In this document: positions 1 through 64,000 of the stretch, piece by piece
How positions within the stretch are numbered: the stretch's first letter is position 1
Layout: each line of letters opens with the position of its first letter
Translations under genes and position numbers: made by a program
The notes under the pieces: model-generated
What the model was told of the DNA's origin: nothing
Database searches by the model: none
The model's input: the letters and a program-made list of their open reading frames with translations, nothing else
Source: Thermoanaerobacter wiegelii Rt8.B1
GTDB lineage: Bacteria > Bacillota > Thermoanaerobacteria > Thermoanaerobacterales > Thermoanaerobacteraceae
DNA length: 64,000 nucleotides
Reading direction: 5' to 3'
Assembly: GCF_000147695.2 (NCBI RefSeq)
Contig: NC_015958.1
Location: 1,666,001 to 1,730,000, forward strand

Positions 1-479
1 CCAACAGCAGAAGGTACCTGCTCAGAGGCATAAAAATAATAGGCTATATCTTCCCCGATTTCCCCAGTTTGAAGCTCTACAGTTCCAATGTAAGGTTCCT
101 TTAAACCTATATCTTTTATAACAGTCACATATCCATTTTTACCAACAGCTTTGCCTACATCTAATTTTCCTTTTTCAGACAGTGGTAAATCCACTGTAGG
201 ATTTCCTACATACCCCTTGACAATTCCCGGGTAATTTGACACTGCAACAATATTCCCTATAGGCCCATCACCTTTTATAACTAAAGTGACCTTGTCTTTT
301 TCACCCTTCATCATAACTCGCATCATAGCGACAGCTGTCAAAGCTCTTCCTAAAGCTGCACAAGTGGTAGGTGTGAGATTGTGAATTTCTTTAGCCTTCT
401 GGGCAGTTTGTGTTGAAAAAGCTGCAATAGCTAATATTTTATTATTATAAGCTGTAGCTCTTACAATGTAATCACTCAT
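1..479 (-). CDS. hslO: Hsp33 redox-regulated chaperone, N-terminal part (cut by window edge)
   Basis: Holdase chaperone activated by oxidative unfolding in the cytoplasm. The frame begins MSDYIVRATAYNNK with ATG at 479, after an AGGAGG-type ribosome binding site, and runs without a stop to the window edge, giving about 159 residues. The segment around GRALTAVAMMRVMMKGEKD and the GPIGNIV stretch are typical of the Hsp33 N-terminal domain. The C-terminal zinc/redox domain with its four cysteines should lie outside the window, so its integrity cannot be judged. Only 60 bp separate it from csp, and a terminator fills that gap, so there is little room for a separate promoter. Confidence 0.9.
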   Translation of the reverse strand, partial: MSDYIVRATAYNNKILAIAAFSTQTAQKAKEIHNLTPTTCAALGRALTAVAMMRVMMKGEKDKVTLVIKGDGPIGNIVAVSNYPGIVKGYVGNPTVDLPLSEKGKLDVGKAVGKNGYVTVIKDIGLKEPYIGTVELQTGEIGEDIAYYFYASEQVPSAV

Positions 480-498
480 AGTAAATACCTCCTATATC

Positions 499-532
499 AA
501 AAAACCCTAACATATTTAATGTTAGGGTTTAA
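499..532 (-). terminator. Rho-independent terminator after csp
   Basis: The inverted repeat AACCCTAACA / TGTTAGGGTT is followed on the minus strand by a T run. It sits between the csp stop and the hslO start, only about 20 bp before the hslO ATG. Confidence 0.85.
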
Positions 533-539
533 TTTCACG

Positions 540-743
540 TCAGTTTACCTTTCTTACCTTAGAAGCTTGTGGTCCTTTTGCAGCTTCAACTACCTCGAAC
601 TCAACTTTTTGTCCTTCCTCTAATGTCTTAAAGCCATCACCTTCAATTGCTGAGTAATGGACAAATACGTCTGTGCCATCCTCCCTTTCAATAAAGCCAT
701 AGCCTTTCTCGGCATTAAACCATTTTACTTTACCTCTTACCAT
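540..743 (-). CDS. csp: Cold-shock protein (CspA/CspB family)
   Basis: A 67-residue single-stranded nucleic-acid-binding OB-fold protein, the usual CSD length. RNP1 (KGYGFI, about residues 13-18) and RNP2 (VFVHY, about 26-30) are both intact, and the first residues [14 protein letters not shown] are canonical. It acts as an RNA chaperone in the cytoplasm. The start follows GGAGGAAG at good spacing, and a clear sigma-A promoter lies upstream. It is followed by its own terminator and then hslO. Confidence 0.97.
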
Positions 744-783
744 TTATATCTTCCTCCAAACTTGATAAATAATTTACTTCTCT

Positions 784-812
784 ATCATAGCACTTATATA
801 TCAAATTGTCAA
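784..812 (-). promoter_or_regulatory. Sigma-A promoter of csp
   Basis: On the minus strand, TTGACA (807-812) and TATGAT (784-789) are separated by 17 bp. The leader to the csp ATG is only about 35 nt, much shorter than the long 5' UTR of the E. coli cspA thermosensor. Confidence 0.8.
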
Positions 813-817
813 ATTTT

Positions 818-1564
818 TTATTGAAATTTTATAATATCCCATATATTTCTAAGCGCATAGCTTGCTTTTTCCCTTATAACTACATCAGCTTTATAGTCAT
901 AAGGAGTCTCTGTCGCATTTATAATTATTAAATGTCTTACTATATCTGGCAAAAAGTTCACTGGCGAAACTGCTAAAGAAGAACCTATGACTATTAACAA
1001 ATCGCTGGACTTTACTTCTTTTACTGCCAAATCAAAAACATAAGGCATAGGATCTCCAAATAGTACTACATCAGGCCGCAGTAACCCACCACACTCATCG
1101 CAGCGAGGAGGAATTTGTTTTTTATTTACTTTTTCCTCTAAAACTTCAAAAGAGACTTTTTTTCCACAATGTAAACAACTTCCTTCTCTCGTATTGCCGT
1201 GAACTTCGAATACATTTTTAGAACCAGCTTTTTGATGAAGATTGTCTATATTTTGTGTAATTACTCCAAAAATTATACCTTCTTTCTCCATTTCGCTTAA
1301 TATGTAATGAGCTTCATTAGGCTCAGCATTTCTCATTGAAGACAAAATCTTGAAACCAACTTTATAAAATTCCTCCGGGAAATTGTACAATACTCCCGTT
1401 GACAAAACCTCCATTGGATCTAACTTCTCCCACAGACCCCTTCCTGGGCTTCTAAAATCAGGTATACCACTTTCCGTTGATATACCTGCTCCTGTCAATA
1501 CAATAGTTTTTCTTGACTGCTTAATGAGGCGAGCAGCCTCTTCAAACAAATTTTTATCCCCCAT
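818..1564 (-). CDS. cobB: NAD-dependent protein deacylase (sirtuin)
   Basis: Class III deacylase that removes acyl groups from lysines using NAD+. The 248-residue protein has the NAD-binding GAGIS motif (25-29) followed by ESGIPDFRS, TQNID (103-107), the catalytic His in VHGN (His122), and a structural zinc site of Cys130/Cys133 and Cys155/Cys158. All key residues are present and the length is typical of bacterial sirtuins. The ATG at 1564 follows a GAGGTG site. It lies 25 bp downstream of a small spore-protein gene on the same strand and may be transcribed with it. Confidence 0.95.
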   Translation of the reverse strand: MGDKNLFEEAARLIKQSRKTIVLTGAGISTESGIPDFRSPGRGLWEKLDPMEVLSTGVLYNFPEEFYKVGFKILSSMRNAEPNEAHYILSEMEKEGIIFGVITQNIDNLHQKAGSKNVFEVHGNTREGSCLHCGKKVSFEVLEEKVNKKQIPPRCDECGGLLRPDVVLFGDPMPYVFDLAVKEVKSSDLLIVIGSSLAVSPVNFLPDIVRHLIIINATETPYDYKADVVIREKASYALRNIWDIIKFQ

Positions 1565-1589
1565 GGCAATTCACCTCAAATAGAGTATA

Positions 1590-1760
1590 TCACAACTTTT
1601 CTTTTTTTCCTACCTCCTGTTGCATTTTCATCTTTTTCTTAACTATTGAACCTATCTTCCCAGTTTCTTGGGCAGATAACTTAGACCATCCAACTTTTTT
1701 TACCTTTTCAAGAAGTCCTAATTCTTCAGCCGCTTCAAGTTTCAAAATTTCATTGTCCAT
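1590..1760 (-). CDS. Small acid-soluble spore protein, SspF-like alpha/beta type
   Basis: A 56-residue lysine-rich protein beginning MDNEILKLEAAEELGLLEKV. The pattern of a helical AAEELGL segment, a conserved Gly-Trp, then LSAQETGKIGSIVKKKM matches the SspF-like alpha/beta SASP family, which coats spore DNA. A second protein with the same pattern is encoded at 37300-37527. The ATG at 1760 sits just behind a GGGAGGAGG ribosome binding site that overlaps the stop of the upstream secreted-protein gene, so the two are probably cotranscribed. The family call comes from pattern recognition of a short protein. Confidence 0.75.
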   Translation of the reverse strand: MDNEILKLEAAEELGLLEKVKKVGWSKLSAQETGKIGSIVKKKMKMQQEVGKKEKL

Positions 1761-1763
1761 TCT

Positions 1764-3245
1764 CTAATCCTCCTCCCAATTTAAAGAACTGTAATATATC
1801 TTTTTCCCTGTGCTGGCATCTATCATAAACTCCAAAGAGTTAGGTATATACACTAATTTACCTTTTTTATTCTCTGTTATAAAATAGTACAGTTTAAAAC
1901 CACTATCTATAAAAATATTTTGAGCAACTTGTGTATTGATAGTATTGTCTATCTTTGGAAAATCAATATAATCCCAATTAAAAATTATTTTTTTAACTAT
2001 TCCTTCCTCATTTGTTTCAATGGTTATATAATTATTAGAAATTATCGTATTGTTTGTTTGTCTATAAAAAGTATAAATTTTATTATCTCGATAATTCATA
2101 GGATATGCTACCAAAAAATCACAAGACAAATAATTATAAAGATGTTCTTTCACATATGTCTTTGCCTCTTCCATATCAAGTACTCTAAAATTTTTCTCAT
2201 TATAATTCCAATAACCAAAACCTAAGTGAAGAATATTTTGGTCGTGAGAATCAATTGCTACATTTATATTTAAAATTTTGTCTTTTAAACTTGTAAAATT
2301 CCAATCATAGGCCACAGCCGGTTTACCCGTCAAACAAAAATTATTCACATAACCGGATTTGAGCAAAGAAATTTTATCTATTTTTAAATTTTTTGCTATA
2401 TCTTGAGCAATTGTCTCTGGATTTTTTAAATTAAAACAATCGTCTTTTAACTTTGCAAAATCCAGTGTAATCATTTCTTCTTTAATATCATTTCCCTTAT
2501 AATCAATAAAAATACCACTTTTGGCATCAATCCCATAAAACAAAGGATTCAAAGAGGAAATATACACTAACTGATACTTTTTGCCTTCTTTATAAGCCAT
2601 AAGCTGAGGAACAATATATTTTTGATATAGGCTTTTTATTTCGCCAATACTTTTAATATCCTTTGTACCCTCATATTCCACTTTTTCCGAAAGATTTTCA
2701 CCAAAAAATTTAACAACTTCTCCTGAATGAGAATCTATGTACACAACTATTTCTCTATTATCCACTATCAGGTGATTTATCACTTTTTTAAAAATTAACT
2801 TATAAATATATGGTTTTTCTAAACTTTCATCAATATACTCATCATCTGAAAGGCTTTTTACAAATTGATATTCTTCTCCTGTAATTGAAGATATCAAATT
2901 GTGGGCTAAAATTATCGACTCACTTTTTGAATATTTTGCTGATAAATTTTTGTCAAAAGGTGTAAAAGTATTTTCATAGTAATCTATATACTCCAATTTA
3001 TCATTGTCACTATTGTATACAATTTTTAAATTCTTAAAGGGATTACTTCCTTCAAATTTAAAGCTATATAACCCATTTTGCAACTTATGTTCTACCAATT
3101 TTAATCCCCTTGTAAAAGGTACCTTCATTATTATTTCTTGTAATATTTTTTCTTCTGAATAAGGATTAGCTTCTGAATAGGCACTTGATAAATTTAAAAA
3201 TAATATCAAGGCAATCAATCCTGCTAAACAAAATTTTTTAACCAT
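1764..3245 (-). CDS. Secreted YcdB/YcdC-like (PepSY-related) protein
   Basis: A 493-residue protein with an N-terminal signal peptide (MVKKFCLAGLIALILFLN, likely cleaved after SSAYSEA), so it is exported. Repeated units of the form IDxxSGxxxxxxG (IDSHSGEVVKFFG, IDAKSGIFIDYKG, IDASTGKKIYYSS) are the hallmark of YcdB/YcdC repeat proteins related to PepSY domains. Members are often attached to the spore or cell envelope, but no enzymatic activity is established. The stop is 3 bp from the start of the spore protein gene, which hints at a sporulation role. That role is inference. Confidence 0.7.
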   Translation of the reverse strand: MVKKFCLAGLIALILFLNLSSAYSEANPYSEEKILQEIIMKVPFTRGLKLVEHKLQNGLYSFKFEGSNPFKNLKIVYNSDNDKLEYIDYYENTFTPFDKNLSAKYSKSESIILAHNLISSITGEEYQFVKSLSDDEYIDESLEKPYIYKLIFKKVINHLIVDNREIVVYIDSHSGEVVKFFGENLSEKVEYEGTKDIKSIGEIKSLYQKYIVPQLMAYKEGKKYQLVYISSLNPLFYGIDAKSGIFIDYKGNDIKEEMITLDFAKLKDDCFNLKNPETIAQDIAKNLKIDKISLLKSGYVNNFCLTGKPAVAYDWNFTSLKDKILNINVAIDSHDQNILHLGFGYWNYNEKNFRVLDMEEAKTYVKEHLYNYLSCDFLVAYPMNYRDNKIYTFYRQTNNTIISNNYITIETNEEGIVKKIIFNWDYIDFPKIDNTINTQVAQNIFIDSGFKLYYFITENKKGKLVYIPNSLEFMIDASTGKKIYYSSLNWEED

Positions 3246-3316
3246 ACATAGACCTCCTTGAAAATATTCCCATATATACTATTCTATGTATGGTTAAAAA
3301 TTCCTGCTTATATAAC

Positions 3317-3343
3317 AAAAAAATCCGGATAACCCGGATTTTT
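3317..3343 (-). terminator. Terminator of the NifU-like gene
   Basis: AAATCCGGAT / ACCCGGATTT form a hairpin overlapping the stop codon at 3342, followed on the minus strand by a T run. Confidence 0.8.
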
Positions 3344-3563
3344 AAACTGCTATTACTTCCCTCACTTCAGGAATTTCTTCTTTGATAGCCCTTTCAATGC
3401 CTTCTTTCAGCGTCAACGTAGCAAAAGGGCATCCTCCACAAGCACCTGTCAGCCTTACCTTTACAATTCCATCCTCTGTAACGTCAATAAGTTCCACATT
3501 TCCTCCGTCTGCTTGAAGAGATGGTCTTAGAAGCTCTAATACTTCCTCTACTCTTTCTCTCAT
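3342..3563 (-). CDS. NifU C-terminal domain-like Fe-S scaffold protein
   Basis: A 73-residue protein equal to the isolated NifU C-terminal (Nfu) domain. The CxxC pair in ACGGCPF (Cys42, Cys45) binds a [4Fe-4S] cluster delivered to apo-proteins. The flanking [14 protein letters not shown] and [14 protein letters not shown] stretches are typical. The gene stands alone between terminators and is not in an isc/suf operon. Confidence 0.92.
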
Positions 3564-3615
3564 AGCCTATCCTCCTTCCTGACACAATTATTATACCACA
3601 AAAATCAATGGAAAT

Positions 3616-4080
3616 CTATTTTTTGAGTTTTCGACTTATAATTTCTGCAACTTTTTCTAAAAATCTTTTGTCTTCTTCATCAAAAGCAGCCAAATCATCG
3701 CTGTCAATATCTATTTCTCCTATTATGTCGCCATTAACCCATATTGGCACTACAATTTCCGATTTCGTCTCAAGACTACAAGCCAAATAATTATCTTCTT
3801 TTGTTACATCATCTACAATTATAGTATTTTTTTCTGCAACAGCTCTTCCACAAACCCCCTGTCCTACTTTAATTTTCACATGTTCTGTAGGTCTACCAAT
3901 ATAAGGTCCTATTACTAACTCTCCATCCTTCATGAAATAAAAACCTGTCCAATTATAGTAAGGAATATTGTCTGCTAATATCTTAACAACTTCACCATAA
4001 AATTCATCCATATCATCAATTTCTCTTGCCTTTTGGTCAATCCTAACTAATAAGTCATCAAAAACTTTTCTTTTTTCCAT
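3616..4080 (-). CDS. msrC: GAF-domain protein, free methionine-(R)-sulfoxide reductase type
   Basis: A 154-residue single GAF domain. The signature YNWTGFYFM, GPYIGRPTEHVKI, GQGVCGRAV and SEIVVPI then IGEIDIDS follows the fRMsr (YebR/MsrC) family, which reduces free methionine-R-sulfoxide. Cys77 (GVCG) and Cys101 (LACSLET) match two of the three cysteines used in characterised members. The third, which precedes the GVCG motif, is replaced by His/Val here, so disulfide relay would have to use the remaining pair. The function is inferred from this motif set. The start follows GAGGAG. Confidence 0.85.
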   Translation of the reverse strand: MEKRKVFDDLLVRIDQKAREIDDMDEFYGEVVKILADNIPYYNWTGFYFMKDGELVIGPYIGRPTEHVKIKVGQGVCGRAVAEKNTIIVDDVTKEDNYLACSLETKSEIVVPIWVNGDIIGEIDIDSDDLAAFDEEDKRFLEKVAEIISRKLKK

Positions 4081-4202
4081 CTTTTCAGCTCCTCTGTAAA
4101 AAATTTATCAATATAATTTTACCATTAAAATGTTATAAAATAAAGTAGTTCCCTTTTAGATTTATCAATAGTTAAAGATTAATTCAATTTGCCTTAAATA
4201 AG

Positions 4203-4224
4203 AAAACTGCCTCAAAGGCAGTTT
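4203..4224 (-). terminator. Terminator of lgt
   Basis: AACTGCCT / AGGCAGTT hairpin directly after the lgt stop on the minus strand, followed by TTTTC. Confidence 0.7.
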
Positions 4225-4996
4225 AATTGTAAAATTGTTTATTGGGGTCATTTAAAACCCTTCTAATCATCCAGTATGCCAATATCAAAATAAAAGGTGT
4301 TACTAACTGAGTTAAAGTAAAAAATCCTATTCCCCATTTTTCATTTAAATATACAGGCCATATTAAAGGATTGTCCCTTACTGTTTCTTCAATTAAACCT
4401 CTCATTAATTGATAATAAAATATAAAAGACCAAAATTGATATCCATCAGGCATGTGCTTTTTTTGTATATAAAAATATCTTATGAGAAGTATTACTCCCA
4501 TAGCAACTCCTACTAATTGCGCAGGCCATCTCCCAAAGGCAAACTCAGTCGGCCTTCCTAATACTTCTTGGTTAAATATATTTCCTATTCTGACTAATAT
4601 ATTACCAATTGAAAGTCCTAAAACTGCGAAATCCTCTAGAGGATTTATCCTCACACCTTTTTTACGACAATAATAAAGCCCTGCTAAAAAACCACCTAAA
4701 ACTGCACCATGCCATGAAAGTCCACCTTCATAAATCTTTAACACTTGAATAGGATTTTTAATAAACCACTCAGGATAATTTGCCAATACAAACATCAATC
4801 GAGCACCTATAACACCAGAAATTACTACAATCATTAATAGATTTAATAAAAAGTCTTCATCGTAATTTAATTTCATTGCCTCTTTGTACAAATAATATCC
4901 ACCAATAGCAATAGAAATAGCCATAAAAATTCCATACCAATGAACAGCAATTGGACCAATTTTAAAAGCATAAGGGCTAATTGTCGGAATGTACAT
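4223..4996 (-). CDS. lgt: Prolipoprotein diacylglyceryl transferase
   Basis: Integral membrane enzyme that transfers diacylglycerol from phosphatidylglycerol to the lipobox cysteine of prelipoproteins, the first step of lipoprotein maturation. The signature RIGNIFNQEVLGRPTE and the HGAVLGGF segment are present, with several hydrophobic membrane segments. A TTG 18 bp upstream also opens the frame, but the GGAGG site lies inside that extension, so ATG at 4996 (MYIPTISPYAFKIG, 257 residues) is chosen. A good promoter lies upstream. Substrates in this window include the GH18 lipoprotein at 9014. Confidence 0.95.
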   Translation of the reverse strand: MYIPTISPYAFKIGPIAVHWYGIFMAISIAIGGYYLYKEAMKLNYDEDFLLNLLMIVVISGVIGARLMFVLANYPEWFIKNPIQVLKIYEGGLSWHGAVLGGFLAGLYYCRKKGVRINPLEDFAVLGLSIGNILVRIGNIFNQEVLGRPTEFAFGRWPAQLVGVAMGVILLIRYFYIQKKHMPDGYQFWSFIFYYQLMRGLIEETVRDNPLIWPVYLNEKWGIGFFTLTQLVTPFILILAYWMIRRVLNDPNKQFYN

Positions 4997-5059
4997 CATA
5001 CAACCTCCATACAATAGTTTTTAAACAGAAAACTCTGATAAGATTTTCATTATAATATC

Positions 5060-5087
5060 ATTCTACAGCATTTCGATAATATGTCAA
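5060..5087 (-). promoter_or_regulatory. Sigma-A promoter of lgt
   Basis: TTGACA (5082-5087) and TAGAAT (5060-5065), 16 bp apart on the minus strand, about 60 bp before the chosen start. The rest of the gap to 5249 shows no convincing gene. Confidence 0.65.
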
Positions 5088-5249
5088 GAGGTGACTTTTA
5101 TTTCCTTATAATGCTTTTATATGACTCTGAAATAAAAAAATCTATCCTCAACATAAAAAGTTTTGGCACCAAACCTAAATTACATAAAAATAAAGGCAGC
5201 AAGCTTCCTTCTACTCTGATTGGTATAAGAAATTGCTCGCGAGGAATAT

Positions 5250-6424
5250 TTAAGAAATTTCAACCGTTTTTTTAAACTCCTCTTTTATCTTCTTTAGCAA
5301 TTCCTCTTTTGTCATTATATCTACCGCAGTCATAGCCAGAGCTTTGGCTGCAAGTACGGCTGCCTCCTTTCCCCTCTCTGAACCTGCAGCTTTCAAAAAT
5401 TCCAAGCTATGAGGTGCTATGTCCTCTTCAGCTATGGCAATGTGGGGATGGATAGAAGGCACAACCTGGCTTACATTTCCCATGTCCGTTGAGCCAACGC
5501 CCTCTTCCTTATCGCTTATATCATGATAACCCAGTTCCTTTAAATTAGCTTTAAATGTCTCAGCCATAGTTTTATTGGTTACTAGGTTGTCAAAGCCAAG
5601 CTCAAAATTTCTATATGAAAGCTTTGCTCCAGTTGCCACCTCAGCACCCTTGGCACAGGCTATTACTTTTTCCTTTACCTCCAGCATGTATTTTTTTCTT
5701 TTGCCCTCACGTAAAAGCGGGCGACAGCTCTTTCGGGAATAATATTGGGAGTGTATCCTCCTTCGGTAATTATCCCATGGATTCTCGCATCAGGTCTCAA
5801 CTGCTGCCTTAAGGCATTGATACCGTTGAAAAGAAGGATGACCGCGTCCAGAGCATTTATGCCTAGGTGAGGTGCAGCGGCGGCATGCGCTGCTTTACCC
5901 GTATATGTAAACTCCAGAGGTTCTATGGCAAGTGAAGTAGTATATACAGTAGTTCTATTGCCAGGATGTACCATCATAGCTGCATCCACATCATTAAAAA
6001 TACCTCTTTCTACTAGTATTACCTTGGCACCGTCAGTTTCTTCTGCAGGGGAACCTACTAACATCACTTCGCCGAAAAGCTCTTCATCTAATGCCCCTAA
6101 GGCTGCTGCAGCTCCAAAACTTGCAGCTGCAATTAAGTTATGACCACAAGCGTGACCTATTTCTGGAAGAGCATCATACTCAGCCAAAAGCGCCACCTTG
6201 GGACCAGGTTTTTTACCTTTTTTCTGTGCCAAAAAAGCAGTTGGCAGGCCTTCGACTTCATTTACTAAAAAACCATAACCGTTTATTTTTTCCTTTAATA
6301 GTTTTGAAGCTTTAAATTCTTGATTTCCAAGCTCAGGATTTTTGTATATCTCATCAGCAATTTCAAAAATCTCCCCCTTAATACTATCGATAAAAGAAAT
6401 GACCTTCTTTTTCAATTGTTCCAC
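5250..6424 (-). pseudogene. M20-family amidohydrolase (AbgB/carboxypeptidase type), frameshifted
   Basis: Metal-dependent amidohydrolase of the M20D type, which cleaves N-acyl amino acids or related amides. It is split in two frames: residues from GTG at 6424 (MEQLKKKVIS) run to about 5691, and the rest continues one frame over from about 5690 to 5250. The first part holds LAEYDALPEIGHACGHN and EETDGAK, and the second holds STDMGNVS and HPHIAIAEE, so all catalytic blocks exist. The break lies in a run of seven A (5691-5697, minus strand). One extra A restores RFYVRAKEKKYMLEV. It could be a true pseudogene, a sequencing slip or slippage-tolerated expression. The gene is visibly more GC-rich than its neighbours. 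Confidence 0.8.
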
Positions 6425-6797
6425 ACCTATAACTCCTTCCTAACCTATATGAATTTTACAAAAATGTTTATCAACATCACTAAGCAGTCTATAAGCATTT
6501 CTTCATTTAGAATAAGGGGATTTACGGTTCTGTTGATTTAACCATAATCCCAGCCAAGGATAACGAAAGTAATGATTACTATTGTGTATAACATGTTGTA
6601 ATTTATGTTATCAATTTAAAACTGTAAAGTCAAGAACCTTTTTGTATCTCCCTCAAATAGGTATAGACATATTTACCACTTAGAGAATAATTACAAAAAC
6701 ATTGAAGAAGAAAACACATAAAAAGAATAGAGCTGCCTCCTTGGGCAACAGGGGCAAAATATTACCATTCCTGCATAAACATCAAAAAATAAAAATC
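6425..6797. other. Non-coding gap between amidohydrolase and tRNA-Val
   Basis: About 370 bp of AT-rich sequence. I see no credible gene, RNA or repeat here apart from the tRNA terminator that begins at 6798. The ribosome binding site (AAGGAG) of the amidohydrolase lies at its left edge. Confidence 0.5.
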
Positions 6798-6818
6798 CCG
6801 GCATCTATACAATGCCGG
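6798..6818 (-). terminator. Terminator of tRNA-Val(CAC)
   Basis: CCGGCAT / ATGCCGG with a 7-nt loop, followed on the minus strand by GATTTTTATTTTTT. Confidence 0.8.
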
Positions 6819-6834
6819 AAAATCTTCATATTAT

Positions 6835-6911
6835 TGGTGGGGTTAACAGGGATCGAACCTGTGACCTCTACGATGTGAGCGTAGCGCTCTGACCAGCTGA
6901 GCTATAACCCC
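6835..6911 (-). tRNA. tRNA-Val (CAC)
   Basis: A 77-nt cloverleaf with encoded CCA. The acceptor GGGGTTA pairs with TAACCCC. The anticodon stem CTACG/CGTAG encloses CTCACAT, giving anticodon CAC for GUG codons. It is nearly identical to tRNA-Val(GAC) at 10285 outside the anticodon loop, which suggests duplication. Confidence 0.95.
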
Positions 6912-7095
6912 ACTTTCTATATTTTTATTATATACATCTCTCTAAAATATGTCAATCACAAATTTTTTAATACAAAGAAGGACTTTAAACGTTTTAATAG
7001 AATTTATAATATAAAACCACTTACTTGCATAATAACATATACTATATAGTAAAAATCACCAAATAAGAATATCATTTTATAAAAAGAGGGATATC

Positions 7096-7527
7096 ATGAA
7101 TGACTTATTATCATTGAGATGCATAAACATTACTTTGAGCGAAATTCTTAGCGACGAATACCTTTCCCTCATGAAGTGGGAAATAGAAAAAATTTTACAA
7201 ATTAACTTGATACAACATATTCTAAAATATGAAGATGATACTGAATGGTTTATTCTTCTAAATGGAATAGAAAAAAACTTTCGACTTTGGCTGACAATTT
7301 TCCAAGACTCTTATGAACCAGTTAATAGAATTATAATTAATGAACTTTCTGTGTCTTTTGAAAAAGAAATTGACAAAAAAGAACTAGAAAAACAAATTAT
7401 AAAAACTGTTTCTGAGTTTCTACGCGATATTGGTGTCATTTCAGTATATTCTAATAATACATCTTTGCCTTGGGAAGAATTAGGATTTATGCTAGAAGAA
7501 AATAAATTATATTTTAGTTTAAAATAA
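7096..7527 (+). CDS. Hypothetical protein, 143 residues
   Basis: I do not recognise this protein. It begins MNDLLSLRCINITLSEIL behind a weak GAGGG site and has no signal peptide, membrane segment or metal motif. It is acidic, mixed alpha/beta in character, and rich in Ile and Glu. It is one of very few plus-strand genes outside the mobile elements and ends in a hairpin shared with the convergent pepV gene, which supports it being a real transcription unit. Confidence 0.6.
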   Translation: MNDLLSLRCINITLSEILSDEYLSLMKWEIEKILQINLIQHILKYEDDTEWFILLNGIEKNFRLWLTIFQDSYEPVNRIIINELSVSFEKEIDKKELEKQIIKTVSEFLRDIGVISVYSNNTSLPWEELGFMLEENKLYFSLK

Positions 7528-7553
7528 AACCCCTCAAAAGAGGGATTTTATTT
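7526..7553. terminator. Shared bidirectional terminator
   Basis: AAAACCCCTC / GAGGGATTTT stem with an AAAA loop between the convergent 143-residue gene and pepV. T-rich runs flank it on the plus strand and A-rich on the other side. Confidence 0.7.
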
Positions 7554-8942
7554 TGCTAATTCATATATAGCGTGAGCATAAATTTTTGCATTTAATATCA
7601 AATCTTCAATTTCTATATATTCATCCGCTTGATGTGCTAACTCTGGCTTGCCTGGAAAAACAGGCCCAAATGCTACTGTGTTAGGCATCTCTTTCGCATA
7701 AGTTCCTCCACCTATTGCTAAAAGCTCTGCTTTCTGTCCCGTCTGTTCTTCATAAACTTTGCTCAAAGTTTTTATCAAAGGATGGTCTGGTGGGAAATAC
7801 AAAGGTGGTTGATGGAGCATGTCTTCTATTCTCATCCCATTAGTTTTGATTTTTTCTTCAAAAATATTCATCCAATCCTCATATTTATATTTTACAGGAT
7901 ATCGAATATTTAATCCTAATACTCCTTTGTTTTCATCTAATTGAATAGTACCAACGTTAAAAGTCAATTCTCCTGTTTCATCTTTTAAGTATATCCCAAA
8001 AGTTTTTCCATCTGTTTCCATTCCCACATTTGTAGCAAAGAAATGTATAAAATCTTTGACATCGCTATCCTCTAAATCTATTCTGTCAAGGAAGAGAAAT
8101 AGCTGCATTATAGCATTTTTCCCTAAGTGTGGAAGGCTGCCATGAGCCGAAACCCCTACTGATTTGATTACAAGCATTTCGTCTTTTTCTTCAGCCTTCA
8201 AATTGTAACCAGTCTCTTTTATGAAGGCTTCTAACTTATCTTGAATTTCTTTCTTCTTATTTGCCTCTTTTACCTCTAATCCAGCTTCACAATAGCCTGG
8301 TACTACATTAGGCCTTTCTCCACCTTTGATGTATTTTATAACAATGTTGCTGGACTTTTTATTAAAGTCTTTTACCACATTAAACATTGTTATTCCTTTT
8401 TCTGCATATATAATTGGATATTGAGCATCAGGAGTAAAGCCCATTGTAGGAGCTTCATCGTGTTTTAAATAATAAGCAATCTCGTGAGAACCTGTCTCTT
8501 CATTTGTTCCAAATAAAATTCTCACTCTTTTAGAAAGCTTTAACCCAGCGTCTTTTATAGCCTTTAGCCCGTATAAAGCAGCAATTATAGGGCCCTTATC
8601 ATCTACAGTACCTCTCCCATATATCTTTTCATCATGTATTTCAGCACCATAAGGTGGATAAGTCCACCCATCACCTTCTGGAACTACATCTAAATGTCCC
8701 AAAACTCCTATCATTTCTTCTCCTTCGCCGTATTCTGCATACCCTACATAGCCATCCACGTTTTTAGTCCTAAAGCCTAAACTTTGTGCAATCTCTAAAG
8801 CTTTGTCCAATGCCTTAGCAACACCTTCTCCATAAGGCATTCCTGGTTTCGGTTCATCTTGTACGCTTTTTATCTTGACTAACTCTTGAACAGATTTTAT
8901 AATGTCATCTCTCATATTGTCTATGTAGGAATTTAAATCCAT
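7548..8942 (-). CDS. pepV: Dipeptidase PepV (M20A family)
   Basis: A dinuclear zinc dipeptidase acting on dipeptides in the cytoplasm. In the 464-residue protein LGHLDVVPEG gives the first metal His/Asp (His83, Asp85), GRGTVDDKGP gives the bridging Asp (about 115), and GTNEETGSHE gives the general base and metal Glu (148/149). The C-terminal GGGTYAKEMPNTVAFGP block is characteristic of PepV. The start follows GGGGGG at 8942. It is monocistronic and ends at the shared terminator. Confidence 0.95.
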   Translation of the reverse strand: MDLNSYIDNMRDDIIKSVQELVKIKSVQDEPKPGMPYGEGVAKALDKALEIAQSLGFRTKNVDGYVGYAEYGEGEEMIGVLGHLDVVPEGDGWTYPPYGAEIHDEKIYGRGTVDDKGPIIAALYGLKAIKDAGLKLSKRVRILFGTNEETGSHEIAYYLKHDEAPTMGFTPDAQYPIIYAEKGITMFNVVKDFNKKSSNIVIKYIKGGERPNVVPGYCEAGLEVKEANKKKEIQDKLEAFIKETGYNLKAEEKDEMLVIKSVGVSAHGSLPHLGKNAIMQLFLFLDRIDLEDSDVKDFIHFFATNVGMETDGKTFGIYLKDETGELTFNVGTIQLDENKGVLGLNIRYPVKYKYEDWMNIFEEKIKTNGMRIEDMLHQPPLYFPPDHPLIKTLSKVYEEQTGQKAELLAIGGGTYAKEMPNTVAFGPVFPGKPELAHQADEYIEIEDLILNAKIYAHAIYELAK

Positions 8943-9013
8943 AAAAATCCCCCCAATAATTTGGTAATCACATCTCTATTATATACCTTTACTTAAATGT
9001 TTTCAATATTTTT

Positions 9014-10099
9014 CTATCTGCTTCCTATTTTCTTACCTATAACATTCCAAAAGGAAGGGGTTTCAAAGCCAATCCTCCACACACATATGCCATGTAAATT
9101 ATACCTTTTAGCAACTTCTATCTTCTCAGCTAAAGTGGCAGAGTTTTCAAACCATACCTCTCTCGTTATTCCCGTGTTTTTGTCATAATAGACATAATAA
9201 GGCTCTTGGTATTGGTCGCTCCACTTTATTTGAATTCCTTGAATTTGTGCTTTTGTAAGTATTTCTTTTGTAGGGCGAGAGAAACCACCACTTTTACTTG
9301 CAGGCCAATCATATCCATAAGTAGCTACTCCTAAACATATTTGTTCAGGTTTAAAACCTTCATTTAGTGCATCTTTGACGTTGTACTCCACCCACTGCTC
9401 AGGAGAAACAGGTCCCGGCGGTGAAGAAGCATTATGCCTATCATAGGTCATCAAGGTGACATGGTCCACTAAAGGCGCTAATTCGTGATAGTCGTATATA
9501 CCTGATATTTCTTTAGGTACCTGATAATGAGGTATAACGGAAATGTCAAGAATTTTACCTTCTTTTTTGATAAGCGGTCTTATTTTGCTTATAAAAGCCG
9601 TAAGATAATCTTTGTCCTGAACATAATTCTTAGTTCCATGAGGAATAAACTCAAAATCTATGTTGTAACCGTCAAAATCATGTTTTTTTAATAAAGCCAT
9701 TAATTGAGAAATAGCCTTTTCTCGGATATTTGGATCCAAAAGAACTTCATCTTTGCTGTTAGCCACATTAACAAGAGGAACTACTTTTATCCCTTGTTTT
9801 TTCGCATAAGCCAGCGCTTGAGGGTTTGTAGAATCTTTTACTGTCCCGTCTCCTTCTACAGTAAGCCACAAGGGAGAAAGTGTATCAATATATCTTGAAT
9901 ACTTTACCAATGATTGATATGAATTATCTGGGCCAGCAGAATCAACATAAAATCCTACTACTTGAAGTTTTTTTACTCCTATCTTACTAAAAGGTTTGAA
10001 AAAGGGTTTTTGAGCTGTACTTTTACATCCGCTCAAAGATATTGATATGGTTAATAGCAAAATTATCAAGATTGATATCAATCTCAATTTTTTCCACAT
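9014..10099 (-). CDS. GH18-family lipoprotein (spore cortex glucosaminidase type)
   Basis: An exported lipoprotein of 361 residues: the MWKKLRLISILIILLL signal ends in a lipobox LSGC. The GH18 barrel motif reads FDGYNIDFEF, where the catalytic Glu is kept but the usual DxxDxDxE is DxxNxDxE. That form is common in YaaH/SleL-type N-acetylglucosaminidases of spore-formers, unlike classic chitinases. No LysM repeats are seen, so it is anchored by lipid instead. An earlier ATG at 10120 contains the AGGAGG site itself, so ATG at 10099 is preferred although the spacing (12 nt) is long. A role in cortex or cell-wall hydrolysis is inference. Confidence 0.8.
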   Translation of the reverse strand: MWKKLRLISILIILLLTISISLSGCKSTAQKPFFKPFSKIGVKKLQVVGFYVDSAGPDNSYQSLVKYSRYIDTLSPLWLTVEGDGTVKDSTNPQALAYAKKQGIKVVPLVNVANSKDEVLLDPNIREKAISQLMALLKKHDFDGYNIDFEFIPHGTKNYVQDKDYLTAFISKIRPLIKKEGKILDISVIPHYQVPKEISGIYDYHELAPLVDHVTLMTYDRHNASSPPGPVSPEQWVEYNVKDALNEGFKPEQICLGVATYGYDWPASKSGGFSRPTKEILTKAQIQGIQIKWSDQYQEPYYVYYDKNTGITREVWFENSATLAEKIEVAKRYNLHGICVWRIGFETPSFWNVIGKKIGSR

Positions 10100-10188
10100 A
10101 AAAAGATATAACCTCCTCATTTTTATGATTCGGTTATATCTTTTGATAAAAAATAAATTTTATGTATAAAAATATTTTATTTTCAGTT

Positions 10189-10264
10189 TGGTGGAGATAA
10201 GGGGATTCGAACCCCTGACCTCATGCATGCGAGGCATGCGCTCTCCCTACTGAGCTATATCCCC
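10189..10264 (-). tRNA. tRNA-Ala (CGC)
   Basis: A 76-nt cloverleaf with CCA encoded. The acceptor GGGGATA/TATCTCC carries the G3:U70 wobble that identifies alanine tRNA. The anticodon stem CATGC/GCATG encloses CTCGCAT, giving anticodon CGC. Confidence 0.93.
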
Positions 10265-10284
10265 ATGTAACCCATATAAAAAAA

Positions 10285-10361
10285 TGGTGGGGTTAACAGG
10301 GATCGAACCTGTGACCTCTACGATGTCAACGTAGCGCTCTGACCAGCTGAGCTATAACCCC
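10285..10361 (-). tRNA. tRNA-Val (GAC)
   Basis: A 77-nt cloverleaf with CCA encoded. The anticodon loop TTGACAT gives GAC. Body and arms match tRNA-Val(CAC) at 6835 almost base for base. It lies 20 bp upstream of tRNA-Ala and is likely cotranscribed with it. Confidence 0.95.
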
Positions 10362-10417
10362 ACTTCTTGCTTTTTTATTATACAATTTTAATAAAAGGTT
10401 GTCAATATTTACGCTTT

Positions 10418-11374
10418 CTATATATAAGCTTTGAGCACCTTGCAATTGCCCTCTATTGTATAACTTGGAATAGAAGCAGGTATTAATACAGTTTCTCCTG
10501 CCTTTAATTCAACAGTACCTTCATAATAGTCAATTTTACAATTTCCTTCTACAGCTGTTAAAGTGTTAAATTCTCCTTCTGTATCTATTTTTACTTCTTC
10601 ATTTATTTCAATTATACTTACCTGAAAATATGGAGATTTAACAACATGAGATATGCGTCCGCCTTGTATTCCTTTAAATTCAGGTATTATTTTATCTGTT
10701 TTTAAATTAAAATCTATAACATCTAATGCTTTTTCTATATGTAACTTCCTTTTCCTCCCGAATTCATCTACTCTATTGTAATCATATACTCTATAGGTGA
10801 GGTCTGAATTTTGTTGAATTTCACAAATAAGTATGCCTTCACCTATAGCATGCACCATCCCTGAAGGTATGTAAACCACATCTCCTGGCTTTACTTCTAT
10901 TTCTTTTAAACATTCTTCTAATCTTTCTTCCTCCAATAGCCTTTTAAATTCTTCTTTTGTAGTTTCTTCCTTTAAACCACATACAAGTTTAGCCCCTGGT
11001 TTTGCATCTATTATATACCACATCTCTGTTTTTCCAGAATCGCCATTTTCGTATTTAAAAGCATATTCATCATCTGGATGAACTTGGACAGAAAGTTTGT
11101 CTTGTGCATCAATTATTTTGATAAGTAAAGGAAATCTCTCATAATTTACCCCTTTACCGTATATATCCTCAAAAAATTTGTAGGCTATATCACTTAGTTT
11201 TTGGCCATTAAATTCTCCACCTTCAATTACACTAACAGCTGTTCTATTGTCAGATATTGTCCACAATTCTCCAATTTTTTTACCCTCGGGAATATCAAAT
11301 CCAAATTTATCTCTTAATGCAGTACCTCCCCATATTCTCTCCATAAAAATAGGCTTAAATTTTAAAGGTTTCAT
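10418..11374 (-). CDS. manA: Mannose-6-phosphate isomerase, class I
   Basis: A zinc cupin enzyme interconverting mannose-6-P and fructose-6-P. In the 318-residue protein, VQVHPDDEYA, KTEMWYII and GDVVYIPSGMVHAIG supply the metal His/Glu residues in the order seen in short Bacillus-type ManA. ATG at 11374 lies behind AAGGAG; a TTG one codon earlier is less likely. The deoD terminator directly upstream means it has its own transcript. Confidence 0.95.
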   Translation of the reverse strand: MKPLKFKPIFMERIWGGTALRDKFGFDIPEGKKIGELWTISDNRTAVSVIEGGEFNGQKLSDIAYKFFEDIYGKGVNYERFPLLIKIIDAQDKLSVQVHPDDEYAFKYENGDSGKTEMWYIIDAKPGAKLVCGLKEETTKEEFKRLLEEERLEECLKEIEVKPGDVVYIPSGMVHAIGEGILICEIQQNSDLTYRVYDYNRVDEFGRKRKLHIEKALDVIDFNLKTDKIIPEFKGIQGGRISHVVKSPYFQVSIIEINEEVKIDTEGEFNTLTAVEGNCKIDYYEGTVELKAGETVLIPASIPSYTIEGNCKVLKAYI

Positions 11375-11403
11375 CAACTATCAGCTCCTTTTTCAATTAT
11401 TTT

Positions 11404-11436
11404 AAAAGAGGATAAACAAGGTTATCCTCTTTTAAA
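11404..11436 (-). terminator. Terminator of deoD
   Basis: AAAAGAGGATAA / TTATCCTCTTTT hairpin just after the deoD stop. Confidence 0.75.
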
Positions 11437-11439
11437 AAA

Positions 11440-12141
11440 TTATTCAGCTATTTCTAGTGCAATTTTCACCATGTCCATAAAAGTCTTTTGCCTTTCTTCA
11501 GCTGTCGTTGCTTCTCCGGTAACCAAGCTATCGCTCACTGTCAATATTGTAAGAGCATCTACATTGTACTTAGCAGCCAAAGTATATAGTCCTGCAGTTT
11601 CCATTTCTACTGCCAAAACACCAAACTTCGCCCATAGTTTCCAACTGTCTGGGTCATCATTATAAAAAGTATCCGTTGTAAGAATATTTCCTACTTTAGG
11701 TTGTATTCCTAACTCCATTGCTTTATCATAGGCTTTTTTCAATAATTTAAAACTTGCTGTAGGAGCATAATCCATGCCATTAAATCTAATCTTATTTATT
11801 GCAGAGTCTGTTGAAGAGCTCATGGCAATTACTATATCTCTGAGTTTGATATCTGGCTGCAAAGAACCACAAGTACCTATTCTTATAAGATTTTTCACGT
11901 TGTAACTGGTTATAAGCTCATTTACATAAATAGATAAAGAAGGTACTCCCATGCCTGTCCCTTGAACTGACACTCTTTTCCCTTTATAATATCCTGTAAA
12001 ACCATACATTCCTCTAACTTCATTGTAACATTTTACATCTTCAAGAAAATTTTCTGCTATGTATTTAGCCCTTAAAGGATCTCCTGGCAATAACACTGTT
12101 TGAGCGATTTCGTTTTCTTTAGCCCCAATATGTATGCTCAT
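11440..12141 (-). CDS. deoD: Purine nucleoside phosphorylase, DeoD type
   Basis: Hexameric phosphorylase that splits purine (deoxy)nucleosides with phosphate to base and (deoxy)ribose-1-P in purine salvage. The 233 residues begin [13 protein letters not shown] and carry [10 protein letters not shown] (phosphate binding), [21 protein letters not shown] and EMETAGLY (base and ribose binding). An in-frame extension to 12189 exists, but GAAGGAGAG sits directly before ATG at 12141. Confidence 0.97.
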
Positions 12142-12260
12142 CTGAATCTCTCCTTCTATAATAGTTTTGCCCATATATAATATTAGCAAAAAACAGCTTT
12201 TAAATCAAACAAAAATTTATGGACCAAACAATTTTTTAATTTTGTATAAATAAAAAATAA

Positions 12261-12286
12261 AAAATACCACAAAATCATGGTATTTT
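12261..12286 (-). terminator. Terminator of rnpB
   Basis: AAAATACCA / TGGTATTTT perfect arms, followed on the minus strand by TTATTTTTTATTT, right after the 3' end of RNase P RNA. Confidence 0.85.
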
Positions 12287-12290
12287 AAAT

Positions 12291-12645
12291 GCATGTGAGC
12301 AAGTCTATAAGCCGAGTTCTGTCGAGGATGGCCATCTATCTAGGGGGTCAGTTGCCTGACACCTCTAGCGGCATAACCCGAGGGAAACGGCGGGCCACCT
12401 ACTCCCTCCTATTCGCCTTGCTCCAGGTGGGGTTTGCAGAGCAGACCAGTCGCCTGGTCCCTGGTGAGCTCTTACCTCACCTTTCCACCCTTACCTGGCA
12501 CTCAACAAGTTGAGTGCCAGGCGGTATATCTCTGTTGCACTTTCCTTGGAGTCGCCTCCACCGGGTGTTACCCGGCACCCTGCCCTGTGGAGCTCGGACT
12601 TTCCTCGTGCGAAATCGCACGCGGCCATCCGACTTACTCACATGC
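12291..12645 (-). ncRNA. rnpB: RNase P RNA (bacterial type A)
   Basis: The catalytic RNA that matures tRNA 5' ends. The 5' and 3' ends pair as P1 (GCATGTGAGTAAGTC with GACTTGCTCACATGC). The conserved blocks GAGGAAAGTCCGAGCTCC, AGGGTG then CCGGGTAACACCCGG, and AGAACTCGGCTTATAG are all readable on the minus strand. P12 is a perfect long hairpin with arms CTGGCACTCAAC / GTTGAGTGCCAG. The length of about 355 nt is normal. Plus-strand reading frames over this region are spurious. Confidence 0.96.
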
Positions 12646-12717
12646 GTTATTTCATATATATTTTTCTAATATCAGTCGAGTATATATTATCATATATATC
12701 TGTTTTTGTCAACCTAA

Positions 12718-13833
12718 TTATAGATACATAAAAGGATCTTTTTGACTTTCACTAATTAATACTTCTATTTCGTGTCCCTGTTTCTGAGTTTCATCGATTA
12801 TATATTCTGCAATAAACCTGACTGCAATATTCTCCGTAGCAAAATGTCCAGCATCAATTAAAGCCAATCCGAGGTGTTGGGCTTCTACTGCATCGTGATA
12901 GCCAATATCTGCTGTTATTAAAACATCCGCTCCTTTAGAAACAGCTTTGTGAATAAGACTTGCACCGCTTCCACCACATACAGCCACTTTTCTGATCTTT
13001 TTATTTAGGTCTCCTACCACTCTTAAATTATTAATTTTAAGTTTTGCTTTTACTTGTAAAGCTAATTCTTGCAAAGTAGTTTCTGAAATAATTCCAATTC
13101 TTCCAAGCCCATATTCTTCTTTAACATTTTCCAAAGAATAAATATCATAAGCAACCTCTTCATAGGGATGAACATTCAGCATTGCAGTTACCACTTTTTC
13201 TAAATATCTCTGAGGTACTATAGTTTCTATCTTTACTTCTTCTGTTTTTTCTAGTTTCCCTGTTTCACCAATGAATGGGTTTGTTCCTTCTAAAGGTCTA
13301 TAAGTTCCAATGCCTCGCGCCTGAAAAGTAGCATCACTATAATTCCCAACAAAACCAGCGCCTGCACTGCACATAGCATTTCTTACCACTTCTTCATATC
13401 CTTGTGGCACATAAACTGCAATTTTTTTATATCCTTCGGAATAAGTGACATCCAAAACTTCCCTATCGTATATTCCTAAGACATTACACAAAATATCATT
13501 CACCCCATTTGGAGCTATATCAAAAGAGGTATGGGCTGCATAAAGCGAGATATCATTTTTAATAAGTTGTATTAACAATGAGCCCACTGGATTATCAGCT
13601 CTGACATTTTTTATTGGCTTAAAAATTAACGGATGATGAGTTACAATCATATCTACTTTTTTGTCAACCGCTTCTTTAATTACTTCAGAAGTAGCATCCA
13701 AAGCTACTAAAACTTTTGAGATATCTTTAGAACCATCTCCTATTAATAATCCCACGTTATCCCACTCTTCAGCAAATTTACGCGGTGCAAGTTTATCCAT
13801 TATGGAAGCTATTACTTGGCATTTCAAGCCCAT
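12718..13833 (-). CDS. yqfO: Nif3-like dinuclear metal protein with PII-like insert (YqfO type)
   Basis: A 371-residue Nif3/DUF34 protein. The N-terminal VTHHPLIF and C-terminal GHFATEN supply the His/Glu metal ligands, and GGSGASLIHKAVSKGADVLITAD is typical. The middle (about 130-230) is the PII/CutA-like insert seen in YqfO. It is often annotated as GTP cyclohydrolase I type 2, but the true activity is not settled. The ATG at 13833 overlaps the end of trmK by 41 bp, so the two are translationally coupled, an arrangement conserved in many Firmicutes. Confidence 0.92.
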   Translation of the reverse strand: MGLKCQVIASIMDKLAPRKFAEEWDNVGLLIGDGSKDISKVLVALDATSEVIKEAVDKKVDMIVTHHPLIFKPIKNVRADNPVGSLLIQLIKNDISLYAAHTSFDIAPNGVNDILCNVLGIYDREVLDVTYSEGYKKIAVYVPQGYEEVVRNAMCSAGAGFVGNYSDATFQARGIGTYRPLEGTNPFIGETGKLEKTEEVKIETIVPQRYLEKVVTAMLNVHPYEEVAYDIYSLENVKEEYGLGRIGIISETTLQELALQVKAKLKINNLRVVGDLNKKIRKVAVCGGSGASLIHKAVSKGADVLITADIGYHDAVEAQHLGLALIDAGHFATENIAVRFIAEYIIDETQKQGHEIEVLISESQKDPFMYL

Positions 13834-14497
13834 TTATCAACACCTCGAATTTCTTTACTTTTTCCTCTAATTGCTTACGCTTTTCATTGGTTTCAGGAAG
13901 TTTATTTATGATTTTCTTCATTTTGTCGATTTTATACTGCAAAAATTCTTTTAACAGTGGATGTTTTTTTTGTATGAGTTTTTCCCCTACTTGATAATAT
14001 ATGTCATTTTTGACTTTTTGTCTACCATGTTCTGCTACTATTATTTCATAATATTTTTGATTTTCCTTCACTAATTCCTCATCACAAATTTTATATCCAT
14101 TTTCTATTAAGTATTTCCTCAAATATGTTGAATCTCTCATAGGTTGAAGTATAAATTTCTTAATAGTTTTTGCAGTATCTTTTCCTTCCTCTAATATTTT
14201 TGTAATCAAAATTCCTCCCATACCTGCAATGACAACTACGTCTACTTCCCCTGGAGATAAAACATTAAGACCATTCCCTAACCTTGTGTCTATCAAAGAT
14301 TGCAAATTTCGCTTCTGAACTTCTTTTACAGCTTTATTTAAGGAACCTTTATTTAAATCTGAAGCAACGACATAGGTAGCTATTTTGTTTTCAATAAGGT
14401 AAACAGGAATAAAACCATGGTCAGTACCTATGTCTGCAACTTTTGACCCATGAGGAATATATTCAGCAATTTTCCCTAATCGCTCTGTAAGTTTCAT
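13793..14497 (-). CDS. trmK: tRNA (adenine-22-N1)-methyltransferase
   Basis: SAM-dependent methyltransferase for m1A22 in tRNA. The 234-residue protein has the SAM-binding motif VADIGTDHGFIPVYL, an acidic ribose-binding ASD, the VVIAGMGG motif and FILQPM after it, then a C-terminal coiled-coil region rich in Lys/Glu, as in TrmK. The start follows AGGAGG. It overlaps yqfO downstream. Confidence 0.93.
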   Translation of the reverse strand: MKLTERLGKIAEYIPHGSKVADIGTDHGFIPVYLIENKIATYVVASDLNKGSLNKAVKEVQKRNLQSLIDTRLGNGLNVLSPGEVDVVVIAGMGGILITKILEEGKDTAKTIKKFILQPMRDSTYLRKYLIENGYKICDEELVKENQKYYEIIVAEHGRQKVKNDIYYQVGEKLIQKKHPLLKEFLQYKIDKMKKIINKLPETNEKRKQLEEKVKKFEVLINGLEMPSNSFHNG

Positions 14498-14524
14498 GTA
14501 ATCCTCCTAAAAGTATAAAAAATA

Positions 14525-14556
14525 AAAAAGCATTTAAAGCTAAATGCTTTTTTCTC
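14525..14556 (-). terminator. Terminator of the Met/Asn tRNA unit
   Basis: Arms AAAAAGCATTTA / TAAATGCTTTTT followed on the minus strand by TTTTTTATT. Confidence 0.8.
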
Positions 14557-14560
14557 TAAA

Positions 14561-14636
14561 TGGTGGGCCTTCAGGGATTTGAACCCCGGACCAATCGGTT
14601 ATGAGCCGACCGCTCTGCCAGCTGAGCTAAAGGCCC
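14561..14636 (-). tRNA. tRNA with CAT anticodon (elongator Met or Ile2)
   Basis: A 76-nt cloverleaf with CCA. The acceptor is GGGCCTT/AAGGCCC, and the anticodon loop CTCATAA gives CAU. It lacks the unpaired C1 of initiator tRNA. The GGCTCATAACC arm occurs in both elongator Met and lysidine-modified Ile2 tRNAs, so the amino acid cannot be fixed from sequence alone. Confidence 0.85.
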
Positions 14637-14642
14637 AAAAAG

Positions 14643-14717
14643 TGGCTCCTCAGGTAGGATTCGAACCTACAACCTACCGGTTAACAGCCGGTTGCTCTAC
14701 CCTTGAGCTACTGAGGA
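14643..14717 (-). tRNA. tRNA-Asn (GTT)
   Basis: A 75-nt cloverleaf with CCA. Acceptor TCCTCAG/CTGAGGA with G73; anticodon loop CTGTTAA gives GUU. It lies 6 bp from the CAU tRNA and downstream of sigA, probably one unit. Confidence 0.95.
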
Positions 14718-14765
14718 ATACAATAATAATTATACAGATTTTTGCCCCATTGTCAAGAAGCTTAT

Positions 14766-15839
14766 TTAATCAAGGAAATCTTTTAATTTTTTGCTTCTGC
14801 TGGGATGCCTCAATTTTCTTAATGCTTTTGCCTCAATTTGTCTTATGCGTTCTCTTGTAACATTAAATTCTTTTCCTACTTCCTCTAAAGTTCTTGCTCG
14901 GCCGTCATCAAGGCCAAACCTAAGTCTTAGTACTTTCTCTTCCCTTGGCGTTAGAGTATCAAGAACATCCATCAATTGTTCTTTTAGCATTGTAAAAGCA
15001 GCAGCTTCTGCTGGAGCTGGTGCATCTTCATCGGGTATAAAATCTCCTAAGTGGCTGTCTTCCTCTTCCCCAATAGGAGTTTCTAAAGATACAGGTTCTT
15101 GCGCTATTTTCATTATCTCTCTTACTTTTTCTTCTGGCATACCCATCTCTTTTGCCAACTCTTCAGGGGTAGGTTCGCGACCTAATTCCTGCAGCAATTG
15201 CCTTTGAACTCTTATCAATTTGTTGATAGTTTCTACCATGTGTACAGGGATTCTTATGGTTCTTGCTTGGTCTGCAATAGCTCTTGTTATAGCCTGTCTT
15301 ATCCACCATGTGGCATAAGTACTGAATTTGTAGCCTTTTCTATAGTCAAATTTTTCAACTGCTTTGAGTAACCCTAAATTTCCCTCTTGTATCAAATCTA
15401 AGAAAAGCATTCCTCTTCCTACGTATCTTTTTGCTATGCTTACAACCAATCTTAAATTGGCTTCTATAAGTCTTTTTTTAGCTTCTTCGTCTCCTTGTTC
15501 GATTCTTTTTGCCAATTCAATCTCTTCTTCAGGAGTGAGAAGAGGAATCTTGCCTATCTCCTTCAAATACATTCTCACAGGGTCATCTATACTGATTCCT
15601 TCAGGAAGAGAAAGGTCTAAGTCTAAATCTTCTTCAGTTATTTCTTCCTGACGAGGTTCTTCCCCAACAATTTCAATTCCCATGTCTTCAAAAGCATCAT
15701 ATACCTTCTCAATTTGGTCAGGATTTAAATCAATATCTTCTAAAGAATCCATTATCTCATTGTAGGTGAGCATCCCAGTTTTTTTTCCTTTATTGATAAG
15801 TTCTGTAATGGCTTCTTTAGACAGTTCTTCGTTGTTCAT
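14766..15839 (-). CDS. sigA: RNA polymerase primary sigma factor (sigma-A)
   Basis: Directs RNA polymerase to -10/-35 promoters. Visible are region 1.2, [19 protein letters not shown] (2.2), the [17 protein letters not shown] stretch (2.3-2.4), region 3 with [10 protein letters not shown], and region 4.2 with the helix-turn-helix [21 protein letters not shown] at 15839 ([11 protein letters not shown], 357 residues) is placed 6 nt behind GGGAGGGG. A longer frame to 15878 has no well-spaced site. It lies 31 bp downstream of dnaG, the classic macromolecular synthesis pair. Confidence 0.97.
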
Positions 15840-15870
15840 AGGTTTCCCCTCCCTATGGGTTTCTTTCTTT

Positions 15871-17661
15871 TTAGCCATTTTTTATCTTTAGCATCTCCTT
15901 TTCACAATTTTGTAATTCTATTAAAAGTTGCCTTTCTTTATCTATATCCCCCAACATATGAGCTTCATTGATGGCTCTTTTAATCTTTTCTCTTTTAACT
16001 GCCAAACTGTTAATGAGAATCTTGTTTATAATATCATCAATAGCTTGTTCAGTAATATTTTCACTCTCGTAAAAAGCTTTAATAATATCGTTAAAATCAG
16101 ATATGAGATTTTCGTCTTGTAATAAATAAACAATATCATTTATTTGAGTTTTTTTCCCATCCTCCAACCTTGACATTATTTCTTCAAAAATTGGCTTTAA
16201 TTTAACATTCTCTAGCATATCGGCAGTAATTGTTTCTTTCACCCTTTTGTAAAGATTATTATCATACAGCAGCAATGCAATTAAGTACTTTTCTGGTGAT
16301 ATTTTACTACTGCTACTGTATATATTATGCCTTATCTTGCCAGCCATATACATATTTTTTTGATTTTTTTCAATTTTCCTATTGACAAAGCGAGCAACCT
16401 CTGTTCTCACTGCATTCTCAGATATTTGAGCAACTTTAGCCACTGAAGAAATATAGACTTCCCTTTTCACTTCATCAGAAAGTTTTGCAATATCTTTTGC
16501 AATTTTTTTAACATATATTATTCTATCTTGAGGGTTATCAAGGTCGAGATTTTTTCTATATACCTTTGCTTTAAACTCAATTAAACTATCGGCATTTTCT
16601 ATTAATTGATTAAATGCTTCTACTCCTTCTTTTTTTATAAACTCATCAGGGTCTTTCCCATAAGGAATAGTCAGTACTTTTATATTTAAATTCAATTCAT
16701 CAAGAATGTCAAGTCCTCTTAATGCGGCACTAATACCAGCTTCATCCGCATCATAAGCAATTACAACATTTCCTTTATACCTTTTTATGAGTCTTGCTTG
16801 GTCCCCTGTCAAAGCGGTTCCTAAAGATGCTACAGCACAATCTATTCCAGCTTGGTGTAAGGAAATAGCGTCCATGTATCCTTCTACAATAATAAATTTG
16901 TCTTGTTGAGTTTTTTTAGCAAAATTTATTGCAAATAGCGTTTTGCCTTTTTTAAAGACCTCTGTCTCCGGAGTGTTTAAGTATTTAGGCAAACTATCAT
17001 CAATAGAGCGGCCTCCAAAACCTATAACATTACCCTTTACATCTATAATAGGAAACATTACTCTATTTCTAAACCTGTCGTAATAGCGGTTATTTTTTTG
17101 AGACAAAAGTCCCGCCTTTACCAGAAAACTTTCTGTATAGCCTTTTTCCTTTAAAAAATTTAAAAGTCCATTTCCTTGAGGTGGTGAATAACCTATTCCA
17201 AATTTTTTTATCGTTGCTTCTGTCAAACCTCTTTTTCTTATATAAGCTAAAGCCTGTCTACCTTCTTCAGAAAAAAGCTTATTATAAAAATACATAGCTG
17301 CTAATTTATTTATTTTATATATTTCGTCAATAAGCTTCTTTCTTCGGTACTCCTGATCACTTAGTTGGCTTTCTTCAAGAGTTATTCCCACTCTATCTGC
17401 TAAAAATTCAATTGCTTCTTTAAAAGTCAAATTTTCAATATCCATTATAAAAGTAACAACATTTCCACTGGCATTACAGCCAAAACAGTGATAAACCTGT
17501 TTTTCTTGACTGACCATAAAAGATGGGGTTTTTTCTCTATGAAAAGGACACAGACCTTTAAATTCTTTTCCCGCTTTTTTTAGTTCTACATACTCTGATA
17601 TAACATCTACTATGTCATTTGCTTCTATGACCTTTTCAATCATTTCTCTTGAGTAAGCCAT
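15871..17661 (-). CDS. dnaG: DNA primase
   Basis: Synthesises RNA primers at the replication fork with DnaB. The 596 residues hold the CHC2 zinc finger (Cys38, His41, Cys59, Cys62), the primase core with [22 protein letters not shown] blocks [16 protein letters not shown] and [14 protein letters not shown], and a C-terminal helicase-binding domain. ATG at 17661 sits 6 nt behind AGGTG; a GTG three codons earlier is less likely. Two Spo0A-box-like sites lie upstream, suggesting sporulation control of dnaG-sigA. Confidence 0.97.
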
Positions 17662-17680
17662 CAATATCACCTAATTATTC

Positions 17681-17692
17681 TATTCGACAAAA
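17681..17692 (-). promoter_or_regulatory. Spo0A box-like site, proximal
   Basis: TTTTGTCGAATA on the minus strand contains the 0A-box core TGTCGAA. It lies about 20 bp before the dnaG start codon, so it could act as a repressor site or belong to an upstream promoter. Confidence 0.55.
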
Positions 17693-17742
17693 ATTGTTAA
17701 ATTCCTCTTTACCAAATTAATTTATTAGTAGCGACCAATATA

Positions 17743-17754
17743 TATTCGACAAAA
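17743..17754 (-). promoter_or_regulatory. Spo0A box-like site, distal
   Basis: An exact second copy of the same 12-mer, in the same orientation, 62 bp (about six helical turns) upstream of the first. Confidence 0.55.
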
Positions 17755-17797
17755 GATTTAAAAATCCTTCTTTGGTTTTATTAAATTTTTATTAAAA

Positions 17798-18811
17798 TCA
17801 AAAAATATTTTGCTCAAACCAAGGACTGGGCAAAAAAATCTCTTTGTATTTTAAAAGAGCATATTTGTCTGTCATACCAGCAATATAATCAGCAACAGCT
17901 CTTTCTCTTCCATAAATCTCAGCAAGTTTTATAAATTCTTGAGGCATCTTGTCAATATTGTCATAAAAGTAATAAAACAATTGCTCTACTACTCTTTTGG
18001 CTTTTTCCTCATCTTTTTTAGCTTTTGACCCAATATAAACTTTTTTGAATAAAAAATCCCTCAAGCTATAAGTAGCCTCATAAATCTCTTTACTCATTGA
18101 AACTCTTGGCTTCCCTAAGCTATTATTTATAACATCTTTTACCATTGTATCTATTCTCTTACTATGCTTATCTCCCAAAATTCCTATTAAATCTTTTGGC
18201 AAATCCTCCGGCTTTAAAACTTTTCCCCTTATTGCATCATCTATATCATGATTAATGTATGCTATTTTATCAGAAATTTGTACTACTTGTCCCTCTAAAG
18301 TCTGAGGATTTCCTGCGGTAGAGTGGTTACATATGCCATCCTTAACTTCCCAAGTCAAATTAAGACCCTTTCCATCATTTTCTAAAACCTCAACCACTCT
18401 AATGCTTTGTTCATTATGTCTAAAGCCATCTTTTAAAAGTCTATTTAAAACTTCCTCACCAGAATGGCCAAAAGGAGTATGTCCTAAATCATGACCTAAA
18501 GCAATAGCTTCTGTCAAATCTTCGTTTAACCTCAAAGCTCTTGCAATTGTTCTTGCGATCTGAGCTACTTCTAAAGTATGAGTTAGCCTTGTTCTATAAT
18601 GGTCACCTTCTGGAGAAATAAAGACTTGTGTTTTATGGCTCAATCTTCTAAAAGCTTTGCTATGAATAATCCTGTCTCTATCTCTTTGAAATTCTGTCCT
18701 TATATCGCATTTTTCCTCTTCTTTATCCCTGCCGCGAGTTTCACGGCTTTTTGTCGCATAAGGAGAAAGCAGCTGATATTCTAATTCCTCTGTAATTTCT
18801 CTAATTTTCAT
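17798..18811 (-). CDS. dgt: Deoxyguanosinetriphosphate triphosphohydrolase-like protein (HD domain)
   Basis: Hydrolyses dNTPs to deoxynucleoside and triphosphate, tuning dNTP pools. The 337-residue protein has [13 protein letters not shown] and [15 protein letters not shown], supplying the HD-domain metal residues, and [13 protein letters not shown] further on. The length fits the shorter Dgt subfamily 2. The start follows AGGTGG. Confidence 0.93.
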
Positions 18812-18845
18812 TTGACCACCTAGCCTTTTTTAATGGTGGTAAAAA

Positions 18846-18868
18846 TAAAAACCCATAAAGGGTTTTTT
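18846..18868 (-). terminator. Terminator of secG
   Basis: AAAACCC / GGGTTTT hairpin followed on the minus strand by TATTTTT, between secG and dgt. Confidence 0.75.
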
Positions 18869-18891
18869 CATTTCTAAATGCACTGTCTTTT

Positions 18892-19131
18892 TTATTTAGC
18901 CATCATTATAGTCAATACCATAGACAAAATTATAAACAACGCCGCCGCTATAGTTGTAAGCCTTTCTAATGTCCCCTCCATAGTTCGAGCTTTATTTTTC
19001 CCAAAAAATGTTTCTGCTCCTCCTGCAATTACACCAGAAATACCTGCACTTTTGCCCTTTTGTAAAAGTATAACTACTATCAAGAAAATGCTAACCAAAA
19101 TTTGTATAACCATAAGTACAGTTTTTAGCAT
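18892..19131 (-). CDS. secG: Preprotein translocase subunit SecG
   Basis: A 79-residue membrane subunit of the SecYEG channel. Two hydrophobic segments (about 3-23 and 55-76) flank a Gly-rich cytoplasmic loop, QKGKSAGISGVIAGG, the family hallmark. It has its own promoter and terminator. The rnr-smpB genes that often follow secG are not next to it here. Confidence 0.95.
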   Translation of the reverse strand: MLKTVLMVIQILVSIFLIVVILLQKGKSAGISGVIAGGAETFFGKNKARTMEGTLERLTTIAAALFIILSMVLTIMMAK

Positions 19132-19189
19132 ATTTACACCGCCTTATCTCTAATTTTTGCTCTGTCAAAAACACAATACCACATACTAT

Positions 19190-19217
19190 ATTATATCATA
19201 ATGTATCTCTTAATCAA
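19190..19217 (-). promoter_or_regulatory. Sigma-A promoter of secG
   Basis: TTGATT (19212-19217) and TATAAT (19190-19195), 16 bp apart on the minus strand, about 60 bp before the secG ATG. Confidence 0.75.
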
Positions 19218-19244
19218 GAGGTTTAATTAAAAAGTGTGTGTCAA

Positions 19245-19408
19245 AAGTTAATAGTTGCCCGCCTCCGCTATCCTTGGATTCGGCCCCGCTTCCGTCTTTC
19301 GGTCTCGCTAAGTTTCCCGGCACTCAACTGAACGGGCTGGTCCTTTCTCTTATTCTCCTTTTTTAAAATTTTCGGTTGAGTGCCGGGCTGTCAAGTCGCT
19401 TCTCTTGT
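19245..19408. ncRNA. GC-rich structured intergenic element of unknown function
   Basis: About 160 bp far richer in G+C than its surroundings, with no reading frame. Arms CCCGGCACTCAAC (19316-19328) and GTTGAGTGCCGGG enclose about 45 nt, and a second fold pairs ATCC with GGAT and CCG with CGG around 19265-19285. It lies between the eno terminator and the secG promoter, so it is an independent unit of either strand. It does not match tmRNA, SRP RNA or 6S RNA as I know them. It could be a structured small RNA or a short repeat element. Confidence 0.4.
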
Positions 19409-19450
19409 GCAAAATGTCAGCAATATTACCTAACTTATAATTTTACACGG

Positions 19451-19484
19451 ACTATTAAAAAAGGGAACCCATTTGGATCCCCTT
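19451..19484 (-). terminator. Terminator of the glycolytic operon after eno
   Basis: AAGGGGATCC / GGGTTCCCTT arms (two G:U pairs), then TTTTTTAATA on the minus strand. Confidence 0.75.
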
Positions 19485-19488
19485 TTAA

Positions 19489-22361
<2,873 letters not shown>

Positions 22362-22373
22362 ATAATCCTCTCC

Positions 22374-23120
22374 TTAATAATTGACAATCTTTGCAAAATC
22401 TGATGCTACAAGACTTGCTCCCCCTACTAAAGCCCCGTCTATATCGCTCTCTGCCATGAGTTCAGAAATGTTCTCGGGCTTTACACTCCCCCCATACTGT
22501 ATCCTAACTAAACTTGCTTTTCCTTTTCCATAAAGGGAAGCTATAGTATTCCTTATAGCTTTTATCACTTCATTGGCATCTTTAGCTGTAGCAGTTTTGC
22601 CAGTACCTATAGCCCAAATTGGCTCATAAGCTATTACTACATTTACAATATCATCGTGGGAAACACCTTTTAAAGCCTCTTTAGTTTGATTTAAAACTAC
22701 TTCAAAAGTTTTTCCTTCTTCTCTTTGAGAAAGAGATTCTCCTACACACACAATAGGACTTAAGCCGTGAGATAGAGCGGATAAAACTTTTTTATTCACC
22801 ATTTCATCAGTCTCACCAAAATACTGCCTTCTTTCAGAGTGGCCTATTACAACATATTTCACCCCAATCTCTTTAAGCATTAAAGGTGAAATTTCCCCCG
22901 TATATGCGCCCTTTTCTTCCCAAAACATATCTTGTGCTCCGAGAAGAATATTAGTACCTTGAATTACTTTATTTACCTCTGTCAAGTCCACAAAAGGAGG
23001 TATTACTACAACTTCTGCTTTTGCATCTTTCACTTGAGGTATCAATTCCTCAACTAACTTCACCGCTTCAGAAGGGGTCATGTGCATTTTCCAGTTACCT
23101 GCAATTATTGGTCTTCTCAA
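22374..23120 (-). CDS. tpiA: Triosephosphate isomerase
   Basis: Interconverts DHAP and glyceraldehyde-3-[14 protein letters not shown] holds the catalytic Lys, VIGHSERR the catalytic His, and [14 protein letters not shown] the catalytic Glu and flexible loop. An AAAGGGG site lies inside the longest frame (to 23144), so TTG at 23120 is the likely start, giving 248 residues (normal) and a 13-bp gap to pgk. Confidence 0.96.
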
Positions 23121-23133
23121 AACAAACACCCCT

Positions 23134-24315
23134 TTACTTATCATTTAAAACATCAATTCCTGGCAATACTTTGCCTTCCAAAAACTCTAGAGAAGCTCCT
23201 CCTCCAGTAGAAATATGAGTGACTTTATCCGCATATCCTAATTGCTCTATAGCAGCTGCAGAATCACCACCGCCTACTATAGTAGTACCTTTGCATTCAC
23301 TCAAAGCTTTCGCAATAGCCTCTGTACCTTTTGCAAACTCAGGAATTTCAAAAACTCCCATAGGCCCATTCCACACTACTGTCATGGCGTGTTTTATCAC
23401 TTTTGAGTATTCTTCAATAGTCTTAGGTCCAATGTCTACTCCTATTTGGTCTTGAGGCATTTTGTCTATATCGACTACTTCATAAGGTACGCCTGATTTC
23501 AATTCTTTAGCAATAACTGTATCAACAGGAAGCATCAAATTAACACCTTTTTGCTTAGCCTTCTCCATTAATTCTTTAGCTAACTCTATTTTATCCTCTT
23601 CTAAAAGCGACTTACCAATTTCATATCCTTTTGCCTTTATAAAGGTGTAAGCCATACCACCGCCAATTAAAAGGCTATCTACTTTTTCTAATAGGTTTGT
23701 TATAACCCCTATTTTGTCAGAAACTTTAGCTCCTCCTAATATAGCGACAAATGGTCTCTTTGGATTTTCTAAAGCTTCTCCCATAATAGTAAGTTCTTTT
23801 TCAATTAAAAAGCCTGATACTGCCGGCAAATAAGCTGCAACGCCTGCTGTAGAAGCATGGGCCCTGTGAGCTGTGCCAAAAGCATCATTTACATATATAT
23901 CTGCTAAAGAAGCTAACTCTTTTGCAAATTGAGTGTCATTTTTCTCTTCTTCTGCGTGGAATCTCACATTTTCTAAAAGCAATACTTCTCCTTCTTTTAA
24001 TGCAGCTGCTTTTGCTTTAGCATCATCTCCAATTACATCCTCTGCCATAATGACTTGTTTGCCTAAAAGCTCTGACAACCTTTTTGCAACAGGTTTTAAA
24101 GAATATTCTGGATTTACTTTGCCCTTTGGTCTTCCTAAATGGGATACCAGTATTACTTTAGCATTGTGATTTATTAAATACTCAATAGTAGGAAGTGCTG
24201 CTTTTATACGAGTGTCATCTGTTATATTTTTGTTTTCATCCATAGGCACATTAAAATCTACTCTCACTAAAACTCTTTTTCCTGCCACATCTATATCACG
24301 CACTGTCTTTTTCAT
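23134..24315 (-). CDS. pgk: Phosphoglycerate kinase
   Basis: ATP-forming step of glycolysis. In the 393-residue monomer [13 protein letters not shown] is the N-terminal signature, [10 protein letters not shown] and [15 protein letters not shown] bind substrate, [14 protein letters not shown] marks the hinge region, and [13 protein letters not shown] with [14 protein letters not shown] is the nucleotide site. The ATG at 24315 follows AAGGAGG with 8-nt spacing; a GTG one codon upstream is possible. Confidence 0.98.
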
Positions 24316-24342
24316 CACAAAAACCTCCTTATATTAGGATTT

Positions 24343-24375
24343 AAAGGTCCGGTCCACAAAGGACACGGACCCTTT
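24343..24375 (-). promoter_or_regulatory. Intercistronic hairpin gapA-pgk
   Basis: Long GC-rich arms (AAAGGGTCCG..GTCC / GGAC..GGACCTTT) directly after gapA with only a weak T run. It is more like a partial attenuator or mRNA-stability/processing element than a full terminator, since the operon continues. Confidence 0.5.
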
Positions 24376-24380
24376 ATTAC

Positions 24381-25436
<1,056 letters not shown>

Positions 25437-25438
<2 letters not shown>

Positions 25439-26459
25439 AAACAATTTTTAAAATCTCAAAAGCAGCTCCTTCATCAGTGACAAGCACTTGTACATTGCCA
25501 CTTCTGCAAGTAGAAACAATAGCTTCTGCTTTACCTTTTCCGCCAGATACTGCTATTAAATTTTTAACAAACTTTAGGTCTTCTAAAGTCAGAAAAATAC
25601 TTGGTGTAGCATAGACTACTTTCCCTTCTTTATCAAAGTAATAGCCTAAAGCTTCAGCTGTAGCATTGTTCCCTTCTAAAAAATCTCTAATATCTTGTGG
25701 TAAATTCCTTCTCTCTGCCATTATATCTGCGCGACCTATTCCAAATATCAAAATATCTGCTTTTTTCAAGGTTTCTACCACATCTTTTATATCCGGCTCT
25801 TTGATGAGACTCTTTACCGCCTCTTTGCCTAAATTGTCCGGCACGTGCAACATCTTGTATGTACCGCCAAGTTTTTTAGCTAAAATTGAAGCGATTGTAT
25901 TTGCCTGCTTTTCTACTTCCCGGCCTAATCCACCACGGGCTGGCACAACTACTATGTTTGATTGGGAATAAAGTTGAGGCATACCATTTGCAACTTCTAA
26001 GACAGTTGAGCCACCCGTTAAGGCAATTATACTGTCGTATTTTATTATTGTTTTTAGGTAATTAGCTGCAGATTTGCCTAACTCTTTTTTTATCATGGAG
26101 TCTTCTTCAACATCACCTGGTACTACTATAACTTTTTCTACCTGTAGCTTGTCTTCTAAAAGATTTTCAATGTTATTTAATCCTTTAAGCTCATGAATAA
26201 AATCTTTGAGGTTTTCAATAAGTTCTTCTCCTTCTTTAGTAATTGTCATTCCCATCGGATTTATATCCACCAAACCTTGAGCCTTCAAAAAGGATACCTC
26301 ACTTCTAATTATTCGTTCCCCCATATTCAACTGGTGTGAAAGTGCCCTTCGCCCTATGGGTTGATTAAAATATATGTTTCGCATTATAGTATATCTCTTT
26401 TGAAGTAAATCTATTAACTCTGGTACTATCTTTTGTTGTAAAGCTATAATATCTTTCAT
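25437..26459 (-). CDS. cggR: Central glycolytic genes regulator CggR
   Basis: SorC-family repressor of the lower glycolytic operon that responds to fructose-1,6-bisphosphate. The 340-residue protein has an N-terminal winged helix (about 30-90, with GRRALSHQLNMGERIIRSEV) and a C-terminal sugar-phosphate domain with ALTGGSTVLEVANGMP and VVPARGGLGREVEKQAN. It is first in the operon and probably represses itself through the operator upstream. The start follows GAGGG. Confidence 0.96.
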
Positions 26460-26475
26460 GCCATTTCCCTCTTCA

Positions 26476-26511
26476 GGACGGTTAAAGTCCCGTTATTCTA
26501 TAAATGTCCCA
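26476..26511 (-). promoter_or_regulatory. Candidate CggR operator
   Basis: On the minus strand TGGGAC-N6-AGAA is followed 3 nt later by CGGGAC-N6-CGTC, close to the known CggR site of two CGGGAC-N6-TGTC halves 4 nt apart. It lies between the promoter and the cggR start, where binding would block transcription. Confidence 0.6.
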
Positions 26512-26539
26512 CATTTCATAAAAAGTATTTACATTAACT

Positions 26540-26568
26540 ATTTTATACTATTAATAAAGCTTTTTCAA
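26540..26568 (-). promoter_or_regulatory. Sigma-A promoter of the cggR-eno operon
   Basis: TTGAAA (26563-26568) and TAAAAT (26540-26545), 17 bp apart on the minus strand, upstream of the operator. Confidence 0.6.
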
Positions 26569-26596
26569 TAGCCTAAATGGGCATTTACATGCCCAT

Positions 26597-27961
26597 TTAA
26601 TATCTTCTTCTTTTGATAGTAGAAGGAATGTTGCATTCCTCTCTATATTTTGCCACTGTTCTTCTTGAAATATTAATATTTTTTTCTTTTAAAATATCCG
26701 CTATTTTCTGGTCACTTAAAGGATTTGTTGGATCTTCTTCTTCGATCAATTTTTTTATGAGATTTTTAATAGTTTCAGCAGAAAATTCATTCCCATTTTT
26801 ATTAGAAATTCCAGATTGAAAGAAAAATTTTAGTTCAAAAAGCCCTCTTGGAGTCGCAACATATTTCCCATTTATAGCTCTGCTGACAGTAGATTCATGG
26901 ATACCTACAATATCAGCAATTTGTTTTTGTGTCATAGGCTTTAAGTAATTGATACCTTTGTCAAGAAAATCCCTTTGTAACTCCACTATTGCTTTAACTA
27001 CTTTATACAAAGTTTCTTTTCTACTTTCTAAACTCTTTATAAGCCACATGGCTGATTGCAGTTTTGAATTTATATATTTTTTAGCTTCTTCATCATGGCT
27101 ATTTAAAATAGAATGATAGTAATTATTAATCTTGAGCTTAGGAGTGACTGAATCGTTTACTATAACAAAATACTCTCCCTCTCTTTTTATTACCTCCACA
27201 TCTGGTACAATATATCTAACATCTGCTGTAGAAGAAAAGCTGCTTCCCGGTTTAGGATTGAGTTTTTTTATAAAATCTACAGCTTGTTGCACTTCTTTTA
27301 GGGAAATATTATACAACTTTGCTAAGTATGAATACTTCCCCTCAGCAATTTCCTCAAGATGATAGTCTACCAATTCTTTTACAATGCCTTTGTAACTATC
27401 TTGGGCTAAAAGCTGAAGTTTTAAACATTCTTGCAAATTACGTGCTGCAATTCCTGGGGGGTCAAAAGATTGAACTATAGATAATCCTTCTAATACCTCT
27501 TCTTCAGTACATTCCAGAATTTCCGCAATATCTTTTATATCCTCTCTCAAATAACCACTCGGACTTAGACTAAATATTATATATTCACATATTTTCTGGA
27601 TTTTAGGAGAAACAGGGGTTATGTGAAGTTGGAACAAAAGGTGGTCAGTCAAAGAAGGCTTTGTGGACACAAAGTTTTCATAATTGACTTCTTCTATTTC
27701 TTCATCATCGGAATCATCATAATACATTCTCTCTTCTGTTTCTCGTATATATTTAGCCAACTCAGTAAAATCATTAGATTCATATATATCTTCTTCGATA
27801 ACTTCTTCTTTTTCAAGAAGAGGATTAGTCTCTAATTCCTGTTCTATAAGAGCATTAAGTTCTAAGGAATTTAATTGTAAAATCTCAATAGCCTGTTTTA
27901 GTTCAGGAGTCATTATAAGTTTTTGAGTTTGTTGAAGTTTTAAATCGAATTCCATCCTCAT
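26597..27961 (-). CDS. rpoN: RNA polymerase sigma-54 factor
   Basis: Enhancer-dependent sigma factor. The N-terminal Gln/Leu-rich activator-binding region (LQQTQKLIMTPELKQAI), an acidic linker, the core-binding domain, a helix-turn-helix (KQIADIVGIHESTVSRAI) and the RpoN box (RRTVAKYREE) are all present. The length of about 455 residues is normal. ATG at 27961 has the best spacing to GAGGGTG; ATGs two codons either side are alternatives. No -24/-12 promoter or bEBP gene is evident in the window. Confidence 0.96.
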   Translation of the reverse strand: MRMEFDLKLQQTQKLIMTPELKQAIEILQLNSLELNALIEQELETNPLLEKEEVIEEDIYESNDFTELAKYIRETEERMYYDDSDDEEIEEVNYENFVSTKPSLTDHLLFQLHITPVSPKIQKICEYIIFSLSPSGYLREDIKDIAEILECTEEEVLEGLSIVQSFDPPGIAARNLQECLKLQLLAQDSYKGIVKELVDYHLEEIAEGKYSYLAKLYNISLKEVQQAVDFIKKLNPKPGSSFSSTADVRYIVPDVEVIKREGEYFVIVNDSVTPKLKINNYYHSILNSHDEEAKKYINSKLQSAMWLIKSLESRKETLYKVVKAIVELQRDFLDKGINYLKPMTQKQIADIVGIHESTVSRAINGKYVATPRGLFELKFFFQSGISNKNGNEFSAETIKNLIKKLIEEEDPTNPLSDQKIADILKEKNINISRRTVAKYREECNIPSTIKRRRY

Positions 27962-28070
27962 ATTCATGCACCCTCAATCGCTATTAATAAATTAACTCAT
28001 TAAAATAGTAAAACTATTTTTTAATTATTATATCACATTTAAACGTTTTATTGAATAAAAAAAAGAGCAA

Positions 28071-28343
28071 CTAATAAATCCGGAAATCCCGATACTCCCC
28101 TTTGTAATCCGACCATCTTTCTTCTACATTATCTACTTTTGCCCATCTCAAACCTGTTTTAATAAAATTTATCAATTCTTTAATACTTTCCTCTTCCCCT
28201 TCTGCAACAACTTCTACACTGCCATCATAAAGATTTTCCGCATAACCTGCAATTCCCAAAGAAACTGCCTTTTGATACACAGAATACCTCAGCCCCACCC
28301 CTTGCACATGTCCGGTTATGCGCAAGTATACAGTTTTTTTCAT
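28071..28343 (-). CDS. acyP: Acylphosphatase
   Basis: A small 90-residue enzyme hydrolysing carboxyl-phosphate bonds such as acetyl phosphate. GHVQGVGLRYSVYQKA contains the catalytic Arg, and GYAENLYDGSVEVVAEG the catalytic Asn. The length and fold pattern are typical. It lies 18 bp downstream of the Cof phosphatase and is probably cotranscribed. Confidence 0.95.
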   Translation of the reverse strand: MKKTVYLRITGHVQGVGLRYSVYQKAVSLGIAGYAENLYDGSVEVVAEGEEESIKELINFIKTGLRWAKVDNVEERWSDYKGEYRDFRIY

Positions 28344-28361
28344 AAAAATACTCCTTTCTTT

Positions 28362-29186
28362 TTATTGTTTTAATATAAATTTATCAATAACGTACTTTAC
28401 ACCATCTTCCATATTAGACTTTGTTATAAAATCTGCTACCTTTTTCACTTCTTCAATCGCATTTTCCATTGCTACTCCTAACCCTGCGAACTTGATCATT
28501 TCAATATCATTTTCACTATCTCCTATTGCTATCATTTCTTCTTTTTTTATACTTAAATATTCTCCCAAAATTTCAAGAGCCCTTCCTTTGCTAACTCCTT
28601 TGTTGACAATTTCAATATTGTCCATGTAGGAACTGGTGATTTGGATTGAATCATTTTTTGACAATTCTTCTCTTATGCTTTTTAATACCTCAATATCATC
28701 ATTAAAAACTATGATTTTTAAAACACTGTCTTTTAGTTTATCTATGTCTTCTAATGGCTCTTTTATCTCTTTAACATTTACTTTTAATTCTGTTTTAAAA
28801 AGCTCATTCCACTCAGCGTATCTTTGAAATTTATTTGTAATCTCTGGCGAAAAAACTGTCGTTTCACTTATAAGCTGAAAATATGTATTATACTTTTGAC
28901 AAACCTTTATAATTTCTACCATGCTGTCATAGTTTAAAATACTTTCGTAAATAGTATTATTGTTAGGGTCCCTTATCAAAGCACCATTACTTGCAATTAT
29001 GTAAGTTCTAAAACCAATCATATCTGCGTAGGCATAGGCGGAAGCAAAAACCCTTCCTGTAGATATTACTACATATACTCCTTTTTCCCGAGCTTTATGT
29101 AATGCTTCTATATTCTCTTTAGATATAGTTTTATCATGTCTTAGAAGAGTATCATCCATATCGACGGCAATTAGTTTGTATTGCAT
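28362..29186 (-). CDS. Cof-type HAD-IIB phosphatase
   Basis: Haloacid-dehalogenase superfamily phosphatase, probably acting on small sugar phosphates or flavin phosphates. VDMDDTLLRHD is motif I, VISTGR motif II, the Lys in KGRALEILGEYL motif III, and IGDSENDIEMIKFAG motif IV, with the IIB cap between. ATG at 29186 lies behind AAGGAG; the frame opens three codons earlier with TTG. An IS inserted just upstream at 29217 may have separated it from its promoter. Confidence 0.9.
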   Translation of the reverse strand: MQYKLIAVDMDDTLLRHDKTISKENIEALHKAREKGVYVVISTGRVFASAYAYADMIGFRTYIIASNGALIRDPNNNTIYESILNYDSMVEIIKVCQKYNTYFQLISETTVFSPEITNKFQRYAEWNELFKTELKVNVKEIKEPLEDIDKLKDSVLKIIVFNDDIEVLKSIREELSKNDSIQITSSYMDNIEIVNKGVSKGRALEILGEYLSIKKEEMIAIGDSENDIEMIKFAGLGVAMENAIEEVKKVADFITKSNMEDGVKYVIDKFILKQ

Positions 29187-29303
29187 CCTTTTCAACTCCT
29201 TATTTTATTGTGTTTAATAGACTTGTGCAAAATTCAAAAGCCTTCATTTAAGCCATTCTACAGACATACTTTTTTCCTATCACTCTTGAATTTTTTATCT
29301 TTT

Positions 29304-29384
29304 ATGTAGGATTTCCCCTCCCATTTGTCGAATTATTATATATACCGCATGAAAATATTTTTTAAGGAGGGGGAAATCCTACAT
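29304..29384 (+). promoter_or_regulatory. Inverted repeat hiding the transposase ribosome binding site, copy A
   Basis: Arm 29304-29321 (ATGTAGGATTTCCCCTCC) is complementary to 29366-29384, which contains the GGAGGGGG site and the ATG of the transposase. The 44-nt AT-rich loop could hold the promoter. Transcripts entering from outside would fold and block translation. A TGTCGAA Spo0A-like core lies at 29326-29332. Confidence 0.65.
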
Positions 29385-30660
29385 GTACCAGCTTCAATTA
29401 CTTTTAAATATACCTGAACTCTTTACTTCTCTGTCTAAAATTGATTTCTATTCTTCTATGTTTAAAAATCTAGACTTGTCTTCAATACCTGAATTCCCTT
29501 CCTCTAGTCCTGGCCGTAAGGGTTATTCTCATCATGCAATGTTTAGAGCTTTTATTGTTATGAAAGCTGAAAGATTCGGTACAATTTCTGACCTTTTAGA
29601 TTATCTCCGCAATAATCTTATCATTGCTCATCTTTGTGGCTTTAACATCCTTAAACCTCTTCCTTCTTATTGGACTTTCCGCCGTTTTATTAATGAGTTC
29701 TCTCATGATTATTTGACCTCTATCTTTCAAAATCAAGTCAATATCCTCAAAAATATGGGCATTATCTCTGGTGAGTTTATTTCCATGGACTCTACCCCTA
29801 TTAAAGCTAACACTAAGTTAAATAACCCTAAGTCTTTTTCTAAAAATAAATTCTCTAAAGATAATCAGCCTAAGTCTGATAAGGATTGTAAATTAGGCGT
29901 TTATTCTGCTTCTAATGATTCTTCTAATAAACGTTATAAGTTTTATTGGGGCTATAAAAATCATATTATTGTTGATGCTATCTCTGGATTACCTATCGCT
30001 GAAACTACTACTCCCGCTGATGTCCCTGATTTTGAAGTTGCTTTGTCTTTACTTGAAAAGACTAATAAATGGTTTAACCTTAAGTATGTTAATTTTATTG
30101 CCGATAAGGGGTATGATGTTAAGAGAGTTTATAATTTTGTTAGAGATACTCTCCATGGTCATTGTTTTATTCCTCTTAACAAGCGTAATTCTAAAAGTCC
30201 CCCACTGACTGATGATGGTTATATGGTTTGTGAAGCAGGTATTAAAATGCTCAAAGACGGCAAGCAGTATTTTGATGGTTTTATTAAGCAAAAATTTGTT
30301 TGCAAGTTCTGTAATTCTAAAGATGACTCTGCCTGCCCTATAAAGCATCCTAAATATTTTAATGGCAAAAAGCATAGAGGCTGTACTAAGTATGCTATTA
30401 TATCTTCTGATTATAGGTCTTCTATTAATAGAGACTCCCTATATTTTAAGGCTGTCTATAGACTAAGAGTAGAATCAGAAAGATATAATTCTCGATTTAA
30501 AGCTCTAGATTTTGAAAAAGCTTATGTTAGAAATATTAATTCTGTCAGCAACCTTAATACTTTTGGCCATATTACTTTGCTTACTGTCGCTATTGTAGCT
30601 ATTAAACTGGGTAAATTTGATGAGTTTAAGTCTCTTGTTGCTTTAATGCAATCGGCTTAA
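29383..30660 (+). CDS. DDE transposase, IS4/IS5 superfamily, copy A
   Basis: A 425-residue transposase. The N-terminal DUF772-like part carries GRKGYSHHAMFRAFI. The first catalytic Asp lies in SMDSTPIKA, the second in IADKGYD, and a Glu in RVESERYNSRFK fits the third. A cysteine cluster (KFCNSKDDSACPIKH, about 305-320) resembles the zinc-binding insertions of this group. The exact IS family (IS4, IS5 or IS1182) is not settled by eye. The protein is identical to copy B. Confidence 0.88.
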   Translation: MYQLQLLLNIPELFTSLSKIDFYSSMFKNLDLSSIPEFPSSSPGRKGYSHHAMFRAFIVMKAERFGTISDLLDYLRNNLIIAHLCGFNILKPLPSYWTFRRFINEFSHDYLTSIFQNQVNILKNMGIISGEFISMDSTPIKANTKLNNPKSFSKNKFSKDNQPKSDKDCKLGVYSASNDSSNKRYKFYWGYKNHIIVDAISGLPIAETTTPADVPDFEVALSLLEKTNKWFNLKYVNFIADKGYDVKRVYNFVRDTLHGHCFIPLNKRNSKSPPLTDDGYMVCEAGIKMLKDGKQYFDGFIKQKFVCKFCNSKDDSACPIKHPKYFNGKKHRGCTKYAIISSDYRSSINRDSLYFKAVYRLRVESERYNSRFKALDFEKAYVRNINSVSNLNTFGHITLLTVAIVAIKLGKFDEFKSLVALMQSA

Positions 30661-30933
30661 CTTTTGCTGAATTTAGCTCATGCCATTTTTTAACATTTGA
30701 CTTCTACAGGATATTTATGCCCTTCTTTAGCTCCTCTTTTTGTCTTTTCTTTTCCCTTACCACTTCCTTTATGTTTGATTGTCAGTGTTGATTACTATAT
30801 ATTGTATGTCATACATATTTTGGTTTTTGTTCGTGATTATTTTAATTAATTTTGCACATCCCTATATTGTGTTTAATTATATTATACATTATATCACTGT
30901 AAATTGCCATATCGTCGATTTGTTCAAAAATAA

Positions 30934-30962
30934 TTGACATTATTAATGAAGAGAGATATAAT
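30934..30962 (+). promoter_or_regulatory. Sigma-A promoter of perR
   Basis: TTGACA (30934-30939), 17 bp, TATAAT (30957-30962): consensus hexamers at ideal spacing, left intact by the IS that ends at 30865. Confidence 0.85.
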
Positions 30963-31017
30963 TAAGACACAAAATATTAAAAGAAAAATATTATCTTTTA
31001 TGAAATGGAGTGATATA

Positions 31018-31440
31018 ATGGAAGAAGCCGCTGCCCTCTTAAAACAAAAAGGGCTTAAAGTAACACCTCAAAGATTAGCAATACTTAATCTGCTTAGAAA
31101 TACAAAAGAACATCCTACAGCAGAAACTATATACAAAAAGCTTGCCTCTGATTTTCCTACAATGAGTTTAGCTACTGTATACAAAACTTTAGAAGTCTTA
31201 AAAAATATAGGGCTCATTCAAGAATTAAACGTAGGAGAAGGCAGTTTCCGATATGATGCTAATACAAACTCACATCCTCATTTGGTATGCCTGGGCTGTG
31301 GCAAAGTAGAAGATTTAGATGAATCTGTTCTTCAAAATCTCATAGAAGAAGTGAAAAAGCACACAGATTACAAACTGGTAGAACAAAAATTATATTTTTA
31401 TGGTTATTGCCCTGCTTGTCAAAAGAAGCTTAGCAATTAA
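31018..31440 (+). CDS. perR: Fur-family regulator, PerR-like
   Basis: A 140-residue metal-dependent repressor of peroxide-stress genes. It has a winged helix (KVTPQRLAILNLL, then PTMSLATVYKTLE), a regulatory metal site with HPHLVC, and a structural Zn(Cys)4 site formed by CLGC and CPAC. The residue aligned with B. subtilis PerR Asp104 is Asp here (KVEDL), while Fur has Glu, which favours PerR. The frame is open upstream to 30934, but GGAGTG lies before ATG at 31018. Confidence 0.85.
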   Translation: MEEAAALLKQKGLKVTPQRLAILNLLRNTKEHPTAETIYKKLASDFPTMSLATVYKTLEVLKNIGLIQELNVGEGSFRYDANTNSHPHLVCLGCGKVEDLDESVLQNLIEEVKKHTDYKLVEQKLYFYGYCPACQKKLSN

Positions 31441-31480
31441 AAAAATTCCCACTTTTTAAATAGAAAGTGGGAATTTTTTT
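31441..31480. terminator. Bidirectional terminator between perR and the VanW gene
   Basis: AAAAATTCCCACTTT / AAAGTGGGAATTTTT, a 15-bp perfect stem with T runs on both strands, between convergent genes. Confidence 0.9.
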
Positions 31481-31486
31481 AAGAAA

Positions 31487-32962
31487 TTAAGGGTTGGTAG
31501 GCTGGAGCGCACTATCCTGAGGTGGGCTTTCTTGTTCTGGAGTCAAATCACTACTTCCATCCTTTTTTTCCTCGTCTATAGGTTTAGATTTTTCTACTTT
31601 TTTAGTTCCTCTTTTAATTACTCCATCTACTGGCTTATACACATCTGTATATAAAAATTCTCTTTTAACTAATTTGTTATTTTCATAAATCAAACGATAT
31701 GTATTGACTTTATAGCCAGTATGGGGCTGTATATCCACAACCTCTTCTCCTTGAGGCAAGGTCGGGTCATCTATATATTTTATTTTAGGCTCATATTTTT
31801 CAACAATCTCTGACTGAATATCTATCCATCTTGAAGGATTTTTCACATAACCATATATGTTCATTACTAATTTGTTGCCTTCTATGTAGGACTCAATATA
31901 TATGGGATATTGAGTAGAATTTTTAAATTTTAAATCTAAAACATCTCCCGAAATAGTAGCATCTTGTCCTGGTGGTACATAAGCTACCGGAAAACTGTGA
32001 TGGTATCTTTCAGTAATTGTTATATCCGCCCGTAAAATTGCATTATACAAGGTTGTAGCAATTTGGCACACACCTCCACCGAGATCTGGTACAAGCTTGT
32101 TTCCTACTATCACTGGTGCCTCTTTATAACCATTTTCTATAATTCTTGGACCTAAAGTTTTGTTTAAAGAAAAAGTCTCTCCTGGCAAAAGCAATGTTCC
32201 ATTTACGGCTCTTGCCGCCACTGCTAAATTCCCCGAACGGTTTACATCTTGAAGATTAAATACTGTAGAAAAAGTGGAAATTCGTCCATTTATCATTTCT
32301 AACATTGATTTTGAAATTTTTGCTTCAACTTTCTCCGCTACAATCTCTACTTCTGTCTTTTCTGTCTTTCCTTTTACTAATTCATCTATAAGCTGTTTTA
32401 GATTTTTTAAAGTTTTCTTTTTATCAACTTTTACACCCTCTACATCTGGTGTAATTTGTTTTACTCCTCCTGTAATTTTTATTTTCGCATTAACTGGCTC
32501 TTTATCAATCTCTTGAGAAATTTTATCAACAAACTCTTTTAATTTATTTTCATCGTACTTGGGATAAAAGCTAAAATACTTTCCCTCTTTTTCTGTCACA
32601 TAAATTTCTCTCACTCTTTCAATAGGATTTCCTTCTCTACCTATTTTGTAAGCTTCATCTACCATTTCTTGATAGCTATAAGATAAATTGATATCTTCTG
32701 ATGTGATAACAAAATCTTTGTCTTGATACTTAGCTGTAATGGAAAAAGAAGGAAGTTTTATCTTATTTTTAAGAAAATTTACCGCTTCCTCTTTTGTCAT
32801 CCCTCCTATGCTTATGCCATTTACAAAAATCCCCTTTGCAATAACTTTAGAATTAAGCATTAAATAAAAATACGCAAAAGAAGATGATAAGAAAACCAAA
32901 AGCAATAAAATAATTGCAATATAAAAATAATTATTTTTTTTAGTACCACCCTTTGCTTGCAT
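31487..32962 (-). CDS. VanW-family cell-wall protein with G5 domain
   Basis: A 491-residue envelope protein. There is one N-terminal membrane anchor (about 8-30, NYFYIAIILLLLVFLSSSF), putative peptidoglycan-binding repeats (GISIGGMTKEEAVNFL type), the VanW core with LPGETFSLNKTLGPR and DLGGGVCQIATTLYNA, and a C-terminal G5 domain (VDIQPHTGYKVNTYRLIY). The tail is Lys/Pro/Glu-rich. VanW function is not known biochemically. The architecture points to wall binding outside the cell. Confidence 0.88.
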   Translation of the reverse strand: MQAKGGTKKNNYFYIAIILLLLVFLSSSFAYFYLMLNSKVIAKGIFVNGISIGGMTKEEAVNFLKNKIKLPSFSITAKYQDKDFVITSEDINLSYSYQEMVDEAYKIGREGNPIERVREIYVTEKEGKYFSFYPKYDENKLKEFVDKISQEIDKEPVNAKIKITGGVKQITPDVEGVKVDKKKTLKNLKQLIDELVKGKTEKTEVEIVAEKVEAKISKSMLEMINGRISTFSTVFNLQDVNRSGNLAVAARAVNGTLLLPGETFSLNKTLGPRIIENGYKEAPVIVGNKLVPDLGGGVCQIATTLYNAILRADITITERYHHSFPVAYVPPGQDATISGDVLDLKFKNSTQYPIYIESYIEGNKLVMNIYGYVKNPSRWIDIQSEIVEKYEPKIKYIDDPTLPQGEEVVDIQPHTGYKVNTYRLIYENNKLVKREFLYTDVYKPVDGVIKRGTKKVEKSKPIDEEKKDGSSDLTPEQESPPQDSALQPTNP

Positions 32963-33060
32963 TTGCTTCTCTCCTATTCCTTTCTTCCATTTACAATAGT
33001 ATAATATTACAATTAGCTTTATAATACAATTAATAATTTCTTAAAAAGGTTACGAAAATA

Positions 33061-33711
33061 TTAATTTTTCCTTCCTTTAAAATACAAACACAGATGATTT
33101 ACAGGGCACTCATCACATTTAGGTTTTCGCGCTGTGCACAAATTTCTTCCGTGATGAATTAAAAGGTGGTGAGATAAAGACCATAAGTTTTCTGGTATTA
33201 ATTCCATAAGCTGCTTCTCTGTTGTAAAAACATCTTTACTGTCCGCCAGACCTATGCGATTGGACACTCTAAAAACGTGAGTATCCACTGCTATAGCCTG
33301 TTTGGAAAAAGCATTGCTTAAAACTACATTGGCAGTCTTTCTCCCCACACCCGGTAATGTCATCAATTCCTCTAAAGTTTCAGGCACTTTGCTATCGTAT
33401 TTCTCCTTTAAAATTTTACATGTCTCTAATATACTTTTTGATTTATTCCTATACAAACCACATTCCCTTATTTCCTCTTGAAGCTCTTCAGGAGTAAGCT
33501 TTAAAAAATCCTCCGGCGTTTTATACTTTTTAAAAAGCCTGTCAGTAATTATATTCACTCTTTTGTCTGTACACTGCGCTGACAAAATTGTGGCAATTAA
33601 AAGCTCAAACGGATTAGTAAATTTAAGCCCTGACTTAGCATTAGGATAAGTATTTTTTAGTATTTCTATGACTTTTAAGGCTTCTTCCTTTGTTATTTGC
33701 AATTTCCTCAC
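33061..33711 (-). CDS. nth: Endonuclease III
   Basis: Base-excision repair glycosylase/AP lyase for oxidised pyrimidines. The 216-residue protein has the helix-hairpin-helix LPGVGRKTANVVL with the catalytic Lys, the catalytic Asp in AVDTHVFR, and the [4Fe-4S] loop CTARKPKCDECPVNHLC. GTG at 33711 overlaps the TGA stop of queG (GTGA), so it is translationally coupled. Encoding next to queG and the Lon-like protease is an apparent operon. Confidence 0.96.
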   Translation of the reverse strand: MRKLQITKEEALKVIEILKNTYPNAKSGLKFTNPFELLIATILSAQCTDKRVNIITDRLFKKYKTPEDFLKLTPEELQEEIRECGLYRNKSKSILETCKILKEKYDSKVPETLEELMTLPGVGRKTANVVLSNAFSKQAIAVDTHVFRVSNRIGLADSKDVFTTEKQLMELIPENLWSLSHHLLIHHGRNLCTARKPKCDECPVNHLCLYFKGRKN

Positions 33712-34832
33712 CCTTTTAACCTATTTATCGCTTTTGCCATCATTTCTTTAGCAAATTCATCTTTTTCTTCAATTAACGCTTCCTTTATTTCAACCACGAC
33801 TTCTTTATCTTTGTCGCACAAATGAGAAAGAGCCCATGCACTATATCCTCTCAAAAGAGGACTTTGTGACTTTAACAAGTTTTTTATAGGCTCTATACAA
33901 CTTTTTTCCTTTGTATTGACACAAGCAATTATAGCATTTCTTATTATAATACTTTTTCCCCTCCAAGAGGAAGAAGTTGGTCCAAAAATTTCTGCAAATT
34001 CCTTTTTTGACATATTTAAAATTTCTATTAAGTCATGTCTTGGCAGTAACTTATCCGGTACAAATTCTGGCCTTACTACCTTTTTTGCTCTTTTATTAAA
34101 AGGACACACTTGCTGGCAAGTATCACAGCCATATATTCTTCTGCCCATTTTTTTAGCTATTTTTTCTTCTATTTTGCCTTTTTTGACTGTAATATAAGAC
34201 AAACATTTATTGGCATCTATTATATAAGGCTCAATTATAGCCTTAGTAGGACAAGCTTTTATACATAAATCACAACCCCCACATTTAGTTTTTTGCGGTA
34301 CATCTGGTTCAAAATATTTGTTGATGAGTATTTCCCCTAAAAAAATATAAGAACCGTATTCATCATTAATTATAAGCCCATTTTTCCCAAACCACCCTAT
34401 CCCTGCATGATAAGCAATTTCTCTTTCTAAAAGCGGGTTATTGTCCACTAAACATACTGTTTTTACTTCTTGGCATTTTGATTTTATAAATTCAGAAAGT
34501 TTTTCCATCTTCTCTTTTAAAACTTTATGATAATCTACTCCCCAGCTGCTTCTTGAAATTATACCATAGCTTCTACTATAATATTTAATCTCATGTTCCA
34601 CATTATATGATAAAGCTATGGCTATAATAGATTTCACTTCAGGCAAAATAAATTCAGGAGAGATTCTTTTTTGAATATCTCTCTCCTCAATAGAACAACT
34701 ATAGCCTAAATTTTCTCTTTCTTTTAGAAAATTGTTATATTCTTTCAAACAATCAGGACTTGCAAAACCTACTAAGTCAATGCCAATTTGTTGTGCAAAT
34801 TTTTTTATCTCTTCCTTAGTTACACAATCCAC
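33708..34832 (-). CDS. queG: Epoxyqueuosine reductase
   Basis: Cobalamin- and Fe-S-dependent enzyme for the last step of queuosine synthesis in tRNA. The 374-residue protein has two [4Fe-4S] motifs, CGGCDLCIKACPTKA and CDTCQQVCPFNK, and a C-terminal HEAT-like region (WRGKSIIIRNAIIA onward). The start is GTG at 34832, sharing one base with the TAG stop of the Lon-like gene, with AAAGGGG at good spacing. No other queuosine genes are in the window. Confidence 0.95.
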   Translation of the reverse strand: MDCVTKEEIKKFAQQIGIDLVGFASPDCLKEYNNFLKERENLGYSCSIEERDIQKRISPEFILPEVKSIIAIALSYNVEHEIKYYSRSYGIISRSSWGVDYHKVLKEKMEKLSEFIKSKCQEVKTVCLVDNNPLLEREIAYHAGIGWFGKNGLIINDEYGSYIFLGEILINKYFEPDVPQKTKCGGCDLCIKACPTKAIIEPYIIDANKCLSYITVKKGKIEEKIAKKMGRRIYGCDTCQQVCPFNKRAKKVVRPEFVPDKLLPRHDLIEILNMSKKEFAEIFGPTSSSWRGKSIIIRNAIIACVNTKEKSCIEPIKNLLKSQSPLLRGYSAWALSHLCDKDKEVVVEIKEALIEEKDEFAKEMMAKAINRLKG

Positions 34833-37192
34833 TATTTATCCCCTTTATCTTCTTTTTTATTAGACAATAATCCATAATAATATTTAAGCTTTCTATAAAC
34901 TTTATCGTAAATTTCTTCAAAGCTTTTTCCTGTCAAAATTTCTATCCCTTCTTCAATTGTTTTTACACTGTAGATGTGGAAAAGCCCTTCTTTAACTGCT
35001 TCTATAACTTCTTCTGTTAAAACCAAATTATTGACATTTTGATGAGGAATTATTACTCCTTGCTCCCCTGTCAAACCTTTTTCTTTACAAACCTTGTAAA
35101 ATCCCTCTATTTTATGGGTCACTCCTCCCACCGGTTGTACCTCCCCAAATTGATTGACTGACCCTGTTACGGCAATTCCCTGTTTTATAGAAACTTCTGC
35201 AAGGCTGGAAAGGAGTGCATAAAGTTCTGTACTGGAAGCACTATCTCCTTCTACTCCTTCATAGGACTGTTCAAAAACGATTCTAGCAGAGAGGGTCAAA
35301 GGGAAATCTTTTGCAAACTTACTCCCTAAATAACCTGTCAATATCATAACTCCTTTGTCGTGTATTCTACCACTCATTTTTGATTCTCTTTCAATATTTA
35401 CAACCCCTTCTTCCCCTGGGTATGTGGTGACAGTTATCCTTGAAGGCTTACCAAATTCATAATCCCCTAAATTTATAACAGCTAATCCATTGACAACTCC
35501 TACTCTTTCTCCCTCAACATCAACAAGATATATGTCCCTTTTGAAATATTCTAAAACTTTTTCTTCTAGCTTATTTACCCTCTTTATTTTTTCTTCTATA
35601 GCCTTTTTAACATGGACTCCTGTAACTACTTGACTTCCTTCCAAACCTGCCCAGGCATCTGCCTCATACAATACTTCCACAATTTCGTTAAAGCGGGTAG
35701 TTAATTTGTCCTGGTCCTCAGAAAGTCTAGTACTATACTCTATAACTTTTGCAACACCTTCCCTGTCAAAGGGCTTTAAATTGTTTTCTACACAGTGGGT
35801 CTTTATAAAAGAAGCCATATTTTTCATATTTTCTTCATTTAGCTCCATCTCTTCGTTAAAATCTACTTTTATTTTAAAAAGTTTGCTAAAGTCCTCATCA
35901 TAATTGTAAAGCAAATAGTAAAGATAAGGGGTACCTATTAAAATCACCTTTACATCCAACTTTATAGGCTCTGGTTTTAAAGAAGAAATTGACAAAAATC
36001 CATATTGAGAAGATATATTTTCAATTATAATTTTTTCCGTCTTTAAAGACCTTTTTAAAGCATCCCAAGCATAAGCATAAGATAACAGATCTTTTGCTTG
36101 CAAAATTAAATAACCGCCATTTGCTCTATGTAATGCTCCAGCTTTTATTTTAGTAAAGTCCGTTGTAGCAACTCCAAAGTCACTTTCGTATTCTATACTT
36201 CCTATTATGTTATTATAGTTAGGATTATACTCAAACACAACTGGAGCACCGTCAGTATTGCTATTGTCTACAAGCAAATTAACCATGTACTTTTTTAAAA
36301 AGGCTTTTTCTTTCCTCATCAAAAGAGGAAATGGCATATCTTCTCCATCAGTACTCTTAAAACTTCCAATATTTTCTAAGATGTCCTTTTTGACGCTTTC
36401 TAAATATTTTAGCACACTTTCATTTACTTTATATCTCCCCTTTAAATCCTCAATCAAATGACCTACAGCAAAGAGACCTATATTATTGTCCAAATTTTTA
36501 ATTTCATCTCTCGCTTGTTTGTCAATAGATTGTATTTCCTTCCATATTTGAAGAGCTTTTACTTCAAATTCTGCAGCTCTTTTTTCAATTTCCTTTCTTA
36601 CTTCTTCATCTAACTGTTGAAACTCTTCTTGACTTATTTGCCTTCCTTCTATAACAGGAATGCTTATAATACCTGTGCGAGTATCTTTTAAGACAAATCC
36701 AAAACTTTTTGCAAGCGTATTTAATTCTTCCATTAGCTCACTCTTTTTTTCTTGGTATTTCTTTATTATCTCACTCTTTTGCATATCATAAGAATCCGAT
36801 TCAAAAGCTTTAGGTATATCCCTTTGGAGTTGTTCCACAAAATCCTCCATGTCTTTTTTGAATTGCTTGCCCATTCCAGCTGGTAATTCTATCGCTATTG
36901 GTTGAGCAGGTTTTTCAAAATTATATACATAAACCCAATCATTTGGCCTTTCTTCCGTTCTTGCAATCTTCTTTATGTAACTGGAGGCAAAACTAGTTTT
37001 ACCAGTTCCAGTTATTCCTGTTATAAATATGTTGTAACCTTTCTGTTTTATTTTAATTCCAAATTCCATTGCCTTTTTCGCTCTGTCTTGTCCTATTATT
37101 CCTTCTAATGGAGGGATTTCTTCAGTTGTGTCAAAATCAAAAACTTCTGGATTTACATATCTTTTTAATCTGTTAAAACTCAACTTTCCCAT
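34832..37192 (-). CDS. Lon-like ATP-dependent protease
   Basis: AAA+ protease of the Lon superfamily outside the classic LonA group. Walker A is GITGTGKTS (about residue 57), followed by a long helical insert (about 130-260), then Walker B near HRANGGYLIL. The C-terminal S16 domain has the catalytic Ser in EGDSASSTELYAL and Lys in VGGVTHKIEGF. It lacks the long LonA N-terminal domain. ATG at 37192 is preferred over GTG four codons earlier. The substrate is unknown. It is coupled to queG-nth. Confidence 0.88.
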   Translation of the reverse strand: MGKLSFNRLKRYVNPEVFDFDTTEEIPPLEGIIGQDRAKKAMEFGIKIKQKGYNIFITGITGTGKTSFASSYIKKIARTEERPNDWVYVYNFEKPAQPIAIELPAGMGKQFKKDMEDFVEQLQRDIPKAFESDSYDMQKSEIIKKYQEKKSELMEELNTLAKSFGFVLKDTRTGIISIPVIEGRQISQEEFQQLDEEVRKEIEKRAAEFEVKALQIWKEIQSIDKQARDEIKNLDNNIGLFAVGHLIEDLKGRYKVNESVLKYLESVKKDILENIGSFKSTDGEDMPFPLLMRKEKAFLKKYMVNLLVDNSNTDGAPVVFEYNPNYNNIIGSIEYESDFGVATTDFTKIKAGALHRANGGYLILQAKDLLSYAYAWDALKRSLKTEKIIIENISSQYGFLSISSLKPEPIKLDVKVILIGTPYLYYLLYNYDEDFSKLFKIKVDFNEEMELNEENMKNMASFIKTHCVENNLKPFDREGVAKVIEYSTRLSEDQDKLTTRFNEIVEVLYEADAWAGLEGSQVVTGVHVKKAIEEKIKRVNKLEEKVLEYFKRDIYLVDVEGERVGVVNGLAVINLGDYEFGKPSRITVTTYPGEEGVVNIERESKMSGRIHDKGVMILTGYLGSKFAKDFPLTLSARIVFEQSYEGVEGDSASSTELYALLSSLAEVSIKQGIAVTGSVNQFGEVQPVGGVTHKIEGFYKVCKEKGLTGEQGVIIPHQNVNNLVLTEEVIEAVKEGLFHIYSVKTIEEGIEILTGKSFEEIYDKVYRKLKYYYGLLSNKKEDKGDK

Positions 37193-37272
37193 AACAACAC
37201 CCACCCAATCTTTTTAATAATAATTATTCGCCAACAAATCAATTTTTCCTCTTTTTACACAAAGAATAAATT

Positions 37273-37299
37273 TTGGCTGAAGGAAAATCCTCCAGCCAA
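37273..37299 (-). terminator. Terminator of the second spore-protein gene
   Basis: TTGGCTG / CAGCCAA outer arms with GGA/TCC inside, followed by AAAATTTA on the minus strand. Confidence 0.65.
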
Positions 37300-37527
37300 T
37301 TAATCTTCTTCATCAATTTTTCCGTCTCTTTCATCCATTTCTTTTTCTGCAAATTTTATCATTTTCTTTACCATATTGCCTCCTATTTTACCCACTTCTC
37401 TTGTAGTCATGTTTTCCCATCCGCGTTTTTCAATATCATCATCTAAATTAAGCTCTTCAGCAGCTTCTTGCTTCAAAGAATCTAACTCATCCTCAGCTTT
37501 AGGGTATAACTTTTTTCTTTTCCCCAT
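37300..37527 (-). CDS. Small acid-soluble spore protein, SspF-like alpha/beta type
   Basis: A 75-residue charged protein. LKQEAAEELNLDDDIEKRGW and MTTREVGKIGGNMVKKMI match the SspF-like pattern closely, including the Gly-Trp and the GGNMVKKMI helix. It is a paralogue of the 56-residue protein at 1590-1760 with longer tails on both sides. Expected to coat DNA in the forespore under sigma-G; I could not assign a sigma-G promoter with confidence. The start follows GGAGGG. Confidence 0.85.
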   Translation of the reverse strand: MGKRKKLYPKAEDELDSLKQEAAEELNLDDDIEKRGWENMTTREVGKIGGNMVKKMIKFAEKEMDERDGKIDEED

Positions 37528-37590
37528 AAAAACCCTCCATGTTTCGTTTTATCAATATTTTCCCCTAAAGCTTCTTTAAAAATGTATGAA

Positions 37591-37614
37591 AAAACCCGGA
37601 AAAATCCGGGTTAT
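37591..37614 (-). terminator. Terminator of the ferredoxin gene
   Basis: AACCCGGA / TCCGGGTT hairpin followed by TTTTTTC on the minus strand. Confidence 0.8.
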
Positions 37615-37799
37615 TCTTCTTTTATTGCCTCTGTAGGACAAGAGCTCATTGCATCTCTTACGCAATCTTCTAAATCTGCTGGAACTTCATCTACAATTGC
37701 ATGGGATTTCCCTTCATCATTCCAGTCAAAAACATCTGGGCACATGTCTATACAAACCCCACAAGCTATGCATTCGTCTTGGTCGACATAAACTTTCAT
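37611..37799 (-). CDS. [4Fe-4S] ferredoxin
   Basis: A 62-residue electron carrier. CIACGVCIDMCP supplies three cluster cysteines, and CPTEAI near the C-terminus supplies the fourth, so it binds one [4Fe-4S] cluster as in thermophile Fd of the Bacillus/Thermotoga type. Two further cysteines (DCVRD, and one in SSCP) may form a disulfide or be ligands. Very acidic. It follows AGGAGG and is monocistronic. Confidence 0.93.
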   Translation of the reverse strand: MKVYVDQDECIACGVCIDMCPDVFDWNDEGKSHAIVDEVPADLEDCVRDAMSSCPTEAIKEE

Positions 37800-37906
37800 A
37801 CCATTACCTCCTAATCATTTTATGTAAAATTTTACACATACATTATATCATTAACCTTCCATTGCTTCAATAGTTTTTAACTTTCTCTTTGAAAATATGC
37901 AAAAAA

Positions 37907-37925
37907 ATAAGGCATATAGCCTTAT
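37907..37925 (-). terminator. Terminator of the winged-helix gene
   Basis: ATAAGGC / GCCTTAT hairpin overlapping the stop at 37922, followed by TTTTTTTG on the minus strand. Confidence 0.75.
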
Positions 37926-38578
37926 ACAATTGCAAGGAGTTCTCTCAAAAAGTTATTGAGTAAATTGACATCTTGCGAATTCAGTTTATTTAAATTGATA
38001 TAAAATTTTTGAATGTTTTCAGCCAATTTTTTGTCTATATCGCTCTTTACTTTAGTGTACAACAAAACACCTAATACTGCTCCTACAAATAAAACTAAAG
38101 AAGAAGTAGGATTAACAGAGGCCAGTAAATTTTCTATACTCTCCATGGAAAGGCCTCCCGCCATCCTAAGTTTTAGTAAAAATGCAGTAATAGCATATGC
38201 ACAAAATTCTATAGGCTTAGTAGCCTGAAACATCTCATTTAATATTTCCTCAAGAGAATTAGGCTTACTATTTTTTACTTTTTTAATCAAAGTATCTCTT
38301 AGGGAATTCCATTCATCTTTATTCGCTTTTTTAAATATTTCATAAGCTTTTTCTGTTGGTAGAAATCTTAAAGTAGATCTTCCTTGGCTTTTTTCCTCCC
38401 CAAGGTAATACTCGGTCTTAACAAAATCACCTTTCTCTAATTCCTTTAAAATATCATAAGCTGTCCATTTGCTAATTTTCATTGCCTGCGCCACATCTGT
38501 ATAGTGAACGGGCTCACCTTTTGAATCATAAAGTTCAGTTAGTGTTTTTAAAAATTCCACCCTCCTATTTGTCAGCAT
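37922..38578 (-). CDS. Winged-helix transcriptional regulator with hydrophobic segment
   Basis: 218 residues. The N-terminal 75 form a winged helix (YTDVAQAMKISKWTAYDILKELEKG). The remainder is helical with a hydrophobic stretch around 163-180 (SSLVLFVGAVLGVLLYT) that could be a membrane segment or buried helix. I do not recognise the C-terminal domain. It is encoded 57 bp downstream of a radical SAM gene on the same strand, so the two may share a transcript and a pathway. Confidence 0.7.
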   Translation of the reverse strand: MLTNRRVEFLKTLTELYDSKGEPVHYTDVAQAMKISKWTAYDILKELEKGDFVKTEYYLGEEKSQGRSTLRFLPTEKAYEIFKKANKDEWNSLRDTLIKKVKNSKPNSLEEILNEMFQATKPIEFCAYAITAFLLKLRMAGGLSMESIENLLASVNPTSSLVLFVGAVLGVLLYTKVKSDIDKKLAENIQKFYINLNKLNSQDVNLLNNFLRELLAIV

Positions 38579-38634
38579 CTCAACACCCCATTAAGTAATA
38601 CTATCTAAATTTATAGGGGATTTTAATATTTATG

Positions 38635-39978
38635 TCAAGCCTCTTTTTTTATTTCCATTTTTTTCTCCAAAATTTCGTCGGCTACTTTACCCCAATTATC
38701 AGCAACCACTGTTAAATCATCGTAGAGGTTCTCTATATGAGCAGCTTCACTGGCTTCTGTGTGTTTTGCTTTTGATTCTCTAACTATTTCTAAAAGTTTT
38801 TCTGGATTGTCAATAAGTGGACATGGTCTTAGATGATTTAGATTAAATGGCTGCCTTTTTCTATAGCTTTTCATAATAGGTGACTGTAATGCTTCCAATA
38901 AACTTACTTCATTTATATTTACATTAGAATAATGGATAAAAGCACAAGGCTCAACTTCTCCCGCTGCATTTATGTGTAGATACCTTCTTCCTCCTGCAAT
39001 ACATCCTCCACTGTATTCGCCATCATTCCAGAAATCAATTGCAAAAAGTTCCTTTGTAGCCCTTATATAATTTATTCTTTCATAGCTATACTTTCTCTGT
39101 TCAGGTGTAACCATGAAGCTGATATCAGGGTCTCTGCCTATAGGAATATAAGTAAAATACCAAGCAAAGGCAGCTCCTTTATCTATCATCATGTCTACAA
39201 ATTCATCACTTAAAATTTCCTCTACATTTGTTCTTGTAGATGTAGCTGAATATCCAAACAGCACCCCATTTTCTCTCATCAAATCCATTGCTCTCATAAT
39301 CTTATCAAAAGTACCTTTTCCACGTATTGCATCGTTACTTTCTTTAAAACCATTAATACTTACTGCAAAAGTAATGTTGCCTACTCTTTTAACTTCCTTT
39401 ATCATATCCTCGTCAATTAAAGTACCATTGGTAAACAAGTGGAATACTTGGTTTTTATGTCTTTCAGCAAGCTTTATAATATCTTTCATCCTAACAGTAG
39501 GCTCTCCACCAGACAAAACTATAAAATATATGCCCAGCTCTTCTGCTTCTGTACATACTCTATCCATCACTTCAAAAGAAAGATTGTGAGGTTTGTACTG
39601 TCCTGCCCAGCATCCTACACATCTTAAATTGCAAGCCTCAGTTGGATCCATCAAAATTGCCCACGGAATGTTAATATCTAATTTGTTTTCTAATTCTTTT
39701 TGTTTTGGAATTCCTTTCAAGCTAGCATTTATAAAGAAATTAACACCTAAAGTTTTTATAATGTTTTTGTCAATATTTTTAAGAAGTTTCATTGCAAATC
39801 TGTACCAATTGCTGTCTTTGTCATCTAAAAATCTCTTCACACTTTCTATTTGCTGTTTATGATTGGGCATTATTGCAATTTTTGACAGAAGATTAGCTAT
39901 TTTGTCTAAATTTTTCTCTGGGTCTTTTTCTACATAGTTAATAACAGCACTGATAAGCGGGTCAATCACATTCATCAT
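38635..39978 (-). CDS. Radical SAM protein with SPASM-like C-terminus
   Basis: A 447-residue radical SAM enzyme. The helical N-terminal 100 residues precede DPTEACNLRCVGCWAG, which supplies the CxxxCxxC cluster; LSGGEPTVR is the SAM-binding GGE motif. The C-terminus has further cysteines (GGCIAGGR, EPCAFIHY, RPCPLID) as in SPASM/twitch maturases. No precursor peptide is visible next to it. Possible roles are peptide or cofactor modification, but the substrate is unknown. The start MMNVID follows GAGGAG. Confidence 0.8.
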   Translation of the reverse strand: MMNVIDPLISAVINYVEKDPEKNLDKIANLLSKIAIMPNHKQQIESVKRFLDDKDSNWYRFAMKLLKNIDKNIIKTLGVNFFINASLKGIPKQKELENKLDINIPWAILMDPTEACNLRCVGCWAGQYKPHNLSFEVMDRVCTEAEELGIYFIVLSGGEPTVRMKDIIKLAERHKNQVFHLFTNGTLIDEDMIKEVKRVGNITFAVSINGFKESNDAIRGKGTFDKIMRAMDLMRENGVLFGYSATSTRTNVEEILSDEFVDMMIDKGAAFAWYFTYIPIGRDPDISFMVTPEQRKYSYERINYIRATKELFAIDFWNDGEYSGGCIAGGRRYLHINAAGEVEPCAFIHYSNVNINEVSLLEALQSPIMKSYRKRQPFNLNHLRPCPLIDNPEKLLEIVRESKAKHTEASEAAHIENLYDDLTVVADNWGKVADEILEKKMEIKKEA

Positions 39979-40118
39979 AACTCCTCCTCTACTTTATTTT
40001 TTATCCCAAAATATCAAACTAACCCAAAAAACCAAAATTCCATTTCAAGAACATTATACCACTTTAAAAATAACATTTCAAGTAATATTTATTATATTTT
40101 ATGCTTACAAGTACTATT

Positions 40119-41759
40119 TTATTTACCTAATTGTACATCCCCTCCAAAAACTCCTATTATTTTCTTCTCTGAATTGTAAACAGGAATTGCAATTGTGGTA
40201 CAAATTTCGTTTGTCGCTAAAGAAATGTAAGGCTCTGTCACTGTTATTTCCCCTTCAATAGCCCGTTGAAACCAAGACCTGTGATATACATTAGAAATTC
40301 CTACTTCCATTGAAATAGCCTTTATATCTCCATTATTTAGAATAGAAAATACCAACTCAAAATTTGGATATTTCTTTATTATTTCCATGACTATCTCTTT
40401 TGCTCTATTCCCAAACAGCTGTTCCTTGTTTTCTTCTATTATTCTCTGAAGTATCTTTTTAGCCTCTTCAATTTTTCTTTTTTGCTCTTGTGTAAGTTTT
40501 ACTGTGCTAGAAAATTTTTTAACTAATGTCTGCAATTTTTCTGCAAAGTTATTTAATTTTCCCATCATTTCTTTTAATTCTTCCATTGAAGAAACTTGTT
40601 CTTGAGTAGAAGCTAATGTCTCCTGGGTATTTGCTGCAGTTTGTTGTGTAACCGCTGCAATCTTGTGATTGAGTTCTTTAATTTCTTTAATTTTATCGTA
40701 TTGAGAGTTTACTAAGTTGTCTACAGACATAATCGCCTCTATAACTCTGCTACTAGATTTTACTACATTTTCTATCTTTTCTTTTGCAGTATTTGTATAA
40801 GACAAATTTTCTAACGCGTTTTGAATTTCTTGTTCCAATTTCCCCGAAACTTCTTTAATTTTTTCTTGAATGTTTTTAGTCAGTAAAACTATTTCTCCCG
40901 CAGCAGAAGCAGACTGCTCTGCAAGATTTCTCACTTCCTGTGCTACCACAGCAAAGCCTTTTCCTTGTTCTCCTGCTCTTGCTGCCTCTATTGCAGCATT
41001 TAAAGCTAATAAGTTTGTTTGATCTGCAATTTTATTCACCATCCCAATTATATCTGTTATCTTATTTGCTCTTTCTCTTAAATCCAATACTTCTTTAATT
41101 AATTCCTTATTCTTGTTAGCACTTTCTTCTATCCTTTTCATCAATTCAGTCATAATCGCTTCATTTTCTTTTATTACTTTTCCCATCTCAAAGCTTAAAT
41201 CTTTAGTTTCATTAAATTTACTTTTAATCTCTTTATTAAACTCAAAAGCTTGATTAGCATCCTTGGCAGTTTGCTGAGCAGCTTCTGCTTGCTCTTCTGC
41301 CCCCTTTGCAATTTCTTCTAAAGCAGCAGCAATCTCTTTTGCAGCATTGGTAACGTTATTAATCTCATGTGTTAATTTTTTTGACCCAACAACTGTTTGT
41401 TCCGCAGTTTGTTGAGATTCTGTAACTAATCTTTTAAAGTTATTCAAAAAGCTATTTAGAGATTTAGCTAACGTTTCAAATTCATCATCACCTTTTATGT
41501 CAATTTTTTTCGTCAAATCCCCTTTTGCTATTCCCTCAATGGCTTCCTTCATTTTTTCAACTGCTAAAATCATACTTTTTTCGAACATTATCCAATGAAG
41601 TAAAACAGCTATAACAACTGTTACAATAAAAGCCTCTACATAAGGCACAACTGTATTTCTACTTGCAAAATAGGTCACAAAAAAAGCAACTAAAATACTG
41701 TTTACACCCGCCAAAATAACACCGTACATCAACAGCCTAAACTTGATACTTTTAAGCAT
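40119..41759 (-). CDS. Methyl-accepting chemotaxis protein with C-terminal Cache-like domain
   Basis: A 546-residue receptor. Two closely spaced membrane helices (about 8-30 and 38-56) leave almost no external domain. A HAMP region follows ([15 protein letters not shown]), then the signalling domain with its hairpin tip ([23 protein letters not shown]). The last 110 residues, including [20 protein letters not shown] and [11 protein letters not shown], look like a Cache/PDC sensor after the signalling module, hence cytoplasmic. ATG at 41759 is chosen because GGAGGG lies between it and an earlier ATG at 41786. Confidence 0.88.
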
Positions 41760-41902
41760 AAAAATCCCTCCTGTTTTAGGTTGCATTAATTACAACATAG
41801 GTATTAGCCTTTTCTTATTATTTCTACAAAACCTTAAATATTCCTTCTCTTTTTGCAAAAATTCTACAAAATAAAGCAGGAGTCCATTGAAGATTCCTAA
41901 AC

Positions 41903-43543
41903 TTAAACATCAAGGCAACTGCCGCCTATAAATTCTCTTATGATAGAATTGGGAGGTATTGCTAATTCATCTTCTAATGGAAGGAAATAACTCAAAAACT
42001 CTAATATTTCTTTAGCGATAGAATAAGCAGGATTGTCTTGGGAAACTTTCTTAAGCAAAGGCTCTGCATATTTTTTTAATACAGGTAGCTCATAAGGTAA
42101 AAAAGAGTTAAACATGACATCCGCTTGTTCTTGATAAGGGAAAATCCATTTTTCTTCTCCTTTTCTGACCATAGGCCACATGTTTATAGTCTCTGCCGCA
42201 TCACTAGAACGGAATTGGCTATCTCTCACCATGCGCCTTATTAATCTTGTCTGAGTAGTAGATATTCTATTATGTTCATCAAGATTTAGCTGCGTAATAG
42301 CACTCACGTATATTTTATATTTATTATCTTTAGGTATTTGCAAAGTCAATTTTTCATTTAGACCGTGAATCCCTTCCATCAAAATAATTTGATTTTTGTC
42401 AAGTTTTACTTTTCTTCTTTCTGGCTCTCTTTCCCCTGTTTTAAAGTTAAAAATAGGAATTTCTACTTCTTCCCCTTGAATAAGCTTTATTAAATGCTCA
42501 TTGAAAAGTGGCAAATCTAACGCATCTATGGACTCAAAGTCGTAATTTCCAAACTCATCTTTCGGAGTAAGTTCTCTTGGCACAAAATAATTGTCTAATG
42601 ATATCGGAAAAGGCTTTAGTCCGTTTACCCTCAACTGCACACTAAGTCTATGAATAAAAGAGGTTTTCCCTGAAGAAGAGGGTCCAGCAATAAGCACTAC
42701 TTTTATCATTTTGTTTGAAGCTATATAATCTGCAATTTTGGATATTTTCTTCTCATGAAATGCTTCAGAAACCAATATTAAATCTCTACCTCTTCCTTGT
42801 TTTATCATGTCGTTCAAAGAAGAAACATAACTTATGTTTAAAATACTTGCCCACTCCTCTGTCTCTTTAAAAATCGAAGCAAGTTTTGGAACATCCACAA
42901 ACGCAGGCAAAGAGCGGGGATTATATACATCTGGAGCAATTAAAATAATGCCTGGAAAATAAAAACGTATATCAAATACTTTTAGATACCCTGTAGAAGG
43001 TACACAAGGGCTATAGAAAAAGTCCACTGTACCATCACAATAATAAACAGGAACCTTGTCTTTGTCAGTATCTTTAAACAATTTTACTTTCTCAGTCAAT
43101 CCTTCTTTTTCAAATAGCTTTATTGCCTCTTCTTTAGGCAACATTTTTCTTTCGATTTTTAAATCCTTCTCTATTATTTCTTCCATCCTCTTTTTAATCA
43201 TAGAAACAATTTTATTGTTGAGAGAATAACCATGTATCTCGCAATACAATCCTTTCCCTAAAGAATGTTCAATAGTAACTGTAGCTCCAGGAAGTAGCTC
43301 TTTTACAGCTTTAATAAAAACAAAAGTCAAACTTCTTCTATATATCCTCGTACCTTCCTCAATCGTCGTATCTACAAACTCCACTGTGCTATCCTTTGAA
43401 ACTGTGCAGTTCAGATCGACTAATTCATTATCGACTTTCGCAGCCACTATTATCCCATTGTAAAGATGTTCAAATTTTTTTGCAATATTTTCTAATTTTG
43501 TCCCTCCTGGGTATTTATAAATATTACCTGCAATAGCAATTTT
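41903..43543 (-). CDS. Nucleoside kinase with TGS and uridine-kinase domains
   Basis: 546 residues. The N-terminal TGS domain and threonyl-tRNA-synthetase-like second domain (about 60-200) are followed by a PRK/uridine kinase domain: Walker A GPSSSGKTSF (about 295), ISLDNYFVPRE and MEGIHGLNE. Proteins of this layout are annotated as nucleoside or uridine kinases. The frame runs upstream into the IS (to 43606), but GAGGTG before ATG at 43543 (MKIAIAGNIY) marks the real start. IS copy B lies only 33 bp upstream. Confidence 0.85.
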   Translation of the reverse strand, partial: KIAIAGNIYKYPGGTKLENIAKKFEHLYNGIIVAAKVDNELVDLNCTVSKDSTVEFVDTTIEEGTRIYRRSLTFVFIKAVKELLPGATVTIEHSLGKGLYCEIHGYSLNNKIVSMIKKRMEEIIEKDLKIERKMLPKEEAIKLFEKEGLTEKVKLFKDTDKDKVPVYYCDGTVDFFYSPCVPSTGYLKVFDIRFYFPGIILIAPDVYNPRSLPAFVDVPKLASIFKETEEWASILNISYVSSLNDMIKQGRGRDLILVSEAFHEKKISKIADYIASNKMIKVVLIAGPSSSGKTSFIHRLSVQLRVNGLKPFPISLDNYFVPRELTPKDEFGNYDFESIDALDLPLFNEHLIKLIQGEEVEIPIFNFKTGEREPERRKVKLDKNQIILMEGIHGLNEKLTLQIPKDNKYKIYVSAITQLNLDEHNRISTTQTRLIRRMVRDSQFRSSDAAETINMWPMVRKGEEKWIFPYQEQADVMFNSFLPYELPVLKKYAEPLLKKVSQDNPAYSIAKEILEFLSYFLPLEDELAIPPNSIIREFIGGSCLDV

Positions 43544-43575
43544 CATAAAAATCACCTCAATAGGATTATATACTA

Positions 43576-45224
43576 ATAGACTTGTGCAAAATTCAAAAGC
43601 CTTCATTTAAGCCATTCTACAGACATACTTTTTTCCTATCACTCTTGAATTTTTTATCTTTTATGTAGGATTTCCCCTCCCATTTGTCGAATTATTATAT
43701 ATACCGCATGAAAATATTTTTTAAGGAGGGGGAAATCCTACATGTACCAGCTTCAATTACTTTTAAATATACCTGAACTCTTTACTTCTCTGTCTAAAAT
43801 TGATTTCTATTCTTCTATGTTTAAAAATCTAGACTTGTCTTCAATACCTGAATTCCCTTCCTCTAGTCCTGGCCGTAAGGGTTATTCTCATCATGCAATG
43901 TTTAGAGCTTTTATTGTTATGAAAGCTGAAAGATTCGGTACAATTTCTGACCTTTTAGATTATCTCCGCAATAATCTTATCATTGCTCATCTTTGTGGCT
44001 TTAACATCCTTAAACCTCTTCCTTCTTATTGGACTTTCCGCCGTTTTATTAATGAGTTCTCTCATGATTATTTGACCTCTATCTTTCAAAATCAAGTCAA
44101 TATCCTCAAAAATATGGGCATTATCTCTGGTGAGTTTATTTCCATGGACTCTACCCCTATTAAAGCTAACACTAAGTTAAATAACCCTAAGTCTTTTTCT
44201 AAAAATAAATTCTCTAAAGATAATCAGCCTAAGTCTGATAAGGATTGTAAATTAGGCGTTTATTCTGCTTCTAATGATTCTTCTAATAAACGTTATAAGT
44301 TTTATTGGGGCTATAAAAATCATATTATTGTTGATGCTATCTCTGGATTACCTATCGCTGAAACTACTACTCCCGCTGATGTCCCTGATTTTGAAGTTGC
44401 TTTGTCTTTACTTGAAAAGACTAATAAGTGGTTTAACCTTAAGTATGTTAATTTTATTGCCGATAAGGGGTATGATGTTAAGAGAGTTTATAATTTTGTT
44501 AGAGATACTCTCCATGGTCATTGTTTTATTCCTCTTAACAAGCGTAATTCTAAAAGTCCCCCACTGACTGATGATGGTTATATGGTTTGTGAAGCAGGTA
44601 TTAAAATGCTCAAAGACGGCAAGCAGTATTTTGATGGTTTTATTAAGCAAAAATTTGTTTGCAAGTTCTGTAATTCTAAAGATGACTCTGCCTGCCCTAT
44701 AAAGCATCCTAAATATTTTAATGGCAAAAAGCATAGAGGCTGTACTAAGTATGCTATTATATCTTCTGATTATAGGTCTTCTATTAATAGAGACTCCCTA
44801 TATTTTAAGGCTGTCTATAGACTAAGAGTAGAATCAGAAAGATATAATTCTCGATTTAAAGCTCTAGATTTTGAAAAGGCTTATGTTAGAAATATTAATT
44901 CTGTCAGCAACCTTAATACTTTTGGCCATATTACTTTGCTTACTGTCGCTATTGTAGCTATTAAACTGGGTAAATTTGATGAGTTTAAGTCTCTTGTTGC
45001 TTTAATGCAATCGGCTTAACTTTTGCTGAATTTAGCTCATGCCATTTTTTAACATTTGACTTCTACAGGATATTTATGCCCTTCTTTAGCTCCTCTTTTT
45101 GTCTTTTCTTTTCCCTTACCACTTCCTTTATGTTTGATTGTCAGTGTTGATTACTATATATTGTATGTCATACATATTTTGGTTTTTGTTCGTGATTATT
45201 TTAATTAATTTTGCACATCCCTAT
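43576..45224 (+). mobile_element. IS4/IS5-like insertion sequence, copy B
   Basis: A 1,649-bp element in the same orientation as copy A, flanked by TATATACTA at 43567-43575 and 45225-45233. It separates the nucleoside kinase gene from its former upstream region. It contains the same hairpin over the transposase start (43663-43680 with 43725-43743). Confidence 0.9.
43742..45019 (+). CDS. DDE transposase, IS4/IS5 superfamily, copy B
   Basis: 425 residues, identical in protein sequence to copy A at 29383. At least two silent changes separate them (an AAA/AAG Lys codon at copy B position about 44429, and an AAA/AAG near 44878). The frame and catalytic residues are intact, so both copies could be active. 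Confidence 0.88.
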   Translation: MYQLQLLLNIPELFTSLSKIDFYSSMFKNLDLSSIPEFPSSSPGRKGYSHHAMFRAFIVMKAERFGTISDLLDYLRNNLIIAHLCGFNILKPLPSYWTFRRFINEFSHDYLTSIFQNQVNILKNMGIISGEFISMDSTPIKANTKLNNPKSFSKNKFSKDNQPKSDKDCKLGVYSASNDSSNKRYKFYWGYKNHIIVDAISGLPIAETTTPADVPDFEVALSLLEKTNKWFNLKYVNFIADKGYDVKRVYNFVRDTLHGHCFIPLNKRNSKSPPLTDDGYMVCEAGIKMLKDGKQYFDGFIKQKFVCKFCNSKDDSACPIKHPKYFNGKKHRGCTKYAIISSDYRSSINRDSLYFKAVYRLRVESERYNSRFKALDFEKAYVRNINSVSNLNTFGHITLLTVAIVAIKLGKFDEFKSLVALMQSA

Positions 45225-45296
45225 TATATACTAATACAATACAAAATTAAAAGCCCTTTCTTTTGATAGTTCTGTGTCAAGATTTTGTAGGTAAAA

Positions 45297-47041
45297 GTCT
45301 GTGTCAAGTTTTCGTAGGTAAATTTTTTAAAAATTTTTTGCCTAACTTACCTCACCACCAACACGTAATTCACTTTACTAAATATGAAATATGTTCTATT
45401 TATGTTAAATTATTACTCCGAAAGAAAACAACAAACATCCTAATTTTTTATTACTTTTCAAATGACAAATACTGGCTATTAACCTTCTGCTTTAAACACT
45501 TACTGCCAAACCATTAGCTCGTGTTATCTCTTTTAAAACATATTTTATCCATGGCCTTCCTGCAAATGGACCTTCTAAAATCGGCAGAGACACCTTTAAC
45601 CATTTCTCTATGTCTTCAGCTTTATAATCCTTCCCTGTTTTTGATTGTACTACTTCTTTTAATTTCTCCTGCTTTAAAGGCCAACGCATTGTATAGTTTT
45701 CTAATTCCCCATTTGCCTTTTCCGCTAATATGCGAGACATTCTGTCTCCACCTTCTATTGTCCATCTACAACCAAGCCGCTTCATTCTTCTAGCTATATT
45801 GTGCTGTATTTGCCCTTCTATGGCTCCTAATCGTTCTGTTCCAGGAGAATTTACTATACCTCCCCAGTTATCCAGCAAATACTTTAAAAGCTTAGTAAGT
45901 TTTTTCTTACGTTCTCCTTTGGCTCTCTTTATCGCCTCCCTTAATGTTCCCTCAGTTTTTTGTAGGTCGCCTTGATAAATAGCTTCACGTACTTTGTCAT
46001 AAGTTTCTTCGTCATACCAAAGTGCTTCTGTTAATTGTCTGTTAAGATGATATGGATCTAATCTATACTCTGCAGCAGGAAAATATTCTAAACCCTCTTT
46101 CGGCCATTCTGCTCCGTCTCCTCCTATGTATACTTTCTCTACACCTTCTATATCCCATTTGCATCCCACTTTTGCATAAGTCTCTTCCCATATCTCTTCA
46201 CTATTACCTAATCCACTTACTACTAGCTTGTTCTTCAATCTATATCGCTCTTTATCTATCTTCTCTTTGCCTTCATAGGCTATTAAATGCTTTATTTCTC
46301 CCCTCTTTTTATCTGCTCTTTGTAGTCTTATTATCACCCCGTCACTTTCGATATACAGTCTCTTTGTAACCTTCTCTCCTTTAGGAACCTCTCCATATTC
46401 AAAAACTTCTTTCCTTCTTTCTTCACTATCTTGTTTTAAAATTTCCCCTAATTCCTGTACTGCTTTCCAAATTGTCATTGGACTAATGCCAGGAAAAAGA
46501 TAACTTAATATCTCTGCTGCGCGCCTAAACGGCATTTCTGTACTTAGTTTTACAGCTATCTCTCTTAACCTTGGCGTTATTTGGGAACGGGATGGCCAAC
46601 CCAATAACTCATCTAGCAAAAACTTTGTCTCTCCTGTCTGTTTATTTCTGTAAAGACGCCTCCTGTAAATAAATTCTCCAAATGTACTAACAACCTGTTT
46701 CGCCCTAAATCCTACTACTTCCCATATGTTACGATCACGTTCCTTCATAAGACGAGTATCTATTTCTTCTAAAGCCCATGCAAAAATTTGATTGGAAATT
46801 CTCTGCGTAAGCTCATGTATACCTTCTTCAAGTTCATAAAAGTCTTTGCTTTCTTTTATTATTTTTATTAAACCATTAGCAAAAAGCAGGATTGCACCCA
46901 CTATGTGTCGAATATCTAACATATCAGACCTCACCTTCCTTTTCATTTTTGTTTTTGATTGTGTTTTGGTGGTGAGGTCTTTTTTCTACATTTGACCCCC
47001 TTTTTCCTGCTTCATTTCACCTACTTAAATTTTACACTGCC
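45297..47041 (-). mobile_element. ISLre2-family element #1, intact
   Basis: A 1,745-bp element inserted into the left end of ISLre2 #2, with exact 9-bp target duplications TAGGTAAAA at 45288-45296 and 47042-47050. The ends read GTCTGTGTCAAGTTTTCGTAGGT and, from the right, GGCAGTGTAAAATTTAAGTAGG-type. Confidence 0.85.
45492..46922 (-). CDS. ISLre2-family transposase (UPF0236 type), intact
   Basis: 476 residues. It has the family pattern: an N-terminal helical region (ESKDFYELEEGIHELTQ), LYIESDGVIIRLQ with an acidic residue, VYIGGDGAEWPKEGL and YRLDPYHLNRQL in the core, and SLPILEGPFAGRPWIKY at the end. The ATG at 46922 follows GGTGAGGT, and that site lies in one arm of an inverted repeat (46926-46935 with 46971-46980), so translation from read-through mRNA may be blocked. 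Confidence 0.9.
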   Translation of the reverse strand: MLDIRHIVGAILLFANGLIKIIKESKDFYELEEGIHELTQRISNQIFAWALEEIDTRLMKERDRNIWEVVGFRAKQVVSTFGEFIYRRRLYRNKQTGETKFLLDELLGWPSRSQITPRLREIAVKLSTEMPFRRAAEILSYLFPGISPMTIWKAVQELGEILKQDSEERRKEVFEYGEVPKGEKVTKRLYIESDGVIIRLQRADKKRGEIKHLIAYEGKEKIDKERYRLKNKLVVSGLGNSEEIWEETYAKVGCKWDIEGVEKVYIGGDGAEWPKEGLEYFPAAEYRLDPYHLNRQLTEALWYDEETYDKVREAIYQGDLQKTEGTLREAIKRAKGERKKKLTKLLKYLLDNWGGIVNSPGTERLGAIEGQIQHNIARRMKRLGCRWTIEGGDRMSRILAEKANGELENYTMRWPLKQEKLKEVVQSKTGKDYKAEDIEKWLKVSLPILEGPFAGRPWIKYVLKEITRANGLAVSV

Positions 47042-47207
47042 TAGGTAAAAAATTTTATAATCAACCTCACCGCCAAAAATCTATAAGTTTAAATTAGTGA
47101 TTTGTATATATTACTATTTATGTTAAATCATTGCTTTAATAAAGCACAAATGTCCCTTCTCCTTTCCCTTGCTTTTCTTAATGTAAAATAATGGAACTAT
47201 TCCTGCC

Positions 47208-47462
47208 TCAAATACCTACTGCTAAGCCATTTGCTCGTGTTAATTCCTTTAAAACGTATTTTATCCATGGCTTGCTCGCAAATGGACCTTCTAGTATCGG
47301 TAATGAAACTCTTAACCACTCTTCTATGTCTTCTTCCGTGTACTTTCTTTTTTCCTCCTGCTCTACCGGCTGTATTATCTTTTTTATTTCTTCTTGCTTT
47401 AAACGCCATTGCTTTGTATAGTCTTCTAATCTGTCATTTGCTTTCTCCGATAATATCCTGGG
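47208..47462 (-). pseudogene. ISLre2 #2 transposase, C-terminal fragment
   Basis: About 84 codons ending at TGA 47208-47210. The translation RILSEKANDRLEDYTKQW .. SLPILEGPFASKPWIKYVL is the counterpart of the last 84 residues of the intact ISLre2 protein at 45492. It is cut at its 5' side by the IS256 end at 47465. Confidence 0.85.
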
Positions 47463-47464
47463 AA

Positions 47465-48760
47465 GTTAAAATAAAATTGTGTCCGCTGTATAATTAGTAT
47501 TGAAATAATTAACAAAGGAGGTTCACGATTATGGAGAAAAGTGAAATTTTTGAAACAGCTAAAAATATGGCTATCGAACAAGTGTTAAATATGTATTGCT
47601 TCAAGGACGACCCTACTCACCCAGCTCTCAAACAACTTTTAGAAAGCTTACTTGAATGCATCATGTTATCAGAAAGATCAGTTTATCTTGCAAAAAATGA
47701 AAATGACAAAGGCAATGGCTTTTATGAGAGAAAACTCGCAACTCCTGTTGGCAACCTTGAACTCTCCGTTCCTCGCACACGCTCGGCTTCTTTTAGACCT
47801 TCCATCCTCCCTGAGCCCTACAAAAGAGTTGACAGCTCTTATACTAACTTACTTATGTCCTTAGTTGCCAATGGTTATTCCGAAAGTTCTTTAGTCCAAA
47901 CTCTCAAAAGCTTGAGTCTGCCCTATTCTGAAGACGAAATCGCAAAAATCAAAAACGACTTTAAAAATGAGCTTCAACTTTATAAACAGAGAGAATTACC
48001 CGAAAGTGCTTTTGCTCTCATCATTGACGGTTATCACTGTGAAGTAAAAGATAATTCCAAAGTCAAACAAGCTACTTGCTATGTTGTCCTCGGTATCGAT
48101 TTAGAAGGCAAAAAAGATATCTTCGGTATCTACACTTTCTTTGGCAAAGAAAATAAAACCGATTGGATGAAAGTATTCGAAGACTTAATTACCAGAGGTC
48201 TCAAAAAAGTCTTAATAGTTGTAAGCGATGATTTCCCTGGAATCATTGATGCTGTTAAACTCGCTTACCCCTACGCTGACCATCAGCTGTGTTTTGTTCA
48301 CCTCCAGCGTAACGTTAAAAAGCATATGGCAAAAGATGATGCATCTGTCTTTAACAAAGAATTAGATAAAATAAGAGCTTCCTCTTCTGATTTTGACGAA
48401 GCTGTTTCAAATTCAAACTCCTTTGTAATCAGTATTCCTCAAAATATCCCCGTTTTATAAAGGAAATTTATGAAAAAGCCGAGTTTTATCTTGCACATAT
48501 GAAGTATCCAGAGGATTTAAGAAAGCACATTTATACTACCAATGCAGTAGAAAGTGTCAACAGTATAATTGAAAAAATAAAAATAAACTCAGGCGGTTAT
48601 TTTCAATCAGTAGAAGTTTTAGAAATAAACATCTATTTACAACGAGAAAACTTGCGTCGGGGCAAGTGGAAAAATGGAGTGCCTATCCTTAAAAAATGTA
48701 GTTACAATATATTACATCTCTACGATATGCGCTATGAAATGGAAACACAAAATTCTTGAC
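47465..48760 (+). mobile_element. IS256-family element
   Basis: A 1,296-bp element. The left end GTTAAAATAAAATTGTGTCC and the right end (read inward) GTCAAGAATTTTGTGTTTCC match imperfectly. No target duplication is visible (left flank CTGGGAA, right flank AAGTCTC), consistent with a deletion of the ISLre2 #2 middle at or after insertion. Confidence 0.8.
47531..48759 (+). pseudogene. IS256-family transposase (Mutator type), frameshifted
   Basis: Two overlapping-frame parts give about 410 residues. The first (MEKSEIFETAKNMAIEQV..) carries Asp in LIIDGYHCEV and Asp in VVSDDFPGIID, and ends in nonsense at 48460. The second resumes with KYPRFIKEIYEKAEF and holds the catalytic Glu in TTNAVESVNS. 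One missing A in the run at 48409-48411 (EAVSKFKLLCNQY expected) accounts for the break. The start follows AAAGGAGG. Unlike the other elements here, no hairpin over its ribosome binding site is visible. Confidence 0.88.
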
Positions 48761-48991
48761 AAGTCTCTGCTTTGCTCTAAATCCTATTACTTCCCACACT
48801 CTTTTCTCTCGGTTCTCCATTAACTTTCTATCCATCTCTTCTGCTATCCACTCAAGAAGTTGTTTCGATATTCCTTGTGTAAGTTCATGTATCCCTCTCT
48901 CCAGTTCATAAAAATCTTTACTCTCCCTTATTATTCTCATTAAACCTTGAACAAAAAGCAGGATTATACCCACTATGTGTCGAATATCCAA
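48761..48991 (-). pseudogene. ISLre2 #2 transposase, N-terminal fragment
   Basis: Translates as DIRHIVGIILLFVQGLM .. VWEVIGFRAKQ, matching the first ~77 residues of the intact ISLre2 protein, then runs into the IS256 end. Four extra bases between the ancestral ATG and GAT codons put the original start out of frame, a further sign of decay. Confidence 0.85.
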
Positions 48992-49148
48992 TAAACATAT
49001 CAGACCTCACCTTCCTTTGATTTGATTTTTGTTTTTTCGCGGTGAGGTGTTTTTTCTATATTCATACCTCATTTTCCTGCTTCATTACTTACTGAAATTT
49101 TACACTGATAGTGTAAAATTATCGTAGGATTTTTAAAGTGAAAAAAAC

Positions 49149-49212
49149 AAGAGACAACCCCTGTGATAAAATAGAACTTGGAAACAAAACATCACAGAAA
49201 GGGGTGTCTCTT
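49149..49212 (+). promoter_or_regulatory. Inverted repeat covering the start of the ISLre2 #3 transposase
   Basis: AAGAGACAACCCCTGTGA (49149-49166) pairs with 49192-49212, which contains the AAAGGGG ribosome binding site and abuts the GTG start at 49213. A TAAAAT -10-like box lies just after the first arm, so the element's own transcript could begin inside the loop. Confidence 0.6.
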
Positions 49213-49302
49213 GTGAAAAAATATATTTTTGAAGATATTATACTACAAAATGCTCTAAATTTCACTAGAGAAGTGATAGAAATTTTTGGTGATTTATTAA
49301 AG
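49213..49302 (+). pseudogene. ISLre2 #3 transposase, N-terminal fragment
   Basis: About 30 codons from GTG at 49213 ([25 protein letters not shown]), resembling the start of this ISLre2 subtype. It then runs into the IS30 end. The C-terminal part lies at 53090-54001. Confidence 0.7.
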
Positions 49303-49910
<608 letters not shown>

Positions 49911-49961
49911 TTCAGCCCAAAACCGATAAAATTTTTCAGATTAAATAATCTTGTGATAAAA

Positions 49962-50011
49962 TTAATGCTAAAGGAATGTGAAAAAAATTCATCACATTCT
50001 TTTAGCATTAA
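49962..50011. repeat. Perfect-length 20-bp inverted repeat with 10-nt loop
   Basis: TTAATGCTAAAGGAATGTGA (49962-49981) and TCACATTCTTTTAGCATTAA (49992-50011) pair with one mismatch; ATTTTTTAATT follows. It may be a terminator of incoming transcription or an element-specific site. The right arm recurs at 50609-50628. Confidence 0.75.
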
Positions 50012-50035
50012 TTTTTTAATTGGAGATGTTGTTTT

Positions 50036-50616
50036 ATGCAAATAATTTTTCATGTTGATAACATTGAAGAATATTTGCAAAGAAGTAAAGATTACAATTT
50101 TCCTGACCCACCAGACAGATGCCCTCATTCTGACTGCAAGTGCAGAGTAAAACTAAAAAGCACGGTTTTTACTACCGTTACTATTTAGATGGACCTAACT
50201 GTGTAAAAATAGCCATAAGAAGGTATATATGCCCTGTGTGCAAAAGGACTCTTTCCTACCTCCCTGATTTCTGTATTCCTCATTTTCAGTATTCTTTCAA
50301 TATGATTGTAAAGTCTTTAAAAGAGACACTTACAAGAGAAAAAACTCTCAGTTCTTTCATAAATGACTTAAAAAGAAACTTCCCTACCATACTATTTTCA
50401 AGACAGCATATATATTTTTACACCAAAAGGATAATGGATAATTTAAGTTTTATCATATATGGATTAAGGCAAATAGACCCTTACATAAAGTTATTCGAGG
50501 TTAGTTCTCAAAGAGAGAGGGCCAGAGAGATTTTGGACATAATAAACATTGTACCACTCTTTTCCCAACGGTTTTATGCTCATTGCCAAAAATCATTTCT
50601 GGCCCCTCTCACATAA
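50036..50616 (+). pseudogene. DUF6431-like transposon protein, frameshifted
   Basis: The frame from ATG 50036 (MQIIFHVDNIEEYLQRSKD) contains DRCPHSDCKC, then loses frame at a run of five A (50155-50159). Adding one A continues as KKHGFYYRYYLDGPN .. RYICPVCKRTLSYLPDFCIP. CPxxxC and CPVC pairs suggest a zinc ribbon followed by a helical region. This matches the DUF6431 proteins that I recall accompanying DDE integrase/ATPase pairs in clostridia. The function is unknown; DNA or end recognition is a guess. Confidence 0.6.
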
Positions 50617-50628
50617 TTTTAGCATTAA
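50609..50628 (+). repeat. Direct copy of the 20-bp palindrome arm
   Basis: TCACATAATTTTAGCATTAA matches the arm at 49992-50011 in 18 of 20 positions and overlaps the end of the DUF6431-like gene, so this gene is bracketed by the motif. Confidence 0.6.
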
Positions 50629-50687
50629 ACATGAAAGATTTAAATAAAAATTTTGATTTTTTCTTAGCAACATAGCTTTTTCCTTTA

Positions 50688-50748
50688 ATGTCCCCCAGAT
50701 ATGAGCTAAAATTACGATTAAGAAATCAAAAAAGTGAAGGGGGAACAT
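50688..50748 (+). promoter_or_regulatory. Inverted repeat over the integrase ribosome binding site
   Basis: ATGTCCCCC (50688-50696) pairs with GGGGGAACAT (50739-50748, one bulged A), which is the ribosome binding site of the integrase starting at 50753. Confidence 0.5.
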
Positions 50749-50752
50749 ATAA

Positions 50753-52008
50753 ATGCTTGATGAAAAAGCGAGAGAAGCTATAGCATTAAAGAGATTTTCA
50801 CTGATAAGTCCGGTGTTAAACGGACAGGTAAAAAGTCAGAAAGAATATTTTGATGCTCTTTCCGATAAACCTATTGAGATACCTTATCTTGGAATGAGAA
50901 GATATACTCCTAAGACACTTAGAGGGTGGCTGTATCAGTATTTAAGAGGTGGTATAGAAGCGTTAAAGCCGGGTTATCGAAGTGACAGAGGCAAATACAG
51001 AAAGATAGACTTTGAACTTTCAGAGAGAATAAAGCAAAAGAAGCTTGAACATCCTGAAATGCCCAACAAACTTCTTTATGAGACATTGATAGGAGAAGGA
51101 ATAATATCACCGGATAAAGTATCCCTTTCGACATTCTATAGGTTTTTGAAAAACATTCCTGTAAAATCTCTAGATAAAGAAAAAGAGGGTAAAACAAAGA
51201 GGTTTTCCCATGAATACATCAATGAACTGTGGCAAACTGATGTCATGTATGGGCCATATATTAAAGAAGGTAAAACAAAAAGACAAACGTACCTTATTGC
51301 ATATATAGATGATGCTTCAAGGCTTTGTACCTATGCTCGCTTTTACTATACCCAGAATTTTTAGCTTTAAGAGACTCATTTAAAGAGGCGGTGCAAAGAA
51401 GGGGGATACCCAAAATGCTTTACACTGACAACGGAAAGATATATAGAAGCAGTCAATTGGAATATATCTGTGCTTCACTAGGCACATCTCTTATTCACGC
51501 TGAGCCTTTCTCACCTCATTCAAAAGGAAAAATAGAAAGATTCTTTCATACGGTGAGAATGAGATTCTTAAGCACAATAGATCCTACCTCCGTAAAGAGT
51601 ATAGATGAACTCAACATGATGTTTTTTAAATGGCTGGAGGAAGATTACAACAGAAAAGAACACAGCAGTATTGGCATGAGTCCTTTAGATTTTTTCATGT
51701 CACAAATATCAAGAATAAATATGTGTAACATAGATATGTTGAATGAATGTTTTCTCATAAGAGTAAATCGTAAGGTAAATAAGGATGCTACACTTAAAGT
51801 GGAAAATATACTTTATGAAACAGAAGAAAAGTTTAAAAATATGCACTTAGAAGTCAGATATGACCCTGAGTGGCTTAAGGATAATACACCGCTTCTACTT
51901 TATTATGAGGGCAAAAAAGTGGGGGAAGCGTATAAAGTGAACTTTCATGAGAATGCTAAAATTCCTGCTGCGTATATAAAAGGCAAAAATGAACGTAAAC
52001 GAAAATAG
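50753..52008 (+). pseudogene. DDE integrase/transposase (rve family, TniA/Mu-like), frameshifted
   Basis: About 417 residues in two frames. Residues 1-203 (MLDEKAREAIALKRFSLISP..) include helix-turn-helix segments and the first catalytic Asp in LWQTDVMYGP. After a break in a five-T run (51358-51362) the frame continues FLALRDSFKEAVQRRG with the second Asp in YTDNGKIY and Glu in GKIERFFHT, then a C-terminal Mu-type beta domain. One T restores YYTQNFLALRD. The gene is followed 74 bp later by its ATPase. Confidence 0.85.
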
Positions 52009-52082
52009 AAGAATAAGTGATTTACCAAGCATAAAGTAATCTCTTTTAACGATATCATTGATTGAAAGAGAGGTGCCTTAAA

Positions 52083-52883
52083 GTGTTTACCCAATATTTT
52101 GGAATGAAATTTAATCCATTTTCTAAAGAGATAAGTGTAAACGACCTTTACATAAGTGAAGACATTGCTGAATTAAATGCCAGGTTAAAATATTTACAAG
52201 AAACAAGGGGTATAGGACTTATCGTTGGGGAGGCCGGTTCAGGTAAATCTACTGCATTAAGAGGATATGCTGAAAGCCTCAACCGTTCTACATTTAAACC
52301 ATGTTATTTCGCTTTATCTACACTTACAGTGAGAGAATTCTATCAAGCATTGGCTATGATTTTAGGCGAAACACCCTCATACAAAAAAGTAACGCTCTTT
52401 CACCAGATACAAAAAGCGATAACAGAACTTTACTATAGCCAGAAAATAACTCCTGTCATAATATTAGATGAAATACAACTGGTTTCTAATGATGTTCTTG
52501 AAGATTTGAGAATAATATTTAACTTTAATATGGATTCTCAAAACCCGTATATATTGATACTTTCAGGACAACCACACATAAGAAACAAACTAGCTCTCAA
52601 TGTAAACAGTGCACTAAGGCAAAGAATTTCTATAAAGTATGTGATGCAAGGGCTAAAAAAAGAAGAAATTCAAGATTATATAAAAACAAGAATGAAAATA
52701 GCCGGAATGATGGATGATATATTTACACCATCAGCATATGAAGCAATATATTCCCTAACAAAAGGGCTCCCAAGGATAATAAATAACCTGGTAACAGCTT
52801 CTTTACTCTATGCGTATTCTAAAAGGCTAAGAGAAATAGACGAAGAAGTAATATACCAGGCACAAAATGAAATCAGTTTATGA
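52083..52883 (+). CDS. AAA+ ATPase of the transposon (TniB/ExeA-like)
   Basis: A 266-residue ATPase expected to help target-site selection and activate the integrase, as TniB, MuB or TnsC do. The start MFTQYFGMKFNPFSKEI is typical of ExeA-like proteins. Walker A is GEAGSGKST, Walker B is VIILDEIQLV, sensor I is LILSGQP, and RQRIS provides the arginine region. GTG at 52083 follows AGAGGTG with 7-nt spacing. Unlike its two partner genes, this frame is intact. Confidence 0.88.
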   Translation: MFTQYFGMKFNPFSKEISVNDLYISEDIAELNARLKYLQETRGIGLIVGEAGSGKSTALRGYAESLNRSTFKPCYFALSTLTVREFYQALAMILGETPSYKKVTLFHQIQKAITELYYSQKITPVIILDEIQLVSNDVLEDLRIIFNFNMDSQNPYILILSGQPHIRNKLALNVNSALRQRISIKYVMQGLKKEEIQDYIKTRMKIAGMMDDIFTPSAYEAIYSLTKGLPRIINNLVTASLLYAYSKRLREIDEEVIYQAQNEISL

Positions 52884-52914
52884 GAGTAGCACTTTTTGTG
52901 TTACTCTCAATTTT
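52882..52914 (+). terminator. Terminator after the transposon ATPase
   Basis: GAGAGTAGCAC / GTGTTACTCTC with a 5-nt loop, then AATTTTATT, directly after the stop. Confidence 0.75.
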
Positions 52915-53089
52915 ATTATATATTAATTAAATAAAATTTCAATAACAGATATTAACATATTTTGGCGGTAATGCTCTTGGAAAGTGAAAAAAATTTTTAA
53001 TCAGGCTGTAATAATTTGAGAAAAAATACTTTTATGCACTTAAAAAATGCCATTATAATTTGAAAATCTTTGGAGATTTAATTTGAGAA

Positions 53090-54001
53090 TTGACAGTAGA
53101 AGTAAAGAGAGAAATAAAAGAGAAGAAAGAAGTAAAGGTATTATACATAGAGGCAGATGAAGACCATGTACCTTTACAAGAGGGTGGAGATGAAACACCT
53201 CGATTGGTGTACATACATGAAGGGAGGGAAGAGAGAAACGGAAGAAACGTACTGAAAAATGTGTATTACAAGGCATACGTAGGAGAGAAAGCTGAAGACA
53301 TATGGATAGATGTAGCAAATTACATAGAAGAAAATTACAAGGAAGAGAAGATAGAGAAGATATACATAGCAGGAGATGGAGCGCCGTGGATAAAAGAGGG
53401 ATTAGAGTGGATAGTAAAATCAAGGTTTGTGTTAGACAGATATCATTTAAACAAATACGTATTAAAAGCTACATCGAAAGAGCCAAAATACAGGGATAAG
53501 ATATGGAGAGCAATAAATGAAGGAGATAAAGAAGAACTAAAGAAGGTATTTAATGAACTAATAAAGGTAACAAAGGAAGAGAGAGAAAAAGAGAAGGTAA
53601 AAGAGGCGAAGAGGTACATACTAAATAATTGGGAAGGAGTAGAGATATACAGTAAAGACAAAGATGTAATAGGGTGCAGTGCAGAAGGGCATATAAGTCA
53701 TGTATTTTCTTCTAGATTAAGTAGGAATCCATTAGGATGGAGTAGAGAAGGATTAAAGTTAATGGCGAAATTAAGAGTATTCAGCAAGAATGGAGGAGAT
53801 TTGCGAGAAATAGAATGGGGTAAGAAAGAGAATATAAATGAAGGGAGCTACAAATTAACGAAGAAGCAAATAAAAGAGGCGGTAAGGAGAGTTAAAACGT
53901 CTACAAATGAAAAAATAAATAATATTACGGTTTTGAATATAGGGAAAGTAACACCAATATATAAGGTTTTAAGAGCAATAAAATATGCGCAAGTTATATA
54001 A
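53090..54001 (+). pseudogene. ISLre2 #3 transposase, C-terminal fragment
   Basis: About 303 codons starting abruptly at the transposon junction. [31 protein letters not shown] and [12 protein letters not shown] are the ISLre2 core motifs with all acidic residues, and [20 protein letters not shown] follows. The missing middle between residue 30 and here was lost with the nested insertions. Confidence 0.85.
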
Positions 54002-54107
54002 AATGCATGATAAGTTGAAGGCGGAAATTAACTAAGTTTCAGGGGTTGTCTTAAAAAAATCCTACAGTATCTTGACACTATCTTTTACACTATCCTCCTT
54101 GACTTAT

Positions 54108-55130
54108 TTAGATCACAAACAATACAATATAATACACTATCAAAAGTATTGCACCTAGAGGAACAGCAGTTCGTGCCCATTCTGTACTTTTTATTTTTAA
54201 TTTTCCCGCTGAAATGATGTTTGGAATATTACCTGGAATTAACATCCCTCCACTAATAAGCATTCCCATTAAAATAGCTCTTATCTGTTCCGGCGTCATT
54301 GATGGAGAAATTTCTGCTGCTGCTAGCGTAGCATTATCAACAATTGCGGAAATTGTATTTACCCAGTATAAAAGCTCACTTTTCATTTTAACAATATATA
54401 AATCAATTATAGGCTTAAAACCTGTTCCAAGTAGCTCTAATGCAAAAATAAAGACGAATACTTTAAAAGCTCTAATGAATACTTCTTTTATATTCTCATC
54501 TGCCTCAACATCTTCTGTAGGCTCACCTATCCCACTTTCTCTTTTTGCAAAAAATGTTCCTATTAATCCAAGAGCTAAAATTGCAATTATTATATCAATA
54601 CCTATTAATCGTGCAAGATAAAAGAAGTCCGCATGTAATTTGGATACAACAATAGTAGCCAGTGGCTCTCCTACAGGTGTTAAAACAGCACCAAGGCCTA
54701 TGGAGAAACAAGCAATGACAATCAAATTTATTTTGTTTTTTCTAGTAAGAGGCAAGTAGTTTACGACCTCAACCAAAACCAAAGAGGCAATTATTGCTGT
54801 AATAATGCTTGACATGAGCCCAAGTACCACGATTATAATGAATGCGAAAAGCCTCAAAGATATTTTATCTGCAACTTTTTCAACACCTATTTTCAATTTT
54901 TCTTTTAACAATGTAAAAATTAACCCTGCAATCAAAACTGCCAAAGTAATATAGTAAATGAGTGGATTTTTAAAAATATGGAAAAACAATTCTGCACTAA
55001 ATTGTTTTGACACAATTACAGATATAATTCCCATTGTAAATAAAAAATATTCCAAATTGTGTTCTACCTGCTTTACCACAAATGGCAATAACAGAATAAG
55101 TACTAAAATTACAACTAATGCTGTTACCAT
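54108..55130 (-). CDS. DUF1646-family membrane transporter
   Basis: A 340-residue integral membrane protein with about ten hydrophobic segments. GLGAVLTPVGEPLATI and GNIPNIISAGKLKIKS are repeated re-entrant motifs like those of the ion transporter (ArsB/NhaD) superfamily, and the whole matches DUF1646 proteins found in thermophiles and archaea. The transported ion is unknown. ATG at 55130 follows AAGGAGG; a long upstream open frame to 55262 is not coding. The stop lies 13 bp from the end of the IS nest, so any native terminator has been lost. Confidence 0.8.
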   Translation of the reverse strand: MVTALVVILVLILLLPFVVKQVEHNLEYFLFTMGIISVIVSKQFSAELFFHIFKNPLIYYITLAVLIAGLIFTLLKEKLKIGVEKVADKISLRLFAFIIIVVLGLMSSIITAIIASLVLVEVVNYLPLTRKNKINLIVIACFSIGLGAVLTPVGEPLATIVVSKLHADFFYLARLIGIDIIIAILALGLIGTFFAKRESGIGEPTEDVEADENIKEVFIRAFKVFVFIFALELLGTGFKPIIDLYIVKMKSELLYWVNTISAIVDNATLAAAEISPSMTPEQIRAILMGMLISGGMLIPGNIPNIISAGKLKIKSTEWARTAVPLGAILLIVYYIVLFVI

Positions 55131-55242
55131 ATATATACCTCCTTGTAAGATATATTTAGATACAAAAGAGTATATAAACACGAACATTAACTTTTGAGGT
55201 GCCCCAGGGGTGTTGCAAAGAGTTTTTGTTGTATAATACTCA

Positions 55243-55410
55243 TAGGATAGTGGCATCGACATAAATGCCTTCTGGGAAGCCTTCTACTAGCTTATTCCAT
55301 CAAAATAGCACGTCGCCCATCCCTTGAGTATATACAATTGGGTTAGTTGAGGCCCCCTAGGGTATCCTCGCTTCATATGCAAGGCTGTATACTCAAGTAA
55401 TGTAGGGAGG
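55243..55410 (+). ncRNA. Structured leader of an IS110 remnant, candidate relic bridge RNA
   Basis: Upstream of the IS110 start lie stacked hairpins: GGCAT/ATGCC (55252-55269), CTTC-TGG-GAAG (55269-55279), and a large stem-loop closed by CTTGAGTATATACA (55323-55336) and TGTATACTCAAG (55386-55397) with an internal GAGG..CCCTAGGG..CCTC fold. IS110-group elements encode their bridge RNA in exactly this 5' non-coding end. The element is broken, so this would be a relic. Confidence 0.4.
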
Positions 55411-55454
55411 AACTTATGAAGTCTTTCTAAAAGCATTAAATGAGGTAATTTTTT

Positions 55455-55899
55455 ATGATAAACAATAATATTGTTGTGGGAATTGACGTTTTAAAGGATT
55501 TTAGCTATTTTGCATGATAGGTCTTTAAACATCCTTTGCCGTCAATATTTTAGGTTGTCAGATGATTTTGCAAAGTATAAAAATTACCTCTCTGCTTTGG
55601 TAAGTCAACTCTTTCCATGTTATGACAAAGTATTCTCTGATATTACTTTTGAGTCCTCTTTGTATATTCTTGAAAATTTTTGTTCTCCTAGCAAGCTTTT
55701 AGATGCTGATAAGGAGATTTTAGTGCAAACTATTGCTAAGCTTGCCCGCAAGGGCTACAATTGGGCTTTGAAGAAATATAATGCAAGGTACATTTTTGCT
55801 GTATTAAGGGATGAAGAGCCTTTTAGGTTAATTACTCCTGAAGAACATTTAAAAGCTTTTGAAAAAGCGAGATTAAACTCATCGAAGATTTCTGCATAG
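55455..55899 (+). pseudogene. IS110-family transposase, N-terminal remnant with internal deletion
   Basis: ATG at 55455 behind GAGG begins MINNNIVVGIDVLKDFSYFA (the RuvC-like DEDD start) and hits TGA at 55515. The next frame (55518 onward) continues with SLNILCRQYFRLSDDFAKYKNYLSAL and VFSDITFESSLYILENF, the helical region normally about 100 residues further on. The intervening part is deleted. The last 35 residues do not look like IS110 and may be junction sequence. Confidence 0.7.
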
Positions 55900-56013
55900 T
55901 AATTTTGATTTTCTACTTTACTTTTTCTAGTTGCGGTAAAGTCTTTTTTCGATACTTAAGTGCCTTTTTCCTTCTTAGACCACCTACTTAAATTTTGCAC
56001 TATCCTTTTGATA
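55900..56013 (-). mobile_element. ISLre2 end fragment (#4)
   Basis: ACCACCTACTTAAATTTTGCACTATCC at 55979-56006 matches the right ends of ISLre2 #1 and #2 closely, and the upstream AT-rich leader resembles their leaders weakly. No coding part remains. Confidence 0.55.
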
Positions 56014-56199
56014 TGAAGGACTTTAGACTGTAGACAAAGTCCACATGCATAAAAAGTGGGGTTTCTCTTCAATCTGAAAGAACCATTTTAGGTTCTTAAT
56101 AACGCGCGTGCCTTTGAGAAAATTAATTTAGATTGTTCTGTGGCCACTCTTAGTATCTCCTGTAGTCCAGTAATCTGGTAACTGTTCGGAAAAGGTAAG
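56014..56199. other. Degenerate sequence between IS fragments
   Basis: About 190 bp with no gene that I recognise. It may be decayed IS110 coding sequence linking the two IS110 remnants. Confidence 0.3.
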
Positions 56200-56475
56200 A
56201 TCCATTCGATGTGACATATACTTCTTACTGCTACCAGTTAAGTAATTTTGACGCTGAAGAACATCGTTTGACTAAAAATAGAAATCGCTACTTCCGATAT
56301 TACTTGGCACAAGCTACCAACTCGTTGTGGGTGCACAACGAGGAATACAGGACCTATTATCAATCAAAGTATGTGAGGTAACCGAACATCAACATAAAAG
56401 AGCGCTGGTATTGACTACGCGCAAGCTTACAAAGCTGGCCTTTGCTTAGCTAGAGCAAAGGCCAAATATACAAAG
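56200..56475 (+). pseudogene. IS110-family transposase, C-terminal remnant
   Basis: The translation (with frame changes) gives SNFDAEEHRLTKNRNRYFRYYLAQATNSLWVHNEEY, then VTEHQHKRALVLTTRKLTKLAFA, the conserved IS110 C-terminus. Two single-base deletions are visible: a missing G near 56379 (YVEVTEHQ expected) and a missing T near 56448 (FALARAKAKYTKGKR expected). Probably the other end of the element that starts at 55455. Confidence 0.75.
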
Positions 56476-56682
56476 GGAAAGAGGTGATTTGCTAATTTTA
56501 GTTTAAATGAAATAAATTATAATGAACCCCAACTTTTATCATAGAGTTTGGAGAAGAGGAAGGAGTATTATTATACTTTTTTCCTTAAAAACTTTAATTT
56601 CCATTTTTAGAGTCTTGACATTATGGTTTGAAACTATCGCTTCACTTTATTTGTTACTTACACTAATTCCTAGCAAACCACT
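56476..56682. other. Non-coding gap before the Ca2+ ATPase stop
   Basis: About 200 bp, AT-rich, with no gene or clear terminator. Confidence 0.4.
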
Positions 56683-59418
56683 TTATTTTCTTAACAAAAG
56701 TTTACTTAACTCGGCAACTGTAAATGGAATTAAACTGAAGGCAACAATTATGAGCCAATCAAAGTATGATAAAGTAACAGTGTTAAAAACAGTTCTCAAA
56801 AATGGTAAATATATAACTCCTATGAGCAGTAATAATGATAACATTGTACTTGCTACCATATATTTATTCTTAAAGAAACCTATCTTAAATACTGAGAACC
56901 TTTCAGAACGCGCAGTATACGCTCTTAAAAGTTCCCCAAATATCATCGTGGCAAACGCATATGTTCTCGCGGCTTGAATTTCACTCGTGTAATGTAACCC
57001 ATAAATGAAAGTCCCAAGAACAGCTACAGTTAAAGCTGTGCCTTGAACAGCGATCTGGATTTGCATACTCTTGTCTATAATAGGTTCATCTGGTTTTCTC
57101 GGTGGTTTTTGCATTATGTCTGGCTCTTTACCTTCCATACCCAGAGCCAAAGCAGGAAAGGCATCTGTGAGTAGATTTACCCACAGTAATTGTATTGGTT
57201 TTAATGGAACTGGAAGACCCATTAGCATTGCAAGAAAGATAATTAAAATTTCAGCTATATTACATGATAAAAGGTAAAATATGAATTTCCGTATATTCGA
57301 GTATATTATTCTACCCTCTTCCACTGCTGCTACAATACTCGCAAAATTATCATCAGTTAGAATCATGTCCGCGGCTTCTTTAGCAACGTCTGTACCAGTA
57401 ATTCCCATAGCTACACCTATGTCAGCTTTCTTTAAAGCAGGCGCATCATTGACACCATCACCTGTCATAGCAACAATCTGCATATTTCTCTTTATGGCAT
57501 CTACAATCTTCAATTTGTGCATAGGTGAAACTCTCGCATAAACCGAAACATCTTTTACATTCTCACTTAGTTCTTTTTCATCTAGTTTATCAAGCTCTAA
57601 ACCAGTAAGAACCTGGTTTTCATTTTCTATCATTGAAAGTTCTTTAGCAATAGCTACAGCAGTATCTTTATAATCACCTGTTATCATAACCGGTTTTATT
57701 CCTGCTCTTTTACATACTTTTATTGCTTCCTTAACCTCGGGCCTTGGTGGATCAATCATTCCTATTAAGCCAACAAATATTAAATCTTTTTCTATGTTTT
57801 CTGGTTCTGGAGTTTTCGGAATACTTTCTAATTCTTTATACGCAATAGCAAGAACTCTTAGTGCTTGGCTTGCCATTTCGTGATTAGCGTTTAAAGCTTC
57901 TTGCTTATTTTTTTCGGTTATAGGTACTATTTCACCCTCCTTATATATACGAGAAGAAAGATTGATTATTATATCAGGTGCACCTTTGATGAACGCAACA
58001 TACCCTTTCCCAGCAGGATGGAAGGTAGTCATTCGTTTTCTTTCAGAATCAAATGGTATTTCTTGAAGACGTGGCATAACTTTTTCAAGATCCTTAGAAT
58101 ACATGCCACCCTTAGCTGCAGCTACAACAATAGCTCCTTCTGTAGGATCGCCGATTATACGCCATTTCTTCTCTTCATTTGCAACCGTTTCTTCAAGTTT
58201 TGCGTCATTACAAAGTAGACCTATCGTCAATAATTGCCTTAGATTAACATCTTCTATAGGATTTACTTCTACACCATCCAAATAAAATTTTCCTTCAGGA
58301 TTATATCCTTCACCGCTTACGTCATAAAACTTTCTATTTGTATATATTTTTGTTACTGTCATCTCATTCTGTGTAAGAGTACCGGTTTTGTCCGAACATA
58401 TAACTGTTACACTGCCTAATGTCTCAACAGCATGTAGTTTTTTTACTATTACATGACGTTTTACCATTCTTTGCATACCAATAGCCAAAACTATGGTAAT
58501 CACAGCAGGAAGTCCTTCTGGAATAGCTGCTACTGCTAGACTAACCGCAGTCATAAACATTTCAAGTACGGGAATACCTCTTATCAACCCTATAACAAAT
58601 ATTACCCCGCATATTACAAGACTCGCAATACCCAATATTTTACCAGTATCTGCTAGTTTCCTTTGCAGAGGTGTAGCTTCTTCGGAAGTTGTTTGAATCA
58701 TCTCAGCTATTTTTCCTATCTCGGTGTTCTTCCCTGTATTTACTGCTATACCTTTACCTCGGCCATGAGTAACTACTGTTCCCATAAAGGCACAGTTTAT
58801 TCTGTCGCCTAAAGATACCTCATCTTTTAATACAATGTCTGCATTTTTATCTACAGGAACCGACTCCCCTGTTAATGATGCTTCGTCAATCTTTAAATTG
58901 ATACATTCGACTAGTCGCAAATCTGCTGGTACATAATTTCCCGCTTCAAGTAAAACAACATCTCCCGGAACTAATTCACGAGCAGGGATTTCTATTATAT
59001 GCCCATCGCGAATTACTTTTGCTTCTGGGGCTGCCATCCTTTTTAAGGCTTCCATCGCTTTATTAGCCCTTGATTCTTGGACAGCTCCTAAAATAGCGTT
59101 TAATATGACAATTAGTATGATTACTACTGAATCAGTAACCTCACCTATCAAGATAGAAATTACACTCGCTATTATAAGAATTATAACAAGAAAATCCTTA
59201 AATTGATTTAAAAAAATCTCAAATAATGTAACTTCCTTTTTACTTACAATCTCATTGTATCCGTAAGTTTTCAGCCTTTCATTTGCAATATCAGAAGAAA
59301 GACCACCGGTAAGAGATACATTCAACATTTCGACAACTTCATGCTTGTCTAATAAATGTACTTTATTTTCGGTCATTTCTTTTGTCATTTTCCCTATACT
59401 AGTCAATTCATCTGTCAC
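56683..59418 (-). CDS. P-type Ca2+-transporting ATPase (type IIA)
   Basis: A 911-residue cation pump. TGESVPV (actuator domain), SDKTGTLTQNEM (phosphorylated Asp, about residue 350), KGAPD, MITGDYKDTA and MTGDGVNDAPALKKADIG are all intact. VAAIPEGLP in M4 and the NIAEILIIF region in M5 follow SERCA/PMCA-like pumps, which export Ca2+ with ATP. The frame opens with GTG at 59418, but TTG or ATG codons within the next 16 residues are also possible starts because the GAGAGGG site abuts the GTG. Confidence 0.93.
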   Translation of the reverse strand: MTDELTSIGKMTKEMTENKVHLLDKHEVVEMLNVSLTGGLSSDIANERLKTYGYNEIVSKKEVTLFEIFLNQFKDFLVIILIIASVISILIGEVTDSVVIILIVILNAILGAVQESRANKAMEALKRMAAPEAKVIRDGHIIEIPARELVPGDVVLLEAGNYVPADLRLVECINLKIDEASLTGESVPVDKNADIVLKDEVSLGDRINCAFMGTVVTHGRGKGIAVNTGKNTEIGKIAEMIQTTSEEATPLQRKLADTGKILGIASLVICGVIFVIGLIRGIPVLEMFMTAVSLAVAAIPEGLPAVITIVLAIGMQRMVKRHVIVKKLHAVETLGSVTVICSDKTGTLTQNEMTVTKIYTNRKFYDVSGEGYNPEGKFYLDGVEVNPIEDVNLRQLLTIGLLCNDAKLEETVANEEKKWRIIGDPTEGAIVVAAAKGGMYSKDLEKVMPRLQEIPFDSERKRMTTFHPAGKGYVAFIKGAPDIIINLSSRIYKEGEIVPITEKNKQEALNANHEMASQALRVLAIAYKELESIPKTPEPENIEKDLIFVGLIGMIDPPRPEVKEAIKVCKRAGIKPVMITGDYKDTAVAIAKELSMIENENQVLTGLELDKLDEKELSENVKDVSVYARVSPMHKLKIVDAIKRNMQIVAMTGDGVNDAPALKKADIGVAMGITGTDVAKEAADMILTDDNFASIVAAVEEGRIIYSNIRKFIFYLLSCNIAEILIIFLAMLMGLPVPLKPIQLLWVNLLTDAFPALALGMEGKEPDIMQKPPRKPDEPIIDKSMQIQIAVQGTALTVAVLGTFIYGLHYTSEIQAARTYAFATMIFGELLRAYTARSERFSVFKIGFFKNKYMVASTMLSLLLLIGVIYLPFLRTVFNTVTLSYFDWLIIVAFSLIPFTVAELSKLLLRK

Positions 59419-59577
59419 CCTCTCTTTTAACAGCTTATACCTTTATCTATATAACTACTGATATCAGACAGAAATCTCTCACTTTCTCTTTATGAACTTA
59501 GCTTTTTTATTGACTTTATATCCTTACAAAATCAAACAACCATCACCCACTACTATATCATTTATATCAATTTATTA

Positions 59578-60024
59578 TTATTCATCGAGATTATTTAACG
59601 CTAATTTCGCTTTATTAATCATATATATGGTATTGCGATAGCGGAGTGTACAATATATTCCAATTAGCATCATAACTATACTTAGAGGGAAATATCGTAA
59701 AAACAAAAAATTTGCAACTATAATTCCCGTAGCCACTAAAGAAAGGATTAACCAGTTCCTTGCTATTTTCTTGTTCAGGTCAATATAATCCATTAATTGC
59801 TCTTTTGTCGGCTTATATGATGTTATAGCTTTACTCTTAAATTCACTGTTCGAAGCTATGTTATGAGTTTTTTTCTTAAAAATTGCTGACTTGTAAAATC
59901 TATATAAGTAAAATATCCCCCCTAAGCAAAACAAAAGTGCAATTAAAATATCTTTATAATAGATAAAACGTATAATTGCTAATATACTAAAAGATATGCC
60001 AGCAACTAAATAATTCCATTTCAT
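59578..60024 (-). CDS. Small membrane protein of unknown function
   Basis: 148 residues with two pairs of hydrophobic helices (about 5-22, 27-43, 88-108 and 112-128) separated by a charged loop (KPTKEQLMDYIDLNKKIARN). I do not recognise the family. Start behind GAGGGG. It lies between the Ca2+ ATPase and the Nramp-like transporter, with gaps on both sides, so it is probably monocistronic. Confidence 0.65.
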   Translation of the reverse strand: MKWNYLVAGISFSILAIIRFIYYKDILIALLFCLGGIFYLYRFYKSAIFKKKTHNIASNSEFKSKAITSYKPTKEQLMDYIDLNKKIARNWLILSLVATGIIVANFLFLRYFPLSIVMMLIGIYCTLRYRNTIYMINKAKLALNNLDE

Positions 60025-60201
60025 GTAAACCCCTCACTCTATGTATCTTTGTATACGGTAATCCAAATTACACTTTTTAATGACACATGGAGCCTCTCTA
60101 TTTCATAGAGGGCAAAAATCCAATATTTTTGCCCTCTATATAGGTATTCATAAGCCATTTTGGCTAAATAAATTTACAAATGTAGATCTTTTTTAAAATT
60201 A

Positions 60202-61653
60202 CTATATTATTTTAAAGTACTGGAGAACTCCAACAATACCCATAAATGTCAATACAATTCCCGATATCACAAGCAAGATAGAAGTTACTGTGTTAAGTTG
60301 GTAAGCTTTAGGCAACATCTTTCGATCTGTCCAGTACATTGCTAAACACCAAATACCACCCGTTAACACGCCACCTATAAGTGATGCAGGGGTAATTATA
60401 CTTACGGGATTTGCACCTGTCCAAACAGCAATAGTACCACCTATAGCAACATAAAGAGCAATTGGTAATTGTAAGCGACGAACCCCTAATTTTCTAATAC
60501 CTTCTATAACAGGCGAAAATGTTTCATAAGTAGTATAAGTGTAGCCTATATAGACACCATACATAGTTCCAAACAAAGCAAGAAAAACAGCAACGTAATA
60601 GAGATAAGTTAACAGTGGATGAATTACTTGTAAAAATTTTACTTGATATGTGAGTAAATCGTTATCTGCTGGTATTAGTTGCTGTGGATGAAGAATTACT
60701 GCTCCATTTACCATGAAACCTATTGTGAACAACACAAGAAGTCCATATGAAACAACATTATCAGTCAAAGCAGCCTTGGTCCAACTCAATCCTTTTTTCA
60801 CTTCTTCAGGATCTTCGCTAAGTGGAATACGCTCACCAGGTTTTAAGTTAATTAAATACTCTCTAATATTATCAAGGTCTTCTCTCCCTAAAGCACCCCA
60901 ACCTTTTTCACGCAGCATACCAGTATAACCAATATAATCATATGTTCCGCCACCAATAGCTCCCATATAAGTAACTATTTCGACCCATACAGGACGTGCT
61001 GCAACGCTTGGATATTTTTGTACTATCCAAGGTTCATACGAAGGGATTCGCGGTATTATAGACCCTATCAACACTTGTACCCAATCAGGTTTTACCGCAA
61101 TTACAGCTGCCAAAATACTTATAACCATTGCAGCAACAATAAATGTCTGTATTTTTTCCATCCTTTCATAGCTACCAGTTATAAAAAGGAGAAATGCTCC
61201 CCAAATCAATATAGTTGCCCATATAGGTTGTGACAAAACATGAGTATTATTAACCATGAAGTTCCCTAGCATACTACCAAGTCCACCTTCCCAAAACGGG
61301 AAGCACATAATTGAGAGTATTCCTAGCATGAGTGGGAACCATCCTTTCGGCCCCGGGAAAACGTAAGCCCAACGGGTCATAGGATGTTCACCGGTAAGAG
61401 TTATATATCGATTTGCTGTATAAGTCATTATCCCCTTCATTATTGCTCCTATTATAAAGGTCCAAAGAATTACATATCCGAATACTGCACCGCCTCTAGA
61501 TGAGAAAAACACTTCACCACTACCTATAGTTATAGAAGCCATTATGGCACCTGGTCCAAAGTACTTTATCAGGTCCTTGAATTTGCCTTTAACTAACTCT
61601 TGAGGTGGCTCTGGATAAGTAATTATCATATCTTTTTTCTCTTCTTTAATCAT
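60202..61653 (-). CDS. Nramp-fold transporter lacking the canonical metal motif
   Basis: 483 residues with 11-12 hydrophobic segments. The N-terminal KYFGPGAIMASITIGSGEV occupies the place of the Nramp helix-1 motif, where metal transporters have DPGN; here it reads IGSGE. The second half of the binding site (MPH-type Met in helix 6) is also not apparent. The context is two sugar-acid-type dehydratases, so a carboxylate or sugar-acid substrate is as plausible as a metal. The start follows AAGGAGGAG. Confidence 0.75.
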   Translation of the reverse strand: MIKEEKKDMIITYPEPPQELVKGKFKDLIKYFGPGAIMASITIGSGEVFFSSRGGAVFGYVILWTFIIGAIMKGIMTYTANRYITLTGEHPMTRWAYVFPGPKGWFPLMLGILSIMCFPFWEGGLGSMLGNFMVNNTHVLSQPIWATILIWGAFLLFITGSYERMEKIQTFIVAAMVISILAAVIAVKPDWVQVLIGSIIPRIPSYEPWIVQKYPSVAARPVWVEIVTYMGAIGGGTYDYIGYTGMLREKGWGALGREDLDNIREYLINLKPGERIPLSEDPEEVKKGLSWTKAALTDNVVSYGLLVLFTIGFMVNGAVILHPQQLIPADNDLLTYQVKFLQVIHPLLTYLYYVAVFLALFGTMYGVYIGYTYTTYETFSPVIEGIRKLGVRRLQLPIALYVAIGGTIAVWTGANPVSIITPASLIGGVLTGGIWCLAMYWTDRKMLPKAYQLNTVTSILLVISGIVLTFMGIVGVLQYFKII

Positions 61654-61768
61654 ACTTTCGCTCCTCCTTTTAGAATTTTTTAAAATGGGTATATCTAGAA
61701 TTTTTTATTTATAGTGTCACACATCTTTATGTTTTCTCACCTCCAACTTTGTAGCATAATTTTCACTC

Positions 61769-62929
61769 TTACAATGACATGGATATCCTTGTAATTCCAA
61801 ATTCTTTGTGCCCCATCACCTCCGATTTTGTAAACCTTCCATTAATTACATCTATCAAGTATAAAAATAATTTTTCTTCTACTTCTGCTAATGTTTCTTT
61901 ACCTAATATTACAGTGCTTGCATTAATGTCTATATCATCGCCCATTTGTTGCCATGTTTGGGGATTTCCAGTAATTTTTATTACAGGACAAATAGGATAA
62001 CCGGTAGGTGTTCCTCTACCAGTTGTAAAAATAATTACTTGACTACCTCCAGCAGCCATTCCTGTCATAGACTCCACATCATGCCCTGGCGTGTCCATAA
62101 TAACTAAGCCTTTTTTAGATGGCCTTTGTGCATAAACTAATATTTCTTGAACTGTGCTGGTTCCTGCTTTATGAATAGCACCCAGTGATTTTTCTTCCAA
62201 CGTTGTAAGGCCACCTTTTACATTGCCCGGCGATGGATTCCCACCTCGAAAATCTACTCCTAGCCTCATATAACGTCTTTCAACCTGATTAATTAATTCT
62301 AAAATTTTTTGACTTAATTCAGGAGTTGCCGCTCGCTTAGCCATAATATGTTCAGCGCCAATAATTTCAGTTGTTTCCGATAAAATAACGGTGCCTCCTA
62401 AATTTACAACGCGATCAGCTACACGACCAGTTACAGGATTTGCCACAATCCCAGATGTAGTATCTGAGCCACCACATTCTGTCCCTAGGATTAATTTCTC
62501 CCATCCAAATGGTTCTCTTTTCATCATTCCTAAATATTCTGCCATTTTTTTTGCTTTTTTTATCCCTTTTTCTACAGTTTGAGCTGTTCCGCCATCTTTT
62601 TGAATAGAAACAAAATCCACTGGTTTTCCACTTTCACCTATGCGAGAAGCTAAATCAGCTGCATCAATACTTTCACATCCTAAACCTACAACTAATACTG
62701 CCCCTACATTTGGATTTTTGCCAATTCCTTCTAAAGTACGAAAAACCATCTCCATATCAGCACCAATCTGAGCACATCCATGCTGATGTGTTACCGGTAT
62801 AGCACCTGGTATTGCTTCCGCAATTAATTCCGTGGCTCTATTTGCACACACCACAGATGATACAATTAATAAATGGTTCCTAATGCCAACTTGATTATCT
62901 TGGCGCCAATAACCTAGCAGCTCTTTCAT
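61769..62929 (-). CDS. UxaA-family dehydratase, large (catalytic) subunit
   Basis: 386 residues matching the C-terminal domain of altronate/galactarate dehydratases. CGGSDTTSGIVANPVTGRV and GTECGG provide metal ligands, HGCAQIG appears near residue 50, and GRGTPTGYPICPVIKITGN near the end. These enzymes remove water from sugar acids. It overlaps the small-subunit gene by 4 bp (ATGA), so they are translationally coupled and together equal one UxaA. The exact substrate (altronate, galactarate, sulfolactate or other) is not determined. Confidence 0.88.
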   Translation of the reverse strand: MKELLGYWRQDNQVGIRNHLLIVSSVVCANRATELIAEAIPGAIPVTHQHGCAQIGADMEMVFRTLEGIGKNPNVGAVLVVGLGCESIDAADLASRIGESGKPVDFVSIQKDGGTAQTVEKGIKKAKKMAEYLGMMKREPFGWEKLILGTECGGSDTTSGIVANPVTGRVADRVVNLGGTVILSETTEIIGAEHIMAKRAATPELSQKILELINQVERRYMRLGVDFRGGNPSPGNVKGGLTTLEEKSLGAIHKAGTSTVQEILVYAQRPSKKGLVIMDTPGHDVESMTGMAAGGSQVIIFTTGRGTPTGYPICPVIKITGNPQTWQQMGDDIDINASTVILGKETLAEVEEKLFLYLIDVINGRFTKSEVMGHKEFGITRISMSL

Positions 62930-63225
62930 AAATCCTTGTCCTCCTTCGAACCGCCCCGTCCTCTGCGACCCTCAATATTGTGGATATGTACATGTTCACC
63001 TGCATGAATATTGGTAAAGGCAACCCCTATGGCTTCTCCATATTTGATAACCTTTTCACCTTTCTGAATGTCTTTAAGTGCCACTTTGTGCCCAAAAGGA
63101 ATAGATTGTAATGCTTTTACCTCTAAGACTACATCTCCTATCAGTATCTCATCTTTTTTTATATCTTTTATTGCTGTGGCTACATTATCATTCTTGTTTA
63201 TAATTACTACATTATTCTTGCTGAT
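62926..63225 (-). CDS. UxaA-family dehydratase, small (SAF-domain) subunit
   Basis: About 99 residues of SAF domain: VVIINKNDNVATAIKDI, IPFGHKVALKDI, VIKYGEAIG and AGEHVHIHN are the standard UxaA N-terminal pattern, the His pair acting in metal binding. The best ribosome binding site (GGGAGGGG) precedes an ATC codon at 63225; no ATG, GTG or TTG is near it. The longer frame to TTG at 63276 has no ribosome binding site. So a rare ATC start, or a start-codon mutation, is likely. Confidence 0.85.
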   Translation of the reverse strand: MSKNNVVIINKNDNVATAIKDIKKDEILIGDVVLEVKALQSIPFGHKVALKDIQKGEKVIKYGEAIGVAFTNIHAGEHVHIHNIEGRRGRGGSKEDKDL

Positions 63226-63276
63226 TTTAATCCCCTCCCTACTTTCCAAAACTTTGCTTAATATAATCGATACCAA

Positions 63277-63412
63277 TTAAGTTAATCAATATATTTTAAA
63301 ATGGAAGAAATTTTATCAGATTGGTTCTCAGATAAGGAATCAAGTATGATAGAATGATCACTAAGAGGCCATCGCACAGGCTTTTAAAATCTATACAGTA
63401 TTTATTTCTAAG
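63277..63412. other. Intergenic gap between the IlvD-like and UxaA genes
   Basis: About 136 bp with an AT-rich start. I see no clear promoter, operator or terminator. Confidence 0.4.
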
Positions 63413-64000
63413 TTATTCTATATATGCACCTTTTGTAGCAGAAACAGCTTTTTCTGTATAGAGTTTCAAAACTCCTCGTCTTTGTTTTTGAGGTTTTTGC
63501 CATTTAGCTCTGCGTTCTTTAAAAACCTCCTCTATCACCTCGCTTGGGCATTCTTTACCCTTAATACCGATAACATTCAATTTTCTTTTTTCTATATCAA
63601 GCTCAACAAGATCACCATCCTCTACAAGAGCAATTGGGCCACCAACAGCTGCTTCAGGGGATACATGCCCAATACATGGCCCTCTTGTCCCTCCAGAAAA
63701 GCGCCCGTCAGTAATCAAAACCACAGAAGCATTTAATTTAGGATCTACAGCAATAGCCTCTGTTGTCATAAGCATTTCTGGCATTCCTGAACCGCGTGGA
63801 CCTTCATATCTAATAAAAAGCACCATTCCAGGCTCTATATTTCCTTCTACAACTGCTTTATAAGCCTCTTCCTCAGAATTAAATACCCTCGCTGGTCCTA
63901 TATGATGCCACATATTTTGAGGAACAGCAGAATATTTAATTACTGCACCCTCCGGAGCAATATTTCCTCTTAACACTGCCACAGAACCAATAAGTTTAGT
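63413..64000 (-). CDS. IlvD/Edd-family dehydratase, C-terminal part (cut by window edge)
   Basis: About 195 codons, open to the window end. [53 protein letters not shown] and [17 protein letters not shown] are the standard C-terminal blocks of dihydroxy-acid and sugar-acid dehydratases. The Fe-S cysteines of the N-terminal half lie outside the window. With UxaA next to it, a sugar-acid dehydratase is possible, but branched-chain amino-acid IlvD cannot be excluded from this part alone. Confidence 0.9.

What the first reader, a model, noticed from the sequence alone, without database searches (positions are those of the whole stretch)
55243..55410. Possible relic IS110 bridge RNA
IS110-group recombinases use a bridge RNA from the non-coding end upstream of the gene. 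Here the upstream region of the IS110 remnant folds into small hairpins followed by a large loop closed by a 12-bp stem at 55323/55386 with an internal GC-rich fold, the layout expected for a 5' stem-loop plus guide loops. Even as a relic it predicts the target and donor cores of live relatives.
Basis: partly seen in the sequence, partly recalled or inferred. Interest (0 to 1): 0.58.

Follow-up and report, generated by a model that had tools for sequence, protein, structure and literature searches.

The report
Relic bridge RNA aimed at ribosome-binding sites
The stretch is the decayed guide RNA of a dead jumping gene, and its living relatives carry the same RNA with a guide that appears to send them into ribosome-binding sites just in front of genes.

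Summary
Confirmed, with corrections. 55243-55410 is the left end of a dead IS110-type element. Folding alone proves nothing (z = +0.47), but comparison does: a covariance model built from 32 left ends of intact relatives, relic excluded, finds 55316-55406 as its only match in the window (57.4 bits, E 1.7e-12). The 12-bp stem closes the donor-binding loop only; the target-binding loop lies upstream (55263-55308). The element starts exactly where homology with uninterrupted DUF1646 loci ends, after a CT core at 55142-55143, inside the Shine-Dalgarno (SD) complement CCTCCT of DUF1646. Two internal deletions and loss of the right end make it inactive. The larger result concerns live relatives. Across the clade the left target guide is mostly (U)CACCUCCU-like, resembling the 16S anti-SD. 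Of 75 insertion sites, 45 have exact CCTCCT and 15 one mismatch; 50 of 75 lie at SD distance from an ORF start, against 15% of random positions. Right target guides covary with right targets (57 of 68 matches at +1; permutation maximum 41). No function was tested experimentally. SD-addressed IS110 elements were not found in the papers searched.

The parts
55133..55143 (+). left target ATATACCTCCT with CT core at 55142-55143; complement of the DUF1646 Shine-Dalgarno AGGAGG
   Evidence: homology with other DUF1646 loci ends at 55143 or 55140; start codon 7 nt away, 340-aa ORF; DUF1646 by Pfam PF07854 E 2.1e-156
55144..55154 (+). first bases of the element's left end, TGTAAGATATA; -10-like TAAGAT at 55146-55151
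   Evidence: same start in live relatives L045/L047; coordinates
55232..55237 (+). internal -10-like box TATAAT just upstream of the bridge RNA
   Evidence: similar boxes at about the same distance in most of 42 relative types
55244..55410 (+). relic bridge RNA (ends inferred from the -10 box and the relatives)
   Evidence: inferred ends
55263..55273 (+). left target guide AAAUGCCUUCU (AAAUGCCUCCU in the second copy)
   Evidence: position before the GGG stem as in relatives; 6 of 7 non-core matches to its own left target in copy 2, 5 of 7 here
55274..55298 (+). apical hairpin of the target-binding loop, GGGAAGC...GCTTATTCC
   Evidence: sequence and homologous position
55299..55308 (+). right target guide AUCAAAAUAG, predicting CTATTTTGAT
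   Evidence: uninterrupted locus reads CTACTTTTGCAT
55316..55406 (+). donor-binding loop domain
   Evidence: model R1, 57.4 bits, E 1.7e-12
55323..55336 (+). 5' side of the donor-loop closing stem
55340..55348 (+). left donor guide, drifted (GGGUUAGUU against GGCUGGUU)
55379..55384 (+). right donor guide GCAAGG, which fits the element's own T-initial left end
   Evidence: first-base rule holds in 70 of 75 relatives
55386..55397 (+). 3' side of the donor-loop closing stem
55455..55899 (+). broken IS110 recombinase gene; open piece 55510-55899 lacks most of the DEDD domain and a large central part
55935..56009 (+). end of an ISLre2-like (UPF0236) element, where the IS110 right end should be
   Evidence: 78% identity over 68 nt to the end at 46971-47038; UPF0236 ORF by Pfam

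Best explanation
The stretch is the bridge-RNA part of the left end of a dead IS110-group insertion sequence. It belongs to a clostridial clade whose bridge RNA addresses Shine-Dalgarno sites. Shown by sequence: an upstream RNA with two loops of the same layout; a CT core; guides that agree with left target, right target and left end; an element seated at the SD of DUF1646. Inferred by analogy with IS621: a recombinase bound the RNA; the target loop opened CCTCCT beside a start codon; the donor loop paired with the joined RE-CT-LE circle; strand exchange at CT inserted the element antisense to the gene. In live relatives the RE-LE junction would form a promoter for the RNA, and the insertion leaves the SD on the gene's side. 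The copy here can do none of this.
For: Relic-free model R1: E 1.7e-12, only window match. In the own genome only the two relic copies match; 15 of 37 class genomes have matches. Stem covariation. Break of homology at the core. Relatives carry both IS110 Pfam domains (3 of 3 scanned). LTG against LT: 5.25 of 7 matches, permuted mean 4.07, max 4.45 of 5000. RTG against RT: 57, 45 and 36 of 68 at +1, +2, +3; 0 of 5000 permutations reach each. RD first base complementary to the RDG in 70 of 75. -35-like box 17 nt from the LE -10 across the joined ends in 70 of 70. SD sites: 45 exact plus 15 with one mismatch of 75; ORF start in 50 of 75 against 2238 of 14800 random positions.
Against: No RNA or recombination data. 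Folding is no better than shuffles. The relic recombinase piece scores below the Pfam cut-off (14.1 against 29 bits). The left donor guide is drifted and the right end is lost. 15 of 75 sites have two or more mismatches to CCTCCT and 25 of 75 lack an ORF start by my criteria. The LTG register was chosen partly by likeness to CCTCCT, which inflates LTG-SD agreement (the RTG and RD tests do not depend on it). Matches at RT +4 to +6 do not exceed permutation. The three GAM79 sites with a right target fit their right guide poorly. The relic's right target is inferred from the uninterrupted locus.
Confidence: 0.92

Rival explanations
1. The region is only the divergent promoter or 5' leader of DUF1646, and its hairpins are incidental.
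For: It lies directly upstream of DUF1646 and is not more stable than shuffles.
Against: Uninterrupted DUF1646 loci lack it; homology stops at or within 3 nt of 55143. It matches a model built only from IS110 left ends.
Confidence: 0.02
2. It is an IS110 end, but the conserved RNA is a leader controlling the recombinase and not a bridge RNA; the SD preference comes from the protein or from chance.
For: The RNA is upstream of the recombinase gene and conserved. For IS621 the target logic was shown by experiment (PMC11208160), which is not the case here.
Against: Right target guide and right target covary, left guide and left target likewise, and the right donor guide follows the element's own first base. 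A leader would not produce these three.
Confidence: 0.05
3. The clade does not aim at SD sequences as such; it targets C-rich CCNCCT words, which are mostly SD complements in AT-rich clostridial genomes.
For: Guides vary (CCCCCU, CUCUCCU, ACUCCU) and 15 of 75 sites have two or more mismatches.
Against: The commonest guides extend to UCACCUCCU, which resembles the 16S tail (recalled); 50 of 75 sites have a start codon at SD distance. The two readings predict nearly the same sites, so the choice is partly one of wording.
Confidence: 0.25

Closest known systems
IS110-group insertion sequences with bridge RNA, type IS621 (Durrant et al. 2024, PMC11208160, passages read)
   Same: Non-coding RNA in the left end upstream of a DEDD recombinase; target loop then donor loop; 5' side pairs with bottom strand and 3' side with top strand, core included; CT core; promoter formed across RE-LE.
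   Different: Longer left end here (about 310 nt in the relic) with an extra -10-like box before the RNA; targets are SD complements. The paper's text has no occurrence of 'ribosome binding', 'start codon' or 'clostrid'.
IS110/IS1111 seekRNA elements (Siddiquee et al. 2024, PMC11187229, passages read)
   Same: Guide RNA from the non-coding region selects the target; in the IS110 family the longer non-coding region is upstream of the gene.
   Different: The target sites in the passages seen are not SD sequences; 'ribosome binding site' occurs there only for a cargo gene.
REP-targeting IS elements (PMC1525189, search listing and abstract start only)
   Same: Elements that use a repeated genomic address.
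   Different: The address is the REP palindrome; here it is the SD upstream of genes.

Membership tests
IS110 bridge RNA | non-coding RNA in the left end, upstream of a DEDD/IS110 recombinase | tested here: met
   (relatives carry PF01548 and PF02371; the relic gene is broken)
IS110 bridge RNA | two internal loops with conserved, covarying secondary structure | tested here: met
   donor loop; target loop seen as homologous layout, not modelled separately
IS110 bridge RNA | target guides match left and right target around the core | tested here: met
   clade-wide; relic left guide 5-6 of 7, right guide against the inferred native flank
IS110 bridge RNA | donor guides match the element's own ends | tested here: inconclusive
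   right donor guide fits; relic left donor guide has drifted and its right end is lost
IS110 bridge RNA | core dinucleotide at the insertion point | tested here: met
   break of homology after CT at 55142-55143; in relatives CT or CC was part of the search pattern, so not an independent test there
IS110 bridge RNA | promoter formed at the RE-LE junction | tested here: met
   70 of 70 relatives with both ends; the relic keeps only the -10 half
IS110 bridge RNA | RNA is expressed, binds the recombinase and directs recombination | not testable with these tools
   needs experiments; the copy here is dead

The most novel reading that the evidence does not exclude
A clade of IS110 elements, and perhaps a second unrelated IS110 lineage, has bridge-RNA target guides that imitate the anti-Shine-Dalgarno tail of 16S rRNA. 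They carry a universal address valid in many bacterial genomes, landing antisense at the ribosome-binding site while leaving the SD and start codon joined, so the hit gene stays translatable but loses its upstream promoter region. Host genes may thereby be put under control of the element's end.
Probability: 0.65. Interest if true: 0.75.

Novelty: new variant of a known kind. Interest (0 to 1): 0.62.

Why it matters
If the SD address is real, these elements use RNA guides against a motif that bacteria cannot easily lose, which would explain how a site-specific element stays portable between hosts and reaches high copy number. It also gives naturally diverse bridge RNAs, some from thermophile relatives of the window's genome, with matched targets and ends, for testing guide rules beyond IS621, and it makes every insertion a possible change in the regulation of one gene.

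Tried and rejected
Rfam search of 53900-56700 gave nothing relevant: one sub-threshold rli22 match at 56537-56629. DNA searches with the relic found short matches in G001, G006, G009 and G000 (41-42 bits) whose surroundings hold no IS110 gene in the two loci read; a 73-nt match in G003 (L033) looks like another relic fragment. I suspected that the duplicated DUF1646 segment had been moved by the IS110 itself because its left edge is at CCTCCT; comparison with other genomes shows ISLre2-like ends and a tadA neighbour there instead, so I dropped it. An outward promoter from the left end onto DUF1646: none found by scan. The right-target test used a register one base off and showed no signal; corrected. 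Rows dropped: 34 of 133 loci lacked a recognised donor loop or left end (both relic loci L190 and L199 are among them), 99 gave 77 distinct sites, 75 with at least 40 nt of flank; 68 of 75 had both a right target and right guide; 70 of 75 had a right end.

Full report
What is there. The window is G000:C1:1666001-1730000, a 2.79-Mb one-contig genome. At 55243-55410 lies the non-coding left end of a broken IS110-type gene. The start (ATG at 55455, reading towards GIDV) is followed by an open piece 55510-55899 with only a sub-threshold DEDD_Tnp_IS110 match (14.1 bits, cut-off 29). Aligned with an intact relative (L045), the piece covers residues about 137-218 and then the C-terminus, so most of the DEDD domain and a large central part are missing. 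After 55935 the sequence is the end of an ISLre2-like element (UPF0236, PF06782; the name ISLre2 is recalled), so the IS110 right end is lost.

Left boundary. DUF1646 (PF07854, E 2.1e-156) is also present in other genomes of the genus. Their similarity to the window stops at 55143 or, in two, 55140, and the sequence then runs on differently. The junction reads ATATACCTCCT|TGTAAGATATA. CCTCCT is the complement of the DUF1646 Shine-Dalgarno, with the start codon 7 nt away. So the region does not descend from the DUF1646 promoter.

Second copy. A 97.6% copy of 54093-55784 lies at about 55.05-56.74 kb of the same genome. A third DUF1646, without the element, lies at 47.3-48.3 kb. Between the two relic copies the donor loop is identical, but the left target guide differs by one base.

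The RNA is real by comparison, not by folding. The 168-nt stretch folds no better than shuffles. Relatives were found in genomes of the class (19 of 37 with a protein match, relics included) and as 80 named loci. Their left ends hold a conserved RNA. Model R1, built from 32 of these without the relic, finds 55316-55406 as its only window match (57.4 bits, E 1.7e-12), with 2 of 16 modelled pairs non-standard in the printed alignment. In the whole own genome only the two relic copies match, and 15 of 37 class genomes match. The closing stem has changes on both sides in all ten of its pairs, and the covariation score is not reached by any of 500 shuffles or by the slid versions.

Anatomy. Read against the relatives, the RNA has a target-binding loop and then a donor-binding loop with the same layout: guide, GGG stem, hairpin, CCC-like stem, guide. 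In the relic the target loop is 55263-55308 and the donor loop domain 55316-55406. A -10-like box at 55232-55237 precedes the RNA, at a position where most of 42 relative types have one. In relatives the joined ends would make a promoter: TTGA(C/T) lies 17 nt from the left-end -10 in 70 of 70.

Guides. In 75 distinct sites of relatives, the left guide matches its own left target at 5.25 of 7 positions against 4.07 by permutation (max 4.45 of 5000). The register was chosen partly by likeness to CCTCCT, which raises both numbers. The right guide matches the right target at +1, +2 and +3 in 57, 45 and 36 of 68, none reached in 5000 permutations; +4 to +6 show nothing. Searches had the right target one base off. 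The right donor guide is complementary to the first base of the element in 70 of 75. For the relic, the left guide of copy 2 matches 6 of 7 and that of the window 5 of 7; the right guide predicts CTATTTT where the uninterrupted locus has CTACTTTT. The right donor guide fits the relic's own T-initial left end. The left donor guide has two changes and cannot be tested.

Shine-Dalgarno address. 45 of 75 sites end in exact CCTCCT and 15 in one mismatch; background for CT-ended six-mers in the same loci is 0.8% and 5.4%. 50 of 75 have a start codon of an ORF 4-14 nt away on the opposite strand, against 2238 of 14800 random flank positions (15%). 14 of 31 distinct left guides end in CCTCCT (counted). 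That UCACCUCCU resembles the 3' tail of 16S rRNA is recalled, not taken from a call. A second IS110 lineage in this genome (L026-L030, five copies), which model R1 does not match, also ends its left flank in CCTCCT or CCTCCCT in five of five, with candidate CAT codons to the left; its guides were not worked out.

What it works like and what it is. By anatomy and guide agreement it is a member of the IS110 bridge-RNA kind described for IS621 (PMC11208160, passages) and by Siddiquee et al. (PMC11187229, passages). Activity, RNA expression and protein binding are inferred. The SD address was not found in print by the searches made: IS110 with Shine-Dalgarno and insertion site, 0 papers; bridge RNA with Shine-Dalgarno and recombinase, 0; IS110 with ribosome binding site, target site and insertion sequence, 3 (of which one was checked by passage); IS110 with AGGAGG, 1, not opened; broader lists, not opened beyond the two 2024 papers. 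The library holds open-licence papers only, and figures and supplements were not seen.

Noticed in passing
L026-L030 (G000 IS110 copies, 433-aa and 257-aa frames): A second IS110 lineage with a different right end (ACCGAAATACTT) sits in CCTCCT or CCTCCCT in five of five copies; its left end contains CGTCCTCC as a candidate guide. SD-addressing may have arisen more than once.
   Followed up: partly
54062-54093 and 55935-56009: ISLre2-like (UPF0236) ends flank the DUF1646 plus relic segment, as if it had moved as a composite unit.
   Followed up: partly
G000:C1:47.3-48.3 kb, 55.6-56.7 kb and the window: Three DUF1646 copies; one keeps the original upstream side, another the tadA-like downstream neighbour, so the original locus was split by duplication.
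   Followed up: partly
56211-56460: Frame fragments with HKRALVLTTRKLTKLAFA look like the C-terminus of another IS110-type recombinase relic; the family label is recalled, not tested.
   Followed up: no
L079, L080, L078 upstream of DUF1646: Other genomes of the genus have different sequences joined at the same DUF1646 Shine-Dalgarno site, suggesting a hotspot.
   Followed up: no
L064 left flank: This copy's left end starts at TATAATTATTTT without the usual TG and core while its right side reads CTCGTTT, a perfect fit to its right guide; the left junction looks rearranged.
   Followed up: no
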